Source of the DNA: Streptomyces sp. NBC_00513
GTDB lineage: Bacteria > Actinomycetota > Actinomycetes > Streptomycetales > Streptomycetaceae
Direction: 5' to 3'
Assembly (NCBI RefSeq): GCF_041431415.1
Contig: NZ_CP107845.1
Span: forward strand, 310,001 to 374,000
DNA: 64,000 nt
Part shown: positions 1-64,000 of the stretch, piece by piece
Position numbering within the stretch: the stretch's first letter is position 1
Layout: every line of letters starts with the position of its first letter
Position numbers and translations under genes: made by a program
The notes under the pieces: generated by a model
What the model saw: only the letters and a program-made list of their open reading frames with translations
Told to the model about the DNA's origin: nothing
Database searches by the model: none

Positions 1-39
1 AGGCGAGCGAGAAGGCGTCCCTGCGGGAGGTTCGCCAGC

Positions 40-245
40 ATGCTCAACGATGCGACCGGGGAAGTCGCGAAGCGGCTCCAGGCGCTGATCTCCGAGGAGT
101 GGACCGCCCCTGGCCGCGCAGGACTACGAAGCCGAGCTGGCCTATTCGAAGAAAAAGGACGAGTACCTCAGAATACATTCCCGCTGGTCACAGCCTCTGG
201 TGAACTCCTGCTCGAAGGAGTGGTCCGAGCACCAGGGGTTCGGCG
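40..245 (+). pseudogene. Frameshifted coding remnant at the window edge
   Basis: No family is recognised. The frame starting at 40 reads coherently for about 25 residues. Then, near position 115, the plausible protein continues in the next frame (LAAQDYEAELAYSKKKDEYL and onward to about 245). This looks like one short gene with a one-base slip, or a relic of one. The left side lies outside or close to the window edge, so the original start cannot be judged. Confidence 0.22.
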
Positions 246-334
246 TGAGGGGCTGGAAGGGGCAACGGCAGGTCAGCCAGGACGAACAGGCACACCCAGA
301 GGATCTGCACCCGACCAGGTTCACGTCGAGAGCG

Positions 335-724
335 TCAGCACTTCTCTTTCCGCGCCTGCTGGATCAGCGGCTCGGCCTCGTCCAGCGTGAAGGTGACCTG
401 CCAGGTCTCGGCCGCCCGGTGCAGGGTGTCGGCGAACTCCTGGTAGCCGTGGTCCTGTTGAGCCGCTTCGGCGGCGCGGTTGGTCGCCGTGTTCAGGTAC
501 TGCTCGGCGGTCTGGTAGTAGGGGTCGGTCAGATTTGACGGCCGGGGGCGGGCGAGTTGGTCGGTCAGCTGCTGCAGGGAGACGCAGGCGGACTTGGCAA
601 ACTCGCGCGCCGCCACCGGGGCCTTGGAGGGCGTCGAGCTGCAGGCCGCCAGAGAGAGCGTGGACGCCAACAGCAGGGGCAGGGGCAGTGACAGGCGAAG
701 TATCAGCTGACGTCGACTAGTCAT
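335..724 (-). CDS. Small lipoprotein of unknown function
   Basis: A 129-aa protein with a classic lipoprotein signal: basic start (MTSRRQ), a Leu-rich hydrophobic core at residues 8-25 and the lipobox LAAC at 25-28, so Cys28 should be lipidated and the protein anchored outside the membrane. The mature part is helical, rich in Gln, Ala and Glu, and contains two further Cys (residue 47 and the last residue) that could pair. No enzyme motif is visible. It is transcribed away from the nuclease-like gene that starts at 850, so the two share a divergent intergenic region. Confidence 0.75.
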   Translation of the reverse strand: MTSRRQLILRLSLPLPLLLASTLSLAACSSTPSKAPVAAREFAKSACVSLQQLTDQLARPRPSNLTDPYYQTAEQYLNTATNRAAEAAQQDHGYQEFADTLHRAAETWQVTFTLDEAEPLIQQARKEKC

Positions 725-849
725 GGGCCAATCCTAGTTGGCATGACGGCCTGACCGCCCGGAAATCCGGTGGGCCCGCAGCCACCATCCCGCCCGGCCC
801 ACATCTGGGCCTTGTCTGCTCTGGCCACCGAAGGACAAGGAGCCTCACG

Positions 850-1491
850 ATGACCGAGCCCATTGACGCGGTCCCCACGGCCTACTCCGGAACCCACGTC
901 CGGTCCCGCCTCGAAGCCGACTGGGCCCGCACCCTCTACGGCCTCGGCATCGTGTGGAAGTACGAGCCGGAACTGATCACGCTCCCCTCCGGCATCCGGT
1001 ACCTCCCCGACTTCTGGTTGCCCGAGATAGGCACCTGGCTGGAGGTGAAGGGCCCGACCACACCACGCCGGGAGAAGGCAGCAGAGCTCGGCAAGGCCCG
1101 CGCCTGCCACTGCGCCAGCACATGCACCTGCCAGTGGCCCGGCGGCCAACTGGTCCTGCTGGGCTGGCCCTCCCACCGCAGCCCGAACCGACCCGGATAC
1201 CGCGCCCGTTACGGTCACGCATGGTGGGAGTCCGCCTTCGGCCCCGGCGCCTACCTCATCGAATGCCCTCAGTGCACCCGTGCCCACTGGGTCACTATGC
1301 GCAGGCCATGGCAGTGCCGTGGATGTCGCGCCAGCCTCGGTGCCACGCCCCGTTTCTACAGCCCAGCGGAGCAACTGATCCGCTTCGGCGAAGACGACTC
1401 GCTCGCCTCAGCCCTTTTCGAGGAGGACATGCGACGGCTCGCTGAGGAACAGGAACTCGCCGAGCTCGGAGACGAAGACGGATACCAGTAG
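850..1491 (+). CDS. PD-(D/E)XK nuclease-like protein with cysteine clusters
   Basis: A 213-aa protein. Residues 19-67 fit a small PD-(D/E)XK nuclease core: Glu22 in RSRLEADWA, Asp54 in YLPDFW, then Glu65 and Lys67 in WLEVKG. Two Cys groups follow: C86, C88, C92 and C94 (CHCASTCTC), and a zinc-ribbon-like set C139/C142 with C156/C159. The family fold is known from phage and mobile-element endonucleases and repair proteins; that this one cuts DNA is inference. An AAGGAG sequence lies just before the ATG at 850. It stands alone beside decayed mobile-type DNA, so it may be a mobile-element cargo gene. Confidence 0.7.
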   Translation: MTEPIDAVPTAYSGTHVRSRLEADWARTLYGLGIVWKYEPELITLPSGIRYLPDFWLPEIGTWLEVKGPTTPRREKAAELGKARACHCASTCTCQWPGGQLVLLGWPSHRSPNRPGYRARYGHAWWESAFGPGAYLIECPQCTRAHWVTMRRPWQCRGCRASLGATPRFYSPAEQLIRFGEDDSLASALFEEDMRRLAEEQELAELGDEDGYQ

Positions 1492-1522
1492 CACCTGCCC
1501 CGGCGGGATGCGCACCCACCGA

Positions 1523-1621
1523 GTGGACTCCACCCGGACTCCGTGCGCACCATGGTGGACTCCACTCCCCACGCGGTCCGCACCACCGTGGTGCGCTCCA
1601 CCCGCACGCGGTGGAGTCCAC
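1523..1621. repeat. Cluster of dyad-symmetric sites (operator- or iteron-like)
   Basis: Within 100 bases there are two copies of GTGGACTCCAC (1523-1533 and 1555-1565), its complement-type form GTGGAGTCCAC (1611-1621), the palindrome CACCATGGTG (1548-1557) and CGCACCAC-C-GTGGTGCG (1579-1595). The 11-mers are symmetric around a single central base. Repeated symmetric sites like this usually bind a dimeric protein (repressor, partition or replication protein). No adjacent candidate binder is evident. Some copies could instead reflect codon repeats in a lost minus-strand gene. Confidence 0.5.
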
Positions 1622-1630
1622 CGTGGCCAC

Positions 1631-1845
1631 TCACCTCCGGCGGCCCCGGCGTGCGGTGCGCCCCGAGCGCCGCCGGCCCTGCGGGGTGCGGCTCTGGACC
1701 GGTGACGGCGGCGGCGACTCGAACAGCACAGCGCGCGGCCGTACCGCGTCGATGAGCTCCCTCAGCCGCTCCAGCTGCTCGGGCGAGAGGTGCGTCGGGA
1801 TCGGTTCGACTACCGGGGCCTCCGTGCTTCGGTGGGTTCACTCCC
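1631..1845 (-). pseudogene. C-terminal remnant of an unidentified protein
   Basis: One minus-strand frame reads STEAPVVEPIPTHLSPEQLE and continues with RLRELIDAVRPRAVLF, ending in a basic tail with a stop at 1631-1633. It has normal coding character but no start: an in-frame stop sits just upstream near 1850. It therefore looks like the end of a gene whose front was lost. The family is not recognised. The dyad cluster lies immediately downstream of its stop. Confidence 0.35.
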
Positions 1846-1921
1846 CACACCGTCGCGCCCTCCATCGCCTTCGGGGGGGCGGGCCTCGGCCATCAACGGA
1901 TCGGGCTGCCGGTGCCGCCGG

Positions 1922-2038
1922 ACCTTCTACGATCCCGAGTTCGGGCTGCCTGTCGTGGGCGAGCCCTTCAAGCACGCGGGCACCGGCGGCACGGACCAGC
2001 GGAGCTACACGACGTACGCCCCGCTCGAACGCGCCCGG
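1922..2038 (+). pseudogene. Short internal coding fragment of unknown origin
   Basis: About 39 codons read like a piece of a real protein (TFYDPEFGLPVVGEPFKHAG, then GTDQRSYTTYAPLER). Both flanks lose coding sense in this frame. No family can be named. It lies between the fragment ending at 1631 and the tail of the ligase pseudogene, within a region of joined scraps. Confidence 0.25.
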
Positions 2039-2406
2039 ACGACGTCTTCAGCCGCTTCTGCACCGGCCGCGGCCTGTTCTGGGCGCGGACGGACCCCGAA
2101 CCGGGGGACGTCCGCCGTCGTGACGTCCAGGCGCAGCCGCTTGAAGCGCAGGGGATGGCGGTAGGCGCCGCCTCGGTCGATGGCGGTGGCGGTGTCGGCG
2201 CTGATCTCCGTCATCAGCTCGGGACGGACCAGGGTCGTGTCCAGGGTGTCTCGGGAACCCCGGGTCGAGGCGAACCGCACCCCCGTCCACGGATGCCCGG
2301 GGTCGGCGGGTGTCAGGTGCTCGGCGACCAGGCGGGCCGAGTCCGGGCGCAGGGGGACGGTGCGGCCGATGCCGTGGAGGCGGCCCGCAGAGTGGTGCCG
2401 GCCTAG
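2005..2406 (-). pseudogene. ATP-dependent DNA ligase, 3' part of split pseudogene
   Basis: This is the C-terminal (OB-fold) part of an actinobacterial ATP-dependent DNA ligase. The reading starts LGRHHSAGRLHGIGRTVPLR at 2406 and runs through HPWTGVRF, LVRPELMTEI and HPLRFKRLRLD without a break. It joins exactly, across the tetranucleotide CTAG, to the ligase 5' part that resumes at 4254. Deleting 2407-4253 would restore LLVLGRHHSAG in one frame. The last roughly 35 codons down to the stop at 2005 no longer resemble ligase. Confidence 0.8.
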
Positions 2407-2822
2407 GTCCTCGGCGTCCAGGAGCCTTCGGCGGGTTCGGGGCCTTCGAGAGCGTGACGGAACTTCTCCTTGAGGGTCTTCGGCGGGGCCTGGGTCTCTT
2501 CTCGGGTGTGGATCAGACGGGCGATGCTCACGCGGAGGTGGCACTCGCGGCGACGCTGCCTGAGTTGTACCAGCCAGGCGCCGTCCGAGGTGAGGAAGGC
2601 CTGACGCGCCGGGACGTCCCCCGGTCTCGCGTGACGGGCCAGGATCCCCGGCAGGTGGTGCAGGGCCGCGTCCTCGGCCACGGCGCGAGCCTGTTCCTCC
2701 GTGCCGTTGACGGGGTGGGTGGCCACCAGTGTCCAGCGGTGCAGTTTGAGTTGCACTCCGTCGGCACTGCGCGTCGTCCGGGTGTCCTCCTCGATGAGGA
2801 CGTACCACTGGTCGGTAGTCAT
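2403..2822 (-). CDS. Hypothetical protein lodged in the ligase gene
   Basis: A 139-aa hydrophilic protein (starts MTTDQWYVLIEED, ends EGSWTPRT) with an ATG at 2822. No motif of a known enzyme or DNA-binding fold is clear; the C-terminal third is basic and helical. Its stop codon TAG is part of the CTAG that forms the ligase junction at 2403-2406. Another CTAG lies at 2892-2895 against the insertion sequence. The gene is therefore part of a roughly 485-base segment inserted into the ligase, either as a passenger or as a stranded neighbour moved by rearrangement. Confidence 0.55.
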   Translation of the reverse strand: MTTDQWYVLIEEDTRTTRSADGVQLKLHRWTLVATHPVNGTEEQARAVAEDAALHHLPGILARHARPGDVPARQAFLTSDGAWLVQLRQRRRECHLRVSIARLIHTREETQAPPKTLKEKFRHALEGPEPAEGSWTPRT

Positions 2823-2891
2823 GACCGGAGCCTATGGCTAGTCCCGTAACGGGAGAGTGCTGTCCCCGCGATAGCGCGACAGCGCCGGCGG

Positions 2892-4253
2892 CTAGTACTG
2901 CAATCACACTTGTGTGTGGTTGAGTTGGTGTGTGACTGAGCTCGGGGTGGGGTTGGTTGAGGAGTGGGACGGGATGCTGGCCGGGCTGCATGCCCGGTTC
3001 GCATCGCGTTTCGTGAGGTCGGAGCCGCGGGGTCGGGCGCTTGCGTATATGCGGGGTCTGATCGCGCCGTTGGAGCGGAAGAACGGCTGGACTCTGGCGG
3101 AACGGGCGGGTGACCGGCTACCGATCGGGATGCAGCGCCTGCTGGGCGAGGCGGACTGGGACGCGGAAGCGGTCCGTGACGACGTGCGGGACTACGTCGT
3201 CGAGACCATCGGCGACAAGGGTGCGGTCCTGATCGGCGACGACACCGGCTTCCTGAAGAAGGGCGTGCGCTCGGCAGGCGTCCAGCGGCAGTATTCCGGC
3301 ACCGCCGGACGTACCGAAAACTGCCAGGTCGGCACGTTCCTGGCCTATGCCTCGCCCAAGGGGCGGGCCCTGATTGACCGGGAACTGTATCTGCCCGCCT
3401 CGTGGACGGACGACCGCGAGCGATGCCGTGACGCGGGAATCCCCGACGAGGTTTACTTCGCGACGAAGACCGAACACTTCAAGGCGATGCTCGTCCGTGC
3501 GGTGGAGGCCGGCGTCCCGTTCGCGTGGGTCACAGCGGACGAGGCCTACGGGCAGTCGAAATCGTTGCGGTGTTGGATGGAACAACGGTCCATCAGCCAT
3601 GTGATGTGTGTGAAGACCAGCGACACCGTCATCACCCGCGGCATGGGCGAACGTCGTGTCGACGACCTCGTCGCCGGCCTCGCGCCGCAGTCCTGGAAGC
3701 GCCTGTCCGCCGGTAAGGGATCCCACGGCGAGCGCATGTACCAGTGGGCGCGAATCCCGATCCGGATCTGGTGGGAGAACGGCCACGGCCACTGGGTCCT
3801 GGCCCGTCGCAGCCTCAAAGACCCGACCGACATCGCCTACTACGTCTGCTACGGACCTGCTGGCACCCGGATGAAAGACCTGGTCAGGGTTGCCGGCGCC
3901 CGCTGGGCTGTCGAAGAATGCTTCCAGACCGCCAAGGGCGAGTGCGGCCTGGACCACTACCAGGTCCGCCTCTACCACGCCTGGTACCGACACATCACCC
4001 TCGCTATGGCCGCCCTCGCTGCACTCGCCGCCGTCCGCGCCCACGAACTCTCAAAAGGGGAAACAGCGGTGGCCTGATACCGCTGTCCGTAGCGGAGATA
4101 CGCCGCCTCATCGGCCACCTCCTCCATCCCCACCACCTCACCGTCCACCACCATCTGCACTGGTCACACTGGCGAAGACTCAGTCAGACACGCGCCCGCG
4201 ACAGCCACTACAAACAACGCGGACATACCCCTTAACTGTGATTGCAGTACTAG
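2892..4253 (+). mobile_element. IS701-family-like insertion sequence, apparently intact
   Basis: The element spans 2896-4249 (1,354 bases). It has perfect 13-base inverted ends, TACTGCAATCACA at the left and its complement at the right, and is flanked on both sides by CTAG (2892-2895 and 4250-4253), which fits a 4-base target duplication. It carries one transposase gene (2932-4077) and about 170 non-coding bases after it. The matched ends, intact gene and intact duplication point to a recent insertion. The coordinates given include the flanking CTAG copies. Confidence 0.85.
2932..4077 (+). CDS. IS701-family transposase
   Basis: An intact DDE transposase of about 381 aa. The catalytic acids are visible: Asp in IGDDTGFLKKG, Asp in WVTADEAYG, and Glu in RWAVEECFQTAKGECGLD. 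The last stretch with the following YHAWYRHITLAM is typical of the IS701 group. The start is taken as GTG at 2932 (VTELGVGLVEEW). An in-frame GTG at 2914 also exists but overlaps the left inverted repeat region. It fills most of the element and has no frameshift, so it is probably functional. Confidence 0.85.
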   Translation: MTELGVGLVEEWDGMLAGLHARFASRFVRSEPRGRALAYMRGLIAPLERKNGWTLAERAGDRLPIGMQRLLGEADWDAEAVRDDVRDYVVETIGDKGAVLIGDDTGFLKKGVRSAGVQRQYSGTAGRTENCQVGTFLAYASPKGRALIDRELYLPASWTDDRERCRDAGIPDEVYFATKTEHFKAMLVRAVEAGVPFAWVTADEAYGQSKSLRCWMEQRSISHVMCVKTSDTVITRGMGERRVDDLVAGLAPQSWKRLSAGKGSHGERMYQWARIPIRIWWENGHGHWVLARRSLKDPTDIAYYVCYGPAGTRMKDLVRVAGARWAVEECFQTAKGECGLDHYQVRLYHAWYRHITLAMAALAALAAVRAHELSKGETAVA

Positions 4254-4928
4254 GACCAGGAGCTGAGGGCGGACGAGGGTGCCGGTGATGGCTCCGATGA
4301 TCGCCTCGGTGTGTCGCGACGTCGGATCTTGGTCCAGGCACGCGCGCCCGGCCGGCAGCGCTGGCTCATGCCCTTGACCACCAAGCCCTCGACGCCGGAC
4401 ACGTCGGTCCAGTCTCCAACCACTCCCGGGCCTTGGCCACATCGGTGGTCATCGGACACAGCGTCCACGGAGCCGTCAGCCCCCGGGCCGCGAAGAGGAC
4501 TTCCAGGCGCCGGCGACGCTCCCGGTACGACAACTCGAGCAACTCGACGTCATCGGCCTGGAGAATGTCGAACGCGACGAAGTAGGCTGGCGACCGGGCC
4601 GCGAGGGTGGCGGCGGCCCGGCGCTGCAACGCCTCGAAGCTGAGCCGGCCCGCCTCCGGATCCCACACGAGGAGTTCGCCGTCGAGGACCAGGCCATCCG
4701 TCAACTGCTCCTCCGCCGCCGCAAGCAGGTCGGGGAACCGGTCTTGGACGAGAGCGCCCCGACGGGTCTGGAGCAGCACCCGTCCGCCCGGCCCTGTAGG
4801 GGTGAACAGGATCGCCGGTGGCCGTCGATCTTCTACTCATAGGCGAGCCCGCCCGCCATGACGCCGGGGCCGGGGATCGCCTCGGCTACCTGCGCCAACA
4901 TCGGTTCAACGGGCGGCTGCAAGGGCAC
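4254..4928 (-). pseudogene. ATP-dependent DNA ligase, 5' part of split pseudogene
   Basis: This is the adenylation-domain part of a LigC/LigD-like ATP-dependent ligase. A GTG at 4928 follows a GGAGG and begins VPLQPPVEPMLAQVAEAIP. It then reads GGLAYE-stop-KIDGHR: the proline of the EPK motif has become TAG (4833-4835). One base later the frame shifts to AILFTPTGPGG, LLQTRRGALVQDRFPDLL and VLDGELLVWDPEAGRLSFEA. Further slips occur near 4415 (before DWTDVSGVEGLVVK) and near 4310 (before TEAIIGAITGTLVRP). The gene was therefore dead by several independent lesions, in addition to the insertion at CTAG. Confidence 0.85.
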
Positions 4929-5059
4929 TCCAGGCCTCCCCACGGGTGGTGTCTGCCGGGAGGGCCAGCCTGCCCGTCGAAGGTCTTCACGGCCCGTCAG
5001 AGACCGCCAGAAGGGCCACCACACCCACCGCGGCCGGGCAACCAAGTGAAGGCGGCTCG

Positions 5060-5202
5060 CCGCCCGATAGGCTCGCCGCACCCGCGCCGACATGGGTGCG
5101 CAGGGCAGGGCCGCGCTCGGACAGGCTCACCCCTCGAAGATGCGGTACAGCGGCCCGACACAGCCCCGGCAGTCCTCACGGTCCGCCGGGGCTCTCCGCT
5201 GC
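5060..5202. repeat. Diverged ~140-bp repeat, copy 1
   Basis: This segment matches 23008-23150 with scattered substitutions and small indels. Shared stretches include CCCGCGCCGACATGG, CTCACCCCTCGAAGA, GACACAGCCCCGGCA and TCCGCCGGGGC. The second copy follows a decayed DUF6233-like gene, so the repeat is probably the downstream part of such a locus; here the gene itself is missing. No open frame is preserved equally in both copies. Confidence 0.6.
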
Positions 5203-5519
5203 CCCACCCGTGCGCGGCGCGATGGCCTCGGTGCTCCAGTGCCTGATCGACGGCAGACCCGTTCGACAGCCGGATGCGGGAAATCCGGGCGGGCCGATCG
5301 GCATGGCATCGTGACCGCCGACGCCGGTTCCCCCATACCGACCGTGGAGACCGGGCAGGGGCGTTACGCAGAGCAGCATGTGGCAGCGGATCGTGGCGGT
5401 GACATCGAGGTGCTGGCCGGTTAGGCCGCGCGCTCGCCAGCGAGATTCAACATCCCACGACAACACACAGGGTCGTGAATTCAGAGGTGTCCTCTCACGC
5501 GGCCGCAGCGGAGCGATCT

Positions 5520-5960
5520 CTACTCCACCACCGTGATGAGAAGAGAGGGGTCTCCCGGCGCAAGCGGGTCTGTGTTGATTTCGGCGCCGTCCTTCTGGCT
5601 CCAAACGCGCACGTACCTCGATCGATCAGCCCAGGATCCGAGATCACCCGTATCGGCGTCATACTGCTGCCAGGTCCTGCCCCGCTCTTCGGGGTCGAGG
5701 TGCCAGGTGGCCGGCCTGGATGACCAGACGGTGACATGAGTGATCCGGCCGGCATGCTGGCTGAACAGGTGGTCGGGATCGGCGAGCTCGCCTGGCGCGG
5801 TGAGGGAGCCCACCCGGCTGAGCCCGAGGTGGGCGAGTGAGTGGACGACCATGGTTTCGCCCTCGTCTCCCTTGTCGGGCGTGACCGCGACAGCGGCTCC
5901 CTGAAAATGGGCCGCACCGTACAGGGTGGCCTTGGTCCGCAGGTCAGCGCTCTTTGGCAT
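5520..5960 (-). CDS. Beta/gamma-crystallin-like or inhibitor-like small protein
   Basis: A 146-aa protein, starting at ATG 5960 behind GAGGAGAAGG. The opening KATLYGAAHFQGAAVAV resembles the first strands of a beta/gamma-crystallin (or peptidase-inhibitor I36) repeat, in which an aromatic-x-x-x-aromatic-x-Gly pattern leads each motif. A second half contains ITHVTVWSSRPATWHLD and YVRVWSQKDG. There is no signal peptide with this start, so it would be cytoplasmic. Calcium binding or an inhibitor role is only a family-based guess. A longer in-frame ATG at 6035 exists but lacks a ribosome site as good. Confidence 0.5.
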   Translation of the reverse strand: MPKSADLRTKATLYGAAHFQGAAVAVTPDKGDEGETMVVHSLAHLGLSRVGSLTAPGELADPDHLFSQHAGRITHVTVWSSRPATWHLDPEERGRTWQQYDADTGDLGSWADRSRYVRVWSQKDGAEINTDPLAPGDPSLLITVVE

Positions 5961-6190
5961 GCCCTTCTCCTCAACCCTGCAAGTCGTCTTGCGCCCCGGC
6001 AAATGCGTGGTGCGCGCTGCAGCGACTGCAGACACCTCTCCCTCGGCGGCTACCGGTTTCCGCCTGCGTCGTTCCGTGTATGTGTGCGGGCTTTCCCCTC
6101 CAGTGTCGACGGACGTCGCTGCACGGCGCCAGTCCGACGTCTTCGTGGTCTCACAGGGTAGGAGGCATGGGAGAGGAAAGAAGGGGCGAG

Positions 6191-6364
6191 ATGAGCGCCA
6201 GAGAGAAAGCGAAGGCGACTGTCGAGCGGATCGTGGGCCGCGCGGTCCGCAAGGTTGCGCTCGCCATCGGCCATAGGACTACGGCGGCGAAAGGTGCCGC
6301 GCTGGAGGTACGAGGGAAGGCCCGACGAATCAAGGAGAAGGGGAAGGACCAGCTCAGATTCTGA
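6191..6364 (+). CDS. CsbD-like small stress protein
   Basis: A 57-aa, Lys/Arg/Ala-rich helical protein (MSAREKAKATVERIVGRAVR, ending KARRIKEKGKDQLRF). The pattern resembles CsbD-type general-stress proteins, which are short, soluble and of unknown mechanism. The ATG at 6191 sits about 8 bases after GAAGGGGCG; an upstream in-frame ATG at 6167 would add MGEERRGE. The nearby GGGTAG at about 6156 could be part of a sigma-B-type minus-10 element, but this is weak. Confidence 0.55.
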   Translation: MSAREKAKATVERIVGRAVRKVALAIGHRTTAAKGAALEVRGKARRIKEKGKDQLRF

Positions 6365-6512
6365 GTGGCCCGGCGGCCGGTTCAGCGGTTGAGCCACCTC
6401 GGCCCGCCCGAGAGGAGAGAACCTGGGCGGCTCTCGCCAATGTTAAGGCCGCCGGAAAGCGCCAGCGGTTCCTCGCGAGCGATAGGGTGTAACACGCGAG
6501 GAGGAGGCTGTC

Positions 6513-7154
6513 ATGACTGAAACAGCTGCTACGACCACCCCCCGCGAACGGTACCGGCGGCAAGTGCGTGCCGAGATCAAGGAACGGGCGCGAGAGCAGA
6601 TCGCCTCTGCCGGAACCACAGCGCTTTCACTCAACAAGATCGCGAAGATCATGGGCCTCAGCGGTGCCGGTCTCTACCGATATTTCACGAGTCGTGACGC
6701 GCTGCTCACCGAATTGGTCCGGGATGCCTACCAGAGCCTGGCGGATACTTTCCGAACCGTGGCCGACGGCGGTGAGGGCGACCTCCGCAGCCTGGCCCGC
6801 GCCTTGCGCGCGTGGGCACTCGCCGATCCACAGCGCTACTTCCTCGTCTACGGGCCGCCAGTGCCGGGCTATCACGGTCCTGCCGATGTCACATCCACGA
6901 TGTCGGACATCATGAGCTGCATCCTTGGCGCGTGTGATGCGCAGGCCCGGAAGGACCGCTCCGGGCCTGCGTGCACACCCCCCGCGAATCCCGGGGAGGG
7001 CTTGCAGCCCGGGTCTGCTCAGCAGCGGGCCATTGCCTTCTGGACGAGGCTGCACGGGGTCCTGTCCCTGGAGCTCAGCGGTCATTTCGCCGGTATGGAC
7101 ATTGATCCCGCCCTGCTCTACAAGGCCGAGCTGGACTTGCTGGCAATCGGCTGA
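6513..7154 (+). CDS. TetR/AcrR-family transcriptional regulator
   Basis: A 213-aa protein with an N-terminal TetR helix-turn-helix at about residues 20-65: IASAGTTALSLNKIAKIMG followed by LSGAGLYRYFTSRDALL, the standard recognition helix and YxYF motif. The C-terminal half is a ligand/dimer domain ending IDPALLYKAELDLLAIG, similar to the TetR C-terminal class that ends in a small helical pair. The start follows GAGGAGG. It reads toward the gvpK end of the gas vesicle operon (convergent), so it need not control that operon; its target is unknown. Confidence 0.85.
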   Translation: MTETAATTTPRERYRRQVRAEIKERAREQIASAGTTALSLNKIAKIMGLSGAGLYRYFTSRDALLTELVRDAYQSLADTFRTVADGGEGDLRSLARALRAWALADPQRYFLVYGPPVPGYHGPADVTSTMSDIMSCILGACDAQARKDRSGPACTPPANPGEGLQPGSAQQRAIAFWTRLHGVLSLELSGHFAGMDIDPALLYKAELDLLAIG

Positions 7155-7327
7155 CCACGGCGCACCCAATCGAAGAGTGATTCTGATTCCGGGACCGAAA
7201 CCGTGCCGCCAGACGTCGGCAGGGCCTGCACCGTCCCATGCAGCCGCCAGGGCCCGCCACAGGTGGGATGCGGTTGGCCCCCGGCCCACGTGCATGATCA
7301 CTCCGCCAGGCCGAAACCGGCACCGTG

Positions 7328-7720
7328 TCAATCGCGGGGAGGCAGGAGGGGTCCGAGGGGCCCGAGGTCGAGGTTGAGGTCTTCCAAGGCGTAGCCGTGC
7401 TCGGCGCACAGGTCGGAGAGGGTGTCGTGGAGGGCGAGGAGTGTAGCGCCGAGTTCCTCTTCCTGGTCGTCGCTGAGGTCGCCGGCGTCGACGCGGCGCA
7501 GGGCTTGGCGTTCGATGAGCTGGCGCACGAGCTCGACCAGGGTGAGGACGAGTTTGAGGAGGTCCTCACCGACGGTTTCGGGGTCGGTGTGCAGATGCCG
7601 GGCGGGGCGGGAGTTCTGTCCCTGGGCGGGTGGAGGTGCCTGGGTGAGGCGGAACGCCTGGGAGAGGTTGGCGCCAACATCCTGGAGAGGCTGCGGGGGC
7701 GGGGTTGGTTCATGGTTCAT
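7328..7720 (-). CDS. gvpK: Gas vesicle protein GvpK
   Basis: A 130-aa protein, the last gene of the gas vesicle operon. The centre carries the GvpK signature: VGEDLLKLVLTLVELVRQLI then ERQALRRVDAGDLSDDQ, with a helical C-terminus (LHDTLSDLCAEHGYALEDLN). GvpK is an accessory protein needed for vesicle formation rather than a wall protein. The start at 7720 overlaps the gvpS stop by 11 bases, implying coupled translation; an ATG at 7732 is possible. The N-terminal 35 residues are proline-rich and poorly conserved. Confidence 0.9.
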   Translation of the reverse strand: MNHEPTPPPQPLQDVGANLSQAFRLTQAPPPAQGQNSRPARHLHTDPETVGEDLLKLVLTLVELVRQLIERQALRRVDAGDLSDDQEEELGATLLALHDTLSDLCAEHGYALEDLNLDLGPLGPLLPPRD

Positions 7721-7931
7721 CGTGGTCTCCACCCTGTGCCTGGCCAGGGGTGTCTTCGGAGCTGACGGAGACGATGAGGGCGCGCAGCGAGATGCGGACG
7801 AGGTCGATGTCGGCGATGGACAAGACGATGTCGCCGGTCAGGACGACGCCGCCGCTCAGGAGTCGGTCGAGGAGGTCGACGAGGGCGACTTGCCGGTCGG
7901 GCAGTGGCTCGTCGCGTCCGGTCAGGGTCAT
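7710..7931 (-). CDS. gvpS: Gas vesicle protein GvpS (GvpA/GvpJ family)
   Basis: A 73-aa member of the GvpA fold: VALVDLLDRLLSGGVVLTGD followed by IVLSIADIDLVRISLRALIVSV, the alpha-beta-beta-alpha wall-protein core. In Streptomyces clusters the copy between gvpL and gvpK is named gvpS. The start at 7931 overlaps the gvpL stop (ATGA at 7928-7931). It is likely a minor wall or nucleation component; it is much shorter than the main GvpA of this cluster because it lacks a C-terminal extension. Confidence 0.88.
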   Translation of the reverse strand: MTLTGRDEPLPDRQVALVDLLDRLLSGGVVLTGDIVLSIADIDLVRISLRALIVSVSSEDTPGQAQGGDHDEP

Positions 7932-8776
7932 GGCGGGGGCTCGACGGCGTCCGGGGCGGGGGCGTCGGCCAGGGTGACGAAGGAGTAGGGGGCCCACGGA
8001 CCGGTGACTTCCACGCGCAGGTCCGGGAAGCCTTGGGCGGCGTCGTCGATGGCGGTCCGAAAGTCCTCGGCCTGGTCGTTGGGAATGAGGTAGGCGTCGT
8101 TCAGGACGTTCTCCTCGGGTCCGGTGAGGGCGCCGCGTTGGGGAGCGTGGCGTACGCGCCGGGTGGTGTGGCGGGCGGCGATGGCTTCGATGGCTGCGGC
8201 TGCGTGCTGGGCTTGCTGGTGGACGGCTTCGCGGGCGTGGTGCTGGGTTCGGCGCGCCCGGAGGTAGGCCTTGCCCGGGCCGGCGGTTGGTGTGCGGGGT
8301 TCCGCGGTCGGTGGGGCGAGGTCGGACTCGGTGGGGGCCGCGAGATAGATCTTCACGCCGTATTCGGTGTGATCTCGAAGTTGGTTCATGCTCTCGGTGA
8401 AGGCCGGTCGGCCGAGGGCGAGGGCTTGGCGGGCGCTGTGGTCGTCCTGGTAGACGGTGGCCAGGCGCAGGGGAAGGACGGTGGCGTGTGCGGCCACGGC
8501 CTGGACGATGTCGTGGTGGGTGCGGGCGACGTCTTCGAGCCAGTCGAGGTCTTCGAAGTGGGCTTTGAGGGCGGTCTCGTTGAAGTCGTGTTCGGGCACG
8601 TCGGCGGCCACGAACACCAGCTGCGCCTTCCCGGCGTCCGGGGAGGTCTCCTCGGGTGTGGGAGGCAGGAGTCGCAGGGATGCGTCGGCGATGCCGCGCA
8701 GGGTGGTGAGGGCCTTCGCCAGCGAGGTGGTCGGTTGGGTGACCGCGTAGATGTAGGTGAGATTCGTGGTGTTCAC
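7928..8776 (-). CDS. gvpL: Gas vesicle protein GvpL (GvpL/GvpF family)
   Basis: A 282-aa GvpL/GvpF protein. It begins with the family strand YIYAVTQPTT, contains the conserved VLPLRLATVYQDDHSARQAL segment at about 98-118, and ends with the typical WAPYSFVTL near the C-terminus. GvpF/GvpL proteins help GvpA assemble into the vesicle wall. It overlaps gvpJ (8773-8776) and gvpS (7928-7931) by ATGA, so the three genes are tightly coupled. A loop at about 150-180 rich in Pro and Thr is not conserved in GvpF. Confidence 0.9.
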   Translation of the reverse strand: MNTTNLTYIYAVTQPTTSLAKALTTLRGIADASLRLLPPTPEETSPDAGKAQLVFVAADVPEHDFNETALKAHFEDLDWLEDVARTHHDIVQAVAAHATVLPLRLATVYQDDHSARQALALGRPAFTESMNQLRDHTEYGVKIYLAAPTESDLAPPTAEPRTPTAGPGKAYLRARRTQHHAREAVHQQAQHAAAAIEAIAARHTTRRVRHAPQRGALTGPEENVLNDAYLIPNDQAEDFRTAIDDAAQGFPDLRVEVTGPWAPYSFVTLADAPAPDAVEPPP

Positions 8777-9180
8777 CGTGTGCTCCCCCGTCGGCGGGGC
8801 GGTGGGTCGTCGGGCTCCTCACCATGGGGAATTTCGTCTCCAGGGCCGAGCTGGGCGCGCAGGGCGTCGAGTTCGGTGCGTAGACGGCGGTTCTCCTGTT
8901 CCAGGGGGCTGCCGGTGTGGCGGCTGGACAGGGACGGGTCGTGTTCCCACCAGTCGATGCCCATCTCCTTGGCCTTGTCGACGGAGGCGATCAGGATCCG
9001 GAGTTTGATGGTCAACAGCTCGATGTCGAGCAGGTTGATGCGGATGTCGCCTGCGATGACGATCCCTTTGTCCAGGACCCGTTCAAGGATGTCGGCGAGG
9101 CTGGAGGTGGAGGTCTGCCCGTACGGCATCGGGGCGCGGGAGGCGAAGGATCCGGGTCGGCCGGGCAGTGGTTCGCTCAC
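8773..9180 (-). CDS. gvpJ: Gas vesicle protein GvpJ (GvpA family)
   Basis: A 135-aa GvpA-family protein. The core LADILERVLDKGIVIAGDIR then INLLDIELLTIKLRILIASV lies at about 28-67, followed by DKAKEMGIDWWEHDP, which is typical of GvpJ rather than GvpA. The C-terminus adds a short coiled-coil-like helix (LEQENRRLRTELDALRAQLG) and an acidic/Pro/Arg tail. GvpJ is a minor, essential component thought to act at the vesicle ends. It lies between gvpG and gvpL. Confidence 0.9.
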   Translation of the reverse strand: MSEPLPGRPGSFASRAPMPYGQTSTSSLADILERVLDKGIVIAGDIRINLLDIELLTIKLRILIASVDKAKEMGIDWWEHDPSLSSRHTGSPLEQENRRLRTELDALRAQLGPGDEIPHGEEPDDPPPRRRGSTR

Positions 9181-9230
9181 GGTGATGTTCCCTCCTCGCG
9201 TTCAGTGGTGCTCCCTGCTCGCGTTCGCGT

Positions 9231-9479
9231 TCAGGGGAGACGGTGGCGGAATTCCGAGATCTCCTCCAGGCGGTCGATCAGTTCGTCCTCCTGGCGGTCG
9301 AAGGTCTCCTGGTCGATCTCTCCGCGCAGCAGTTGCTGTTCCAGCTCGGCGAGGCGGCGCCAGATCGGGGCGGGGTCGTAGTACTCCTCCTCGGCCTGGT
9401 CGACGACGCGCTGCGCGACCCAGGTGACAGCGCGTACCGGCGCCACGGGGAGCGTCAGCAGGTAGGTCAGCAGTCCCAT
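9231..9479 (-). CDS. gvpG: Gas vesicle protein GvpG
   Basis: An 82-aa protein: a hydrophobic front (MGLLTYLLTLPVAPVRAVTW) then a helical acidic body (RRLAELEQQLLRGEIDQETF) that matches GvpG. GvpG interacts with GvpF/L in assembly. The start at 9479 is chosen because it gives the family N-terminus; an upstream ATG at 9521 overlaps gvpF and would add a basic leader. It lies 38 bases after gvpF in the operon. Confidence 0.88.
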   Translation of the reverse strand: MGLLTYLLTLPVAPVRAVTWVAQRVVDQAEEEYYDPAPIWRRLAELEQQLLRGEIDQETFDRQEDELIDRLEEISEFRHRLP

Positions 9480-9517
9480 GGGTCTGTCCTCCTTTCCCGC
9501 CCGGGAGCGGTTCGGGG

Positions 9518-10234
9518 TCATACGAAGCTGTAGGGGGGCAGCGGGCCGGAAAAGCGCAGGTCGACGCCGCTGCCGATCTCGCGGGCTATGTTCGCCTCCG
9601 CGGTGCGCAGCTGGTCTTTGTGCTCGTGGGGCACCAGGAGGGAGAGGTTGAGGAAGTCGTTGCCGGAGGACGAGCGGAGGACATGCTCGCGGGCCAGGGG
9701 AATGAGCGCCTCGGTCAAGCCGGCCGCCAGGCTTTCCTGTCGAACCTGGACCTCACGGGCGACCATTTCGCCCAAGGCGAGCGGCAGGCCCGGATCGCGG
9801 TCGCCGCTGCGGATCCGGTCGTTGAGGTCCTTCGCCTGGGGCAGGTCCTGGAGGATCTGTTGCAGCAGTGGCGCCTCGTCTTCCTGCGAGGCCCGAACGT
9901 GGTACTCGGCGCAGCCCTCCAGGCGCTGCAGCGCGGCGAGGTAGGCCTCCGCGTTGGACTGGAGGGCCCCGCTCACCGCGAGGTCGTCGGTGGCGACGTA
10001 GCCGAACTGCAGGGGCAGGACGGTGCCGTCGACCATCAGGCGTTCCAGGACCTCTTGGTGCGCGGCGAGGTCGCGGCGCTTGGGCCGAATCTCCTCGTCG
10101 ATGTCGCTGACCACCGCGCACAGCTGCCCTTGTGCCACCGTGCGTAGCGGGGAGGGCTCGGCGCCGATTCCGTTGACGCCGTCCAGTTGCCGCGGGTGGT
10201 CCTTCGCGGTGATGGAGTACACGTAGAGCGGCAT
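9518..10234 (-). CDS. gvpF: Gas vesicle protein GvpF (GvpL/GvpF family)
   Basis: A 238-aa GvpF. It starts with the family strand MPLYVYSITA, has VVSDIDEEIRPKRRDLAAHQ and VLERLMVDGTVLPLQFGYVA in the first half and ends GPLPPYSFV. GvpF binds GvpA and is thought to stop its premature aggregation. It starts 3 bases after the gvpA stop. The cluster therefore has the usual F/L pair, gvpF here and gvpL at 7928-8776. Confidence 0.92.
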   Translation of the reverse strand: MPLYVYSITAKDHPRQLDGVNGIGAEPSPLRTVAQGQLCAVVSDIDEEIRPKRRDLAAHQEVLERLMVDGTVLPLQFGYVATDDLAVSGALQSNAEAYLAALQRLEGCAEYHVRASQEDEAPLLQQILQDLPQAKDLNDRIRSGDRDPGLPLALGEMVAREVQVRQESLAAGLTEALIPLAREHVLRSSSGNDFLNLSLLVPHEHKDQLRTAEANIAREIGSGVDLRFSGPLPPYSFV

Positions 10235-10237
10235 GGG

Positions 10238-10711
10238 TCACTCCCTCTCCCGCCGTGCCGGGCGCCGGGCGGCGGGCCGGCGCCGCCTGGGTGCTTCTTC
10301 CTCCACCTCGTCATCGTCTTCGTCTTCATCGGAGTCGCGGGATTCGGAGGATTTGCCGGTCAGGGAGTCGGTCACGGCCTCGACGGCGCCGGTGAGCGCT
10401 CCTTTGGACTTCCCGTGGGCCCCGCCTTCCATCATCTTTCCCATGACGTCGGGAAGCTGGGCGGGCGCCTTGCGGCCGGCTTCGAGGTCGAGGCGGTTGC
10501 AGGCTTCCGCGAAACGGAGATAGGTATCGACGCTGGCCACGACGATTCGCACGTCGATCTTGAGGAGTTCGATGCCCACCAAGGACACACGGATGAAGAT
10601 GTCGATGACCAGCCCGCGATCCAGAATGAGTTCCAGGACGTCGTAGAGGCTGCTCGATCCGCCTGCCTGTCCCCGCGCGACGGGGCTGCCGCCTTGCGGC
10701 ACCATGGTCAT
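10238..10711 (-). CDS. gvpA: Gas vesicle structural protein GvpA with long charged tail
   Basis: A 157-aa GvpA. The wall core [20 protein letters not shown] then [20 protein letters not shown] and [14 protein letters not shown] lies at about 22-75. This is followed by an ~80-residue extension that is first neutral, then very acidic (about 125-139), then Arg/Pro-rich to the end. Cyanobacterial GvpA is about 70 aa; extended GvpA is known in Streptomyces. The tail may project from the wall or recruit partners. Its opposite-charge blocks match the tails of the two proteins encoded at 11311-13422. Confidence 0.92.
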
Positions 10712-10740
10712 GGCGCCTCCTTCCGTCGGCCGTCCCGTTG

Positions 10741-11115
10741 TCAGGTCGGCCGGTCGATCATGCCGCGGGTGTAGCGGCGCGTGCGTTCGTAGGAGATCAG
10801 CTCGCCCTCTCCGTCCAGCGTGACGCGGTAGCTGGCCATGACGCTGGTGGTGTCGGGGATGCGTTCCAGTTCCACCACCTCCACGTGCGCCTCCCAGCCG
10901 TCCTCGGTCGGCTTCAGTGAGGAGACGGAGTCAGGGGGTCTGCCCAGGAGTTCGGCGAGTTGTTGGGCCGCGGCTCGCATCGCGACCGCCGGCCCGGGCG
11001 CCGCGGAGCGGCGCCGGGGCGGGGTGCGCCTGGGCGTTCTCCTGTCCTGCGCTTCGCCTTCACCGGCGGCGTGCGAGGAGACTCGCCGGGGGCGTGCAGG
11101 TTCCGCTGCGGCCAT
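10741..11115 (-). CDS. gvpO: Gas vesicle protein GvpO, first gene of the operon
   Basis: A 124-aa GvpO: the conserved C-terminal domain includes [20 protein letters not shown], then [40 protein letters not shown] and the ending [10 protein letters not shown]. The first ~40 residues are basic and disordered. GvpO is required for vesicle formation in haloarchaea and is present in actinobacterial clusters. It is the first gene in the minus-strand operon, so the operon promoter should lie in 11116-11310. Confidence 0.88.
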
Positions 11116-11163
11116 ATGCCCCTCCCTTGGGGAGAAGGCCTCACAGAAACTAGAATGTCACTA

Positions 11164-11175
11164 TATTGCGCAATA
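11164..11175. promoter_or_regulatory. Palindrome in the gvp upstream region
   Basis: A perfect 12-base palindrome, TATTGCGCAATA, lies about 50 bases upstream of the gvpO start and about 135 bases before the divergent gene at 11311. It sits in a locally AT-rich patch in otherwise GC-rich DNA, as expected for a promoter region. It is a candidate operator for the gas vesicle operon or the divergent pair; no binder can be named. Confidence 0.45.
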
Positions 11176-11310
11176 AGTCCTGTATGGGGCAGACGGATTT
11201 TTCCGCAGAACGCCCGGCAGGACCCGTCTCCCGATGGACAGCCGCAGTACCAAGGCGCCGTCCTCATGCGAGACCAGCAGATCCGTATGCGCCCTGGTAG
11301 GGGATGAATC

Positions 11311-12336
11311 ATGGAGGACACCACCAAGATCGCACTCGCAGCCGCCGTGGCTGGGGGATACGTTCTCGGCCGGACGAAGAAGGGGCGCCTGGCGTTCAGC
11401 CTCGCGACCTATCTCGCCGGCCGGCGGTTCGGGCTCGACCCCGGGCAACTTCTCAAGCAAGGGGCCTCCCAGCTCAAGGAGATGCCCCAGTTCGCGGAAC
11501 TCGGCGAACAACTGCGCGGCGAAGCCCTCGAAGCCGGCCGCCAGGCGCTGACCACCGCGGCCAACCGCAAGCTCGCCGACCTCGCCGGCACCCTGCACGA
11601 ACGCACCCTCGAACTCACCCGAGGCGACACCGACCGCGGCCGGCACGACGACGAGCAGGACGAGGATCAGTACGAGGACGAGGACGAGGAACCGTACGAG
11701 GACGAGGACGAGGAGTACGAAGAGGAGGACGAGGAGGAGGCCCCGGAAAACGAAGAGGAGGAGGACGAGGAGGAAGAACCAGAGGAGTTCGAGGACGAGG
11801 AGGAAGAGGCCGAGGAGGACGAGGAGCCGGAGGAGGACGAGGAGGAGGAGCCTCCCCCGCCGCCGCGACGGACCCGTACCGCGACCCGCGCCCGCACCGG
11901 CAAGCGCGCCGCCCCCGAGCGTGAAGCCCGACGGCGCCCTGCTCCGGCCAAGAAGGCAGCGCCCGCCCGGAAGGCCGCGCCTGCCAAGCGCACGCCGGCC
12001 AAGAAGGCCGCACCGGAAAAGAAGGCCCCCGCCAAGAGGGCACCGGCGAAGAAGGCCGCGCCCGCGAAGAAGGCGGCGGCGAAGAAGAGCGCGGGCGGCA
12101 GGCCCGCCTCGAAGACGGCGCCGGCGAAGAAGAGTGCCGCCTCCCGGACCGGGCCCGCCAAGACGGCCGCGAAGAAGAGCAGCCCTCCGCGCAAGAGGAC
12201 TGCCGCAGGTCAGAGCTCTGCTCGAAAGAGCACCCCGGCGAAGGCCGCCGCGAAGAAGAGCACCGGCCGCAGCAGCCCGGCCCGCAAGACAGCCGCCAAG
12301 AAGACCGCGGCCCGTAAGCCGTCCACGCGGAGGTAG
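11311..12336 (+). CDS. Gas-vesicle-linked protein with acidic block and histone-like Lys/Ala/Pro tail
   Basis: A 341-aa protein divergent from the gas vesicle operon. Residues 1-100 form a small folded N-terminus (IALAAAVAGGYVLGRTKKGR, then YLAGRRFGLDPGQLLKQGAS). Residues ~110-185 are almost entirely Glu/Asp. Residues ~185-341 are Lys/Ala/Pro repeats of PAKKAAP type, like histone H1 tails. Low-complexity proteins of this kind are often mis-annotated as DNA primase. Position next to gvpO and coupling with the next gene (stop 12336, start 12340) suggest a vesicle-associated role; biochemical function is unknown. Confidence 0.7.
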   Translation: MEDTTKIALAAAVAGGYVLGRTKKGRLAFSLATYLAGRRFGLDPGQLLKQGASQLKEMPQFAELGEQLRGEALEAGRQALTTAANRKLADLAGTLHERTLELTRGDTDRGRHDDEQDEDQYEDEDEEPYEDEDEEYEEEDEEEAPENEEEEDEEEEPEEFEDEEEEAEEDEEPEEDEEEEPPPPPRRTRTATRARTGKRAAPEREARRRPAPAKKAAPARKAAPAKRTPAKKAAPEKKAPAKRAPAKKAAPAKKAAAKKSAGGRPASKTAPAKKSAASRTGPAKTAAKKSSPPRKRTAAGQSSARKSTPAKAAAKKSTGRSSPARKTAAKKTAARKPSTRR

Positions 12337-12339
12337 GCC

Positions 12340-13422
12340 ATGGCACCGTCAGACCGCACCGGCTCGTCCAAGCCCTCCGGCTTCGACCAGCTGCTGAACG
12401 AACTCTCCGGTTTCATATCCGCCCAGGCCGACCAGCTTGCCGACAAGGCCACAGACAAACTCTCCGACGTGACCGGCCAGCTACAGGACGTGTCCGACAA
12501 CAAGGGCAGCTTCTCCGACGTCGCCGGCATCGGCGGACGGCTCCTACAAGGTGACTCGCCACTCAAGGCCTTCGCCGGGCAGAAGTTCGGCAATCTCAAG
12601 GACAAGGTCACCGAGGCCTTCGGAGGGGGTAAGGGCAAGGGCCGCAAGAGCGGCGGCGGCAAGCTGATGAACATCGTCGAGGTCCTCGACGTCGGCCTTC
12701 CCTTGCGTACGGTCTACGACCACTGGACGCAGTACGAGGACTTCAGCGGATTCGCCAAGGGTGTCCGGGATGTCTCCCGCGGCGACGACACCTCCAGCGA
12801 CTGGAAGGTCAAGGTCGGTCCGTCCACCCGTTCTTGGAAGGCCACCGTCCAAGAGCAGATCCCAGACGACCGCATCGTGTGGACGTCGGAGGGCGCCAAG
12901 GGCACTACACGCGGCTGCGTCACCTTCCACGAGCTCGCCCCGTCACTGACCCGCATCGTCATCGTCGTCGAGTACTACCCCTCGGGATTCTTCGAGAAGA
13001 CCGGCAACCTGTGGCGCGCCCAGGGCCGCCGTCTGCGCCTGGACCTCAAGAACTTCCTGCGCCACACCATGCTCACCACCGACGAACCGGAAGGCTGGCG
13101 CGGCGAGATCCGAGACGGGGAAGTCGTCCAGACCCACGAAGAAGCCCTCGAAGAGGAACAAGCGGAAGAGGGCGAGGAAGGCGACGGTGACGACGAAGGC
13201 GACGAGGAATACGCCGACGAAGACGAGGAGTACACCGAAGACGAAGAGCAAGGAGAGGAAGGAGAGGAAGGCAGCGAAGGCGACGAGGACGACGAAACGG
13301 AGTACGCGGACGAGGACGAAGACGAACCAGAGGACGAGGAGGAGGCAGAGGACGAAGCGGACGAGGACGAGGAGTACGAGACCTCCCCTCCCCGGCGACG
13401 TCGGGGATCACGCTCCGCGTGA
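12340..13422 (+). CDS. SRPBCC (cyclase/dehydrase-like) protein with acidic tail
   Basis: A 360-aa protein. Residues ~1-105 are a helical, glycine-spotted leader. Residues ~108-245 are an SRPBCC/polyketide-cyclase-like domain: VEVLDVGLPLRTVYDHWTQY, EDFSGFAKGV, DDRIVWTSEGAKGTTRGCVT and NLWRAQGRRLRLDLKNFLRH. The rest is a long Glu/Asp tail ending PPRRRRGSRSA. SRPBCC domains usually bind hydrophobic ligands. It follows the previous gene by 3 bases, so both are one unit beside the gvp cluster, as commonly seen in Streptomyces. Confidence 0.75.
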   Translation: MAPSDRTGSSKPSGFDQLLNELSGFISAQADQLADKATDKLSDVTGQLQDVSDNKGSFSDVAGIGGRLLQGDSPLKAFAGQKFGNLKDKVTEAFGGGKGKGRKSGGGKLMNIVEVLDVGLPLRTVYDHWTQYEDFSGFAKGVRDVSRGDDTSSDWKVKVGPSTRSWKATVQEQIPDDRIVWTSEGAKGTTRGCVTFHELAPSLTRIVIVVEYYPSGFFEKTGNLWRAQGRRLRLDLKNFLRHTMLTTDEPEGWRGEIRDGEVVQTHEEALEEEQAEEGEEGDGDDEGDEEYADEDEEYTEDEEQGEEGEEGSEGDEDDETEYADEDEDEPEDEEEAEDEADEDEEYETSPPRRRRGSRSA

Positions 13423-13441
13423 CTCCCCGCGATCGACACGC

Positions 13442-13473
13442 GTGAGGGCCGGCGGTCATCCGCCGGCCCTCAC
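13442..13473. terminator. Strong bidirectional hairpin terminator
   Basis: A perfect 14-base stem (GTGAGGGCCGGCGG with its complement) closes a 4-base loop TCAT. It sits between the convergent SRPBCC gene (ends 13422) and the CsbD gene (ends 13507), so it can serve both. No U-tract follows, as is common in high-GC bacteria. Confidence 0.8.
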
Positions 13474-13506
13474 CCCCACGACACCTCACACGAGCTCCTC
13501 CGAAAG

Positions 13507-13680
13507 TCAGTGCTTCAGCGTGTCCTTAGCCTTCTGAGCGGTCTGTTTTGCGTCGGCGAGCGCCTGCTCACCCCGCCCCTTCGCTTCCAGACTCTCGTTT
13601 CCCACGGCCTTGCCCGTGGTCTCCTTCACCTTGCCCTTCGTCGTCTTCGCAACGTTCTTGACCTTCTTGCCTGCGCCCAT
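13507..13680 (-). CDS. CsbD family protein
   Basis: A 57-aa CsbD-family protein: MGAGKKVKNVAKTTKGKVKE, then TTGKAVGNESLEAKGRGEQA and a helical tail KQTAQKAKDTLKH. The GK-x-KE-x-xGK-x-xGN spacing is the CsbD signature. These are abundant, soluble general-stress proteins of unknown mechanism, often under sigma-B-type control. The start at 13680 follows GAGAGGA. Its own message ends at the shared hairpin at 13442-13473. Confidence 0.85.
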   Translation of the reverse strand: MGAGKKVKNVAKTTKGKVKETTGKAVGNESLEAKGRGEQALADAKQTAQKAKDTLKH

Positions 13681-13902
13681 TCCTCTCACCTCCACACCAC
13701 GCGGCGCGTGATGTACGAGCCTGCTCGGCCCCTACCCGACCGCGAGAACACATACGCATAACAGATGAATGGCATTTAAAGCGGCCTGAATGCGCAGAAC
13801 GGTGCGGGGCAGGCTTCGGGTGGGCCCAGCCCGACGGCCCGGTCTCCCTCAACGGTGTCCGGACGACCGCAGAGGGTGTTTCGGACGGTGGGAGATGAAC
13901 GC

Positions 13903-14706
13903 GTGGTGCAGATGACGACGGACATCACGGGCGCGCCGTGCTGGCTCAGCCTCATGGCGCGCGACTTGCAAACGGCTCAACAGTTCTACTCAGGCGTGCT
14001 GGGGTGGACCTTTCGGCCCACCGGCCTGGGTCGGGGATTCTCGGTGGCCGTCCTGGACGGAGTACCGGTCGCGGGCATCGGAGCGGTGGCAGCCGACTTC
14101 GCGGTGCCGGTCGCCTGGACCCCGTACTTCGCGGTCGACGACGCGGATGCGGCCGTGGCTCGCATCCGCGAATCCGGCGGCACCGTAGGGATCGGTCCGG
14201 TCACCTTCCCGCCCGGTGGCCGGGCTGCACTCGCGACCGACCACGAGGGCGCGGCCTTCGGCGTGTGGGAAGGGCGCGTCCTGTCCGACTGGCGGGTTGG
14301 CGACGGCGAAACTCCCGCATGGCTGGAACTGCACACCAGGAACGCCTTCGACGCCGCCCTCTTCTACGGCCAGGTGCTCGAATGGGCCGATGAACGGAAC
14401 CCGAACGGCTGCGAGGTCTCCTACGAACAGGATCAGGTAGTACTGCGCCACGAGGGACAGGCGGTGGCCCGCCTGAACAGCGGCCCGGTCGAAAGCGGGT
14501 CACCCAGCCCGCAACTGCGCCCCCGCTGGCGGGTCCACTTCACAGTCCCCGACCTCCGGACCGCCCGAGCGGCGGTCCTTCGGCACGGGGGCAGAATCGT
14601 CACCGACGACCCGGCGCCCGGCAGAGAGCACTCCCTCACGGTACGGGACCCTGAAGGTGGCCTGTTCACTCTCGACCGGCCACCCCTCTACCCTTTGCGC
14701 CCGTGA
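13903..14706 (+). CDS. VOC (glyoxalase/bleomycin-resistance fold) protein, two domains
   Basis: About 267 aa with two tandem VOC domains. The first starts ITGAPCWLSLMARDLQTAQQ, then FYSGVLGWTF, and reaches AALATDHEGAAFGVWEG. The second starts PAWLELHTRNAFDAALFYGQ and ends TVRDPEGGLFTLDRPP. Two-domain VOC proteins of this form are common in Streptomyces; substrates are generally unknown, and this one could be a metal-dependent lyase or a binding protein. The GTG at 13903 follows GGGAG by 8 bases; ATG 13912 is the alternative start. Confidence 0.85.
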   Translation: MVQMTTDITGAPCWLSLMARDLQTAQQFYSGVLGWTFRPTGLGRGFSVAVLDGVPVAGIGAVAADFAVPVAWTPYFAVDDADAAVARIRESGGTVGIGPVTFPPGGRAALATDHEGAAFGVWEGRVLSDWRVGDGETPAWLELHTRNAFDAALFYGQVLEWADERNPNGCEVSYEQDQVVLRHEGQAVARLNSGPVESGSPSPQLRPRWRVHFTVPDLRTARAAVLRHGGRIVTDDPAPGREHSLTVRDPEGGLFTLDRPPLYPLRP

Positions 14707-14741
14707 GACTCAGGATGTCTAGCCTGGTGAACGGCTGATCC

Positions 14742-14779
14742 GAAACGGCTTCCCTCTCGCCCGAGGGCGGAGCCGTTTC
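14742..14779. terminator. Hairpin terminator after the VOC gene
   Basis: GAAACGGCT at 14742-14750 pairs with AGCCGTTTC at 14771-14779. An inner CCCTC/GAGGG pairing shortens the loop. It begins 36 bases after the VOC stop. The remaining sequence to 15267 shows no credible gene; it is GC-rich and probably holds the promoter of the next gene. Confidence 0.65.
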
Positions 14780-15267
14780 CCCTTGCTGCCTAAAACCACA
14801 CTCCCCGTGCCACACAGCAAACCCAGTGCGCCAGCCCCTCAGTCCGCGGGTGGAGCCGGTGGGTCCCCGGGGGGGCTGGAGAACGGCATGCCTGGTTGTG
14901 CACGAGGTGGGCGGCCTGCTGGGAGCTTGTGCGGGGCAAATGAGGGGAAGAGAGCCGCCCATGTCAGTTCGGGATCGGTGCGGGCTATGCCCTTGGCGCC
15001 TCGGGGGTAAGGCGTCCCGGGCACTCGACGGTCGTGTCCGGCCCAGGGCCGGCCTGACAGCCCTGGGTGGAGGCCCGCCGGGCACGGTCGGCAGGTCTAC
15101 CGGCCGCGCGCCCCGTGCTCGATCTCAATCGGATCAGTGACAGTGGGCCAATATGTTGATCGGCCCGCGTGGCGAGACCATATGTTCCCCGCGCGAATGA
15201 ACCATGCCGACTGAGGCGCGTCGAGCTCCTCAAGATCACTTCGTTCGGTTCCATGAGGAGCAAGCGC

Positions 15268-16092
15268 ATGAGTTCTGAGAGAAGGCCGGTCTCGCGTCTC
15301 GGTCCGCTGACCTGTCAGGGCGGCCGACTCGCGGTGGGCGGGGTGGCATCGCTGGCCACGTTGGTCCTCGGCTTCGCCGGGCCCGCGCAGGCGGCCCCCG
15401 AGCCGCCTCGGACGGCCGGAGCGGCGGCACCCCTCGCAGCGTCGGGTGGCGACAAGTGCCACGACGGGCGTGGCAACGACGACGACTACGACTACGACTA
15501 CGACTATGACGAGGATGACGAGGACCGGTCCGGCGTACGGGGCAGCGGCGACCGTCACGACCGAGACTGGTGCAAAGGAGCCACGGGCCCTGCCGGGCCC
15601 CCCGGACCGGCAGGCCCCGCTGGGCCCCCTGGACCCCCCGGACCGGCGGGGGTCAGCGGCTGCGGGAACTCGATCGACTCCATCCTCTCCAACAACACCG
15701 AGGAATTCAGCGTCTTCCTCATCAACGGCGTCACCTACGGGGGGCACCGGGACGACCCGCGGACGGGGAACTACAAGCGCGAGGATCTCACCACCCCCAC
15801 GCAGAACCCGGGCTACCCCGCCCCCTCCACCGTCTGTGATGCCACCGTCTCGTCCCTGGGTCAGGTGACGAACTTCAAAGTGCTGACCACGACGGGCGCC
15901 GTGTACGAGCTGCAGTGCGCCTCCAACGGGACAGTCCTCAACTGCGGCAGCCCCACCGCCCCGAGGAGTTGGCAACTGGTCACCATCCAGCCGGTTGCCA
16001 GCGGACCCTTCGTCAAGGGGGGCGTGACCCCACGGCCGGGCCGGCCGAGTCCGGCGAAGAAGGAACTCGCGCCGAGTTCCCTGCGCCCCTGA
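15268..16092 (+). CDS. Secreted collagen-like protein
   Basis: About 274 aa, starting at ATG 15268 seven bases after GAGGAG. A long signal peptide (to about residue 40, GPAQA-APEP) is followed by a linker, an Asp/Tyr repeat (DDDYDYDYDYDYDEDDEDR type) and then a short collagen-like run of about ten G-x-y triplets (GATGPAGPPGPAGPAGPPGP). A ~130-residue C-terminal domain with three Cys (CGNSIDSI, VCDATVSS, LQCASNG) follows. Collagen-like triplets give triple-helical stalks; the C-terminal part may trimerise or bind. No sortase signal is visible, so it is probably released. Confidence 0.75.
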   Translation: MSSERRPVSRLGPLTCQGGRLAVGGVASLATLVLGFAGPAQAAPEPPRTAGAAAPLAASGGDKCHDGRGNDDDYDYDYDYDEDDEDRSGVRGSGDRHDRDWCKGATGPAGPPGPAGPAGPPGPPGPAGVSGCGNSIDSILSNNTEEFSVFLINGVTYGGHRDDPRTGNYKREDLTTPTQNPGYPAPSTVCDATVSSLGQVTNFKVLTTTGAVYELQCASNGTVLNCGSPTAPRSWQLVTIQPVASGPFVKGGVTPRPGRPSPAKKELAPSSLRP

Positions 16093-16300
16093 CGCAGAGG
16101 GCCATGCTGTTGAGTGCCGTGCCCGGTTCGGCCGGGCACGGCATGCCCGCAAGGTACTTCCGCCCAGCCGGCTCACGTAAGTCGAACCCGACGGCCGAGC
16201 AGGCGCCGCGATGAGCGGTGATCTTTGAATTCAGTTGGTCTACGGGTGACTTGGCGTCCCGACAGCACGCCGCAGTCTGCGGCGGCCAGATGGGTGCGGT

Positions 16301-16933
16301 CTATTCGGCACGGTGTGCCTTGTGCGGGGTGACCTGCAGCCGCCCTCTGGCGGGCAAGGTCCGCCCCGTGGACTGGCGGGCGCGCTTCAGCGGCCCGTCA
16401 CAGAGCGCCTGCAGGACTGGTCCGGGCTCGCTGTCGGGAGTCAGCGTGAGATCAATACGGGCTTCGGGATGACGGGACGTGCCGTCCATCCGTGCGCGGG
16501 CCCGGTGGACGCCGGGCACATGCTGGATGTCGGCTGCCAGGGCGTCGCTGAGGGCGCGCTCACGCAGCTCCACGCCGTCAGCAGTAGGCGGGACGCCGAC
16601 GGGGATCCGGCCGGGGTGGGTGCGGCGCAGTTGTGCCAGTAGCCACCACAGGGCAAGCAGGACAACGATGGCCAGCACGGCGATGACGGTGGGCCACCAC
16701 CATCCTTGGTCCGTCCAGCGGGTCCGGTCGGAGTCGGCGAGCAGGACGGTTCGCGGATCGGTCAGGGGCCAGCCCTCGGGTGGTCTTATGCGCCAAATCC
16801 GGTACAGGTCGAAGCTACCCGTCAGGATCAGGATGCCGGTTCCCAGCAGGACGATGCCTGTCAGGGCCAGCAGGACTCGATTGACTGCGGATTTCCTTCT
16901 CATGGGATCCGGTTCCTGTCTCTCGCTCGACAT
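16301..16933 (-). CDS. amaP: AmaP-type Asp23 membrane-anchor protein
   Basis: A 210-aa protein with two membrane spans: RVLLALTGIVLLGTGILILT (about 19-38) and TVIAVLAIVVLLALWWLLAQ (about 82-101). The C-terminal cytoplasmic domain has the alkaline-shock-like pattern LSDALAADIQHVPGVHRARA and IDLTLTPDSEPGPVLQALCD. This is the layout of AmaP, which anchors Asp23 to the membrane in Gram-positives. It ends the five-gene minus-strand Asp23 operon. It lies 18 bases after the DUF6286 stop. Confidence 0.75.
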   Translation of the reverse strand: MSSERQEPDPMRRKSAVNRVLLALTGIVLLGTGILILTGSFDLYRIWRIRPPEGWPLTDPRTVLLADSDRTRWTDQGWWWPTVIAVLAIVVLLALWWLLAQLRRTHPGRIPVGVPPTADGVELRERALSDALAADIQHVPGVHRARARMDGTSRHPEARIDLTLTPDSEPGPVLQALCDGPLKRARQSTGRTLPARGRLQVTPHKAHRAE

Positions 16934-16951
16934 CGAGCGCCTGTGGACGAG

Positions 16952-17602
16952 CTACTTCCGGCGTGGACGTACGCGAATGCCGAGCCAGGGAGGACGGGCG
17001 AGGGCGAGGCGGTCGAGTTCCGTCTGCAGAGCAACCAGCAGGTCGGCTTTGACGTCGGCGGGGGCACGGAACCGCGCGTCCGCGCGCACCCTGATGCGGT
17101 TTTGGAGGATCCGTACCTTGGCGGCGCTGACACCGGGGACGCGCATGGCGGCGTCCCGCAGAAGCAGTGCCGCGGCATCGCGGTCCAGCGTGGCCCGCAG
17201 GTCGGTGTCGGGAGTTTGCAGGGGCAGTTGGTTGCGCAGGCCGTGGGTGAGCGCCAAGACGATCAGCCATAGGCCGAGAACAGTGATGACGGCGGCGGCG
17301 ATCTGGATCCGGACGTCGTCCATTGGCCGGGTGGCCAATTCGTCGGCGAGCCGTGTGCGCCAGCCCGCGACCGACTGGCCGGCACGGACTCTGGCAATGT
17401 CGAACAGCAGTGTTCCTGCCACGGCCCCGATAAGCAGGGCTGTGAGCGCGGCGGGTATCCGGCGGGCGGACCACGGCCGCTTTGCTGTCGGGTGCGCTCC
17501 GGAACGAGGTTTCTCGGTCACCAGCCCGACTGTGCGGGAGGCGACCGCGTCGGGTTCGGTGGGATGCTCCGTGGTGGCCGGGGGGGCTTGGTCGCGTTTC
17601 AT
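16952..17602 (-). CDS. DUF6286 membrane protein
   Basis: A 216-aa protein with a disordered N-terminal ~50 residues and two membrane spans (ALTALLIGAVAGTLLFDIAR and IAAAVITVLGLWLIVLALTH). A cytoplasmic C-terminal domain follows (LDRDAAALLLRDAAMRVPGV, then IRVRADARFRAPADVKADLL). This resembles DUF6286 proteins, always found beside Asp23 and AmaP in actinobacteria. The C-terminal domain itself looks Asp23/AmaP-like. The start at 17602 is chosen to clear the Asp23 gene ending at 17638; a longer ORF overlaps it. Confidence 0.72.
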   Translation of the reverse strand: MKRDQAPPATTEHPTEPDAVASRTVGLVTEKPRSGAHPTAKRPWSARRIPAALTALLIGAVAGTLLFDIARVRAGQSVAGWRTRLADELATRPMDDVRIQIAAAVITVLGLWLIVLALTHGLRNQLPLQTPDTDLRATLDRDAAALLLRDAAMRVPGVSAAKVRILQNRIRVRADARFRAPADVKADLLVALQTELDRLALARPPWLGIRVRPRRK

Positions 17603-17637
17603 CCCGACTCTCCTTCCCGGTGAGCATGCGGTGCGGT

Positions 17638-18048
17638 TCACTGCACGCGCCGGTTGTCCAAGCCGTCGGTGGGAACCAGGTGCGCGATGTCGAGGGTGCA
17701 TTCAGTGACCCGCATCCCTGTCAGGTGAGCTACCCGCTCGCTGACGTATCGCTGCACGTGGCGTGAGGCATCGGCGACGTCTATCGGGTAGGGCAGGTCC
17801 ATCGTCAATCCCAGTCGCGCGGTACCGCTGTCGGCTGTGACCGACGCGTGTGGGGCCTGCAGCTTCGCCTGGGCGGCCGCAGCGGCGGTGTTCGTGTGGC
17901 CGGCGAGCGCCTCCCGTGCCGCGCGCGCCGCGATACGGGCCACCACCTTCTCCGGGATCACCGTGGCGCCGCGTTCGGCCGCCGGCTGCGACGGCGTGGA
18001 AGGGGCTGCCGCCGGTTCGGACAGGGGGTGGGCGGGTTGCGAGGTCAC
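17638..18048 (-). CDS. Asp23/Gls24-family envelope stress protein
   Basis: A 136-aa protein. After a Pro/Ala-rich leader of ~30 residues comes an Asp23-like domain: TVIPEKVVARIAARAAREAL, then RLGLTMDLPYPIDVADASRH and VQRYVSERVAHLTGMRVTEC. Asp23 proteins form membrane-proximal assemblies that help cells cope with envelope or alkaline stress. The start at 18048 overlaps the stop of the small membrane gene (ATGA), so translation is coupled. Confidence 0.78.
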   Translation of the reverse strand: MTSQPAHPLSEPAAAPSTPSQPAAERGATVIPEKVVARIAARAAREALAGHTNTAAAAAQAKLQAPHASVTADSGTARLGLTMDLPYPIDVADASRHVQRYVSERVAHLTGMRVTECTLDIAHLVPTDGLDNRRVQ

Positions 18049-18233
18049 TGCCGGTCCCGGGGATGCGTGAAGTCGGACAGTTCGAGGTCACCCTGCAGCA
18101 TGCGCCCGATCACCAGGCCCACCAGACCCAGGAACGCCACCAGCAGAAACGCCCAGAAGCCGCCGAAGAAGGCGGCGAAGCCCAAGGCCATGCCAGCCAG
18201 CAGGCCCACGGTTGCTGCGCTCATTTCACTCAC
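18045..18233 (-). CDS. Small two-span membrane protein of the Asp23 operon
   Basis: A 62-aa protein that is mostly hydrophobic: AATVGLLAGMALGFAAFFGG and FWAFLLVAFLGLVGLVIGRM form two membrane helices. A short cytoplasmic tail (LQGDLELSDFTHPRDRQ) follows. Small proteins of this type sit between the two Asp23 genes in many Streptomyces. It could be a further membrane anchor. It is coupled to the downstream Asp23 gene by a 4-base overlap. Confidence 0.72.
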   Translation of the reverse strand: MSEMSAATVGLLAGMALGFAAFFGGFWAFLLVAFLGLVGLVIGRMLQGDLELSDFTHPRDRQ

Positions 18234-18273
18234 CTGAATTCTTCGATGTGTCTCGACTCGGAGGCCGAGGAAA

Positions 18274-18750
18274 TCACTGCACGCGGCCCTCGCCTTCCTC
18301 GTCGTCTTCCTCGTCAGGGAGGTGGACGTCGTCGACGGTGATGTTCACCTCGACGACCTCCAGGCCGGTCATGTGTTCCACGGCGGTGATGACGTTGTTG
18401 CGGACCTCACCGGCGATGTCCACGATGGGAACGCCGTATTCCACGACCACGTCGAGATCGACGGCCGCCTGCCGCTGACCCACCTCGACTTTCACGCCCC
18501 GGGACACGCTGGGCCGTCCCCCCGGAACCTTGTCCGTCACGGCCCCGAGCGTTCGAGCCATCCCGGAGCCGAGACTGTGGATGCCCGGCACCTCGCGTGT
18601 GGCCATCCCTGCGATCTTTTCGACCACGCTGTCGGCGATCGAGGTCCGGCCGCGCGTCTCTGGCGCCGTCCCGGCACCGGTGTGTCCCGTGAGCGCCTTG
18701 CCCGCAGGGCGGGAGTCACCGCCCGCGGTGGGGTTGATGGTGTCCGACAT
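18274..18750 (-). CDS. Asp23/Gls24-family envelope stress protein, first gene of operon
   Basis: A 158-aa protein with a full Asp23 domain: RTSIADSVVEKIAGMATREV, PGIHSLGSGMARTLG, then VKVEVGQRQAAVDLDVVVEY and GVPIVDIAGEVRNNVITAVE. It ends in a short Glu/Asp tail. The ATG at 18750 follows GGGGAGGTCCTC; longer starts up to 18822 lack this support. It leads the minus-strand operon that is divergent from the ECF sigma factor gene at 18915, leaving a ~165-base shared promoter region. Confidence 0.85.
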   Translation of the reverse strand: MSDTINPTAGGDSRPAGKALTGHTGAGTAPETRGRTSIADSVVEKIAGMATREVPGIHSLGSGMARTLGAVTDKVPGGRPSVSRGVKVEVGQRQAAVDLDVVVEYGVPIVDIAGEVRNNVITAVEHMTGLEVVEVNITVDDVHLPDEEDDEEGEGRVQ

Positions 18751-18914
18751 GAGGACCTCCCCGGGGTGTCTGGGCGGACGCCGTTGCGACGCCCTCATGT
18801 CTTGGACACATCGCACCGACATTCCTCACTCCTCACCCTGCCACCACAGCGCCTACGATCGAAGAGTGCGTACGCAGGCCGCCACCGGCGTCTTCGGCAG
18901 AAGGGAAGCGGCGG

Positions 18915-19559
18915 ATGCGCAACCGGACCAGTACATCGCCCCGGCACGGCGCGGCACGCCCACTGCGGCCGGCGCCGCAGACCGTCGCCTGCGTTGCCGC
19001 GGCCCCGGGCACCTTGAACGACGCGGACGACAGGGTGTTGACGGTTCGGGCTGCCGAAGGAGACGAAGAAGCCTTCGCGCTCCTGGTCCGCCGGCACAGC
19101 GGCCGTCTTTTGTCCCTCGCTCAGCATCTGCTCGGCAATCGGGCGGACGCCGAGGACGCGGTCCAAGACGCCTTCCTCAGCGCCTGGAGGCAGCTTCCGG
19201 GTTTCCGCCACACCGCCTCCTTCGGCACGTGGATGTACCGCATCGTTACGAACTGCTGCCTCAACACCCTGCGCCGCCGGCCTCGGCCTCTGCCCCTGGA
19301 AACCGTCCCCGAGCCCCCCGCCTTGGACGCCGACAGCTCACCACCCCGCATGGCTGAGACGAGAGCCACGGCAGCCGCTCTCACGCGAGCGCTCCTGGAA
19401 ATAGGACCCGAGCTGCGCGTGTGCTGGGTCCTCAGAGAGCTGCACGGCCTGCACTACGAAGAGATCGCCATCGTGGTGGGCACCAGCGAACAAACGGTGC
19501 GCGGCAGACTTTTCCGCGCACGACGCGCTTTGATGGAGGCGATGCGCCCATGGCGCTAG
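18915..19559 (+). CDS. ECF-type RNA polymerase sigma factor
   Basis: A 214-aa sigma-70-family protein. Region 2 (about 51-120): EEAFALLVRRHSGRLLSLAQ, the DAEDAVQDAFLSAW core and TASFGTWMYRIVTNCCLNTL. Region 4 (about 150-210): LEIGPELRVCWVLRELHGLH and YEEIAIVVGTSEQTVRGRLF. There is no region 1.1 or 3, as expected of the ECF group. The first 33 residues are a basic leader; a start nearer ADDRVLTVRAA is possible. The gene after it overlaps its last 10 bases and carries an anti-sigma zinc motif, so it is a likely partner. Confidence 0.88.
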   Translation: MRNRTSTSPRHGAARPLRPAPQTVACVAAAPGTLNDADDRVLTVRAAEGDEEAFALLVRRHSGRLLSLAQHLLGNRADAEDAVQDAFLSAWRQLPGFRHTASFGTWMYRIVTNCCLNTLRRRPRPLPLETVPEPPALDADSSPPRMAETRATAAALTRALLEIGPELRVCWVLRELHGLHYEEIAIVVGTSEQTVRGRLFRARRALMEAMRPWR

Positions 19560-20197
19560 ACGACCCGCACCCGACCTCCTCGACCAAGTCCGTCCCGCCC
19601 CCGCGCCCCGATGCCGAGCGGCTTGCCGGCTCGGAGCTGCTGCCCTGCGGACGCCTCCTCGGGCGTGCCTGGGACCAGGCTCACGATCCTGCCCGTGCCG
19701 CGGACCCGCACACCAACCACTGTCCGTACTGCCGCGAAGCCATCGAGGGGCTGACCTCCCTGGAGCGCGCCACCCGTGCCTTGCGCGGCGAGGAACAGCC
19801 CGATGGCCACAGCCTCGCCAACAAGGTGATCAACGCCGTTCGTGCCGAGGCAAGGCTGGGCGCCATGCTGCTGCTCAATGACGCGGGACACGACCTTCGG
19901 ATCGCCGAGACCGCCGCCGCGAAGATACTGCGCCGAGCGGCCGACACCGTCCCCGGTACCCACGCCGCCAGCTGTCGGCTGACCCCCGCACGCGGCGGGC
20001 ATCCACTTCACGTCGCCGCCATCACCGTGTCCGCCACGCTCGACCAACCGTTGCGAGAGCGGGCCGAAGCCGTACGCCAAGCCGTCCTCCACGCGGCTCA
20101 GCACGTCCTCGGTATCGCGGTCACCGCCGTCGACGTGGAAGTCACCGCCGTGCTGGAACGCTCCCGCCAGCCGAGGCTCGAGCGGTCCGAACGATGA
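19550..20197 (+). CDS. Asp23-like protein with ZAS anti-sigma zinc motif
   Basis: A 215-aa protein whose start overlaps the sigma factor stop. Near the front it has C33 and then H54-x3-C58-x2-C61 (HTNHCPYC), the arrangement of zinc-binding anti-sigma (ZAS) proteins. The second half (VINAVRAEARLGAMLLLNDA, then AETAAAKILRRAADTVPGTH and a strand-rich end) looks like an Asp23-type domain. No membrane helix is present. ZAS proteins hold ECF sigma factors inactive; that this one does so is inferred from motif and coupling. Confidence 0.68.
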   Translation: MALDDPHPTSSTKSVPPPRPDAERLAGSELLPCGRLLGRAWDQAHDPARAADPHTNHCPYCREAIEGLTSLERATRALRGEEQPDGHSLANKVINAVRAEARLGAMLLLNDAGHDLRIAETAAAKILRRAADTVPGTHAASCRLTPARGGHPLHVAAITVSATLDQPLRERAEAVRQAVLHAAQHVLGIAVTAVDVEVTAVLERSRQPRLERSER

Positions 20198-20556
20198 CCG
20201 CCTCGCCCTGGGAAGGCATTCACCGGGCTGCGGCAGAGGCTGCCCTCGGCGTTCCAGGCGTGGACGCACTTCAGCCCGCGCTGTCCGACCGACTCGCCCT
20301 CGCCGCCTCCCGCGCACGTCACCCCAAGACCCCATCGACCACACCGCCCCGCGAAGTGGCCGGCATCCGCTGTGAACGCACCCCGGACGGCGGCTGCCAC
20401 GTGGAAGTGCGGTGCATCCTGCACACCGACCGCCGCGTCGTGGACATCGCCCGGCAGGTACGCCATGAAGTGAAGGACGCCGTCACCGCCTGCCTGGCTC
20501 AGCACCGAACAGTCGTCCCCGTCCTGGTCACGGTCACGGTCACCCGAACCGTCTGA
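20194..20556 (+). CDS. Asp23-like small protein
   Basis: A 120-aa protein coupled to the previous gene by ATGA. The front (IHRAAAEAALGVPGVDALQP) and the alternating strands (CHVEVRCILHTDRRVVDIAR, then QVRHEVKDAVTACLAQHRTV and VPVLVTVTVTRTV) match the ends of Asp23-domain proteins. A ~25-residue Pro/Thr linker replaces the middle. It completes a sigma / ZAS-Asp23 / Asp23 unit. Whether it joins the Asp23 assembly encoded on the other strand is unknown. Confidence 0.62.
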   Translation: MTASPWEGIHRAAAEAALGVPGVDALQPALSDRLALAASRARHPKTPSTTPPREVAGIRCERTPDGGCHVEVRCILHTDRRVVDIARQVRHEVKDAVTACLAQHRTVVPVLVTVTVTRTV

Positions 20557-20644
20557 ATCCCCCGGCCATATGGCACCACGCGCCTGTCAGATGGCACCGG
20601 AATCACCCGTTCCGTTACACACGCGATCGATAGGAGACTCGGCC

Positions 20645-21235
20645 ATGACCCACACGACGAAGCACTCCGAGCGGGCACCGGATCCCGTTCGGATACTGAG
20701 CGTCTACCTCAACGACCACCTTGCCGGAGCAGGAGCCGGCGTGGCCCTGTTCCGCAGAATGTCGCAGACTCACACCGGAACGCCCGCCGGTCGACGGCTG
20801 ACAGAACTGACCGCCGAAGTCACCGAAGACCGGGAGAGCCTGCGCGAGATCATGACCGCGCTCGACGTACCGCTCATGCACCACAAGATCCTGCTGGGCA
20901 TCCTCGCGGAGAGGGCGGGGCGGCTCAAGCTCAACGGCCGCCTCGTCTCCCGTTCCCCGCTGAGCACCATCCTCGAACTGGAGGCGGCTCGAGTAGGAGT
21001 GGAGGGCAAGAAGGAGCTGTGGCGGACGCTGCGAGCGCTGTCTCGAACGAATTCCCGAATCGACGGCGAAGCCGTAGGTCGACTGCTGGCCCGAGCGGAA
21101 CGGCAGACCGACGCCCTGGAAACCATGCGGCTATCGGCCCTGGAGCTCACCTTCCACTCCAGGCCCGGCTCAGGAAGCTCGCCGACCCCGCGCGGTGGAG
21201 GCATCTCCTGGAGAAGGAGCCGGGCACACCGATGA
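20645..21235 (+). CDS. Helical protein of unknown function
   Basis: A 196-aa all-helical protein without signal or membrane spans. The pattern ILSVYLNDHLAGAGAGVALF, RRMSQTHTGTPAGRRLTELT and AEVTEDRESLREIMTALDVP suggests a four-helix bundle with conserved acidic residues, reminiscent of ferritin-like or DUF892-type folds, but metal ligands are not clear. The ATG at 20645 follows TAGGAG. It is downstream of the Asp23/sigma unit with a ~90-base gap, so it may have its own promoter. Confidence 0.6.
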   Translation: MTHTTKHSERAPDPVRILSVYLNDHLAGAGAGVALFRRMSQTHTGTPAGRRLTELTAEVTEDRESLREIMTALDVPLMHHKILLGILAERAGRLKLNGRLVSRSPLSTILELEAARVGVEGKKELWRTLRALSRTNSRIDGEAVGRLLARAERQTDALETMRLSALELTFHSRPGSGSSPTPRGGGISWRRSRAHR

Positions 21236-21373
21236 AAGGGGGATCGACACAGACCCGCACGCCATGAGGATGATCACGCCAGCTCCGGGTATGCGCATTG
21301 CGGATGATGGAGCGCCGAGGTACTGAGCGCTTCACCACTGAAACGAATCCCCAATGCGCAACTGGAGGACACC

Positions 21374-21529
21374 ATGATCGTCCTCGGCGTCATCCTTCTC
21401 ATCGTCGGACTCCTCACGAGCATCAGCATCCTGTGGACGATCGGCATCATCCTCGTCGTCATCGGAGTCATCCTCTGGATCGTCGGCGCACTCGGACACT
21501 CCGTAGGCGGCCGTAAACACTACTGGTGA
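21374..21529 (+). CDS. DUF6131 small membrane protein
   Basis: A 51-aa protein (MIVLGVILLIVGLLTSISIL, then WTIGIILVVIGVILWIVGAL and the ending GRKHYW) behind TGGAGGAC. Two membrane helices fill it. This is the DUF6131 pattern, a common Streptomyces family of unknown role. The stop is TGA at 21527-21529. Confidence 0.82.
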   Translation: MIVLGVILLIVGLLTSISILWTIGIILVVIGVILWIVGALGHSVGGRKHYW

Positions 21530-21965
21530 AACCGCACACCACCAGCGGAGGAGCCACTCACCCCGACGGGCCCATTCCGCATCTCCCTGCAGCGCACAGT
21601 CCGCAAATCGGAACGTAGACGACCAAGGCGTTACCGACTGTTCTGCTCGTCCTCACAGCCGGAACTGAAAGAACCCGAGGGGACTGTAAATCGAGCATTC
21701 GATCGACAGACCCGCCCTGCGCGCAGCATCTCCGGATCCCGGTCGCCGGATGGTGGCATGCGGCCCCCTCACGCGGGGCGCGACGCACCAGTCGGGTGGG
21801 CGTCGCGATTGGCCTTGGGGGCAATGCGGGCGGGTACAGGGCCTTGATGAGGTCACAGGAGGCGCTGCGGCTGGGGCTGCCAGTTGTAGGCGGTGATGCC
21901 GCGCCCGTCGATTCGGTCAGCGACGAGTCGAAAGAAGTTCCGGCCGGGATCGGGAGGATTCTGCC
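21530..21965. other. Intergenic stretch, no gene seen
   Basis: About 435 bases between the DUF6131 gene and the DUF6328 gene. Short open frames exist on both strands, but none has a ribosome site with a plausible protein. The last ~100 bases probably hold the promoter for the gene at 21966. Confidence 0.5.
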
Positions 21966-22487
21966 GTGGCCAGTGATCGCGAGCGCGTGAAACCGGATAC
22001 GAGTTCGATCGAGGCGCGTGGCGGGCGGGACGAGAGCGCGGAGGAACGCGCGGACCGTATGTGGGCGGACATCCTGCAAGAGGTGCGGGTCGCTCAGACC
22101 GGCCTTCAGATTCTCTTTGGCGTCCTGCTCATTGCCGTCTTCCAACCGGTATTCGCCGAGCTGGGTGACACGGACCGAGCCCTCTACATCGCCGCGGTCA
22201 CCCTGGGCGCCGCGACCGCCGGCCCGCTGATCGGACCCGTCTCCCTGCACCGCACGGTCACCGGGCGCCACATCAAACCGCAGACGGTCGCCTTGGCCTC
22301 CCACATGACCAGAGTCGGCCTTGTCATGCTCGCCACCACCACAGCCCTGACGCTACTGCTTCTCCTGCGCACAGCCACCGACGACACGATTGCCTGGTGG
22401 CTCACGGCGGCAATCACCCTTTGGGTCGTGAGCGTCTGGTTCCTCCTGCCGATCTGGGCCAGGCGCCACTACCCACCGAACCGCTGA
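21966..22487 (+). CDS. DUF6328 membrane protein
   Basis: A 173-aa protein with a GTG start. A charged N-terminus (ESAEERADRMWADILQEVRV) is followed by four membrane spans at about 56-72, 77-98, 118-136 and 142-160. The stretch RVAQTGLQILFGVLLIAVFQ then PVFAELGD and HRTVTGRH is characteristic of DUF6328, a widespread actinobacterial family without known function. It probably stands alone: the next intact gene is on the other strand. Confidence 0.8.
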   Translation: MASDRERVKPDTSSIEARGGRDESAEERADRMWADILQEVRVAQTGLQILFGVLLIAVFQPVFAELGDTDRALYIAAVTLGAATAGPLIGPVSLHRTVTGRHIKPQTVALASHMTRVGLVMLATTTALTLLLLLRTATDDTIAWWLTAAITLWVVSVWFLLPIWARRHYPPNR

Positions 22488-22699
22488 TCCCTCCCAGCAC
22501 GGCAACGTCACGGTGACGTCCTGCCGTACCGAGCCGACGCACCGATCGGCGGCCCGCGCACGCCGCTCGTGGGAGCGCGTGGAGAGGGGCGAGGCGAGCA
22601 CGGGCTGGGGCAGACCTCGGCTTCCACCGCGATCACCGGAGAGGGCGCCTCTCGATCATTCGTCCGGCAGCAACCCGGCAGCCCCTCTGTGGCGGAGCC

Positions 22700-23035
22700 C
22701 CGGTCATGGCTCGGGGAGACTCCCGCCCGACTTGGCGCGCCTGCGCACCGTCTTCACCTACCTGCGGGCCGCACTCGGCCGGGCCGAACAGGCACTCGCC
22801 GTCGCAGAGGCGCACGCCTCCCTCAATGCGGGCCGACCCCCGCTGCCCGAGCCGCCCGCCTGGCTGATCAAACACGGCACCGGCGCGGGCCGACCCCTCA
22901 TCCGCGTCCCCGTCGGCGGGTGCCGGGACACACGCAATCGCTGCTCGGCCATCGACGTCGAACAGGCACGCGTGCCCTGGCCGAGGGTGTACCCGACTGC
23001 CCGGCAGGCGCCGATTGGCTCGTCCTACCCGCGCC
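22700..23035 (+). pseudogene. DUF6233-like gene, frameshifted
   Basis: The frame begins LPPDLARLRTVFTYLRAALG and RAEQALAVAEAHASL, then WLIKHGTGAGRPLIRVPVGG and CRDTRNRCSAIDVEQAR. This fits the DUF6233 pattern of helix, W-L-x-x-G-x-G-x-G and V-x-x-GGC. Near 22972 the frame slips by one base; the continuation ALAEGVPDCPAGADW is read in the next frame and lacks the usual CRPD motif. DUF6233 proteins are small Streptomyces proteins of unknown role. The 140-bp repeat follows directly. Confidence 0.6.
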
Positions 23036-23150
23036 GACATGGAGTGCGCCGCGGAGGGCCGTGCTTGGCCGAGCTCACCCCTCGAAGAATTGCGGTGCAT
23101 CGGCTCGACACAGCCCCGGCATTCCCCACGTTCCGCCGGGGCCTTCCGCT
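23008..23150. repeat. Diverged ~140-bp repeat, copy 2
   Basis: Matches 5060-5202, in the same orientation, about 18 kb apart. Here it lies at the 3' end of the DUF6233-like pseudogene and just beyond it. From 23150 to the YbdK gene end at 23298 nothing else is recognised. Confidence 0.6.
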
Positions 23151-23297
23151 CGGCGCCGCGCTCGGCTCACTCCAACCGGCAACCTGTATGGCAGCCACGA
23201 TGGCCACTCGAGTGGCGACCCCGTCGCACACCGCATCGCGCCGGGCGTATTACGAGCTTCAGCGACCCGGCAGGTTCTCGTCTCTGCTGCCATTCCG

Positions 23298-24395
23298 CTA
23301 CGGCGCTGAGTCGGAAGACGTCCCCAGGAGCAGGTTTCGCAGGCCAGGCATGCCGTCCGCCAGCGCGCGGCGTTGGCGGTCTGCCGGAGTGCCCTCCCTG
23401 AGCAGGCGGTGTACAAGAGAGCTCACCTCACGTTGGTCACCGCTGTCTTCCAGCGCGGGAGCGACGTGACGAAGGAGCATGCACAGAATGTCCCCACTGC
23501 TGCGAAGATGCCCCCAAGGGTCGAGCAGCGAGCCACCCAGTCCGTGCCGGGCCGCATGCCAGTTGGCGGCTTGCAGCAGCTCCGGCGGGCACAGCGGCAG
23601 AGCCGCTCCAGCCTTCTCCTCGTCGATGGCGACCTCGACAAGGGCGCGGACGATGCCCGCCAGCATAACGGCGTCATCAGCACGGAGTTGGACGTCCAGG
23701 CATCGGACTTCCACGGTGGGGTACCGCTCGGAGAGCCGGGCCTGCCAGTACAGCTGTCCACGATCGGCGATGATTCCCGCCGAGACCAGGGCCTCGACCC
23801 GTCCCTCGTAGTCGGAGTAATCGCGAAAGACGGGCGGGGGGCCGCTCACGGGCCAGCGGCCGAAGACGATGGTCCGCCAACTGGCGAATCCGGTGTCCTT
23901 CCCGTCCCACAATGGCGAGTTGACCGACATGGCCAGCAAGGTCGGGAGCCAGACTCGGATGCGGTTCAAAACCGCCACCCCGGTCTCTGGATCGGGTACG
24001 GCCACGTGGACGTGCATGCCGTTGATCAGTTGTTCGTCCACCAGTTGTCGCGCCTCCCCCTCCATCCTGCGGTAGCGCGGGGTGGGGGTCACGGGCACCG
24101 GAGCAGGGCCCCTGACCGGCGCCGCAGCAGACGCGAGGACTCGGCAGCCCCGATCCTCTGCGGCCGAGGCGACCGCATGGCGCAGCCGCAGGAGATGGCC
24201 ACCCACCTCCTCCAGCCGGACACAGACGGGGGTAGCAACCTCGATCTGCGACTGCAACAGCTCCTCTTGAACCTCGCCGTCCTCAGTGAGGGACACGACA
24301 CCTGCGGCCCTGCGCACGTCGTCCGCCCATGGCACCGGCAGCAGGGTGTCCGCGTCCACCAACAAATACTCTTCTTCGACGCCCAAAGTGATCAC
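23298..24395 (-). CDS. YbdK-type carboxylate-amine ligase (GCS2 family)
   Basis: A 365-aa protein of the glutamate-cysteine ligase type 2 group. It starts with the family signature [20 protein letters not shown] and contains [35 protein letters not shown], the tryptophan-rich [19 protein letters not shown] and [20 protein letters not shown]. These are ATP-dependent weak glutamate-cysteine ligases; true substrates are often unknown. The C-terminus seems shorter and different from the remnants at 29436 and 40985. It is intact and the only full copy here. Confidence 0.87.
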
Positions 24396-24776
24396 GCTCA
24401 GCGGCTACCCGGAGGATTCCGGCATATACACTCAATCCATCCCACACATGCACAGCGCCACGTTTTCAAAGCGGGCACCAAGAAACTTGCGTGGGCAACC
24501 AAGGCAGGGCGCACACGCCCCTCCCCGGGAGTAAATCCTGCCACCGCCCGGGGCGCCCCGCTGAGGACGATCGACAGGGACGCTCAGCGGATCGACCCCA
24601 CTGCGGCCAACTACAGCTCTTTCCTTGAAGGCGAGACCAGCGGCCACGCTCCCTCGCGCGTCCGCTGCGCGGTGCGGTCGGCACAGCCGCCCCGGAAGGG
24701 GAGGGGTCAGAGGGGGCTGTCAGGCCGGCTGAGGGCCGTGCTCGGAAGGAGCGGTGCGATGGAACACCACCTAGGG
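24396..24776. other. Intergenic stretch before the IS5-type element
   Basis: About 380 bases between the YbdK start and the left end of the insertion sequence. It contains the YbdK promoter region; no coding signal was found on either strand. The apparent IS end begins near 24777 (GTTGTCCCGTAAATGATC). Confidence 0.45.
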
Positions 24777-25612
24777 TTGTCCCGTAAATGATCTTTGAGT
24801 CGTGCGGGTGCGGCTTCCCCGGTGCGTGCGGTCGCCCCTATCCGGCCAGGGCGAGGTTGTGCATGCGGGCAATGCCGAGCATGGCGTGGTGGACTCCGTC
24901 GCCTTTGAGCCGGCAGTCGCGGAGGATCTTCCAGTTTTTCACGCGTGCGAAGACGTGCTCCACGCGGGCCCGGACCTGTTTGTGGGAGCGATTGTGCTCC
25001 TCCTTCCAGGCCGGGAGTTCCGTCTGTCCGCGCGCACGGCGGTGAGGGATCACAAGCCCTGTCCCTGGATAGCCGCCGTCGGCGATCGTGAGCATCCTGC
25101 CGACAGCGGTTTTGGCACCGGACTCTTCCCACGCCTTGCAGTCGTTGCGGTTCCCGGCAAGTGGCTGGCCAACCACTACGACCATCCGGGGGCCAGCGTC
25201 TATCACGACCTGGTGGTTCGTGGAGTACCGGTAGTTCTTCGATCGCTCGGCCACGGTGTGATCGCGGGTAGGCACGAGGGTGCCGTCCACGATGAGCACG
25301 GTGTCCTTGGCGAACCGCTTGCGCGGCTGGAGCGCGAGCATCGGCCCCAGATGGTCGATGATGCGGTCCGCTGCCGACTTGGAGACACCAAAACGCGGGC
25401 CGAGTTGGCGTGTTGTGAGGTTCGTGCCCCAGTAGGCGGCGACCAGCAGTGCCCTGTCGTCAAGTGGCAGGCTCCATGGCTTGCCCCCGCGATTCGCTTC
25501 TGCCCCTTCGCGTTGCAGCACCGTCACCAACTACCGGAACAGCCTCGGGCTCAGCCCGGTGAACGGGCCTATCCAGGACGGCTCCGACGCCGTGATCACA
25601 CCAGCCACACCG
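24777..25612 (-). mobile_element. IS5-family element, decayed at the transposase 5' end
   Basis: Left end near 24777, starting GTTGTCCCGTAAATGATCTT; the transposase reads right to left. A matching complementary end is expected on the right, but only GAGATCATC near 25611 resembles it, so the right end appears truncated or diverged where it meets the next gene's stop (25619). Boundaries are approximate. Confidence 0.6.
24838..25599 (-). pseudogene. IS5-family transposase with internal stop
   Basis: A DDE transposase of the IS5 (DDE_Tnp_4) type. The body is intact: the HTH ALLVAAYWGTNLTTRQLGPR and FGVSKSAADRIIDHL, then TVLIVDGTLVPTRDH (Asp), GNRNDCKAWEESGA, and RARVEHVFARVKNWKILRD (Glu) to the end LHNLALAG-like tail. 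The natural start region, GTG at 25599 (VITASEPSWIGPFTGLSPRL FR), is separated from it by an in-frame TAG at 25531-25533, where relatives carry a Lys codon. A restart at 25530 would give 230 aa. Confidence 0.8.
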
Positions 25613-25618
25613 AGATCA

Positions 25619-26089
25619 TCACACCGCGGTCAGGCGGAGGTCCCCAGCCCAGCTCTCACAACGGACTCGACCGGTGGGAAATGAGAGCTCCAGGGCGATG
25701 CGCCCGGTGTTCGGCTCGTGGTCCTCCCTCACCGCGAGAACGCTCTCCCCGAGGTGGTCTGCGAACGGCGTGCTGTCGCCCATCGCGCCCACTGTGATGA
25801 GGCCCGATTCGCCCATGTCATGGCCGGCGTGCGGCTCCGACACCTCAACGATCAGACACCAATCCGATCCGGTCGTGATGTGCACGGCGGCCTCCTGGTC
25901 ATCGATCAGCCACACATCGAGCGGGCCCGCGGGGTCGTCGCTGCCGTAAAAGTGCCACGACCCGACGACACCTGCGAGCCGACGCCCCACCAAGCTCTGC
26001 GCGCTCACGCCAGCGCCATGAAGTGGGCACTCCTTCGACTTCTCAGACTCCATCGGCCGACAGTACCGCCAACCGACCTCCCAGCTCAC
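25619..26089 (-). CDS. Hypothetical protein
   Basis: A 156-aa soluble protein without recognised family. The core is strand-rich: LVGRRLAGVVGSWHFYGSDD, PLDVWLIDDQEAAVHITTGS and DWCLIVEVSEPHAGHDMGES, ending VRCESWAGDLRLTAV. The length and alternating hydrophobic strands suggest a small beta-barrel or immunity-type protein. The first ATG (26089) or the ATG 12 codons later (MESEKSKECPLHG, 26053) could start it. Its stop abuts the IS5-type remnant. Confidence 0.5.
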   Translation of the reverse strand: MSWEVGWRYCRPMESEKSKECPLHGAGVSAQSLVGRRLAGVVGSWHFYGSDDPAGPLDVWLIDDQEAAVHITTGSDWCLIVEVSEPHAGHDMGESGLITVGAMGDSTPFADHLGESVLAVREDHEPNTGRIALELSFPTGRVRCESWAGDLRLTAV

Positions 26090-26279
26090 AGCCCTATACG
26101 TAGGGCAGGAGCAGCATCGTCAAGGAGGGGAACGCGGTGAGGGGCGGACCGAGGACCACCATGTGCGGGCGGGAAATCAATCTCTCGGAAGAGGGACAGT
26201 CCACAGAAGCCGAGCGCTGACCGTGTGCCTGCACCTCTTCGTCCGTCTCCTGCGCCCCGCGCTCGTCCGAGCGACGGGT

Positions 26280-26385
26280 AACGTCGATGTGTCGATGCCC
26301 GCCGGAACGAGCCGGACGGCCACGGCGCGGCCGATGGTCCGAGTGGAGCCGGTGACCACCGCAGTCGTCGGCGTGAAGCCTGCCG
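26280..26385 (-). pseudogene. Short-chain dehydrogenase N-terminal scrap
   Basis: The minus strand reads PTTAVVTGSTRTIGRAVAVR LVPAGIDTS, which matches the nucleotide-binding start of SDR enzymes (VTG-x3-x-IG-x-A-x-A-x-x-L). Nothing further of the enzyme is present on either side, so only about 35 codons remain. Confidence 0.45.
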
Positions 26386-26637
26386 GACTGTGCGACCTCT
26401 CTGTCGTGCCGTGTCCAGGTCGTGACGGGTCGGGCCCCGGCCCCCTGCTCTCCTCCAGGAAGCCGGCAGGGGAATCACTCGTCGCGGAGCACCCGCACAC
26501 TCGTATCGTCCGTGTCGACCGCGTCCGGAACGACCATGCCCGCCTCCACGCCCGAACGCAGGTGTAGGGGGTCAGCATCTCGGCGGCGATCCGTCCGTCC
26601 GCCTTCTCCCCAGGCCACGCACAGCCCCACCGACACC

Positions 26638-26742
26638 ATGCCACTGTCGACCCGCGTCGAACTCATGATGGCCGTTCAAAGCGTCGCAGCCCTGATGACA
26701 TCCCTTCTCGTGATCGCCCGCGTGGTCAGCGTTCTGCACTGA
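26638..26742 (+). CDS. Possible 34-aa membrane peptide or gene tail
   Basis: ATG at 26638 reads MPLSTRVELMMAVQSVAALM then TSLLVIARVVSVLH and stops at 26742. A single hydrophobic helix fills residues 10-33. It may be a real micro-protein or the surviving 3' end of a larger membrane-protein gene, as the frame stays open upstream. No ribosome site is strong. Confidence 0.3.
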   Translation: MPLSTRVELMMAVQSVAALMTSLLVIARVVSVLH

Positions 26743-27067
26743 CCCCGGCATCCGGGTTGTTGCCGGCCGTGAGCCACGTCGTCGGGCAACCCCTTCCAGC
26801 AGCATGAGGTCAGGCGCCGGGGAGAAGAGGCAGAACAGGTAGCCGTGCGGATCACGCAGGCGAAGGCGGCCAGAGCGAGTGGAACCGAGCTACCGAATGG
26901 TGAACGCACCATGCGTCGTCGTCATGCCTCTCAGCCTGTCCATAGCGTCGCCCCCTACCCGCGGCACCGGGCAACCGCGCGGTGCTGACGATCCCCGAGA
27001 ATGTGCCACCAGCAGCGAGTACTCATCCGGGTAGGCTCGTTCGAGCAGTGGTGCCGTACAGGAACCC

Positions 27068-27985
27068 TCATGCGTGGCGCTGCCGGCCGAGCCCTCGCAC
27101 CGTGCAGGATGAATCATTCTCGAGCGCGTTCCGCATCGCTTCCGCTGCCCGTACGGACGCATCGGCGCAGCAGTTGTTGAACAGAACGTGCACGACGCCG
27201 GCTTGCCGTGACATCTCCCGCACGCGTGACACCCAAGGCGCCAGTTCGGCCTCCGTGTAGGTGTGACGGTAGCTCTCTTCCTTGCTCCCGGGAGCGGTGG
27301 AGCCCCACGATGTGCTGCGCCCGTGGAAGCGGACGACGGCCAGGTACGGCGTGGTGACTGCCGCTACCGGAGGGATGGATGCGGGCAATCCCTGGACCGT
27401 GTCGACGGCTACGGCCGCCATTCCTCGCGAGCCAAGGAGCCGGGCGGTCGCCGCCTGCCGCTCAGTGCTCCACCATCCTGGGTGGCGGAATTCCACGGCC
27501 ACTGGCCAGCCTTCTGCCCGACGGGTGCACTCCTCGACCAGCTGCTCGCCCCGCGGCCCGGGAGCAAGCCACGGCGGGAACTGGAACAACAGGGCTCCCA
27601 GCCGCCCACTCGTACGCAGGGGCTCGAGTGCGCTGCTGAAACGCAGCCACACCTCCCTGAGCAACCCGGAATCGGCTCGTACGCGAGTGGGATCGCCCGG
27701 TTGCCTCAAGTCGGCGGGAAGGGCTGCGGTCCGAGTCGGATGGCCCGTGAGCAGTGAGAACGCCTTGACGTCGAATCGGAACCCCGGCGGTGTCCGTTGG
27801 GCCCACAGCATGCTGTTGCGCCGACTCGGCATCCCGTAGTAGGTGGAGTCAACCTCCACGATCGGGAACCGGGTGGCGTAGTGCCGCAGCCGGCCCTCCG
27901 CGTCGCGTCGGCCGGCGGGGTACCAGCCGCCGGCGATCAGCGCCGGATCCGTCCACGAACATGTGCCCACCAGAATGTCAGCCAT
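27068..27985 (-). CDS. DUF72 family protein
   Basis: A 305-aa DUF72 protein: MADILVGTCSWTDPALIAGG WYP at the start, FPIVEVDSTYYGMPS, FRFDVKAFSLLTGHPTR, LLFQFPPWLAPGPRG, VAVEFRHPGWW and a late VVHVLFNNCCADASVRAAEA. DUF72 proteins adopt a TIM-barrel fold with a conserved Lys/Glu pocket; their reaction is not established. The start at ATG 27985 gives the family N-terminus. The C-terminal ~15 residues are not conserved. Confidence 0.88.
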   Translation of the reverse strand: MADILVGTCSWTDPALIAGGWYPAGRRDAEGRLRHYATRFPIVEVDSTYYGMPSRRNSMLWAQRTPPGFRFDVKAFSLLTGHPTRTAALPADLRQPGDPTRVRADSGLLREVWLRFSSALEPLRTSGRLGALLFQFPPWLAPGPRGEQLVEECTRRAEGWPVAVEFRHPGWWSTERQAATARLLGSRGMAAVAVDTVQGLPASIPPVAAVTTPYLAVVRFHGRSTSWGSTAPGSKEESYRHTYTEAELAPWVSRVREMSRQAGVVHVLFNNCCADASVRAAEAMRNALENDSSCTVRGLGRQRHA

Positions 27986-28323
27986 AGGAGCGCGTGTACC
28001 CGCCCACGCTTGCCACCAACTTCCGTGGCGGTACCCGCAGTCGCGCGGGCGGAGCCGGAGGATCCTGTCTCTTGCCATCACTCGGCGAGGAGCTCGCGCG
28101 CGGCCCTGAGCGCAGCGCGGGGTGCCCCTCACGTGGATGCACCACGTGTTTGCCCGGCCGGGCAGTGATGGCCAGGCCATAGGCGGCTTCTGCTGCGACG
28201 GGGCCTGCGGGATGGACGTGGCCCCGGGGCAGGGCAAGCGCTGCGCGTATCGCCCTCGTGCCTGGGGTGGTGCGTCAACCAGGGGCTTTCAAGTACGCAA
28301 ACGGAATCTTCATCAAAGCTGTC
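27986..28323. other. Intergenic stretch, no gene seen
   Basis: About 340 bases between DUF72 and the glutamine amidotransferase gene, both on the minus strand. It includes the DUF72 promoter region. No open frame with coding character was identified. Confidence 0.45.
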
Positions 28324-29163
28324 TCAGGTGAGATCTGGAACGAAAGGCAGATAGTCCTCGGTGGGCGCTGAAGGCAACACCGCATAACTTCCCTCCGGAA
28401 GTTCGTTCCACACTCCGGGCAAGCTGCCCAACGGTTCGGAAACGACCAACCGCGTCTCGTCGGAGACGTCCCGGAGGTAGTCCAGCTCGGGGTAGAGCTC
28501 GCGGACCGTGTCGGTCTTGTTGCTGTAGAAGAGCGACCGTGATTGCTTCTGGCTGGAGTAGCGGAAGGCCCACACGCGCTCGCCGTCGCTCACCGCAATC
28601 GTCATCTGCAGGGGGTAATCGACCCCGTGTTGCTGCCCGAGCCGCTCAACGAGACCGGCCATCCTTGCAACAGCGCCCGGTACGTCCTGATCGAGCCCGA
28701 AGGTGACGGCGAGGTAGAACATCACCTCGGAGTCGGTGGAGCCTTCCATGGACGGGAACAGGGCGGGGTCCACCGCCATGCAAAGGTCGCGTTGCAGCCG
28801 CGGGAAATCAGCGATCGCCCCGTTGTGCATCCACAGCCAACGGCCGTGCCGAAACGGGTGGCAGTTGGTCTGTTGGATCGCCGATCCCGTAGAGGCTCGG
28901 ACATGCGCGAAGAACAACGGGGAGCGTACATGCGCGGCGAGTTCTCTGAGGTTTCGATTGTTCCAGGCGGGACCGATGTCGCGGAACACTGCCGGCGTGC
29001 CGTCGCCCCCCGGGCCGTACCAGCCGATGCCGAAACCGTCGCCGTTCGTCGATTCCACGCCCATCCGGGCGTGGAGACTCTGATCGATCAACGAGTGCTC
29101 CGGGCGGTACAGAACTTCGTCCAGGAGGAGAGGCGAACCCGCATAGGCAAGCCAGCGACACAT
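28324..29163 (-). CDS. Class II glutamine amidotransferase
   Basis: A 279-aa protein beginning MCRWLAYAGSPLLLDEVLYR, so Cys2 becomes the N-terminal nucleophile after Met removal. Class II motifs follow: NGDGFGIGWYGPGGDGTPAV, the RASTGSAIQQTNCHPFRHGR region, MHNGAIADFPRLQRDL and STDSEVMFYLAVTFG. This is the YafJ/EgtC-like stand-alone group; a role in hydrolysing gamma-glutamyl substrates is plausible, but the substrate is unknown. Start 29163 is fixed by the Cys2 requirement; an ORF extending to 29295 would hide it. Confidence 0.87.
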   Translation of the reverse strand: MCRWLAYAGSPLLLDEVLYRPEHSLIDQSLHARMGVESTNGDGFGIGWYGPGGDGTPAVFRDIGPAWNNRNLRELAAHVRSPLFFAHVRASTGSAIQQTNCHPFRHGRWLWMHNGAIADFPRLQRDLCMAVDPALFPSMEGSTDSEVMFYLAVTFGLDQDVPGAVARMAGLVERLGQQHGVDYPLQMTIAVSDGERVWAFRYSSQKQSRSLFYSNKTDTVRELYPELDYLRDVSDETRLVVSEPLGSLPGVWNELPEGSYAVLPSAPTEDYLPFVPDLT

Positions 29164-29435
29164 CAGCGCCACCCCGTTCCAGCTCGATGCGAGCCCTACT
29201 CGTGCGTACGCGGACCAGAGGCCGGTTGCGGATGTGGGTCGTCGGAATCCCTCACCCTGTGGATCATGCAGTACGACTACCCAGCTGTCCGCCAATCATC
29301 CGACTACCTCGACGCCGCCGCCAAAGCACGACAGACGCGACCCCCTACGGCCGGAGCTGCGGTGTCACCTTGCAACCCTCGGGCCGAAACCTGCAGGGTC
29401 CGACTCCAGAAGTCCGGCCGCGCAGGAAGCCGACG

Positions 29436-29653
29436 TCACTCGGTCGTCAGTTCCGCGCACCGGGTCACGATTCGGGCGAGGGTTCCTTCAGTGTGCAAGG
29501 TTCGTCGCTGGGCGTGGGCTCCGTTCCCGTGCTTCATGAGGCGGGCGATTCCCTCCCGGACTCGCTCGTCGTCTTCGTGGTCCACCAGCGCCTCTCGCAC
29601 GTGCTGTGGGCGTCCACCAGCAGCAACTCTTCTTCCACTCCAACACCTCGCAT
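29436..29653 (-). pseudogene. YbdK-type ligase remnant with internal deletion
   Basis: The start codon at 29653 opens MRGVGVEEELLLVDAH, the exact N-terminal signature of YbdK ligases. The sequence then jumps, out of frame, to the C-terminal end of the same family: QHVREALVDHEDDERVREGI, ARLMKHGNGAHAQRRTLHTE and GTLARIVTRCAELTTE. About 280 codons are missing between. The N-terminal frame stops at 29534. Confidence 0.75.
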
Positions 29654-30079
29654 GCGCCACCTGCCGATTTCGGCCTTGGGATGCACCTTCGTCTGCCCTC
29701 CCTGCCCCGGCCCAAGCGGAATCCAGTCGCCGAGGCCGGGGTGATGCCGGGTGCACGGCGGAAGGTGAGGCAGCTGCCTTGCACCCTGTGTCGCGGGACC
29801 GTGGCCGCGAGGACGCTCATTCGCCGCAGCAGATAGCGGGGACCGCTCAGGCCCAGTGAGCTGCGCCAGGTCATCCCCGGATACCGGCATCGCAGGTGCG
29901 ACAGAGCAGGGCGTACCCCAGCCGCTCTCGAGGAACCGCTCCTCGAGGGGGCACCCCTGTGATGACGGCCTCGGCGCAGTCGGCGCAGATCCGGTACCTG
30001 AGCTGACCGGCGACCCTGCGGACATGGACGAGGAGCAGGCAATCCTCGTCGGCTCCGGCTTCACCCGGCAGGTGCGAGG

Positions 30080-30290
30080 GATGGAACTCGATCTGGCGGT
30101 GGGTGGAGGAGGCGAAGTTCGCGACGTAGAACGCGAAGGCGGCCGAGGCGGCCATCCAGATCACCAGGGCCAGGAGACTGCCCGCGGTCACTCACTTGAA
30201 TCCGCGGCCCTTGGCGTTCGGGGCGGCCCAGTGGAGTATCGCGATCATGATGGTGACAAGGAGGACCAGGTCACTCATGGAATGGATCGC
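30080..30290 (-). pseudogene. YihY/BrkB membrane protein remnant with internal stop
   Basis: The minus strand reads MSDLVLLVTIMIAILHWAAP NAKGRGFK, stop, VTAGSLLALVIWMAASAAFA FYVANFAS. In YihY proteins this stretch is continuous (APN-x-K-x-R-x-F-x-W-V-T-P-G-S), so a Trp codon has become TGA. After VANFAS the family match ends and unrelated sequence follows, some of it Cys-bearing (YRICADCAEAV) from another source. Confidence 0.65.
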
Positions 30291-30582
30291 TCCGTTCGAA
30301 TGCACCGCTGCGTGCGGCCACGCGAAACCAAGCTCGCGCTGGTTGCTTCACGCGATGATCTGTTTACTCCACGTAATGATCCAGCACTGACACGGAGCCC
30401 ACCACGCGGAGCAAGCAAATGGAACGGCCTTCGGTCGCGCCAGGTATCCATCTCAGGGGCGGCGGTGGCACATTGGCTGCGAACATCAGCGCGGCACCTC
30501 GCGGAGCCCGACTCCTTCGACCCTTTCCCCCGGCGGGCCCACGTACAGGCTGCCCGGTTTCGACCTCAGCCGCGTCGTGTCC

Positions 30583-31268
30583 TCAGAGTTTCCGGGCGCG
30601 GATGACCACCAGCTCTTCGAGTTCGTCGGCTTCGACGGCCAGGCCCTGCCGCTCAAGCCAGGATCGGCGAGTTCGTAGAACCGGCCCCCACGGCACGACT
30701 GCCTCAGCCGCGATCCTCGCGTCAAGCCCCACAGCAGACAGTCGGTCGACGGTCCGCTGGGGTCCGCACATGCCCGAATGAACCATGAGCAGGACCCCGC
30801 CCGGTCGCAGGAGAGAAGGGATGCTCGCGCAGATCCGGTCGATGACTCCTCGCCCGTCAGGCCGGCGTCCCAGGCGCGCTCCGGGCCCCGTGCGGGCAGC
30901 TCTCTTTCCGGGGCCGGGACGTAGGGCGGGTTGGAGACGACGAGGTCGAAGGTGCTACCGATGTCGGCTGCGGCGAAGTCGCCGCGGATGACGCGCAGGG
31001 GCAGTCTCCGGCGCAGGGCGTTCAGCCGGGCGGTGAGCACCGCGCGCCATGCGACGTCGACTGCCGTGACGCGGGCTCCCCTGCCCGCGGCATGGAGGGC
31101 CGGCACCCCGGTACCTGTGCCGATCTCCAGTACGCGGGCTCCCGGTCGCAGGGGCTCCAGGGCAAGCACTTGAGCAAGCAGGCGGGTATCACCTTGCGGC
31201 TTATAGACACCTGGGAGCGCAGTAAGCCCAGTGGGCAGCGTGCCCGTCGTCGGAGCAGTACTTGCCAC
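30583..31268 (-). pseudogene. HemK-type methyltransferase with one-base frameshift
   Basis: A Rossmann-fold SAM methyltransferase. From GTG 31268 (5 bases after GGAGG): LTALPGVYKPQGDTRLLAQV, VLEIGTGTGVPALHAAGRGA, then DLVVSNPPYVPAPERELPAR, where NPPY is the HemK/PrmC-type active-site motif. After WDAGLTGEE (about 30850) the frame is off by one; the true continuation VIDRICASIPSLLRPGGVLL MVHSGMCGPQ to VIRARKL lies in the next frame and stops at 30583. Either a recent mutation or a sequencing slip. Confidence 0.75.
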
Positions 31269-31289
31269 GCGTACCTCCGTAAAAGGCAC

Positions 31290-31686
31290 GGCCCGCTCGT
31301 ACGGGCCGGCGGCCGCCTACCGCTTCGTGCGACTGCCCCCTCCGAAGCCGCTCGTCCGGCGGTCGGGCGATCACGTTCCCCTGGATCGCATACGGAACGA
31401 CTCGGCGTTCAGTCGGGCACTCGGCGCATTGGGCAGATTCCCCGAACCAGAATCTGCTTCCGAGCAGCGCCGGGTCTTCGCGGGCCGGCTGGTTCCGGGC
31501 CGCCTGGTACGGGCCGGGCTCAGCCCGCGGTGCCGGATCTTTCCAGCACTGCACACCGACGATGCCGCCGCATCTCGCGGCGGTATCCCGCCCGACCGGT
31601 GAGCGGGGCGTTCGATCTGGCGGCGGGGCCCCCGATCGACGCGAAAGTTCTGGCCGGGATCTTCGACGTACGACAGCGCCCGTCCT
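31290..31686. other. Intergenic stretch with a small hairpin
   Basis: About 400 bases between the methyltransferase and sigma-factor genes. CGGCCCG at 31289-31295 pairs with CGGGCCG at 31302-31308 around a 6-base loop. No gene is supported. Confidence 0.4.
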
Positions 31687-32595
31687 CTATGCGGCGAGCA
31701 TCCCGTTGCGCAGCTTGGTCAGGATGCGGGTGAGAAGGCGGGAAACCTGCATCTGGGACACGCCCAGTTCGGCGCCGATCTCGGCTTGGGTCATCTCCTG
31801 TGCGAACCGCATGTTCAGGATGCGCCGGTCGCGTTCCCCAAGGTCTCGCAGGAGGGGGGCGAGGGTGTGGAGGTCCTCGAAGAGTTCCATGTCGGGGTCG
31901 ACGTCGCCGACGGTGTCTGCGAGGGAACGCCCCTCGACGCCGTCGGATGCGCGCGGCTTGGAAGGTGTCGGGGAGTCGATGGAGCCACTTGTGTAGCCGT
32001 TGGCAGCCACCATGCCCTCGATGACGTCTTCCTCGCGGAGTTCAAGGTGCTCGGCGAGTTCCCTCATGGTGGGGGCCCGGCCGAAGGCTTCGGTCAGCGC
32101 CTCCTGGCTCTTCGCGATCTCGGAGCGCAGTTCCTGCAGGCGCCGCGGTACGTGTACCGCCCAGGTCGTGTCGCGGAAGAACCGCTTGATCTCACCGGTG
32201 ATGTACGGGAGCGCGAGGGTGGAGAACTCGACCTCACGGTCGGGGTCGAAACGGTCGATGGCCTTGATCAACCCGATCGTTCCGACCTGGACGATGTCCT
32301 CGATCTCGATGCCCTCGCCGGAACGGCTGCGAAACCGCCGGGCGGCGAAGTTCACCAGCGAGACGTTCATCTCGATCAGAGTGTTCCGGGCGTACTGATA
32401 CTCGCGGGTTCCCTCCTCCAGCGACCGCAGCCGAAGAAGGAACAGACGTGACAGCTCCCGGGCATCGGCGGGCGCCACCCGGCGGGCGTTGTCGATCCGT
32501 GGAAGATCCTCAAAAATCCGCGCACCCTCCGCTTTGGCGCCCGACAGCGTATCCACTCCCACGGTGGTGCCGGTGGCTATGGCGGTCTGAGACAT
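31687..32595 (-). CDS. SigB/SigF-family RNA polymerase sigma factor
   Basis: A 302-aa group 3 sigma factor. Region 2: YARNTLIEMNVSLVNFAARR, IEIEDIVQVGTIGLIKAIDR and FDPDREVEFSTLALPYITGE, followed by IKRFFRDTTWAVHVPRRLQE. Region 3 includes FGRAPTMRELAEHLE, and region 4 ends LGERDRRILNMRFAQEMTQA EIGAELGVSQMQVSRLLTRI. This is the SigB/SigF group controlling stress and development in Streptomyces, normally through anti-sigma and STAS partners. ATG 32595 follows GGGAGGG; the longer frame to 32997 lacks such support. Confidence 0.9.
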   Translation of the reverse strand: MSQTAIATGTTVGVDTLSGAKAEGARIFEDLPRIDNARRVAPADARELSRLFLLRLRSLEEGTREYQYARNTLIEMNVSLVNFAARRFRSRSGEGIEIEDIVQVGTIGLIKAIDRFDPDREVEFSTLALPYITGEIKRFFRDTTWAVHVPRRLQELRSEIAKSQEALTEAFGRAPTMRELAEHLELREEDVIEGMVAANGYTSGSIDSPTPSKPRASDGVEGRSLADTVGDVDPDMELFEDLHTLAPLLRDLGERDRRILNMRFAQEMTQAEIGAELGVSQMQVSRLLTRILTKLRNGMLAA

Positions 32596-32891
32596 GGAAC
32601 CGTTCCCTCCCTGGACGGATGATCGACGTGCCCCGCCTCGTGCCCGCCAACCCGCGATCCACACCCCTCCCCGAGAAGGCTTTCGGCCCCGTACAGGCTC
32701 GTTGGAAACCTGCGTCGGAGAGGAACACCGGGTCCACGGCCTCCCGGCCCGCCGGCCGGTGCGGCGCAGCGCAGCGCGATTCTGGCCGCCACCCATAGGG
32801 ACATCTGCCACGGATGCGGCCGTTCCGGTTTCCCCGGCAGGAGGGCGGGCAGCGGCTGGAAGAGGGGGTCTGCACGCCCGAGGAGGGCACG

Positions 32892-33125
32892 ATGGACGAC
32901 GAACAAGGCGGCGCCGGCGGCGTACCTCCGCACGACGGACACAGCGCGCGACAGACACGGCGGGGCGCGCCCCATCAGGGCAACGACGTACGGACACCGG
33001 CTGCCGACACTGACGAGGCGAGCCGGCTCGACCGCCCGAAGCGGGACACGGGCCCGCGCACGGGGAAGGTCCGATGGACGGCTCCGAAGCACGACCGAAA
33101 CGGGGAGAGCGGCGGCGAGTCCTAG
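32892..33125 (+). CDS. Small disordered hydrophilic protein (tentative)
   Basis: A 77-aa frame starting at ATG 32892 just after CGAGGAGGGCACG, a strong ribosome site. The product is rich in Gly, Asp, Arg and Pro with no hydrophobic core and no recognisable motif. It is divergent from the sigma-factor gene. It may be a small stress peptide or a chance ORF. Confidence 0.35.
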   Translation: MDDEQGGAGGVPPHDGHSARQTRRGAPHQGNDVRTPAADTDEASRLDRPKRDTGPRTGKVRWTAPKHDRNGESGGES

Positions 33126-33341
33126 GCGGGAAGCGAGACGAACGTCGACCAGGGAACGGGATCGAATCAGACCCGGCTCACGGTCGAAGAGGCTGATGGA
33201 GGCACCAAAAGAACGTCGAGCGCCCACCCAAGAGGCCCCGGGCGCGTCGCCCCCGGCCGAGCGAGGGTCGGGCGGGATGCACGGGCCCAGGGGCCGTCGT
33301 GCCAACGGCGCACCGCCAGTACCGTTTGAGAGTTCTTGACC

Positions 33342-33878
33342 ATGACGAAGACCGCAGTTGTCATCATCGACATGCTCAACACGTACGACCACGAGGACGC
33401 GGGTGACCTCGTCCGCTCCGTCGAGCGGGCCCTGCCCGCCGTGGTGCACCTGTTGGAGGAAGCCCGCGCACGCGAGCTAGCGGTGATCTACGCCAATGAC
33501 AACTTCGGAAAGTGGCGTTCCCACCACGGGGAAATCCTGGATGCCGCCCTCGCCGGGCCTCATGCCCGCTTGGTCGAGCCCGTGCGACCGGACGCGGACT
33601 CCTACTTCATCGTCAAAGCCCGTCACTCGATCTTCTACGAGACGCCGCTCGCATATCTGCTCGGGACACTGGGTGTCGACCATCTCGTCCTGTGCGGGCA
33701 GGTCACCGAGCAGTGCGTGCTGTACTCCGCCCTCGACGCCCACATCAGGCATCTGTCCGTCACGGTGGCCCGGGACGCGGTCGCCCACATCCATCCTGGC
33801 CTGGCCGATGCCGCCCTGAGGATGATGGAGATCAACATGGCGGCCCGCATCGTCCCCGCGACGCAGGCCCTTCACTGA
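33342..33878 (+). CDS. Isochorismatase-like cysteine hydrolase
   Basis: A 178-aa protein of the isochorismatase superfamily. The catalytic Asp is in TAVVIIDMLNTYDHE, the Lys in YFIVKARHSIFYETPL, and the Cys in LCGQVTEQCVLYSALDAHIR. Strands and helices continue to the end VARDAVAHIHPGLADAALRM. Members hydrolyse amides or vinyl ethers (nicotinamidase, isochorismatase and others); the substrate cannot be read from sequence. ATG 33342 is chosen over the TTG at 33336. Confidence 0.88.
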   Translation: MTKTAVVIIDMLNTYDHEDAGDLVRSVERALPAVVHLLEEARARELAVIYANDNFGKWRSHHGEILDAALAGPHARLVEPVRPDADSYFIVKARHSIFYETPLAYLLGTLGVDHLVLCGQVTEQCVLYSALDAHIRHLSVTVARDAVAHIHPGLADAALRMMEINMAARIVPATQALH

Positions 33879-34046
33879 CAAGCCCGTCAGGAGCGCAGCG
33901 CGAACAGGCTCGGGCCCGGCCGGCCGGCCGAAGACTGTGTGGCCCGTACCGGCTGTCCGGCTGTGTCAGTGCGGGTGTCAGGGAACAGGGAACGCGGTGC
34001 CATCGTGATCATGACGATCACCGATCTACGACGAGCACGATCACGA

Positions 34047-34400
34047 TCACGTGAACACAACTGTGGTGTCGGTGAGTTGCAGGAGCCGTCGCACGGGTCG
34101 CCCCGCGGCGGTGATGCGCAGCTCCCTGCCGGCTCGGCGCGCCGCTTCGCCTGCGGCCAGGAGGGCGTTGAGGCCGGCGCAGTCGCAGAAGGCGACCCGC
34201 CGGAGGTCCAGGAGCAGGGTGGCGCGGTGAGAGGCGAGGGCGATCAGGAGGGTGTCGTGCAGGACGGCGGCGGTGTGCAGATCGATCTCTCCGCTCACAC
34301 AGACCCGGACCGTGCCGGGCGCTCCGGCCATCACGCCGATCTCGATGCCGTCGGCCGTCGCGGTGGTGTCGAGGCGGGGGTCGTACATGATCCCGGTCAT
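34047..34400 (-). CDS. STAS-domain anti-sigma factor antagonist
   Basis: A 117-aa STAS protein: VRVCVSGEIDLHTAAVLHDT, LLLDLRRVAFCDCAGLNALL and AGRPVRRLLQLTDTTVVFT. The usual phosphorylated Ser (in the D-S-x-G motif) is replaced: here the sequence is CDCAGL, with Cys before Ala-Gly. Regulation by a partner-switching kinase at that site is therefore doubtful. The ATG at 34400 follows GGAGG. The sigma factor at 31687-32595 is a possible distant target. Confidence 0.78.
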   Translation of the reverse strand: MTGIMYDPRLDTTATADGIEIGVMAGAPGTVRVCVSGEIDLHTAAVLHDTLLIALASHRATLLLDLRRVAFCDCAGLNALLAAGEAARRAGRELRITAAGRPVRRLLQLTDTTVVFT

Positions 34401-34525
34401 GTCTGCCTCCCGTTGTCTCTCCAGCCTGTCTCTACCTTCAACAGCATGGTCGACAGCCGGCCAACGTACGTCAAGAATTACGCGAAAAACAGGACGTATA
34501 TACAAAGAAGGGGCATGCTGGAGAC

Positions 34526-34900
34526 ATGGGTGACGAAGGACTCCAGCGTGCCCCGTGGACGTTCCTGACCAGCCACGCACGCGTACTGCTGGCCCTCGAC
34601 CGAGACCCTGAAGCTCGTCTGCGGGACGTTGCCGCGACCTGCCACTTGACGGAGCGGACCGTCCAGGCCGTTGTCGCCGATCTCGTGGAGGCCGGATATC
34701 TCACCCGAGTACGCGATGGGCGCCGCAACCATTATCAGATCACCCAGGGCGCGAAATTCCGCCACCCCGCGGAAGCCGACCGCGACATCGCCGAACTCCT
34801 CGACCTGTTCGCCCGCGACCCCCGGCCGGGCCGTTCCTCCCCCTCCGACACCCAGGCGGCCGAAATGCGCGCGGGCGCCGGCAGACGACGGATCTCGTAG
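34526..34900 (+). CDS. Winged-helix transcriptional regulator
   Basis: A 124-aa protein with a winged helix at about 15-75: PWTFLTSHARVLLALDRDPE, LRDVAATCHLTERTVQAVVA, DLVEAGYLTRVRDGRRNHYQ I. This resembles MarR/ArsR-like helix-turn-helix modules. The rest is a short acidic helix and disordered tail. It is divergent from the STAS gene. An AT-rich patch at 34476-34505 could hold the two promoters. Confidence 0.82.
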   Translation: MGDEGLQRAPWTFLTSHARVLLALDRDPEARLRDVAATCHLTERTVQAVVADLVEAGYLTRVRDGRRNHYQITQGAKFRHPAEADRDIAELLDLFARDPRPGRSSPSDTQAAEMRAGAGRRRIS

Positions 34901-35357
34901 CCCGGCAGGAAAATCCGAGGAGCCTCTCCCACCGGCCCGAGGCTGCGGGCCTTGAACCCTCACGAGTGCTGTCAGGGCACCGGTCCCCCAGCCGCGCCCC
35001 ACTGCGAGACCGCCAAGAGGCCACCACGCGCACCCGCGGCCGGCTCCGGTACGGCGCCTTACCGGGCGAGGCGTGGGATGACCGGTGACGGGCAGGGCGT
35101 ACGATTCTCCGCCGCTGATCGCCTGCACCTGCTCTTGCACCTGCTCCTACAGATCCGTACGGGAGAAGCCGAGCAGCGTCCGATCGGCCGCGCGCGGGCC
35201 GGCATGGGCCTACTGCGCAGTGCTGCGACCACCACCGTGGCTCCGATTCGTCACCGGCACGACCACGTGCAAGGGTTCCTGTCGCCTCGAAGGAGACACA
35301 GTTCTGCCGGCGCCGTGCTTGGCCGCGTAAGTGGCAGCAGCCGGGTAGGCGGAGCAA
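34901..35357. other. Intergenic stretch, no gene seen
   Basis: About 455 bases between the regulator and DUF1622. A Cys-rich open frame (35085-35330) exists but lacks a ribosome site and reads unlike a real protein. No repeat or strong hairpin is evident. Confidence 0.4.
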
Positions 35358-35777
35358 ATGACATTGACAGAGGAACTGCTGTCCGAGTCCGGAGTTCAGG
35401 AGGTGATCGGGTGGCTCGTCCATGTGATCGAAGCCGCCGGTGCATTGATCATCTTCGCTGGTGCCGTCTGGGCTTTCGTCCGGTTCGCCTCGACCGGGAT
35501 CCGAAGGCGATCCCTCATCGGTGAGTTCAACAAGATCCGGCTCAGCCTGGGCCGCTTCCTCGTGCTGGGACTGGAGTTCCAGCTCGCGGGTGACGTGCTG
35601 CGCACCGCGGTCGCACCCAGCTTCACGGAAATCGGGCAGCTGGCCGCCATCGCCGCCATTCGGACCCTCCTGAACTTCTTCCTCACCCGGGAGATCGCCC
35701 AGGAGCGCGCCGAGATCGAGCACGACCAGAAGGCGCCAGACCCCCGCCCCGTGGTCGCCCGAACGGATCTCGTGTGA
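35358..35777 (+). CDS. DUF1622 membrane protein
   Basis: A 139-aa protein. One clear membrane span (VIEAAGALIIFAGAVWAFVR) is followed by the DUF1622 core: RSLIGEFNKIRLSLGRFLVL, GLEFQLAGDVLRTAVAPSFT and IGQLAAIAAIRTLLNFFLTR EI. DUF1622 proteins are bacterial membrane proteins without assigned function. The start at 35358 follows GGCGGAG. Confidence 0.85.
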   Translation: MTLTEELLSESGVQEVIGWLVHVIEAAGALIIFAGAVWAFVRFASTGIRRRSLIGEFNKIRLSLGRFLVLGLEFQLAGDVLRTAVAPSFTEIGQLAAIAAIRTLLNFFLTREIAQERAEIEHDQKAPDPRPVVARTDLV

Positions 35778-35984
35778 CGTTGAACCGAGCGCCGAGCTCG
35801 GGTCGGCGGCGAAAGCAACCGCCGGAGGTGGTCAATCTTGCCCAGAGAGGTGGATGCGCCGCGACGGATCAAGTGGACCAGGTGGCCGATGTAGTCGATC
35901 CGCCCCTGGCCGGAGGAGAACGCGAGCGCGCGTCCGCAGGCATCGGAGCGCTCTACGGCTCGCAGTCTCCCCGCCTCTTTCCGG

Positions 35985-36215
35985 CCCGGCTTCAGCGCGA
36001 TCCTGCACGCCGTGGCCCGCGCCTTGGAGGAGGTCCGCCGTGCATCGCCGAGCTATCCGGAGCACCTCGACGCATAGATCGAGGAAGCAGCCGCAGAACT
36101 CGACCGCGCGCACCAGAGGAGCGGACCACCGCGGACGCCTCCGCCACCGTTCATGCCCTGACAGGCACTCTGCTCACCGATGCCGGACGCCGCCCGGCCG
36201 ATCTCCGCCCGGCCG
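35985..36215 (+). pseudogene. FUSC-type exporter C-terminal remnant, copy 1
   Basis: The frame LPASFRPGFSAILHAVARAL EEVRRASPSYPEHLDA is cut by TAG and continues IEEAAAELDRAHQRSG. Later, one base out, VHALTGTLLTDAGR follows. The same order (SASFRTGFRSLL ... LLDDTETELGRVQQQ ... VHTLRGTLLTDAGRLLAEL) is seen at 43980-44230, so both derive from the cytoplasmic end of a FUSC/aromatic-acid-exporter-like protein. Confidence 0.5.
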
Positions 36216-36601
36216 ACGCGACCTCGCCGGGGCCTGAGGAAGATCAGCGGGCGAGGAGCGCCGACGGCTCCCCGCAGCGGCTTCGTACTCAGCTGCCGGT
36301 GACACCGCCGCGGTGGCGTGCGACGACGAGCAGCACACAGTGTGGGCTCCGGGCCGTAGGCGGAGGTGCCCCCGGGCGCGTTGCGGGTGGCGTGGCAGCG
36401 GCGGCCCGGACTGGGAACTGTGCGACGCGTCCATGAGACCGCGGCCTGCGAGGCAGCTCCCTGTCCGGGCCGCCGGTCGGTTGAAGCTGCCCCTGCGGTC
36501 CTGCGGGCCTGACATCGAAAGAGCTGCGATAGGGGCAAACTCGGCACTTACGGGCAGGAGCCGCTGGACACGGATTCAGCCGAGCGGCGAGAGGGATGGA
36601 C

Positions 36602-36841
36602 ATGGCAGGCAAGGACACAGAGGACATGAGCCAAGCAACACGCCGAAAGGCGGTGCTCATCATCGACCAACTGACCGGCGCGGCCGGCACGCCCGGCGAA
36701 GCCACCAACGGGGTACCGCCGACGCGTGCCGCCCTGACACAGTTGATGCTTCGCCGCGGTGTTCCACTCCTCGCGGTTACCGCGCTTGCGGCCCTGATGT
36801 GGCGTACCAGCAAGCGGCATCGGTGCCGGACGGCCCGGTAG
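36602..36841 (+). CDS. Small possible membrane protein
   Basis: A 79-aa frame (MAGKDTEDMSQATRRKAVLI at the start) with one hydrophobic segment near the end (GVPLLAVTALAALMWRTS) and a basic tail. A GAGAGGG lies close upstream. No family is recognised. The distance to the next gene (110 bases) argues against an operon. Confidence 0.4.
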   Translation: MAGKDTEDMSQATRRKAVLIIDQLTGAAGTPGEATNGVPPTRAALTQLMLRRGVPLLAVTALAALMWRTSKRHRCRTAR

Positions 36842-36950
36842 GACCACTTCTTCAGACCCTCTCGTCACGCCGGCTGCGGGGTTTGGCACTTGGCACCCGC
36901 AGCACGCGCCGACGGGATCCTTCTTCCACGTTCCTGGAGGCACGAGATCC

Positions 36951-37907
36951 ATGACTTCGTTCGGTTACTTCCTGTCCTGCGAGGAATTCACCCCCGCCCA
37001 GCTCCTGGACCAGGCACGCAAAGCCTCCGATGCCGGGTTCTCCCGGCTGGCCATCTCCGACCACTTCCACCCCTGGAACGACGAGCAGGGCAGCAGCCCG
37101 CTGGTCTGGTCGATGATCGGGGCCCTGTCCCAGACCGTGGACCTGCCGGTGACCACCCTGGTGACCTGCCCCACCATGCGTCTTCACCCGGCCGTCACCG
37201 CGCAGGCCGCGGCCACATCGAGCGAACTGTTGGACGGCCGGTTCGCCCTCGGCGTGGGTACCGGCGAAGCGTTGAATGAGCACATTCTCGGGGACCGGTG
37301 GCCCTCGTTCGACGAGCGCGCCGACATGCTGGAGGAAGCCGTCGAGGTGATGAGGAAGCTCTTCACCGGCCGCCAAGTCAGCCACCGCGGCACGCACTAC
37401 AGGGTGGACAACGCCCGCCTGTACACCCCTCCGCGCGGGCGGCTCCCCGTTCACGTCTCCGGGTTCGGGCCGAAGGCGGCGGAGCTCGCCGGCCGCATCG
37501 GCGACGGATTCATCACCATGGGTCCCGACCAGGAGGCCATCGGCCGCTTCCGGGACGCGGGCGGCGAGGGGAAGCCGGTGATCGGGGGCCTGAAGGTGTG
37601 CTGGGACGATGACCGTGAGAAGGCCGTCGAGACCGTTCACCGGCTGTGGCCCAACGAGCAGTTGCCGGGCGAGCTGGCCCAGATCATTCCGACCCCGGCC
37701 CACTTCGAACAGGCGAGCCGGCTCGTCACCCGCGAGCAGGTGTCCGCCAACGTGCCGTGCGGTGATGACGTCGAGGAGCACGTGACGGCCGTACGCGCCT
37801 ACCTGGACGCGGGTTTCGACGAGGTGTACATCGGCCAGATCGGCCCCGGCCAGGACGCCTTCTTCACCGCCTGCCACGACAAGCTCCTGCCCGCTCTCCG
37901 CGGATGA
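36951..37907 (+). CDS. LLM-class F420-dependent oxidoreductase (G6PDH-like)
   Basis: A 318-aa luciferase-like TIM-barrel enzyme of the F420 G6PDH-like subgroup: GYFLSCEEFTPAQLLDQARK, FSRLAISDHFHPWNDEQGSS, PLVWSMIGALSQTVDLPVTT, then RFALGVGTGEALNEHILGDR and the LPVHVSGFGPKAAELAGRIG D segment. Streptomyces carry many such F420 enzymes with unknown substrates. ATG 36951 follows TGGAGG. It is a single-gene unit, probably ended by the hairpin at 38063-38082. Confidence 0.9.
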   Translation: MTSFGYFLSCEEFTPAQLLDQARKASDAGFSRLAISDHFHPWNDEQGSSPLVWSMIGALSQTVDLPVTTLVTCPTMRLHPAVTAQAAATSSELLDGRFALGVGTGEALNEHILGDRWPSFDERADMLEEAVEVMRKLFTGRQVSHRGTHYRVDNARLYTPPRGRLPVHVSGFGPKAAELAGRIGDGFITMGPDQEAIGRFRDAGGEGKPVIGGLKVCWDDDREKAVETVHRLWPNEQLPGELAQIIPTPAHFEQASRLVTREQVSANVPCGDDVEEHVTAVRAYLDAGFDEVYIGQIGPGQDAFFTACHDKLLPALRG

Positions 37908-38062
37908 GACCACCCCTTCCCGCCATCCCAAACCCGGCCACCGGGGCCTGCCGGCGAGGCACCGCCGGATGACGGCGTCCCGAGGCCGGCCCCCGCCACA
38001 GGGGCGGGCCGGGCAGGGCTCGGCAGCCTCGGTCACCCGCGAGCTCTCCCTGTGTCCAGCCC

Positions 38063-38082
38063 CCGGTGGTCCGAGCCACCGG
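38063..38082. terminator. Small hairpin between convergent genes
   Basis: CCGGTGG (38063-38069) pairs with CCACCGG (38076-38082) around a 6-base loop, between the LLM gene (+, ends 37907) and the DUF6766 gene (-, ends 38097). A modest stem, but well placed for a shared terminator. Confidence 0.5.
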
Positions 38083-38096
38083 ACCGGTCGCCGGGT

Positions 38097-38780
38097 TCAC
38101 CCTTCGATACCGGTGGAGGTGTGGGCCGCGCCGACGGGCTTGGATTCGGGTGATCCGCGCTGGCGCAGGTACACCGCGAGGATCGCCATGGAGGCGACGG
38201 CGAGGAGTTCGGACTGCCAGTTCTGCAGGGTGCGGTTCCAGAACTCGGCCGAGGTCACGTACGTCAGCCAGCCCACCGGGTCCTGCAGTTCGCGCAGTTG
38301 TTCTTCGTTGAAGGCGATGCGCCCGGTGACGGATTGGGCAAGCCACGACAGGATGAAGATCAGGAACATCACGATGCCGAGGGAGTGCGAGTAGAGGCCG
38401 CGGCGCAGGCCTGGAGCGGAGGCTGATTTCGGCGAGTCCGAGGTGGCCCAGACCCCCACCTTCTGCTCGCGGTCGGTTTCGGTGCCGGCCTTGTCGAGCG
38501 GCTTGGACTCCGGGGAACCCCGTTGGAGCAGCCAGACGGTTCCGACGATGTAGAGGAAGAACTGGAGAAACTCCGACTGCCAGTTCTCCGTGACGTCGAC
38601 CATGAAGTCCGAGGTGAACAGGTAGCCGGGGAACGACAGGGGCTGCAAGCTCTGCGCCGTCAGAACGCTGTTCAGTTCGGCGTGGCCGGCGATCGATTGG
38701 CCGACGAGGGTGAGGAGGAAGCCGGTACCGAAGGCGAGCGTGAGCCCGTTCTCGTGGACGAACCCCTTGAAGCCGCTCAC
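38097..38780 (-). CDS. DUF6766 membrane protein
   Basis: A 227-aa protein with four membrane spans in two similar halves. Each half has a helix, an ENWQSEFLQFF / QNWQSELLAVA stretch and the ending QRGSPESKP. This is the DUF6766 pattern, a common actinobacterial family without known role. Its GTG start (38778-38780) overlaps the stop of the 27-aa peptide, so translation is coupled. The lipoprotein gene lies one gene further upstream. Confidence 0.85.
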   Translation of the reverse strand: MSGFKGFVHENGLTLAFGTGFLLTLVGQSIAGHAELNSVLTAQSLQPLSFPGYLFTSDFMVDVTENWQSEFLQFFLYIVGTVWLLQRGSPESKPLDKAGTETDREQKVGVWATSDSPKSASAPGLRRGLYSHSLGIVMFLIFILSWLAQSVTGRIAFNEEQLRELQDPVGWLTYVTSAEFWNRTLQNWQSELLAVASMAILAVYLRQRGSPESKPVGAAHTSTGIEG

Positions 38781-38860
38781 CGTTGCATCAGTCCTACGGT
38801 GAACGCGTAGGCCAGGCCGCCGAACACAAGGGTCAGGCAGAGCAGGAACATCGTGCGCAT
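38777..38860 (-). CDS. 27-aa membrane peptide coupled to DUF6766
   Basis: ATG at 38860 reads MRTMFLLCLTLVFGGLAYAF TVGLMQR and ends with TGA at 38777-38779. The GTGA overlap gives the DUF6766 start, and its own ATG lies two bases before the end of the lipoprotein gene (stop at 38862-38864). The tight packing on both sides and the single clean membrane helix make it a credible micro-protein, too short for most gene finders. Confidence 0.65.
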   Translation of the reverse strand: MRTMFLLCLTLVFGGLAYAFTVGLMQR

Positions 38861-38861
38861 G

Positions 38862-39263
38862 TCAGTCGCCCTTCAGGTCGCACCGGTAGGGGTGGCCCTG
38901 CCGGGGCGTGCAGCCGGCAGCCGTGACCTTCCAACCGTCGGCGAAAAGAGCCAGGAACACGCTGTCGTGCGGATAGACGACACGCGCCTGCGATCCGTAG
39001 ACGACCGCTGTCCCTGCCGGTTCCCTCGCGCCGGTCAGATTGAGGCCCTGCAGGGCGGCCGGGCAGGGCTCCTCCTGCTCCAGTTCCTCCCGGGTTCCGG
39101 GGGCCAGTGCTTCGCACCCACGGGGACTGTCAGCGTCCGCGAGGGCCCTCTCGAACGCGGCGGCCTCGGACCGCGCGGCCTGGCTCCTCTCGTCAGACGT
39201 GGCGCACCCCGCGAGCGCCAGGCACAGCAGGGGCAGCAGGGAACGGACGACGATCGGACGCAT
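38862..39263 (-). CDS. Lipoprotein of unknown function
   Basis: A 133-aa lipoprotein: signal RPIVVRSLLPLLCLALAGC with lipobox LAGC at 17-20. The mature part has a helical start and four more Cys (GCEALAPG, EPCPAAL, AGCTPRQG, YRCDL), which could form two disulphides. No family named. It heads a three-gene unit with the 27-aa peptide and DUF6766, so all three may act together at the membrane. Confidence 0.78.
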   Translation of the reverse strand: MRPIVVRSLLPLLCLALAGCATSDERSQAARSEAAAFERALADADSPRGCEALAPGTREELEQEEPCPAALQGLNLTGAREPAGTAVVYGSQARVVYPHDSVFLALFADGWKVTAAGCTPRQGHPYRCDLKGD

Positions 39264-39475
39264 GGCCCGAGGATGAACGACAGATCCTGGCCACCGGAAC
39301 CCTTCGGACGCGACACGCAGAGCCATGCCCCGGGGGAGGAAAACGCGGACGCTCACCAGCCGACGGGGCTGCGCCGCCGGTGGGCTTGAGCGGGACGACC
39401 GAGGCCCCCGCCCCTGGCACGGCCGGCGGAGGGTCGGGCGTGGGCCGGCTCGCCGTCGGCCGGCCGCGTTCCGAT

Positions 39476-40660
39476 TCAGGGGGTGAAGAGGACCTTGATC
39501 GCACCGTCCTGCTTCTTCTGGAACATCTCGTATGCCCGGGGTGCGTCGGCGAGCGGGAGCCGGTGGGTGGCGAAGTCGTCGACGCCGAGCGGGTCGGCGT
39601 CGGTGAGGAGCGGCAGGAGGTCGTCGATCCAGCGCCAGACGTTGGCCTGGCCCATGCGGAGTTGGATCTGCTTGTCGAACATGGTCAGCAAGGGCATCGG
39701 GTCGGCGCTTCCCCCGTAGACGCCGGATAGGGAGATGGTGCCGCCGCGGCGCACGAGGTCGATGGCGAGGTGCAGCGCGGACAGGCGGTCGACGCCGAAC
39801 CGTTGCATCATCTTGGCGGCCAGGGCGTCCGGCAGCATGGTGGTCAGGTGTTGGGCGCCCTTCGCGAGGGGTGCGCCGTGGGCCTCCATGCCGACCGCGT
39901 CGATGACGGCGTCCGGGCCGCGTCCGCCGGTCAGTGCGCGGACCTCGTCGGCGATGCCTTCGCCGTAGGTGTTCAGGTCGAGGGTGTGGACACCGCGGGC
40001 GGTGGCCCGGCGAAGGCGCTCGGGGACGAGGTCGATGCCGATGACGAGGCCCGCTCCGCGGTGGGCGGCGATGCGGGTCGCCATGTCTCCGATGGGGCCC
40101 AGGCCGAGTACGGCCACCGTGCCGCCGGGCGGGATCGCGGCGTACTCGACGGCCTGCCAGGCGGTGGGCAGGACGTCGGAGAGGTAGACGAAGCGGTCGT
40201 CGGGTCCTTCGGCCGGTACGGGGATGGGGAGGGTGTTCCCGAAGGGGACCCGGAGGTATTCGGCCTGCCCGCCGGGTACCTGTCCGTACAGCTTGGTGTA
40301 GCCGAAGAGGGAGGCGCCGCTGCCGTACTCGTGGACCTGGGTGGTCTCGCACTGGGACTGGAGTCCGTGGTCGCACATGTGGCAGGTGCCGCAGGAGACA
40401 TTGAACGGGATGACGACCCTGTCGCCCGGCTTCACGCGGGTCACGTCGGGACCGACTTCCTCAACGATGCCCATGGGCTCATGGCCGAGGATGTCGCCGG
40501 CGTCGAGGAACGGTCCGAAGACCTCGTACAGGTGCAGGTCGGAGCCGCACAGGCCGGTGGTGGTGATCTTCACGATCACGTCGGTGGGGTCTTTGATCAC
40601 GGGGTCGGGCACGGTATCCACGCGCACGTCGCGCTTACCGTGCCAGGTCAGGGCCTTCAT
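39476..40660 (-). CDS. Zinc-dependent alcohol dehydrogenase
   Basis: A 394-aa medium-chain dehydrogenase. Catalytic zinc ligands: Cys38 (GLCGSDLHLY) and His60-Glu61 (LGHEPMG). The structural zinc set is C90, C93, C96 and C104 (CGTCHMCDHGLQSQC). NAD-binding GLGPIG follows, then DAVIDAVGMEAHG. Longer than typical ADH because of an insert around KGAQHLTTMLPDALAAKMMQ, the pattern of the glutathione-independent formaldehyde dehydrogenase-like group; substrate uncertain. ATG 40660 is chosen for the family start MKALTWHGKRDV. Confidence 0.9.
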   Translation of the reverse strand: MKALTWHGKRDVRVDTVPDPVIKDPTDVIVKITTTGLCGSDLHLYEVFGPFLDAGDILGHEPMGIVEEVGPDVTRVKPGDRVVIPFNVSCGTCHMCDHGLQSQCETTQVHEYGSGASLFGYTKLYGQVPGGQAEYLRVPFGNTLPIPVPAEGPDDRFVYLSDVLPTAWQAVEYAAIPPGGTVAVLGLGPIGDMATRIAAHRGAGLVIGIDLVPERLRRATARGVHTLDLNTYGEGIADEVRALTGGRGPDAVIDAVGMEAHGAPLAKGAQHLTTMLPDALAAKMMQRFGVDRLSALHLAIDLVRRGGTISLSGVYGGSADPMPLLTMFDKQIQLRMGQANVWRWIDDLLPLLTDADPLGVDDFATHRLPLADAPRAYEMFQKKQDGAIKVLFTP

Positions 40661-40984
40661 GGTGACTCCTCGATTCGTGGCCGTCGGGCACACCGTGTTT
40701 CCGGATCCGGACCGCAGTGCCCGCTGCTCTCTGGTGATCCAGTGCCTGTGCGGCTACCCCGCCGTGACGGCTTCAGTGAGGAGCCGAGCAGTTCTGCGGA
40801 CGAAGCCGTCCCCATGGTCTGCCGCGGTCGGCATCAGAATCGGGAACCGCGCCGGAAGACGCCCCCACTGCCGGCCGAGGCCCGCCCATTCATCCGAGGT
40901 GCTTCCGGTGGCACGGGAAGACGCGAGGCGGCATCCGGACGGAGCTGCGGGCAGCCGTCACTTCTCGGTGTCAGCTGCGCGCAC

Positions 40985-41185
40985 CGGGTCACGACCCGGT
41001 CCAGGCTTCCTTCGGCGCGCAGGAATTGCCGCTGGGTACGGGCGTCGTTCCCTGCTCCTGAAGGCGGGCGATGGACTCCCGGACTGGCTCGTCGTCTCCG
41101 TGGTCCACCAGCGCTTCGCGCACGTTCCGGTACAGGGATTCGACTGCGTGGGGGCGCGGATAGGAGCCCCTAGTAGGCGGTGCGC
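40985..41185 (-). pseudogene. YbdK-type ligase C-terminal remnant
   Basis: The minus strand reads PHAVESLYRNVREALVDHGD DEPVRESIARLQEQG, then, one base off, NDARTQRQFLRAEGSLDRVV TRCAQL. This is the same C-terminal end as the remnant at 29436 (VREALVDHEDDERVREGIAR) and differs from the intact gene at 23298. No N-terminal part survives nearby. Confidence 0.65.
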
Positions 41186-41232
41186 CAGGCGTCGTCGTCG
41201 ATGTCCGCTGCGCCACTACGGCCCCCACGTCG

Positions 41233-41892
41233 TCAGGCGATTGCGGCGACGCCGATGCCGATGGTGATGAACAGCCAGCCGGTCGTAAGCTCCCAACGGT
41301 GACGGAACTTGGGTCGGTCGAGGAGTGCCCCTAGGCGCGTGGCGACGGCGACCAGAGCGAACCAGTAGACGATGCCGATGATGACGTCCAGGGTGCCCAG
41401 GAAGAAGATCTGCCGGGTCATCGATCCGCCGCCATTGACGAACTGCGGCAGGATGCTGATGAAGAACAGTGCCGCCTTGGGGTTGAGTACGTTGGTGAGG
41501 AAACCCTGCATGAAGCCGGACCGCCACCAGCCTCTGCCGGGGTCAGCCTCGGTCGGGCCGTCCTTGGGGTCGGTGGCCGTTGCTCTTCCGGCGGACCGCT
41601 CACGGGCGGCTCGCCGGGCTGCAAGGAGGGCCCGTACCCCGAGGTAGACGAGGTAGGCCGCACCGAGCAGCTTGATCGCGTCATAGACCGTGGGGGAATG
41701 GGCGGCGATCAGCGACAGCCCGGTGGCGGCGGCGAGCATGTGCACGCACAACCCGGCCTGGGCTCCCAGTGCCGCGCCTCGACCCTTCGAAGGGTGTTCG
41801 GTCGCCGACCTGAGCACCACGAGGAAGTCCGGCCCGGGCACGACGTAGGCCACCAGCACCACTGCCAGGAATCCGACGAGGTCAACCGACAT
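41233..41892 (-). CDS. LysE-family amino acid/metabolite exporter
   Basis: A 219-aa LysE/RhtB translocator with about six membrane spans. Signature: FLAVVLVAYVVPGPDFLVVL RSATEHPSKGRGAALGAQAG at the front, LLGAAYLVYLGVRALLAARR, then FMQGFLTNVLNPKAALFFIS ILPQF. These export amino acids or related metabolites. The loop at about 90-115 is charged and long, as usual in actinobacteria. A single-gene unit. Confidence 0.9.
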   Translation of the reverse strand: MSVDLVGFLAVVLVAYVVPGPDFLVVLRSATEHPSKGRGAALGAQAGLCVHMLAAATGLSLIAAHSPTVYDAIKLLGAAYLVYLGVRALLAARRAARERSAGRATATDPKDGPTEADPGRGWWRSGFMQGFLTNVLNPKAALFFISILPQFVNGGGSMTRQIFFLGTLDVIIGIVYWFALVAVATRLGALLDRPKFRHRWELTTGWLFITIGIGVAAIA

Positions 41893-41987
41893 CCGCTCTC
41901 CGTTTCGTCAGCCCCGTGGCCGGATGACCGCCGGGGGTGGTTTCTCCGAAGGCCGGAGCGTCTGGCCCTGGGAGGGTGGATCTGGTG

Positions 41988-42190
41988 TCAGGCCGCGATG
42001 GCCTGTGCTCCCACCACCGAGGCGACGGCCCCGACGAGTACCCCGAGGCCCTGTTCCAGTTGTCCGTGCCCCACTGTCAGCGCCGGCAGAACCTTGACCA
42101 CCTCGTCGTGTGGGCCGGCCGTCTCCCACAGCTGACCGTCGCGGTAGGCGAGTTCGCAGACCGCGCGGCCGCGCCCGGACGGTCGAAGGG
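41988..42190 (-). pseudogene. Possible C-terminal remnant of a hypothetical protein
   Basis: The frame SGRGRAVCELAYRDGQLWET then AGPHDEVVKVLPALTVGHGQ and LGVLVGAVASVVGAQAIAA reads like a real protein end, with stop at 41988. No start region with coding character is found upstream in the same frame. A separate minus-strand piece near 42770-42979 (VTDDQAPAVPAAVDPEALRT) could be another part. Family unknown. Confidence 0.32.
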
Positions 42191-42284
42191 AAGCCCCAGG
42201 CCAGGCAGCACCCGCGAGGTCGGGCGAGGGCGGGGTCAACCCGGCTGGTCCGACCTGGCTGCGCGCCCTGGCCTCCTGGGCCAG

Positions 42285-42482
42285 GGCGCATGGCACGCCG
42301 CACTCCAGCGCCTGTGCGGCCGTGACAAACGCCGGGTACGCCGCCTCCTCGAATCGCTGCCCGGCTTCGGGCCGGTGCGCGCCGATCAACTGCTTGCCGA
42401 CCTCCGCGTCTCCGGCGCCCGCCGCGTCCAGGGCCTTGACGCCAATCAGCGCATCCGGCTCCTCGCGCTGTTCCCCCTCCAG
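42285..42482 (+). pseudogene. Integration host factor (mIHF/sIHF)-like fragment
   Basis: The plus strand reads DKRRVRRLLESLPGFGPVRA DQLLADLRVSGARRVQGLDA NQRIRLLALF, closely following the DNA-binding end of actinobacterial IHF (LLESLPGxGxxRAxQ ... RRVxGLxxNQ). No start codon with a ribosome site was found and the expected N-terminal helices are missing, so it is most likely a partial paralogue rather than the essential gene. Confidence 0.55.
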
Positions 42483-43076
42483 ACTGACCGGAAGCCGATT
42501 CCACTCCACCTGAGCCAGACGCATCGGCCCGGACGGATCGGGTTGCCCCCGAGCCTGTCGTGCTCGGCGCGTACCTCTGCACGCAGTCACCACGCTCCCC
42601 CGTTGACGTGGGGTCGACCGTGCCCGGCACCACGACACGCGTGTACTGGCCGCCGCACGAACCGCCGGCAGCCAGGGAGAGGGACAGGTCAACACCGGCA
42701 GGAGGCGATCTCGCCAAAAGACGACGCTGGTCGGGGAGTGCCGGAACGTGCGTGCAGGTCGGTCAGACCTCGTCGCCCTCGCGGGCCGGGTCGGTGGCGG
42801 GCGGGGTGGCCGGCAGTCGTCCACACTGACGGCGATGATCTCGGCAAGGTCACCCGCCCCCGGTTCCTCGGCGCACAGGTCGGCACCCGCGAGGTGATCC
42901 ACGATCACGGCCTCAATGACGGTGCGCAGGGCTTCGGGGTCGACGGCGGCCGGGACGGCGGGAGCCTGGTCATCGGTCACGGGCTGCTCCTCGTGGTGGG
43001 CGGTCGGGTCGGGCCGGCGGACGCGTTGTCCTCCGACCCCTCCTCTACCCGCATGTAGCCGAGCCATCGAGCGAGC

Positions 43077-43460
43077 TCAAGTGGCGGCGGGGAATGAGAT
43101 GAACGCCGTGATCGTCTTGCAGGCGCCGTGGGATCGGATCTCCGTGCGGTCGGCGATTCGGGTGATCAACAGCCAGCCCAACCCTCCCGGTACCTCGACC
43201 GCGTACCCGGCATGCGTGGGGACCGTGAGGATGCGTCCGACACCTCGACCTCCACCCAGTTCCGGAGAGGTCGGACGTGGAAGTCGGTCACGCCGCCGGC
43301 GTGGCGACGGCGTTTGGAGGCCAGCTCCGACACGACCAGCAGCACATCGTCCACCAGACGCTCCCCCACGCCGGCCGCCGCCAGGACCTCGTGGGCGATC
43401 GCCCGAGCGTCCTCGCATCTCAGACCGACCGTGCGATTCGGCCTTCTGACGCTGATAGCG
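43077..43460 (-). pseudogene. RsbW-like HATPase anti-sigma regulator, frameshifted
   Basis: From about 43460 the frame reads RTVGLRCEDARAIAHEVLAA AGVGERLVDDVLLVVSELAS KRRRHAGGVTDFHVRPLRNW VEVEVSDASS, the fold of anti-sigma serine kinases. The N-box Asn is replaced (SELASKRRRHA instead of SEL-x-x-NA-x-xHA). After SDASS a one-base slip moves the rest (PTHAGYAVEVPGGLGWLLIT) to the next frame. The lost Mg-binding residue and slip both point to a dead copy. Confidence 0.65.
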
Positions 43461-43559
43461 CTCTGCGAGGATCCGGCGCTTCAGACAACAGGGCACGCAG
43501 GTCGCCATCGTCAGTTTCTTCGCGTTCTCCTCCGGGCAGGGAAACAACGACTACATCGG

Positions 43560-44240
43560 CTATTCGCAGCTTCCGTGATGCTCGGCGCACTGTGTGGCCT
43601 CGCGGCCCACCTCGTACTCGCGCCTGCCCGCCACATTCACCACCGGCAGCAATCCGTCTCAGACCTCTACACCACCATGAGCCGGCGCCTCGACGGCCTG
43701 GCTGAAGTCTTCGACGGCGAGGACTCCGACGTTGAGCGTGTTCGGCAATGGCGCCGTGACCGGCGCCGCCTGTCCGCAGACTGTGAACGCATCCGGCACA
43801 GCATCGAAACCGAGATCGAGAACAGTCATCTCCACCCCCGGCGCGGCCTGGGCAACGCCGACGCAGCCCTGCCCCGCGCCCGCGACGCCGTCACCGTCGC
43901 GGAACGGGCCATGGACCATCTTCGTTCCATCACGCGCGCCCTCCACTACGCACTGGACAGCGGGGAGACCACCGACATGTCCGCTTCCTTCAGGACGGGC
44001 TTCAGGTCCCTGCTCCGTAAGGGGGCCGCCGCGACGCAAGAGATCGGCAAGACACCCCCCCCCACCGATTCGAGCCGGCTCGCCGCCCTGCTCGACGATA
44101 CGGAAACCGAACTGGGCCGAGTACAGCAGCAGGGATGGGCGCCGGCCGAAGCCCCGCCGGAAGTCCACACCCTGCGGGGCACACTCCTCACCGACGCCGG
44201 CCGCCTCCTGGCCGAGCTAGTAGGTGCGGAGCCAGGCGGC
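43560..44240 (+). pseudogene. FUSC-type exporter C-terminal part, copy 2
   Basis: A truncated FUSC/aromatic-acid-exporter-like protein: a last membrane stretch (SVMLGALCGLAAHLVLAPAR H) followed by a long helical cytoplasmic part (SVSDLYTTMSRRLDGLAEVF, VRQWRRDRRRLSADCERI, then SASFRTGFRSLLRKGAA and VHTLRGTLLTDAGRLLAELV). The N-terminal membrane domain is absent. It has no own start that would make a useful protein. Confidence 0.55.
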
Positions 44241-44251
44241 AGCGGCCGCCT

Positions 44252-45487
44252 TCACCTACGGCGCCCGCCACCTCGCGGGCCGCCGGCCGTAGAGCCGATG
44301 GCTGCGGCGCCGAGTGTGGTGTCGGTGGCCAGGATCCACCGGACGGTCTTCATGGCCAGGGTGAGGACTTCGCTGCCGCGCCGGCGCATGCCGGCCTCGA
44401 AATGGTCCACGGCGTCGGTAAGGGTGGCGGTGCCGTCGGCGACGGCGCTGACGTGTGTGAGCAGGCTGGCGGCGTCGCGGATGGCCGCGCCCGCTCCCAT
44501 TCCGGCGGTGGGCGGTGTGGCGTGGACAGCATCGCCCAGAGCGGTGATACGACCCGCAGGCCAGGGCGCGAGGTCCTCCGCGCGGGTGGAAGCGGCGTTG
44601 AAGCGGAATCCGGCCACGCTGTGCGGGTCGGCTCGGGCGATGACCTCGAGTGTGTGCTCGGCCCAGCCCCGCTCGCGGAATTGGCCGAGCAGCGCGGCCT
44701 GCAGTTCGCCGCCACGCAGGTCGCGCAGGGAATCGGTGCTGGTGGATTCGGGGAACATGGCGCCCCAGATGTAGGTGGGTCCGGTGGTGACCGACATCCG
44801 CAACTCGGGAGCGTCGAGCGCGGTGTTGCCGACCGGGTCAAGGAAGCCGACGTACAGGGCTCCTCCGCGCGGGCCGATCGCCAGCCCCGATCGTGGCCCA
44901 AGTCGCTGATGCTCGCCGGGGCTGAGGTCTCGCCGGAGGGTGCGGCCGGAGAACCCGATGATGCCCGCCGGGCTGTTGGTCGGGCCTCCCGCCAGGTGGC
45001 GGGCGACTACCGAATGGGTGCCGTCCGCGCCCACCACCAGATCCGCCGAGACCGGCGCCCCGTCGGTAAACAGCACTCGGGGCGCGCCATGGTCATTGTG
45101 GTCGACGCCGGACACGTTGCGTCCCAAGTGCAGGCCATCTCCTACGGCTTCGGCCAGCAGCATCCGCAGGGTGATCCGATCGACGTCGATACTTTCACTG
45201 TCCCTGAGGTCCGGCCCGTGGCCCAGCAGCCGGCCGCGGCGATCCCAGAACGCGTCGCGCTCGCGCAGTCGCAGCGCCGACCCCGATGCCAACAGCCGCT
45301 GCATGATCTTCGGTTCCACCAGATCTTTTAGCGCCGACTGTGCCCGGTCATCCAGGGTGATGTGGTAGCCGCCCGTGGCCGCCACATCGGCGTCTCGGTC
45401 GAATACCGCCACTTCAAACCCCCGGCGACGTAGCCCAGCCCCCAATGCAAGCCCGCCGATCCCGCCACCAACGACGACTACCCGCAT
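44252..45487 (-). CDS. FAD-dependent monooxygenase
   Basis: A 411-aa flavoprotein of the PHBH (group A) type. FAD-binding GxGxxG: MRVVVVGGGIGGLALGAGLR at the start; the DG motif ADLVVGADGTHSVVARHL in the middle; and the GD motif PAGRITALGDAVHATPPTAG MGAGAA near 330. It probably hydroxylates an aromatic or similar small molecule. ATG 45487 gives the dinucleotide-binding start. It is divergent from the WYL regulator at 45603, which is likely to control it through the palindrome at 45558-45590. Confidence 0.9.
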   Translation of the reverse strand: MRVVVVGGGIGGLALGAGLRRRGFEVAVFDRDADVAATGGYHITLDDRAQSALKDLVEPKIMQRLLASGSALRLRERDAFWDRRGRLLGHGPDLRDSESIDVDRITLRMLLAEAVGDGLHLGRNVSGVDHNDHGAPRVLFTDGAPVSADLVVGADGTHSVVARHLAGGPTNSPAGIIGFSGRTLRRDLSPGEHQRLGPRSGLAIGPRGGALYVGFLDPVGNTALDAPELRMSVTTGPTYIWGAMFPESTSTDSLRDLRGGELQAALLGQFRERGWAEHTLEVIARADPHSVAGFRFNAASTRAEDLAPWPAGRITALGDAVHATPPTAGMGAGAAIRDAASLLTHVSAVADGTATLTDAVDHFEAGMRRRGSEVLTLAMKTVRWILATDTTLGAAAIGSTAGGPRGGGRRR

Positions 45488-45503
45488 ACCCGACACCGTT
45501 CCC

Positions 45504-45534
<31 letters not shown>

Positions 45535-45557
45535 CACTGAACAGACCCCACCCTGAC

Positions 45558-45590
45558 ACCGGTAGTGGACACCGAGTGGCCACTACCGGT
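45558..45590. promoter_or_regulatory. Perfect inverted repeat between divergent genes, likely operator
   Basis: ACCGGTAGTGG (45558-45568) is the exact complement-inverted form of CCACTACCGGT (45580-45590), with an 11-base spacer. It lies 13 bases before the WYL regulator start and about 70 bases before the monooxygenase start. The size and position fit the binding site of a dimeric regulator, most simply the WYL protein itself. Confidence 0.75.
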
Positions 45591-45602
45591 CATGATGGGA
45601 CG

Positions 45603-46619
45603 ATGGCGAACACCTCACACCGGGCATTGCGGCTGTTGTCTCTGCTCGGATCAGGACGGCAGTGGTCGCTGCGCGAGCTCGCCACCCGGCTCGGGGCCAG
45701 CGAACGCACTGTCCGCCGCGACATCGAAACTTTGCGCGCACTCGACTACCCGATCGCTACCATCCATGGCCCCGATGGCGGCTACCGACTCGGAGCCGGG
45801 CGAACCCTGCCGCCGTTGCTGTTCGACCACGATCAGGCCCTCGCGGTCGCGGTGGCCCTGCAGACCGCGCCAAGCACGATGTTCGGCCTAACGGACGACG
45901 CGGCGCGGGCACTGGCGGCTCTGCACCAGATCATGCCCCCCGCGCTGCGGGCATCCATGGAATCCCTGCGCCTGACTCGGCTGCAGAACTATTGGGAGTT
46001 CCCCGCGCCCCCCATCGACCCGGTCGCCCTCACCGCCGTCGGAACCGCGGTACGCCACCGCCACCTACTCGTCACCGAGACACTGCGTCCCGACGGCACA
46101 CGCCCCCAACCCAGTGACCCCGACTACCTGCCCGCCCACCGCATTGAGCCACACCACCTGATCCTCTGGGCCGCCCGGTGGTATCTGGTCGCCTACGACC
46201 TCACCGACAATGAATGGCGAGTGCGCCGCGTCGATCGGCTGCACCCACGCCCCACCACACAGTGCTTCGCCGCCCGCGCGCTTCCCCACCCCGACCTCGC
46301 CCACTTCGTGATGAGCACCCACGACCGCGGCGACACTCCCGCCGTCTGGCAATGCACTGGCACCGCACGACTCAACCTGCCCGCTCACATCGTGGCCCGC
46401 TGGGCACCAGGCGGCTCCGTCGTGGAACACATCGACACCGACTACTGCCGGCTCACTCTCGGCGCCTGGTCCTGGGCCGGCATCGCCGGCATTCTCGCCA
46501 CCTTCGACACCGAACTCACCGAACTCCACCCACCCGAACTCGTCCACGCATGCCGCCGTCTCACACGCCGATGGGCCTCTATCGCCGACACCGAGAACCT
46601 CGGTCCTTCTCATGAATGA
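45603..46619 (+). CDS. YafY-type HTH/WYL-domain transcriptional regulator
   Basis: A 338-aa regulator. HTH at 10-60: LRLLSLLGSGRQWSLRELAT, RLGASERTVRRDIETLRALD and YPIATIHGPDGGYRLGAG. The WYL domain begins about residue 140 with the strand HRIEPHHLILWAARWYLVAY DLTDNEWRVRRVDRL, where the motif is W-Y-L. WYL domains often sense nucleic acid or small ligands. ATG 45603 follows GATGGGACG. It is divergent from the monooxygenase. Confidence 0.9.
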   Translation: MANTSHRALRLLSLLGSGRQWSLRELATRLGASERTVRRDIETLRALDYPIATIHGPDGGYRLGAGRTLPPLLFDHDQALAVAVALQTAPSTMFGLTDDAARALAALHQIMPPALRASMESLRLTRLQNYWEFPAPPIDPVALTAVGTAVRHRHLLVTETLRPDGTRPQPSDPDYLPAHRIEPHHLILWAARWYLVAYDLTDNEWRVRRVDRLHPRPTTQCFAARALPHPDLAHFVMSTHDRGDTPAVWQCTGTARLNLPAHIVARWAPGGSVVEHIDTDYCRLTLGAWSWAGIAGILATFDTELTELHPPELVHACRRLTRRWASIADTENLGPSHE

Positions 46620-46735
46620 GTAGTTCTGCGAGATCACGCCCCTCCGCGAACCATGTCCGAGTTGCCGAGGGCCTTCGTTCTCACGACGTCCCGCAAACGC
46701 GGTTCGTATAAAGCCCCTCACGATAGTTCTGCGAC

Positions 46736-46960
46736 TTGCCAGAGCCCGCCGAACCGGCCGCCATCATCGAACAGTTCGACTGCCCCACCTGTGAAGTGCC
46801 CGCCGAAAGACCTGCTGCAACAGCGACGGCAAGGTCGCCCCCGGAATACCACGCCCCGCTTCATGCTCGCCTCCAGCTGCGCGCCGAGCCGGAGGTGAAC
46901 CCCCCGCCGACCGCGGCCCCGGCCACGCACCGGATCCGCGTACCCGCCGCGGGCAGGAGG
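46736..46960 (+). pseudogene. Zinc-ribbon protein remnant with several frameshifts
   Basis: The start PEPAEPAAIIEQFDCPTCEV PA resembles small Streptomyces Zn-ribbon proteins that have CPTC followed by YHTPRF. The following pieces (EYHA, TPRFMLAS, PADRGPGHAP) appear in three different frames, as expected if the gene has suffered several indels. The remaining bases from 46620 to 47078 hold nothing else recognised. Confidence 0.3.
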
Positions 46961-47078
46961 CCTGATACAGCGTCACCCAGGGGTTGCAGGCACGGGTGCC
47001 GGCTCGGCACGGCGCCCGGGGGGAGTCTGAGTATCCGTACTCAAGACCTGAGCCTCGCAGACTGCGAGCCTCAGCCGC

Positions 47079-47555
47079 ATGAACAAGATCTACGGGGTCA
47101 TGGCGGGTAGCGCGGTCGCCGGTGCGCTCACGGGCTGGATGGCGAGGGTGCTGTGGCTGTGGGCCATCGGGGAGGACGAGCGTAGTTGCGCGGGCAGTGT
47201 CACGATCTGCTTCACTCTCTACCCGCTCGCCGGGATCGCGCTGTGGATACTGCTGGGCGTGGCGGTACTCCTGCCGGCCTTTTGGATGCTGGGCGTAAGG
47301 CCGTTGAAGGCGATGGTCGCGGCGGCGTTCGTCCTCCAGTGGTTCATCGTCGTCGTTCTCGCCGGATCCTCTCGTGACGATCTCCCCCAGTCCTGGGCCT
47401 TGACCGTCGGGGTCATGGCGGTGGGTCCGATGCTGATCGCACTCTGCGCAGACCCCGCACGACGCTGGACGGGACGCATCGCCACAGGTGCACTGGTGGC
47501 GATGGGGCTCTCCCTCGACTGGCTCTCAACCCACACAACCGGATACATCCTCTAG
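47079..47555 (+). CDS. Four-span membrane protein of unknown function
   Basis: A 158-aa protein with four hydrophobic spans: about 8-30, 45-72, 80-97 and 106-123, plus a weak fifth at the end (IATGALVAMGLSLDWLSTH). A short outer loop holds two Cys (DERSCAGSVTICF) that could pair. No family recognised. Start ATG 47079; ribosome site is weak. A single gene. Confidence 0.55.
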   Translation: MNKIYGVMAGSAVAGALTGWMARVLWLWAIGEDERSCAGSVTICFTLYPLAGIALWILLGVAVLLPAFWMLGVRPLKAMVAAAFVLQWFIVVVLAGSSRDDLPQSWALTVGVMAVGPMLIALCADPARRWTGRIATGALVAMGLSLDWLSTHTTGYIL

Positions 47556-47900
47556 CGCAATCTCCCGTCCTCACGTCAGTACGTGACACGTCGGCCAGCA
47601 GCCGGCCACTCAACGCCGGGACTGGGACGGCTGGGCATCGAGCAGCGCGAGCCTGGCCGACCTCGGCATCGACTGGGCACATGACGTCTGGCCGGCGAGA
47701 TCCGGATGCGCACCTGCCGCATCCTGAAATGTTGACGATGGGTCTACGTCGATAGATGGCAGCATTTTCGGGAAGGATGGCAGATTTCGATGGGAACCAA
47801 TTCCAGCAAATGTGAAATGTTGGCGGGTGTCGATGTACGCCAGCCGTCTCGGCCCAGACCGGGGCACTGGCAAAATCTCAAGCCCAAAAGGAGAATTGAA

Positions 47901-48320
47901 ATGGCTGGAAAGTTCGGTACGTTAGCAACTGTCGTTGCGGCGGCAACGGCGGCCGTGGCTTTCGCGGGTGGCCCGGCGAGCGCGGCGGACACCGCGTACA
48001 ACACGCGCAGCGTGTACTTGAACGGTGTCCCGCAATGGAGTGACTCCGACGCGTGTGTCACCAAGAACATATCCCTGGCATCGGGGACGTACACCTGGAC
48101 GCAGATCTTCGGGTCCTCGCGTACACCGACCCGCGAGATCTACTTGGCGTCGGGCTCGTATTCCTGGACGGACTGCATCCGGGCCTATGACGGCCATTAC
48201 AAGCAGAACTCGACACTCAGTAAGTCCGGTTCGACGCCCGCTGTCCTGAACGACGACACCCAGTACCACTGGGCCGCTGGTACGTACACCTTCGGTTCGC
48301 TGCTCGACCCGCACTTCTGA
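47901..48320 (+). CDS. Small secreted protein with internal repeats
   Basis: A 139-aa secreted protein. The signal peptide MAGKFGTLATVVAAATAAVA FAGGPASA ends at A-D-T; the start follows AAAAGGAGAATT. The mature chain repeats a short pattern three times: ISLASGTYTWTQIF, IYLASGSYSWTDCI and HWAAGTYTFGSLL. Two Cys are present (DACVTK, TDCIRA). The Gly-x-Tyr-x-Trp repeats suggest a small beta-sheet or propeller-like fold. No family named. A 10-base direct repeat (TGAAATGTTG at 47725-47734 and 47813-47822) lies upstream. Confidence 0.72.
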   Translation: MAGKFGTLATVVAAATAAVAFAGGPASAADTAYNTRSVYLNGVPQWSDSDACVTKNISLASGTYTWTQIFGSSRTPTREIYLASGSYSWTDCIRAYDGHYKQNSTLSKSGSTPAVLNDDTQYHWAAGTYTFGSLLDPHF

Positions 48321-48499
48321 TCGACGGCGAGGTCACCCTGATAGGGAAAGTTGCCATTCCCTGAGCACCGGGGCGGGAGCCCGTATCGGTCCCTCGCCCC
48401 GGCCGCTTGGCGGCAGGTGTCCCCGGATTGAGCGGCTCCACGAGTGGCAGGAAACCTTCGAGCGCAGCATGCGCAGCCTGGGACAGGTGGGCCCCAGCC

Positions 48500-48845
48500 A
48501 ACCTCGGCCGGGGCCTTTCGGCGTCCCGATCCGCCATCGAAGTCCATGGCCATTGACCGTCGGGGCATCTCGCCCACTGGCCTGACGGAGCCGGCGCAGC
48601 TCCGCCCCCAGACGCCGTCCCCCGACGATGGGATTGCTGATCGCCGGCATGAGCGGGCTGCCTCCGGCCTCACAGCGACACGGCCGGTGCCGTCGTCGAG
48701 GAGTCGACCGAGGGCGGCGGCGAGGGTGCAGCGTTCGCAGAGGCGCCCGCCGAGCAAGGACCCTTCGAAGCCGCAGCGGTCGCAGAAGAAGTCGCGGGTG
48801 ATGCCCGCGCAGTCGCGGCAGACCGGTGCACCGGCATCCCTTCGG
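48500..48845 (-). pseudogene. Recombinase-associated zinc-binding protein remnant
   Basis: The minus strand reads CRDCAGITRDFFCDRCGFEG SLLGGRLCERCTLAAALGRL LDDGTGRV, a Cys-pair region found in Streptomyces site-specific recombinase-type proteins. Downstream the frame changes (PAISNPIVGGRRLGAELRRL is in another frame) and coding then fades. Only the middle of the original protein survives. The rest of 48321-49134 holds nothing else recognised. Confidence 0.45.
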
Positions 48846-49134
48846 CCCGGCAACAGATCTCCTGGCCGGACAGACCGAAACGTCGACGAACATCGCATGG
48901 CGCTTCGAGCCCGTAACCGCCGCCCCCGAGGAGCCCGCCGAGGAGTAGGCCGGGCCCTCGGTGGAGGCCATCGAGGGCTTCACCAGCCTGCTGGTCCCGG
49001 GCGACCCCCGACGCCGACCGGCCGCCTGTTGCCAGTGCCGCATCAGGCAACGTTCGCCCCTTCGTGACGGTCCCTGGATCTTCGGCGTGGGTGATCATGT
49101 GGGCGGCGGGCTCCGTCTGCCGGGCCGGAACGCC

Positions 49135-49650
49135 TCAGTTCGCCCCACCCTCCCCGCCTGAACGGCGCCGATACTCCTGGTATATACGCCGATTCGCCTC
49201 CAGCGTGGCGTCGACAGCCCTCTTCAACGGGCTGCCTCCGCTGGCCCGCTCCTCGCGGAGAGCTTCCGAGATCTCCGCCTCGCGGCGCCCCTGCGCCGGC
49301 CTCGGCTTCACGTCGGCGTCCAGGAGCCGCGCAGCTGCCGCCTGGCGCTCCTCGTCCCTTTGCCGCGCCCTGGCCCCTGACCACCACCGTGGGCCGAACT
49401 GCGGAAGATCGAGAGCACCGGGGGCGAAGCGCCGGACCATTCCCTCACTCTCCATCTGCTCCAGCATCGCCCGAAGGGCAGCCTCCGAGGTCCGCGGTGC
49501 ATCTCCCCGCAACGCGCACCGGTTCGCGTCAATCGCCAGCACGATCCGGTCCTCCCCCGCCGGGTCCGGCAGCAGATCCATCACCTCCAGGATCTCTTCC
49601 GCGCTCGGCTGATGGGCGTCCTCGCGGCCCCGCCTCCGCCGTCTCACCAT
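49135..49650 (-). CDS. Hypothetical helical protein
   Basis: A 171-aa charged protein. The front half (SAEEILEVMDLLPDPAGEDR IVLAIDANRCALRGDAPRTS EAALRAMLEQMESEGMVRRF APGA) suggests a small winged helix; the rest is a long charged helix (RARQRDEERQAAAARLLDAD, IYQEYRRRSGG). It could be a regulator or a plasmid-type accessory protein. It has no close functional neighbour. Confidence 0.5.
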   Translation of the reverse strand: MVRRRRRGREDAHQPSAEEILEVMDLLPDPAGEDRIVLAIDANRCALRGDAPRTSEAALRAMLEQMESEGMVRRFAPGALDLPQFGPRWWSGARARQRDEERQAAAARLLDADVKPRPAQGRREAEISEALREERASGGSPLKRAVDATLEANRRIYQEYRRRSGGEGGAN

Positions 49651-49787
49651 CGCCGCCCCTCATTCCTGCCCGGTAGCCGCGACACCGCCCCCGAGCCTCG
49701 CGGACATCTCCCATGATGGTGCTGACCGCCGTACGGCACCAGGCCCGTGCGCTCGTTGGCGTTCAGGGGGTGCCCCTACGAGTTCGG

Positions 49788-49895
49788 TCAAGCTGATGGG
49801 GCGGGTTGGGGTTCGTAGAAGGTGCCGTCCCGGAGCATGGCGAAGACAGCGTCGGCTCGTCGTCTTGCGAGGCAGAGGAGGGCTTGGGCGTGGTT
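49788..49895 (-). pseudogene. IS110-type transposase C-terminal remnant
   Basis: The minus strand ends NHAQALLCLARRRADAVFAM LRDGTFYEPQPAPSA, stop. This is the usual ending of IS110-family transposases from Streptomyces (ARRR-x-x-x-x-x-AMLRDGTFYE). Nothing of the catalytic domain is nearby. A plus-strand frame starting ATCAAGATCCTG near 49935 (IKILTREQRDFEETFGEFLE RLE) reads like a separate short coding piece of unknown kind. Confidence 0.55.
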
Positions 49896-50039
49896 TGCCC
49901 TGGTTGATCCTTTTGTCGCATTAGGTGGAACGTCGTGATCAAGATCCTGACGCGCGAGCAGCGTGACTTCGAGGAGACGTTCGGCGAGTTCCTCGAACGG
50001 CTGGAAGCAGCGTTCGACTTCACCGCAATGCCTGACTGC

Positions 50040-50135
50040 GGTCCGTGCCTGCCAGGCACGGACCGTACGGTCACCTTCCGCAGCGGCCTCCCGCAGGCTT
50101 GCCTGGGCGGTGCGGTGCCGGTGCACCGCCCAGGC
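50040..50135. repeat. Two adjacent strong inverted repeats
   Basis: GGTCCGTGCCTG (50040-50051) pairs with CAGGCACGGACC just after it, almost without loop. GCCTGGGCGGTGC (50101-50113) pairs with GCACCGCCCAGGC (50123-50135) over a 9-base loop. Two 12-13-base stems 50 bases apart are unusual. They lie between the IS110-type scrap and the GH26-like gene end (50214), so one may act as a terminator. Confidence 0.6.
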
Positions 50136-50213
50136 ACGGTGGCGAGCCGTGGCAAGCCGATGTCCTCGTCGGCTGCTCGAATGGGGACGGCGAGCGGCGC
50201 GGCAGGGAAGCCG

Positions 50214-51218
50214 TCACCGGCCCTGGCGGGCCGACAGGAACGTGCGGAACACCTGTGCGGAGCGCGGGTTCTGGTCGCACTGCCATACGCCGTGGGGGCA
50301 GTAGTCCGTGATGCTGTGGTAGAGCGGTTTGTGCTCGGCGATCCATCTCAGCATGCGCCGCATGTACTCGGGGTTGTCGCCGTTGCGGAACAGCCCCCAT
50401 TCGGGATACGAGATCTGCTTCCCGTGCGCCCGCGCGAAGTCGACCTGCTGTCGGAGCCCGTACGGCTGGGTGACCTGCTCGTCGAAGGTGTGGCCGGGTG
50501 GCTGGTCGTAGCTGTCCATGCCCAGTACGTCGACCACGTCGTCACCGGGATAGCACGCGGTCCAGGCGATGGCGTCGCTGCCGCGGTTCGGGGCGAAGTC
50601 GAACCGCAACCGCTGTCCCTCGACCGAGCGCATGGCGGCCACGATGCGCCGCCAGTACCTTTTCCAGTTCTCGGGGTCGGGACGACACCGGTGGGTGTAG
50701 TTGAAGCCGTTCATCTCCCAGCCGAGCACGATCACCGTGTCCGGCACGCCGAGGGTGACCAGACGCTTGGCCAGCCTCCGGAAGTGGCGATCGTGCTCGC
50801 CCCGTGCGCCGGCGCGGATCAGCTCGGCCACCTGCTCGTCGGAGACGTCGGCCTCGTTGCGTTCCTGCATGGGCACGTTCAGAACGAAGAGCCGATCGGC
50901 TCTCGCCCTGCGCCACCGGGCCCAGCTGCGCAAGGAATCGGGGGCTCCCTCGATGTTCGACCAGGTGTCTCCGGGCAGGTAGGTGTGCCCGGCGCGCAGC
51001 TCGGTGCCCCCGAGCCAGTGCGAGAGGCCCCGCATCCTCTCCACACCGGGCGAGCCGTAGTGGAGGTAGGCGCCCACCGCGACCTCGGTCCCGGCGTTGC
51101 TGCCGGGCCCCCCGAGGCCCTCACCTGTGGGCGAGGCGAGGGCGCACCCGGTGACAAGCATGCCGACCAGGACCGTACGGGTGCAGGCGCTCGCCAACCG
51201 ACGGCCCCGAGGGAACAT
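50214..51218 (-). CDS. GH26-like glycoside hydrolase lipoprotein
   Basis: A 334-aa lipoprotein (lipobox LVTGC, Cys25). The mature chain is a TIM-barrel like GH26 beta-mannanases: AVGAYLHYGSPGVERMRGLS at the front, VIVLGWEMNGFNYTHR with Glu168 as probable acid/base, LRFDFAPNRGSDAIAWTACY PGDDVVDVLGMDSYD, and QISYPEWGLF with Glu273 as probable nucleophile. Classic GH26 has HE before the first Glu; here it is GWE, so activity may differ. Beta-mannan or related glycan hydrolysis at the cell surface is likely. Confidence 0.8.
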   Translation of the reverse strand: MFPRGRRLASACTRTVLVGMLVTGCALASPTGEGLGGPGSNAGTEVAVGAYLHYGSPGVERMRGLSHWLGGTELRAGHTYLPGDTWSNIEGAPDSLRSWARWRRARADRLFVLNVPMQERNEADVSDEQVAELIRAGARGEHDRHFRRLAKRLVTLGVPDTVIVLGWEMNGFNYTHRCRPDPENWKRYWRRIVAAMRSVEGQRLRFDFAPNRGSDAIAWTACYPGDDVVDVLGMDSYDQPPGHTFDEQVTQPYGLRQQVDFARAHGKQISYPEWGLFRNGDNPEYMRRMLRWIAEHKPLYHSITDYCPHGVWQCDQNPRSAQVFRTFLSARQGR

Positions 51219-51475
51219 GACGCCTCCATGGAAATCTCGAACGGTGTGCGTGGTCGCTGGGTGCGCTTTGCACCGATGCTAGGCATCTCGCCCGTTTCCG
51301 GCCTGTTCGGTGCCCCGATGCTCGGCTGAACGAACGACGCGGCCGTCGAGGGCTCGACCGGTTGGCCGCCTGTTACGAATGCGCCTCGAACTCGACGAGG
51401 AGACGCGTGGGGAGGTGCGGTAAGGCAGCGTGGTCGGGGCCCAGTTGAAGGCCCACCCGTCGCCCAGGGGGACAC

Positions 51476-52066
51476 ATGCGGACCCGCGCATTCGCACTCG
51501 TACTGACCGTTGTCGGCGCCGCCCTGTCAGCCGGCTGCTCCAGTGGACCCGAAGCCGCCGCGCCGAGCCCGAGCCCGAGTCCCAGTCTCAGCGTGAGTGC
51601 GATCCCCACCCGTACCCCGACACCGACCTCGCCGCCCGAGCCGACGCCCGCCGGTGAGCTCGTCGCCCTCTGGTACAAGCAGGACGGCTCAGAGCGGTAC
51701 AACGAACTCGCCAAGCGGACGCGCGGCGTGCATGACCTTCACCAACAGGGCCGCGGAGTCATCGACTTCGAGAACCTGTCCGCGGCACTGCGCGCCGCCG
51801 AAGCCCACCAGGAGATCCCGGACGCGCCGACCCAGGCAGTGTGGGCGAACGCGCAGAAGCAGACCCGCAGCGGAATGGCGGACGTGCTGTCCGGTTCGTC
51901 GCTGGCCCTCATGCCCCTGCCCGAGGACGAGGCGAGGGAGGCGCAGGCCCGGGGGTGGGAGAAGATCGGCAAGGGGCTCGCGGAGCTGAAGGACCTGGAC
52001 GCCCGATTCCGCGCCGTCGGAATCCGTCCCGACGTACTGAAAGACCCGTGGGCTGCCTACAACTGA
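51476..52066 (+). CDS. Lipoprotein of unknown function
   Basis: A 196-aa lipoprotein: signal MRTRAFALVLTVVGAALSAG C with lipobox LSAGC and Cys21, then a long Ser/Pro/Thr linker (residues 22-60), then a helical domain (LAKRTRGVHDLHQQGRGVID, ALRAAEAHQEIPDAPTQAVW and EKIGKGLAELKDLDARFRAV). No motif is recognised. It is divergent from the GH26-like gene, so the two may share control of a surface function. Confidence 0.7.
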   Translation: MRTRAFALVLTVVGAALSAGCSSGPEAAAPSPSPSPSLSVSAIPTRTPTPTSPPEPTPAGELVALWYKQDGSERYNELAKRTRGVHDLHQQGRGVIDFENLSAALRAAEAHQEIPDAPTQAVWANAQKQTRSGMADVLSGSSLALMPLPEDEAREAQARGWEKIGKGLAELKDLDARFRAVGIRPDVLKDPWAAYN

Positions 52067-53024
52067 GCCGTCGACCCGTGACCGCACGGTCCCTCGACGT
52101 GGACCGGTGAGGTGAACCTGTACGCCGGATGGCTGCGGGGACGGGTGGCAGCGGTGGCAGTCCACCAGGGCGCACCCAAGCGAACAAACAGTGACACGCA
52201 GGCAGCCGTCCGGCCGGTCCGGGCTGACTCCCTCGATGATCCGCCGGTCCCCGGCCCTGCCGGGTCAGGACACGACGAAGAACCTCGCGGACGGCGACCC
52301 GGCCCCCACTGGTCCTGTCACATGGACAGTCTCGCATTCACCCGGGTGTTGCCCGCGACCAGATCAGCACCCGCACTGCCCGCCGCCGCATCCAAGCCGC
52401 ACGCCAACTCGGCCACGAGTAGAGCGCCCTGCCCGCCCACGACCCGAGAAGGCGAATGCGCCAGGTGGCGGCTGAGATGCCGGGCGGCGGTGACCGGGAG
52501 GACCGTGGCCCGTTGTCCGGGCATGTACATGGGCGCGGACGAGAAGGGCCGCGCACCCCCTGGCGTGGCGGTGAGCGCCCCGAGGACGGGGAGCGCCGCC
52601 GCGAGGAGAGGCGGCGCAGATTGCGTGCGAGGGCGGGACCGGGGGGCTGCCAGACTATGAAGTCCGGGCGAGACTGTGCCGGCCATCGGCCTGCCCGACG
52701 CGGAGTACCCCGGCGCCGCCCCGCCACTGGCCTGCTGCCACGGCCGCAGTCGCCCGAGCCACCCGCCGGCCTGCCAGGCCGGCGCACGTGTACAGACGCG
52801 GGTCAGCGGGCCCGCCCGGGCCGACGTGCGAAGGACCGCGGCCGGCCCCGGCTCACTTCTGATTCCGCCGCCTGCGCTCCTGGCACCGGTGCCAGGATCA
52901 TTCACGACGCAGGCGCCCGGCCGCCGACGCCGACGCCACCTTTGACCCCTGCAGGCTCCGCCCCTGGAGTTCCCCGGCAGCAGGATGTGTGGAAGCGGGC
53001 GACGTCCTCGCCGGTCGGCAGGCG
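52067..53024. other. Long stretch without a supported gene
   Basis: About 960 bases between the lipoprotein and the esterase. Several open frames exist. One minus frame (ending near 52321) reads LLAAALPVLGALTATPGGA and VVGGQGALLVAELACGLDAA, but without a ribosome site. None is convincing. The 52112-52240 part probably holds the end of the lipoprotein transcript. Confidence 0.4.
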
Positions 53025-53939
53025 TCAGTGGGCGAGTTCGAGGCGCTCGACGCCCAGGTGTGTGGTGAGGAAGCGGGCGGCGCGGTCGAGTGCGGCGTCC
53101 GCCTCGTCGAGCCGGCCGTAGTTGAGCTGGAAGACGTGGGGAAGGCCGGGCCCGATTTCGAGCGTGACGTCGACGTCGTCGGCGCCCGCACGGCCAGCCA
53201 GCCGGACGGCGTCGTCGAGCAGCACCTCGTTGGCTCCGACCTGCACGAGCAGTGGGGGCAGCCCGGTGAGGTCGGCGAGCACCGGGCTCGCCAGGGGGTG
53301 TGTACGGTCGGCCGAGGCGGCGTACAGATCGGCATAGGCGCGTACGTCGGCCTCGGTGAAGATGGGGTCGGCATCCTCTTTGGAGCGCATGCTCTCCCCG
53401 GTGAGGGTGAGGTCGGCCCACGGGGAGAAGGTGACCACGGCGGCTGGTTGCGGGAGTCCGGCCTCGCGGGCCGCGAGTAGGGTGGCGATGCTCAGACCGC
53501 CACCGGCGGAGTCGCCGGCCACGACGAGTTCCCGCGGGTCGGTACCCGTTGCCAGCAGCTCGCGGTAGGCAGCGAGCCCGTCGTCGACGGCTGCGGGGAA
53601 GGGGTGCTCGGGCGCCAGCCGGTAGTCCACCGATACCGCTCGCAGCCCGGTGCGCAGGGCCAGTTCACCGGCGAGCCCGGCGTGGGTGTGGGGTGAGCCG
53701 ACGACGTAGCCGCCGCCGTGCAGGTAGAGCAGCCGGCCGCGGCCGGAGAGTTCGGCCGGTATCAGCTCCAGGGCCGGCCGGCCGCCCAGGACGGTCCTGC
53801 GGGTGACCACGCCGTCCGGCGCGGGCCTGGTCAGAGCTGCGGCGAAACCGCTGCGCTGCTCCTCGACAGTGGGCGGCGTCCCGCCGCGCGGAGCGGAACG
53901 GAGCAGGGCATCCAGGGCCTCGCGCTGCTGTCGGGACAT
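53025..53939 (-). CDS. HSL-family alpha/beta-hydrolase (esterase)
   Basis: A 304-aa hydrolase of the hormone-sensitive-lipase (GDSAG) family. The oxyanion motif HGGG is at 74-77, the nucleophile Ser144 in GDSAGG, the acid probably Asp242 or Asp243 in ANEVLLDDAVRLA, and His268 in GLPHVFQL. DYRLAPEHPFPAAVDD at 105-120 is also typical. It hydrolyses small ester substrates. It is divergent from the MarR gene at 54046, with three palindrome-type sites between. Confidence 0.9.
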   Translation of the reverse strand: MSRQQREALDALLRSAPRGGTPPTVEEQRSGFAAALTRPAPDGVVTRRTVLGGRPALELIPAELSGRGRLLYLHGGGYVVGSPHTHAGLAGELALRTGLRAVSVDYRLAPEHPFPAAVDDGLAAYRELLATGTDPRELVVAGDSAGGGLSIATLLAAREAGLPQPAAVVTFSPWADLTLTGESMRSKEDADPIFTEADVRAYADLYAASADRTHPLASPVLADLTGLPPLLVQVGANEVLLDDAVRLAGRAGADDVDVTLEIGPGLPHVFQLNYGRLDEADAALDRAARFLTTHLGVERLELAH

Positions 53940-53970
53940 GGTGGCCTCCAGTGATCAGGATGAGAAGATG

Positions 53971-54032
53971 GATTCCCAGGAATCAATCTCTCAGAGTCAA
54001 CCACATTCCAAGGAAGATGATTCCTAGGAATC
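53971..54032. promoter_or_regulatory. Tandem MarR-type operators between esterase and MarR genes
   Basis: GATTCCCAGGAATC (53971-53984) and the perfect palindrome GATTCCTAGGAATC (54019-54032) differ in one base. Their centres are 48 bases apart. Between them TTCCAAGGAA (54007-54016) carries the same TTCC/GGAA arms. The second site ends 13 bases before the MarR start. Such spaced copies suit a MarR dimer repressing both genes. Confidence 0.82.
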
Positions 54033-54045
54033 TACTGGAGGTGTC

Positions 54046-54492
54046 GTGAGCCACATCACATCGATCTTCACTGATCTCGTCCGCGTCGAGACCCGGCTCT
54101 ACAACGCGGTGAACGCCCGACTGCGCACCGAACAAGATCTGAGCCTGGGGCAGTTCGAGTTTCTGGAGATCATCGACCGCGTACCGGAATGCCGCGTGCT
54201 CGACATCGTCGGCGAGCTGGCCATCACAGTGGGAGCCGTCAGCAAGGCCGTCGATCGACTGGTGGCCGCGGGCTGGTGCGTGCGGGTCGCGCACCCCCAG
54301 GACCGCCGCTCGTCCGTCCTTCGCCTCACGCCCGAGGGCAAGGAACAACTGGCCGCCTCCCGTACCGTCGTCACCAGCGAACTCACCGCGCTCACGGCGA
54401 CCGTTCCCCCTGACGAGCTGAACCGCATCGCCTCGACCCTGGCCGCCCTCCGCGCGACCCTTGAGGCAGGCTCCCTCGGCCAGCCGGGCTGA
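54046..54492 (+). CDS. MarR-family transcriptional regulator
   Basis: A 148-aa MarR protein, GTG start at 54046 behind GGAGGTGTC. The winged helix is EFLEIIDRVPECRVLDIVGE, LAITVGAVSKAVDRLVAAGW and CVRVAHPQDRRSSVLRLTPE GKEQL. MarR proteins are usually released from DNA by phenolic or oxidant ligands. It probably represses itself and the esterase at the sites in 53971-54032. Confidence 0.9.
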   Translation: MSHITSIFTDLVRVETRLYNAVNARLRTEQDLSLGQFEFLEIIDRVPECRVLDIVGELAITVGAVSKAVDRLVAAGWCVRVAHPQDRRSSVLRLTPEGKEQLAASRTVVTSELTALTATVPPDELNRIASTLAALRATLEAGSLGQPG

Positions 54493-54626
54493 GCTTGACC
54501 TTGAGGTCCACGAAGATCATCGCGACCTCAAGGATCAAGCCGACAAAGGGACCCCCCGCGGGTACCGGCCCCGCTACCGCAGGCCTGGGGCGGTGACCGG
54601 TGGTGGCGGCAGGGCCTTGTCCCGGC

Positions 54627-54737
54627 GTGGACATGGACATGGACATGGACGACGAAGACTTCCTCGGCATACTCCTGGACGCCACCACCGACACCGACCT
54701 GAAGCTCCCACCAGCAACGAAGCCGGAACCGTCATGA
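54627..54737 (+). CDS. Possible 36-aa acidic peptide with GGACAT repeats
   Basis: GTG 54627 reads VDMDMDMDDEDFLGILLDAT TDTDLKLPPATKPEPS and stops at 54737. The start is built on three tandem GGACAT units. The composition is coherent (acidic head, short hydrophobic middle) but no ribosome site is strong and no relative is known. It lies in the otherwise empty 54493-54918. It could be the tail of a vanished gene. Confidence 0.28.
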   Translation: MDMDMDMDDEDFLGILLDATTDTDLKLPPATKPEPS

Positions 54738-54918
54738 TGCTGCTGGGCCTCCTTGAGGAGGAGACCCACTCCGAGGAGGTACCTGCCGCCGCGGGAGAGA
54801 TGCGGGAAGGTCGGAGGCAGTGGCGCGGCCACGCCAGGGACTGCGGGCCGGGGATCAGTCGCGGACCATCGGCTGGCGGTCGCCCCCGGCCGACTCGCCG
54901 CGAGGCGGGCGTCCGGCT

Positions 54919-55860
54919 CTATGTCCCGGTGGTGGCGGTGGGCAGGTCTCCCAGGTGGATCGGGTTGCTCCAGGCCCGTCCTCCGTCGGCGTCCTCGACG
55001 GTGACCCGGCAGTACCCCTGGCCGAACATCGTGACGGGCAGGGAGCCTTCGGTCAGGCCTTCGCCCTCCAACACCTGCAGGCCCGGGGCGCCCCCGGTGA
55101 GCAGGATCTTGCGCGCGGGCGAGCAGCGCACCGTGATCCGGCCGTCGTCGAGCCGGACGTCGTACAGGTCGGGGCCGGTGCTGGAGTAGTAGTGACCGGC
55201 CTTGAGGGCCGCGAGGAGCGCGTCCGGGTCGAGGGATTCGGCGCGTACCTGGACCCAGGCCACGCACCCCGGCGGGTCCTGGGGCTGGAAGTGCGCGTCG
55301 TCGGCGGCATAGGCGTTCAGCCGGTGCCCGCGGTTGAGCAGCACGTCGGTCAGGTGCCAGCTGTCGCCGCGGTGCTCACGATCCGCGAGCGCGTTGTAGA
55401 CCTCGACCGCGTGCGCCGCGTCCAGGGACTCGGCGTCGTCCGTGGTCAGCAGCGAGGCCGCCGGGTGTGCCATGCCGACGAACGCACCCGCCGCCCGCGC
55501 CCGCCGCGCCAACTCCGGACCGCTCTCCTCGGGCCCGGGCGGCGTGAACCCGAGGGGCAGCCCCACGGCGACGATGTGCCACTTCGGACCGGCCTCCGTG
55601 CGCGGGGCGTGCAACTCCGCACCCAACAGCGTGGTGAACCCGGGCACGCGCAGCGCCCGGGTGTCCGTCAGCGGAAACCCGTACTCGGCCCGGAAATAAT
55701 CGGTGACGGCCAGAAAGTCATAGCCGGCGTCCTGATAGCGGCGTACGACCTCCGCCGGAGACAACCCCCCGTCGGACTCGTCCGAATGAGTGTGCAGATT
55801 GCCGCGCCAAAACCGCCCGGCTTGATCGAACGGCAGGTCCAGCACAAGCATCCCCCGCAC
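54919..55860 (-). CDS. CehA/McbA-type PHP metallohydrolase
   Basis: A 313-aa PHP-domain protein. The metal motif HTHSD at 23-27 opens it (GRFWRGNLHTHSDESDGGLS), followed by YDFLAVTDYFRAEYGF, a Glu in GAELHAPRTEAGPKWHIVAV G, VGMAHPAAS and LNAYAADDAHF. CehA/McbA members are phosphoesterase-like and include carbaryl-type hydrolases; the natural substrate is often unknown. A C-terminal beta domain starts about residue 230. A single gene, start ATG 55860. Confidence 0.85.
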   Translation of the reverse strand: MRGMLVLDLPFDQAGRFWRGNLHTHSDESDGGLSPAEVVRRYQDAGYDFLAVTDYFRAEYGFPLTDTRALRVPGFTTLLGAELHAPRTEAGPKWHIVAVGLPLGFTPPGPEESGPELARRARAAGAFVGMAHPAASLLTTDDAESLDAAHAVEVYNALADREHRGDSWHLTDVLLNRGHRLNAYAADDAHFQPQDPPGCVAWVQVRAESLDPDALLAALKAGHYYSSTGPDLYDVRLDDGRITVRCSPARKILLTGGAPGLQVLEGEGLTEGSLPVTMFGQGYCRVTVEDADGGRAWSNPIHLGDLPTATTGT

Positions 55861-56179
55861 ACGACGACAGTAAGTAACGCCGAGTCTAAAAGACTTGAGC
55901 TATACGTATGACTAATCCCCTCGGTGGGGCGCGCCAGCGTACGGTCACGGGCGCGGGTATCCGTGGCCCGAGGGTACTCGCCCAGGCGCACGACAACCCA
56001 TATTGCCGCGTCTGCATCCCGCCCTCCGAACGTCACCCGTCGCGCGGGAGGCAGGAGCCGTCGGGATTGTGTCCTTCCGCAACAGCGCTGGCCTTGATCG
56101 CCCGTGTGTCCTACGGGGATGTGTCGCCCCGGCCGGAAGGCGACGGTCAGGCGTCCGGGCGGTCGGCCACCGGGCGGCC

Positions 56180-56380
56180 AGGGCCGGGGCACCGCGGGCG
56201 CGGACGGCGGCGCTGCAACGCCTGGAACGACAGCCGGCCGACCGCGCTGTCCCAGACGACGAGCTCGCCGTCGAGGACCATGCCGTCGGGGCGCTGCCCG
56301 GCGGCCGCCACCAGGTCCGACCACCGCGGTCCTGGACCAGCGCCCCTGGCCTGCCTCCTGTCGTTGACCATTCCCGCCGA
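56180..56380 (-). pseudogene. Second ATP-dependent DNA ligase remnant
   Basis: The minus strand reads WSDLVAAAGQRPDGMVLDGE LVVWDSAVGRLSFQALQRR, with GALVQDR just upstream one base off. This is the same adenylation-domain region as in the larger pseudogene at 4254-4928 (FEALQRR, VLDGELLVWD). Nothing else of the ligase is found. The rest of 55861-56442 holds no intact gene. Confidence 0.65.
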
Positions 56381-56442
56381 CCACACCACGCCCTAGACTG
56401 CGACCGCTCCAAAACCTGGCGATCATCAGGAGGGCGTACAAG

Positions 56443-57168
56443 ATGAACCGAGCACTGATCAGCGCATTTGCGGCCGTTACGTTAGTTGTGTCCGGGGGAA
56501 GTGCCGCCACCGCTTCCGACGGCGCTCCGCCGCGCACCACGCACGGCCCTTGCCAGTACACGCAGACCCCGGACGAGCCGCCCGCGCGTCATGTTCCACT
56601 GCCGCCCGACCCGCGGCGCACCCCTGGCCGTGGCACGGTTGACATGGCTGTCGCGACCAGTCAGGGTCCGCTCCCGCTGCGTTTGGACCAGGCCAAGGCG
56701 CCGTGCACGGTCCAGAGTTTCCTGCACCTGGCACGGCATGGGTTCTATGACCGAACGGTGTGCCACCGTCTGACGGCGTATCCGACGCTGAAGGTCCTGC
56801 AGTGCGGCGACCCGACCGGGACCGGTGAGGGAGGGCCCGGGTACAAGTACAAGGACGAGCTACCGGTGGATTTGCCACCCGCACCGACCGATCCGACCGG
56901 CGCGCGCCGCCTGTACGGGCGCGGCCTGCTGGCGATGGCCAACGCCGGTCCGGACACGAACGGCTCACAGTTCTTCGTCGTCTACGGCGACTCCGCACTA
57001 CGCCCGAACTACACGGTGTTCGGCACGGTCGGCCCCGACGGCCTGGCAACACTCGACAAAACCGCCGCCGGAGGAATCCAGCCGACCGCGGAGGACCCGG
57101 CACCGGTCGACGGCACACCCGTGCTGCGGACCGAGCTCCTCCGCGTCCGGCCGTCCTGCCGGCATTGA
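56443..57168 (+). CDS. Secreted cyclophilin-type peptidyl-prolyl isomerase
   Basis: A 241-aa cyclophilin with an N-terminal signal (about residues 1-25). The domain: PCTVQSFLHLARHGFYDRTV CHRLTAYPTLKVLQCGD, GPGYKYKDELPVDLPPAP, GLLAMANAGPDTNGSQFFVV YGDSALRPNYTVFG. The active-site Arg is preserved (CHR in place of FHR), and the GSQFFV motif is clear. It should assist folding outside the membrane. A lipid anchor is not evident. Confidence 0.87.
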   Translation: MNRALISAFAAVTLVVSGGSAATASDGAPPRTTHGPCQYTQTPDEPPARHVPLPPDPRRTPGRGTVDMAVATSQGPLPLRLDQAKAPCTVQSFLHLARHGFYDRTVCHRLTAYPTLKVLQCGDPTGTGEGGPGYKYKDELPVDLPPAPTDPTGARRLYGRGLLAMANAGPDTNGSQFFVVYGDSALRPNYTVFGTVGPDGLATLDKTAAGGIQPTAEDPAPVDGTPVLRTELLRVRPSCRH

Positions 57169-57233
57169 CTCCCCGCGGCCGCGCCGAAGCCGCGGCCGCT
57201 GCGGTGGCGCCTGTCCGGGGGCAAGGGCGGGGG

Positions 57234-57532
57234 TGGTGGTCGACACCGCCGCGCTGCTCTGGGAGATCCGGCACGTGACCTCGGAGCAGCAGAAGCGGCT
57301 CGGCGCGTACGCGGTGGCACCGGGGCCGGCCCCGGCGGGAGCGGCGGGATCCACGGCTGGTGTCCTCGGAGCCCCGGGGCGTACTGTTCCCGGCCCCCCT
57401 GGGCGGGCGCTGTCACCGGGCCGTCTGGCGCCGGCTCTTCGGGCGGAGGATCATCCGGTGGGCACGGGCCGCCGACCGGCGGCTGCCCGACCGAGGGCCC
57501 GGTTCGAGCGGGCCGGGGGGAGGCGCGCATGA
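57234..57532 (+). CDS. Short uncertain gene overlapping the next start
   Basis: GTG 57234 reads VVVDTAALLWEIRHVTSEQQ KRLGAYAVAPG, a plausible start, then becomes Pro/Arg/Ala-rich. Its stop overlaps the next ATG (57529-57532), which supports a real unit. The second half may be in the wrong frame: the neighbouring frame reads WRRLFGRRIIRWARAADRRL. No family known. Confidence 0.35.
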
Positions 57533-57909
57533 CCGCCGCGGAACAGCTCAACTGGGCAGCCCTGTTGCGGTTCGACCAGGAGCGGGGGCTGGAGGGCTGC
57601 CGGCAGGACGCGGAGGCCGCCGGCCGCCGGGGGGACGGCCGGGCCCGGGCCCGGTACCTCCAGGAGGTCGCCCAGCTGGACATGCTGCCCAGGCTCTGGG
57701 AGTTCGGGGTCCCGCTCACCGAGGAGGAGTACCAGGACGCGGGGCGGGTGCGGTCGTGGATGACCCACGAGCAGGCGGCGGCCCGTCACGAGGCACTGTC
57801 CCGGTACCCGTCGCCGCCGGGCCGGAGCCGGGACCCCCACATCCGGTACTTCTGGTCCCCGGACGGCCACCTCATGTACGTGACGACGGCCCGTGACGAC
57901 GGCCCGTGA
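57529..57909 (+). pseudogene. Hypothetical gene truncated by a 13-base tandem repeat
   Basis: A 126-aa reading (TAAEQLNWAALLRFDQERGL, LDMLPRLWEFGVPLTEEEYQ, IRYFWSPDGHLMYVTTARDD GP) stops inside a 13-base tandem repeat (57881-57930). If two repeat units were absent, the frame would continue FVVNHGYLTPEWADRLRRDM PRLAHLVTLYERNQ to a stop near 58082. The repeat therefore seems to have shifted the frame and cut off about 50 residues. The family is unknown. Confidence 0.6.
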
Positions 57910-57930
57910 CGACGGCCCGTGACGACGGCC
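57881..57930. repeat. 13-base tandem repeat, three full units plus part
   Basis: TGACGACGGCCCG occurs at 57881-57893, 57894-57906 and 57907-57919, followed by TGACGACGGCC at 57920-57930. The unit length is not a multiple of three, so each change of copy number changes the reading frame of the gene starting at 57529. Confidence 0.9.
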
Positions 57931-58296
57931 GATTCGTCGTCAACCACGGTTACCTGACGCCCGAATGGGCCGACCGGCTACGCCGGGACATGCCGCGGCT
58001 GGCGCACCTGGTGACCCTGTACGAGAGGAACCAGAAAGCGGGCCGAGGCCACGAGGAAGCCCCGGCACGACCAGGCCGAGGGTGACGGCCTGGACCGGGT
58101 CGGTGCCCGAGGCCTGCGGGTCCGGCTGCTGCCGAGGCTGGGACGACTGCTGCTGCTCGGTGATGGAACGTGAGAGTCCTCAAGGGCCGGGGCAGTTTGC
58201 CGGCTGACGCAGGTGAGGCGGGGTACCCGCCCGACAAACACGGGTGGCCTCGGCTCCACTACGACAGTCCGGGTGGGGGCCGGGACCAGTCCGGGA

Positions 58297-59025
58297 TCAA
58301 TGGGCGGTGTTCTTGGAGGCCGGGTACGTCGGCCGGGTCCGGAATGCGGCCGGGCGGGCCACGAGGCAGGTGAGAGCGCCGAGGACGAATCCGTATACGG
58401 ACACCAGACCATGGCCATTGGCCTGGGCGAACCACATCACCAGGCCGAGTACCGGCACACCGACCGCGAAAAGGATCTCCACGCGCTGCGCCTTGTCCAG
58501 GCCCGTACGTGAAGTTGGCAGTTCGCGCAGGAGGCGGAGGAGGAGGGCGGCGGCGAGAGTAGCGCCGAGGAAGTAGGTGGCTCCTGAACTGCCCGCGAAG
58601 TTCCGTGGGTCGGTGCTGTGGTGGCCGCCCGCGCCAAAGAGGGTGTCGATGTGCTCCGGCAGCAGGATCCCGGCGAGGAACAGGCCGACGGTGATCGGGG
58701 TTCTCCAGAACCAGTCGGCCAGGGCGGCGATGACGGCGAGCGTGGCGATGTTCCAGGCTCCGCCGAACAGGCCGCCGTTCTGCATGAACACCGAGGTCAG
58801 GACCCGCCACCAGCCCGACCGGGCCGGATCCGCGTCCAGCGCATCCATCGCCCCCGACCAGCACACCTGGACCACTGTCCCGGTAAGGGCGAGGCCGGTC
58901 AGGACCACCGCGGCCCAGGGCATGCGCCGACCGCGCAACGTTCCCTCGCCGAGCAGGGCCACTCCCGCCTTGAACATCAACACCATGAGTACCGCCGTGG
59001 TCACGTTGAACACCAGCGCGTCCAT
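58297..59025 (-). CDS. Rhomboid-like membrane protein
   Basis: A 242-aa protein with about six membrane spans. GSSG at 145-148 (FAGSSGATYFLGA) fits the rhomboid serine motif, and His205 in ANGHGLVSVYGFVLGALTCL fits the partner His with helix-packing glycines. The stretch LLPEHIDTLFGAGGHHS lies before it. Rhomboids cleave within membranes. Active-site identity is probable but not certain from sequence. ATG 59025 is chosen because the upstream ~48 residues are not membrane-like. Divergent from the TetR gene at 59132. Confidence 0.65.
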   Translation of the reverse strand: MDALVFNVTTAVLMVLMFKAGVALLGEGTLRGRRMPWAAVVLTGLALTGTVVQVCWSGAMDALDADPARSGWWRVLTSVFMQNGGLFGGAWNIATLAVIAALADWFWRTPITVGLFLAGILLPEHIDTLFGAGGHHSTDPRNFAGSSGATYFLGATLAAALLLRLLRELPTSRTGLDKAQRVEILFAVGVPVLGLVMWFAQANGHGLVSVYGFVLGALTCLVARPAAFRTRPTYPASKNTAH

Positions 59026-59131
59026 CGCCACCACCCCCCTTCGGTCCGCCGCTCGCGTCCTTCCGAGATGACAGTAGCCCCGCCCACCCCATAATTCAAA
59101 CAGTGTTAGAATCTCGGGGTAGGGTGCCCCC

Positions 59132-59764
59132 ATGAAGCTGACTCGAGAGCGGATCATCGACGCGGGCATGGCCGAGTTCGCCGCATCCGGCTACCACGGT
59201 CTGTCCATGCGCAAGGTCGCCCAGCGCCTCGACGCGCAGGCCGGAAGCCTCTACTACCACGTGCCGAACAAGAGCGTCCTGATCCAGCTGATGGCCGACC
59301 GCGTCGCCCAGCACGCCTACGAGGCCGGCACCGCGGCCCTGTCCGCACTCGACCCGGCAGCCGACTGGCAGGACAAGGTCCAGGCCCAGCTCGCCGCCCT
59401 CCGCGAGAGCATCCGCCTCCACCCCGGCGGCGCGCTCATGCTCGCCGACAGCCCCAAACTCCTCAGCACCAGCGCCCTGTCCCTGATGGAACGTCTCCTG
59501 GAAACCCTGCACGCCGCAGGCATCCCCGCCGGGCACGCGGCGATCGGAGCCGACACCCTCCTCAGCCACACCACCGGCTTCGTCCTCCAGGAACAGAGCC
59601 AGCCCCCCACCGCGGACATCAGCGCCGGGGAAGCCGCCACGTTCCCCGCACGCTTTCCCCTCACCGTGGCCGCCTCCTCCCACACCGAGGACGACACATT
59701 CATCCGCAGCATCCGGCTCATCTGCGCCGGCCTCGTCCAACTCTCCCAAACCGGCCCCCAGTAA
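59132..59764 (+). CDS. TetR/AcrR-family transcriptional regulator
   Basis: A 210-aa TetR protein: HTH at 5-50 (RERIIDAGMAEFAASGYHGL, SMRKVAQRLDAQAGSLYYHV PNKSVLIQLMADRV). The C-terminal domain resembles the TetR_C class (LMERLLETLHAAGIPAGHAA, DTLLSHTTGFVLQEQ, DDTFIRSIRLICAGL). It is divergent from the rhomboid-like gene. The AT-rich spacer AATTCAAACAGTGTTAGAAT (59094-59113) could carry its operator. Confidence 0.9.
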   Translation: MKLTRERIIDAGMAEFAASGYHGLSMRKVAQRLDAQAGSLYYHVPNKSVLIQLMADRVAQHAYEAGTAALSALDPAADWQDKVQAQLAALRESIRLHPGGALMLADSPKLLSTSALSLMERLLETLHAAGIPAGHAAIGADTLLSHTTGFVLQEQSQPPTADISAGEAATFPARFPLTVAASSHTEDDTFIRSIRLICAGLVQLSQTGPQ

Positions 59765-60079
59765 CGAAGACCTCTCCACAGCTCAGCCGTCACCACCGCT
59801 GGTACGAGGCAGGCCTTGTAACCGGCCGCGTGGCGCCACTCGTCCTCGATGGAACCCTCCACCTGCCCGACCTCGTCGCGCGGGTGGAGAAACACCTTGC
59901 CGGAAACTGAAGCGCTCTCGTCTCTGGCCCGTTGATCGCCGCCGACTTCCAAGCCAGAACGGCGGCGGTAGTGGAGCTCGGTCCACGCGAGAGGGCCCCG
60001 GCCGGCCACGCGGATCCGGTGACGTCCGGTGACGTCCAGGGTGATCATTCTCCGAGGGGATGAGGCCGGGCTCCAGGCG

Positions 60080-60190
60080 ATGCGTTTACGCCTGCGCCTG
60101 GTTGTCGGTGCGCTGTTGGCGTTGGCGTCCGCAATGACGGGTTGTTCGGGGGAGCCTGATCGAGTCGATGCGGGGTTCCGTCTGCGGTGA
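60080..60190 (+). pseudogene. Truncated lipoprotein of 36 codons
   Basis: ATG 60080 reads MRLRLRLVVGALLALASAMT GCSGEPDRVDAGFRLR, stop at 60190. The signal and lipobox (AMTGC) are textbook, but the mature part is only about 15 residues. It is most likely the front of a lost lipoprotein gene. The rest of 59765-60342 shows one minus-strand frame (ITLDVTGRHRIRVAGRGPLA, HPRDEVGQVEG) of uncertain nature. Confidence 0.45.
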
Positions 60191-60342
60191 ATAGCCGGCT
60201 TCATGGGACCCCCAGCCGTCGCCCCGGTCCGGTCAGATGACTGCATGAGAGACAGGGCCAGGCCGGCCGTCTGAGGAGCTCTGGCCTACCTGACGGCCGA
60301 GACCGCCCTTACCCGACCTGCTCCGAAGGGAGCCCTCACCGC

Positions 60343-61187
60343 ATGAGCCCCGAACTCCCGGCGCTGCTCGACCTCGCCCGCTCGGTCACCGAACGGGCGA
60401 GATCGAGCAGCAGCTCCGCGACCTCACCCCGGACCTGATCACCGCCAAGGGCGACCGCGACATGGTCACCAACGTCGACCTCGCCACCGAACACGAGGCC
60501 CGGGCAACCCTCCTGAACGCGGCCCCCGGCATCGGCTTCGTCGGCGAAGAAGAGGGCGGAGACGCCGGCGCCGACACCTACTGGATCATCGACCCGGTCG
60601 ACGGCACCGCCAACTTCATCCGCGGCCTGCCGCTGTGCGGGATCTCCCTCGCGCTCGTCCACCACGGTGTGTCCATCCTCGGCGTGATCCACCTGCCCCT
60701 GATCGGCCGGCGCTACTGGGCCGCCCAGGGCATGGGCGCGTATCGCGACGGCCGGCGCATCAGCGCCGCCGCCACCAGCACGCTGCCCGAGGCGATGATC
60801 GCCGTCGGCGACTACGGGACGGGCCCCGACGGCCCCGAGCGCAATCGCGTCGCCCTCGCCATCCACGCGTACCTCGCCGAGCAGGCGCAGCGCGTGCGCA
60901 TGCTCGGGTCCGCCGCCGTGGATCTGGCCCTCGTCGCCGACGGCACCCTCGACGCCACCATCACCCTGGGCAACCACGACTGGGACATGGCCGCAGGCGT
61001 CGTCCTCGCCCGCGAGGCCGGCGCCATCGTCATGGACACCGACGGCAGCCCGCACACCCCCGCCTCGCTCACCACCATCGCGACGACGCCCGGCCTGCGC
61101 GACGCCCTCCTGGACATCCTGAAGGCCACCACCACAGGCACCCCATGGGCGGCCACGGAGGGGATCCCGGCATGCCGATCGCGATAG
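60343..61187 (+). pseudogene. Inositol monophosphatase family gene with N-terminal frameshift
   Basis: The body is a complete IMPase: metal-binding GFVGEEEGG, WIIDPVDGTANFIRGLPLCG, and NHDWDMAAGVVLAREAGA. The true start at 60343 (MSPELPALLDLARSVTERA, after GAAGGGAG) is in another frame. Near 60395-60400 the frame must slip to give EIEQQLRDLTPDLITAKGDR DMVTNVDLATEHEA. A restart at ATG 60462 would remove the first ~40 residues. It is a recent lesion or a sequencing error, as the rest is intact. Confidence 0.72.
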
Positions 61188-61608
61188 AGGGCACTGCCCG
61201 GCGCCGGGAACACCACACCGTCCCGCCTCCCGGTTCCTGGGTTATCTAGGGCGCCATGGAGGTGTGAGGCACATGAGGCAAGTGGCCTGAGATCTATGTG
61301 CCTTATCGATACCCATGGGTTGTTCAGGCATGTTGAGCATGTGCAGAAGGCCCGCCATCGAGGATCCAGCCACAAATGTTCTGGTCGGAACATTTCGCCC
61401 GATGCTCGACCGGCGCCCTCCTGGCCAGACTTCTTGACGTTCGGCAGGGCACGGAGCCGCCTGTAGGGATGCCCATGGAGGTGGTTCGGTCGAACCGCTT
61501 TGCAGACGCGCCCACGAGCGGCGAACGAGGGTACCAAAGGGCCGTCCGTCGCTGGATGCTCGCCGGAATGTAGGCTCTCTCGTCGCGAACTCGAACTAAG
61601 GATCAATT
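61188..61608. other. Intergenic stretch with a nested inverted repeat
   Basis: About 420 bases. AGGCACAT (61267-61274) pairs with ATGTGCCT (61296-61303), and inside it AGGC-AAGTG-GCCT can pair. No gene is seen; the last ~100 bases probably serve the gene at 61609. Confidence 0.45.
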
Positions 61609-62043
61609 GTGGGGAAAAACACCGCAGTACGCCACACGAAGTGGTATTACCTCGCATACTGCGCAGGCGGCGAAATGGCCCTGGGCGCCACCTTGTGGGT
61701 ATGGACCGCCGGCAGCGCGACACGTCGGGACGAGTTCGGGCCCGAGACGCCCGGTGTGCCCTGGGGAACGCTGCTGGTGACAGCGATCGTGGTCACCGCG
61801 GTAGCAGGAGGACTCATCGCGTTCACCGGCACCATCTCGCGAATCCTGCGTTGGGCAGTCGCGCTCACCGGAATGATATCCGCGGGCGCAATGGGCCCGC
61901 TCGCGCTGCGGCTCATGGTGCGACCGTCGCCGGCGGCCCTCCTGGCGGCGGTGGGCGTTCTCGGTATGTGCGTGGCCATGACAGGGCTGCTGCGCGCACC
62001 GTTCATCCGGAAGCCCGAATCCCGAGCCGGCCATTCCGCTTGA
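61609..62043 (+). CDS. Four-span membrane protein of unknown function
   Basis: A 144-aa protein, GTG start at 61609. Four membrane spans: about 12-33, 53-74, 79-97 and 106-127. The loops are short and the ends basic (N: KNTAVRHTK; C: RAPFIRKPESRAGHSA). No family is recognised. It is probably a single-gene unit. Confidence 0.5.
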   Translation: MGKNTAVRHTKWYYLAYCAGGEMALGATLWVWTAGSATRRDEFGPETPGVPWGTLLVTAIVVTAVAGGLIAFTGTISRILRWAVALTGMISAGAMGPLALRLMVRPSPAALLAAVGVLGMCVAMTGLLRAPFIRKPESRAGHSA

Positions 62044-62094
62044 CGATTCAGCCGCCGCGTCACCGTGCCGGGAGCCATGTCCGGGGCCGTCCAC

Positions 62095-62400
62095 ATACGC
62101 TGGACCAAGCCGAAACTGCGGGACTCGGCGGCGGCAGACCGCTGGACCTGGCTCGTCCTGGCCGCACACGCTCAGCTCTGTCTCGCCCGCCCACTCGCTC
62201 AGGATCCACGTCGGCCATGGGAGCGGCCCGCGGAAGCGAAAAGGCTCACCCCGGCCCGGGTCCGGCGGGGGTTCAGGAACCTGCACGCGAAGACGGGCAC
62301 ACCAGCCGGTGCACCGAAACCCACACGGCCCGGCCCCGGCCGCCCGCTCGGTTCGATGAGCCGGCGGCCCGCTACGACGTCGGACGAGTCCTCGCCACCG
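62095..62400 (+). pseudogene. Transposase C-terminal remnant
   Basis: RWTKPKLRDSAAADRWTWLV LAAHAQLCLARPLAQDPRRP WERPAEAKRLTPARVRRGFR NL is the characteristic end of a DDE-type transposase common in Streptomyces. It is followed by the Pro/Gly/Arg-rich tail GRPLGS. The catalytic part is absent; the frame stays open but has no upstream transposase sequence. Confidence 0.65.
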
Positions 62401-62554
62401 GCGAGTCCTGCACCCGACCCGCACACTACAAGGTCGGCACCAAACCAAGACGCAGCTCTGAACCGAGTACGGCAGCGTGAAACTCCCGGCCGACAGCATG
62501 GAAGTCGTGCGACCATTCGTCGGCCAACAGGGCCACGAGCGGGAACGAAGGACG

Positions 62555-63028
62555 ATGGAATACATCAATCTGGATGCACAGGTCGGCAACCTGTCAGGCG
62601 TCATATCCCCGGCTCGATACCTGGAGCGTCTGCCGTCGCTGGCTGACGATCTGCCAGCCGGGGCCCGGGCATTCGCCACTGCGCCAGAGCACTACGACTT
62701 CTACAGCAAGCGGTGCGTGAAGGATCTAGCGGTCCAGCACATCCGCCGCGTCGGAGCTGACGACCAGCAGATGGAGATCCAGTTCCGGCACAACTGCTGG
62801 AAGCACGACGAAGACCTGGTCATCCGCTACATAGGTGTCTCCAGCTTCGATGGCGGAAGTATCGAGGACACCGACTGGGTGACCGTCGGGACGGTCATCC
62901 TCGACGAGGTCCTGCCCCACCAGAACGGTTGCCGTCACGAGATCGCGTTCTGGAACAGCTCACTCACCGTCGTCTGCCATGACCTCATCGCGACCTGGAC
63001 CGCGGCTGACTGCCCCGACAACCCCTAG
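62555..63028 (+). CDS. Hypothetical protein
   Basis: A 157-aa soluble protein, ATG 62555 behind GAACGAAGGACG. Notable parts: LERLPSLADDLPAGARAFAT, HYDFYSKRCVKDLAVQHIRR, HNCWKHDEDLVIRYIGVSSF and HEIAFWNSSLTVVCHDLIAT W. Mixed alpha/beta, with four Cys. No family is recognised. It lies between transposase remnants, so it may be a mobile-element passenger. Confidence 0.5.
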   Translation: MEYINLDAQVGNLSGVISPARYLERLPSLADDLPAGARAFATAPEHYDFYSKRCVKDLAVQHIRRVGADDQQMEIQFRHNCWKHDEDLVIRYIGVSSFDGGSIEDTDWVTVGTVILDEVLPHQNGCRHEIAFWNSSLTVVCHDLIATWTAADCPDNP

Positions 63029-63054
63029 ACCAGCAAGTCCCCTGCTCGCAGAGG

Positions 63055-63456
63055 TTAAACGGCAAGGGAATCGCTCGGGGTGCCGGGGACGACCATCTGC
63101 CCGATCCCGGCGACCTGCTCGTTGACGGCATTGAGCCAGGTGATGCCGCGCTTGAACCCGAAGTGCTTCGGGGACGGCGCCGCGCTGATCGTGCGGACCG
63201 GGTCGACGAACCGCGGTCCGTCGACCGAGGCCGGCAGACCGTCGCCCCAATACGCCACGACCGGCACCTGGGACTGGGCCTCGATCAGCATCGCGTTCGC
63301 CGCGGCGATGGTGTCGCCCCGGAGGTAGAACTGGTCAACGTGGACCAGCCGGGTACGGGTGAGCGCGTCGTGGCCGGGGTTGGTGACCGGGGTCATGCCG
63401 ATGTTGCACGCCTCGGACACCAACAGCGCGATCACCGAGGTGGTCAGGTCCTTCGA
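63055..63456 (-). pseudogene. Tn3-family transposase internal fragment
   Basis: A clean piece of a Tn3 transposase catalytic domain: SKDLTTSVIALLVSEACNIG MTPVTNP, RLVHVDQFYLRGDTIAAANA ML, VPVVAYWGDGLPASVDGPRF VDPVRTISAAPSPKHFG and NAVNEQVAGIGQMVVPGTPS DSLAV, stop at 63055. Both ends are cut: the front joins an XRE gene at about 63456, and the end lacks the last catalytic Glu region. About 133 of roughly 1,000 codons remain. Confidence 0.85.
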
Positions 63457-63556
63457 TCCGGGCGGCGAAGTCCTTTCCGTTCACGCCGGCCTCGACGCGC
63501 AGTTCCCGCAGGCGCGCGCCGAGGGCCATCCTGGCGCTCTGGAAGTCCGTGCTCAC
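63457..63556 (-). pseudogene. XRE-type regulator N-terminal fragment
   Basis: GTG 63556 starts VSTDFQSARMALGARLRELR VEAGVNGKDFAAR, the first two helices of an XRE helix-turn-helix regulator. It overlaps the DUF6879 stop by GTGA. At about 63456 it is replaced by the Tn3 fragment. XRE / DUF6879 pairs are common in Streptomyces; here the regulator is broken. Confidence 0.65.
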
Positions 63557-64000
63557 ACGGATGAACGTACCTGCGTCCACACCTCGGTTGAAGGGGACGC
63601 GAGGGGCCAGGCGCGGTCACGGGCCCGGCAGGCGGCGAGGACGTCGGCGGGGTCGTCGATGACCTCGACGCCGGTCGTGACGTCCTGCTCGTCAATATGG
63701 AAACGGACCAGGATTCGAGAGTCGAACAGCCAGAAGTCGTAGTCGGGCAGTTCCAGGTGCACGGCTTGCGCGCGGGCGAGTACGCGGATGTCCTCGCCCA
63801 TCGATGCGTTCGCCGTGGCGGAGGCCATCAGGAACCGCTGGCCGTCGGTCGGCGGCTCGTCGATGATCCGCACGCGGGAGAACCGGCCGCCCTGCGCGGT
63901 CCTCTCGCGGACGTTGACGTGCCACGCGTTGTCCGGTTCCGGCGCCGGGTCGACACCGCGCATGAACGCCTGAAAACGCGCGCCGGCCCGGTCGGTGGCG
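63553..64000 (-). CDS. DUF6879 family protein, partial at window edge
   Basis: The end of a DUF6879 protein: RFQAFMRGVDPAPEPDNAWH, then RFSRVRIIDEPPTDGQRFLM, MGEDIRVLARAQAVHLELPD YDFWLFDSRILVRFHIDEQD and VTTGVEVIDDPADVLAACRA RDRAWPL. The frame is open to 64000, so the start lies outside. DUF6879 proteins accompany XRE regulators in Streptomyces; their role is not established. Its stop overlaps the XRE start. Confidence 0.85.
   Translation of the reverse strand, partial: ATDRAGARFQAFMRGVDPAPEPDNAWHVNVRERTAQGGRFSRVRIIDEPPTDGQRFLMASATANASMGEDIRVLARAQAVHLELPDYDFWLFDSRILVRFHIDEQDVTTGVEVIDDPADVLAACRARDRAWPLASPSTEVWTQVRSSV

Follow-up and report, generated by a model that had tools for sequence, protein, structure and literature searches.

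The Sigma Operon and the Divergent Asp23 Operon

The window (the whole 64-kb stretch of Streptomyces DNA that was analyzed) contains three plus-strand genes with overlapping ends, encoding an ECF sigma factor, the protein ASG and the small protein A2, and, divergent from these, an operon for Asp23-type envelope proteins. ASG, a working name for the Asp23-linked anti-sigma gene (19550..20197, + strand), was delimited by reading of the ORF and by homologue search, and encodes 215 amino-acid residues plus the stop codon (20195–20197). Its ATG at 19550 precedes the stop codon of the sigma gene (TAG, 19557–19559), which falls inside the ASG start region (ATGGCGCTAG), and the overlap between these two genes that had been claimed in the first-pass annotation is thus present. 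A2 (20194..20556, + strand), the third gene of the sigma operon, in turn overlaps the end of ASG by an ATGA at 20194. The sigma gene (18915..19559, + strand) encodes both characteristic regions (Sigma70_r2, 9.1e-20; Sigma70_r4_2, 9.2e-11); its true start may lie later than 18915, and the conserved part begins at 19026. An ORF of 221 residues located 3′ of A2 (20570–21235, + strand) has no Pfam or NCBIfam match, and in a near relative (L004) the matches to this ORF are split over four ORFs (7100–7576), as if decaying.

The divergent operon lies on the minus strand and consists of genes for a classic Asp23 (18274..18750; PF03780, 106.7 bits), a DUF2273 small membrane protein (18045..18233; PF10031, 26.7 bits), a second Asp23-like protein (17638..18048; PF03780, 25.7 bits, below the cut-off), a DUF6286 membrane protein (16952..17701; PF19803, 91.3 bits) and an AmaP-like membrane anchor (16301..16933; NCBIfam NF033218, 56.4 bits with a cut-off of 55). 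The Asp23, DUF6286 and AmaP assignments made at first sight are borne out by these scores. For Asp23 itself, the start given in the ORF list (18822) sits within the ECF-type promoter described below, and the ATG at 18750, which has a ribosome-binding site, is more likely to be the true start. Another Asp23 operon of this genome, covered in a 3.3-kb stretch that ends inside AmaP, has no sigma gene and no such promoter in that stretch.

The Anti-Sigma Half of ASG

On profile, motif and gene-order evidence, the N-terminal half of ASG is a class I anti-sigma domain. The domain (residues 28–104; 19631..19861, + strand), which was delimited from profile–profile comparison (hhalign), AF2 modeling and weak matches to solved anti-sigma factors, has helices at residues 37–45, 53–57, 59–80, and 86–101, and it combines sequence and gene-order features of the class (ASDI), namely a profile relation over helices 1–4, the Hx3Cx2C motif and an adjacent cognate ECF sigma gene. 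When 138 zinc-type ASG homologues were compared by hhalign with 28 zf-HC2 anti-sigma domains from seven genomes (two of 30 such loci, in which an intact motif was not read, were left out), the N-terminal half aligned at 94.9% (P 4.2e-8) over 76 columns, an alignment that takes in helix 4 and matches the His and both Cys of Hx3Cx2C column for column. Control values stayed at or below 1.1% for reversed alignments and 1.7% for ten column shuffles. The zinc-less family f36 (f codes denote families and g codes genera in the homologue comparison), with 29 of its 31 sequences usable, gave by itself a weak match to the anti-sigma domains (34%, P 4e-4; reversed, 0.2–0.3%).

The four ligand codons lie at the positions named in the first-pass annotation: C33 (19646–19648), H54 (19709–19711), C58 (19721–19723), and C61 (19730–19732). 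Of 121 proteins, made up of the query plus the best 120 of 432 matches, 116 have Hx3Cx2C, the criterion for zinc-type domains given in a passage of PMC7406223, and the remaining five keep CxxC; by this conservation, the pattern in ASG is not a chance one.

Although the family profile aligns with zf-HC2 domains, ASG is not filed as zf-HC2, because the Pfam model (PF13490) gives no match to it at E values up to 10. The anti-sigma half was missed by Pfam, NCBIfam, and PADLOC when these were used by themselves. A search of PDB sequences with a whole-ASG profile gave 13 weak matches, which include the anti-sigma factors RslA (E 0.011), RsiW (0.44), and DdvA (1.4) as well as several zinc fingers, two of them ranked above RslA. 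The AF2 model was weak with a 28-row alignment (pLDDT 70.8) and better with 93 rows (mean pLDDT 85.3, pTM 0.59), and is no guide to the packing of the two halves. In the anti-sigma half, pLDDT was 92–96 at residues 31–70, 85 at residues 71–80, and 67–70 at residues 81–100. Fold searches with ASG were dominated by the C-terminal domains of CDF transporters, with no anti-sigma chain among the matches listed, and barely probed the anti-sigma half.

The Asp23-Like Half and A2

The second half of ASG (residues 106–202; 19865..20155, + strand) has an a-b-b-a-b order of elements, as read from hhalign and AF2, the latter with pLDDT of 90–98 at residues 111–200. Against the Pfam Asp23 family (PF03780) it scores 16 bits (E 0.017), and this half is called Asp23-like rather than a member of the family because the cut-off of 28 bits is not reached. 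Profile–profile comparison with the Asp23 family nevertheless gave 97.9% (P 5e-13; reversed control, 1.8%), which upholds the Asp23-like half that had been proposed. The supposed cytoplasmic anti-sigma domain with a zinc pattern, fused to an Asp23 fold, is likewise supported by the profile comparisons together with the sigma linkage. The fold-search matches listed for this half are mostly CDF-transporter C-terminal domains of the MamM type. Within it, Cys142 (19973–19975), part of an SCR motif, is kept in 152 of 170 homologues.

A2 is a small Asp23-like protein, with 22.6 bits against Asp23 (below the cut-off) and 94.9% in profile comparison with the family. In sigma-less Streptomyces relatives, the Asp23-like half of ASG is joined with A2 in one protein, whose C-terminal half matches A2 at 97.5% (P 8e-12).

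Linkage of the Anti-Sigma Domain to the Sigma Gene

Classification of 242 stretches gave 190 that carry the anti-sigma domain, corresponding to 170 distinct proteins. A sigma gene lies directly upstream in 169 of these 170, the exception (L096) being at a contig edge. No sigma gene adjoins any of the 26 clear domain-less Streptomyces homologues (at least 70 bits), 25 of which have an Asp23 gene in the stretch; in one of the 26 (L039) a weak sigma-like match is present elsewhere (E 0.0017). A further strong homologue without the domain (L178) nevertheless keeps its sigma gene. With the two fusions described below left out, a Fisher table of domain against sigma reads 169/1/1/26 (p 3.6e-30), a value that overstates independence, as the rows are related by descent, and that excludes the domain-less matches of family f4 below 70 bits, ten distinct ones of which have a sigma gene upstream and six do not. 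In a search at genus level, a match of some kind was found in 378 of 392 genomes, with the full-length form of ASG as a separate high-scoring class, of which 30 automatic loci and 60 regions were sampled as a subset. One Streptomyces stretch (L036, 934–1839) has an anti-sigma frame that lacks the Asp23-like part, reads R at C33 and looks decayed beside an intact sigma gene.

The homologue searches used the whole of ASG, and partners without an Asp23-like half are therefore detectable only by starting from sigma. So that loci would not be selected through their Asp23 half, an alignment (A4) built from Asp23-linked sigma genes was run against 296 genomes of the class, with 11 candidates scored per genome and matches ranked by sigma sequence alone. 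All 54 matches listed above 150 bits were examined (the next one scores 143). An Asp23-family gene lies directly downstream in 46 of the 54, with the anti-sigma domain in 29 of these, and a strong Asp23 gene is present in the stretch for 44; in the other eight, no Asp23-family gene was detected downstream. Three sigma genes of the group (L365, L368, and L351) have no detected Asp23-family gene nearby and may mark the edge of the group.

Paired coevolution analysis of sigma and ASG (169 pairs; effective number, 113) gave couplings stronger than those of six permuted pairings, although these are spread across the two domains and cannot be distinguished from the effect of co-inheritance. In genus g70 (two genomes, G171 and G865), a single in-frame ORF, lying where the Asp23 operon ends and A2 follows, encodes sigma and then the helix-4/Asp23-like part, the zinc part being gone. 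This fusion provides natural evidence that the Asp23-like half would act on or with sigma, though the promoter is unrecognizable there.

Linkage to the Asp23 Operon and an ECF-Type Promoter

A strong Asp23 gene was found near ASG for 147 of the 170 homologues (136 in the first stretch and another 11 among 30 refetched with wider flanks), and none was found in the stretches covered for the other 23; the tie between the ASG unit and the Asp23 operon, first drawn from the window by itself, thus extends to most relatives. The gene order differs between families, and the linkage of sigma, ASG, and Asp23 is kept in most loci. Among the 136 loci, 117 have Asp23 divergent next to sigma (f1, f17, f36), six in f1 have it on the opposite side, and the remaining 13 have it in the same direction, in ten cases as sigma–ASG–A2–Asp23 in genus g31 of f4. 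Genera g189 and g70 have sigma at the end, after the Asp23 operon.

Before the Asp23 operon of the window lies an ECF-type promoter (18801..18831, − strand), with the −35 element TGAGGAAT at 18828–18821 and the −10 element TGTC at 18808–18805. Its form, TGA[CG]GAAT...[CT]GTC, is one that we take to resemble ECF promoters in shape. It scores 27.0 bits and is the sole matrix match above 15 bits within the 64-kb window, and the 8.62-Mb genome contains a single copy of the strict pattern, the one at this locus. Across relatives, the dyad GTGA[CG]-N15-17-[CT]GTC pointing toward Asp23 was found in 51 of 77 non-redundant regions between Asp23 and sigma (120 before reduction), whereas 100 dinucleotide shuffles averaged 2.8 and never exceeded 7, a comparison that flatters the dyad because the pattern was chosen after viewing the same regions. 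It was found in none of 15 sigma-less Asp23 operons (23 before reduction), and is rare toward sigma (7/77; shuffle mean, 3.8). The looser TGA[CG]-N16-18-[CT]GTC gave 53 of 77 (mean, 7.0) and 3 of 15 in the sigma-less controls (mean, 0.7).

Matrices trained for each family on the other families only, with the threshold at 5% false positives, recovered the promoter toward Asp23 in 31 of 43 loci in f1, 9 of 17 in f17, and 16 of 17 in f36, with 1, 2, and 3 of the 15 sigma-less controls passing in the respective runs. Toward sigma, the corresponding numbers were 18/43, 3/17, and 0/17, and because of the 18 f1 matches some Streptomyces may have a second site in that direction. Two genera outside the training sets also have the promoter: in g31 it precedes sigma and heads the joint operon in all ten distinct loci (eight of them exceeding their shuffles by a wide margin and two only slightly), and in genus g37 of f19 it lies before Asp23 in six of six. 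In f36 loci with Asp23 kilobases away from sigma, it lies before Asp23 in five of five. Sigma-first stretches with an Asp23 gene have the promoter in 31 of 44 cases, with none found in 13. The f42 score is borderline (14.5, with shuffles up to 8.0). The promoter was not found before Asp23 in the fusion genus g70 (0.9 and 0.5 bits) or at one g73 locus (7.7), is weak or absent at six Streptomyces loci with the Asp23 operon about 3 kb off (at most 11.1), and is absent, as expected, at two Asp23 loci without a detected sigma gene. Because a conserved ECF-type promoter precedes it, the Asp23 operon is the likely target, and the sigma factor probably drives it.

Four Streptomyces loci with the Asp23 operon about 3 kb from sigma and lacking the promoter (L293, L300, L301, and L303) have further ECF-like sigma genes close by. 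In three related Streptomyces (L011, L013, and L036), the region separating the divergent Asp23 and sigma genes contains a CRP-like TGTGA-N6-TCACA palindrome, at which a second regulator may act.

A Proposed Model for Sigma Control by ASG

We propose that ASG is a soluble anti-sigma factor whose class I domain, here of the zinc type, would hold the ECF sigma factor whose gene directly precedes that of ASG. Once freed, sigma would transcribe the divergent Asp23–DUF2273–Asp23b–DUF6286–AmaP operon from the TGA[CG]GAAT-N-[CT]GTC promoter, and the Asp23-like half would most likely read the state of the Asp23 scaffold via contact between like domains. An intact or sufficient scaffold would favor the sigma-holding form of ASG, and a disturbed or insufficient one would free sigma and refill the scaffold, probably as negative feedback. 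We regard this reading as a whole as reasonably probable, and its parts differ in strength. Binding of sigma by the ASG domain is highly probable, and use of the Asp23-operon promoter by sigma is likely, at a level slightly reduced because three lineages lack the promoter. Contact between ASG and the Asp23 scaffold has about an even chance, and the negative sign of the feedback, taken by itself, is a tentative choice.

One competitor to scaffold sensing would be a redox ZAS of the RsrA kind, in which loss of zinc or formation of a disulfide frees sigma and the Asp23-like half only dimerizes or stabilizes ASG. All four ligands are retained in 138 of the 170 distinct domain-bearing homologues, including 137 of the 139 outside f36, and RsrA-type domains are present in the set to which the ASG domain aligns, both of which fit such a sensor. 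However, at least one ligand is missing in 30 of the 31 distinct f36 proteins (two of these lack the His only), and five f19 proteins are short ASG homologues that have lost the zinc domain altogether, with sigma, promoter and Asp23 linkage kept in these lineages; in addition, the likely target is an envelope operon and not a thiol regulon. A redox sensor of this kind is therefore an improbable account of ASG. Because ligands or domain were lost with the rest of the system kept, zinc probably has a structural role or serves as an additional input, contrary to an arrangement in which it is essential. The first-pass annotation had named zinc-less homologues with conserved gene order as evidence against its own proposal, and f36 provides them. 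As about 44% of class I anti-sigma domains lack the zinc motif and 56% are of the zinc type (72% among soluble ones), according to a passage of PMC7406223, these homologues argue against obligate zinc sensing but do not count against an anti-sigma role.

The opposite sign of control is about as unlikely: newly made Asp23 or A2 would titrate ASG off sigma, and the resulting positive loop would act as a switch. The same anatomy, with a shared fold and the target operon, fits this scheme, but sigma and the Asp23-like part that are fused in g70 are inseparable by titration, though a change of shape is still conceivable. That ASG is a structural or accessory Asp23 subunit sharing the sigma operon by chance is very improbable, since the relatives that would suggest it, which are fused to A2 and have an Asp23 operon, but no sigma gene, beside them, lack the anti-sigma domain, whereas the domain-bearing proteins almost invariably follow a sigma gene and their domain aligns with anti-sigma domains.

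Relation to Known Systems and Significance

The first-pass annotation knew of no coupling between Asp23 proteins and an anti-sigma factor; the prediction of such an anti-sigma factor is, however, already in print, since passages of PMC8999054 describe the groups ECF286 and ECF292 as likewise adjoining soluble Asp23-family proteins predicted as their anti-sigma factors. The representatives given there are from Streptomyces rimosus and Mycolicibacterium cosmeticum (PMC8999054, citing Casas-Pastor 2021), and from the mycobacterial one we infer that f19 corresponds to ECF292. No S. rimosus protein is named among the best 120 sigma matches. The same source calls experimental data on both groups lacking, and neither a zinc domain nor a target promoter or a loop is described in its passages on them (PMC8999054). 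In the open-paper literature, ECF286 and ECF292 turned up in a single sentence and one pair of table rows, both in PMC8999054, and no paper was found that deals with a zinc domain or a target promoter in these Asp23-linked proteins.

With the cytoplasmic ZAS proteins RsrA, ChrR, and RshA, ASG shares solubility, the class I domain with a helix-1 Cys and Hx3Cx2C, and the position of its gene directly after that of sigma. In RsrA, the corresponding residues serve as ligands and the gene is located directly after its sigma gene. ASG differs from these proteins in that its relatives have lost the ligands in one family and that its likely target is the Asp23 operon. The second half of ASG is Asp23-like, whereas that of ChrR is a cupin according to a passage of PMC8999054.

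Like the Asp23–AmaP envelope system of Staphylococcus aureus, the Asp23, AmaP, and DUF2273 genes form an operon here. In S. aureus, asp23 is a member of the SigB regulon, whereas a dedicated ECF sigma gene and an Asp23-bearing putative anti-sigma gene are linked to the operon of the window. Asp23 and AmaP proteins are widespread in Gram-positive bacteria and, to our knowledge, it is unclear how cells sense the state of the Asp23/AmaP layer. An unlinked Asp23 gene of S. venezuelae goes down after ethanol, as reported in a passage of PMC9769785.

The locus brings together a sigma factor, its likely inhibitor, its likely target operon and the promoter, and does so in several actinobacterial families. 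The natural variants (zinc-less, domain-less, fused, and sigma-less) serve as controls, and the coupling is directly testable. The arrangement of ASG, sigma, and the Asp23 operon suggests a self-adjusting loop. Somewhat more speculatively, ASG may join the very scaffold that its sigma builds, forming an envelope homeostat in which the end product would be measured by co-assembly, with the Asp23-like domain rather than zinc as the conserved sensor.
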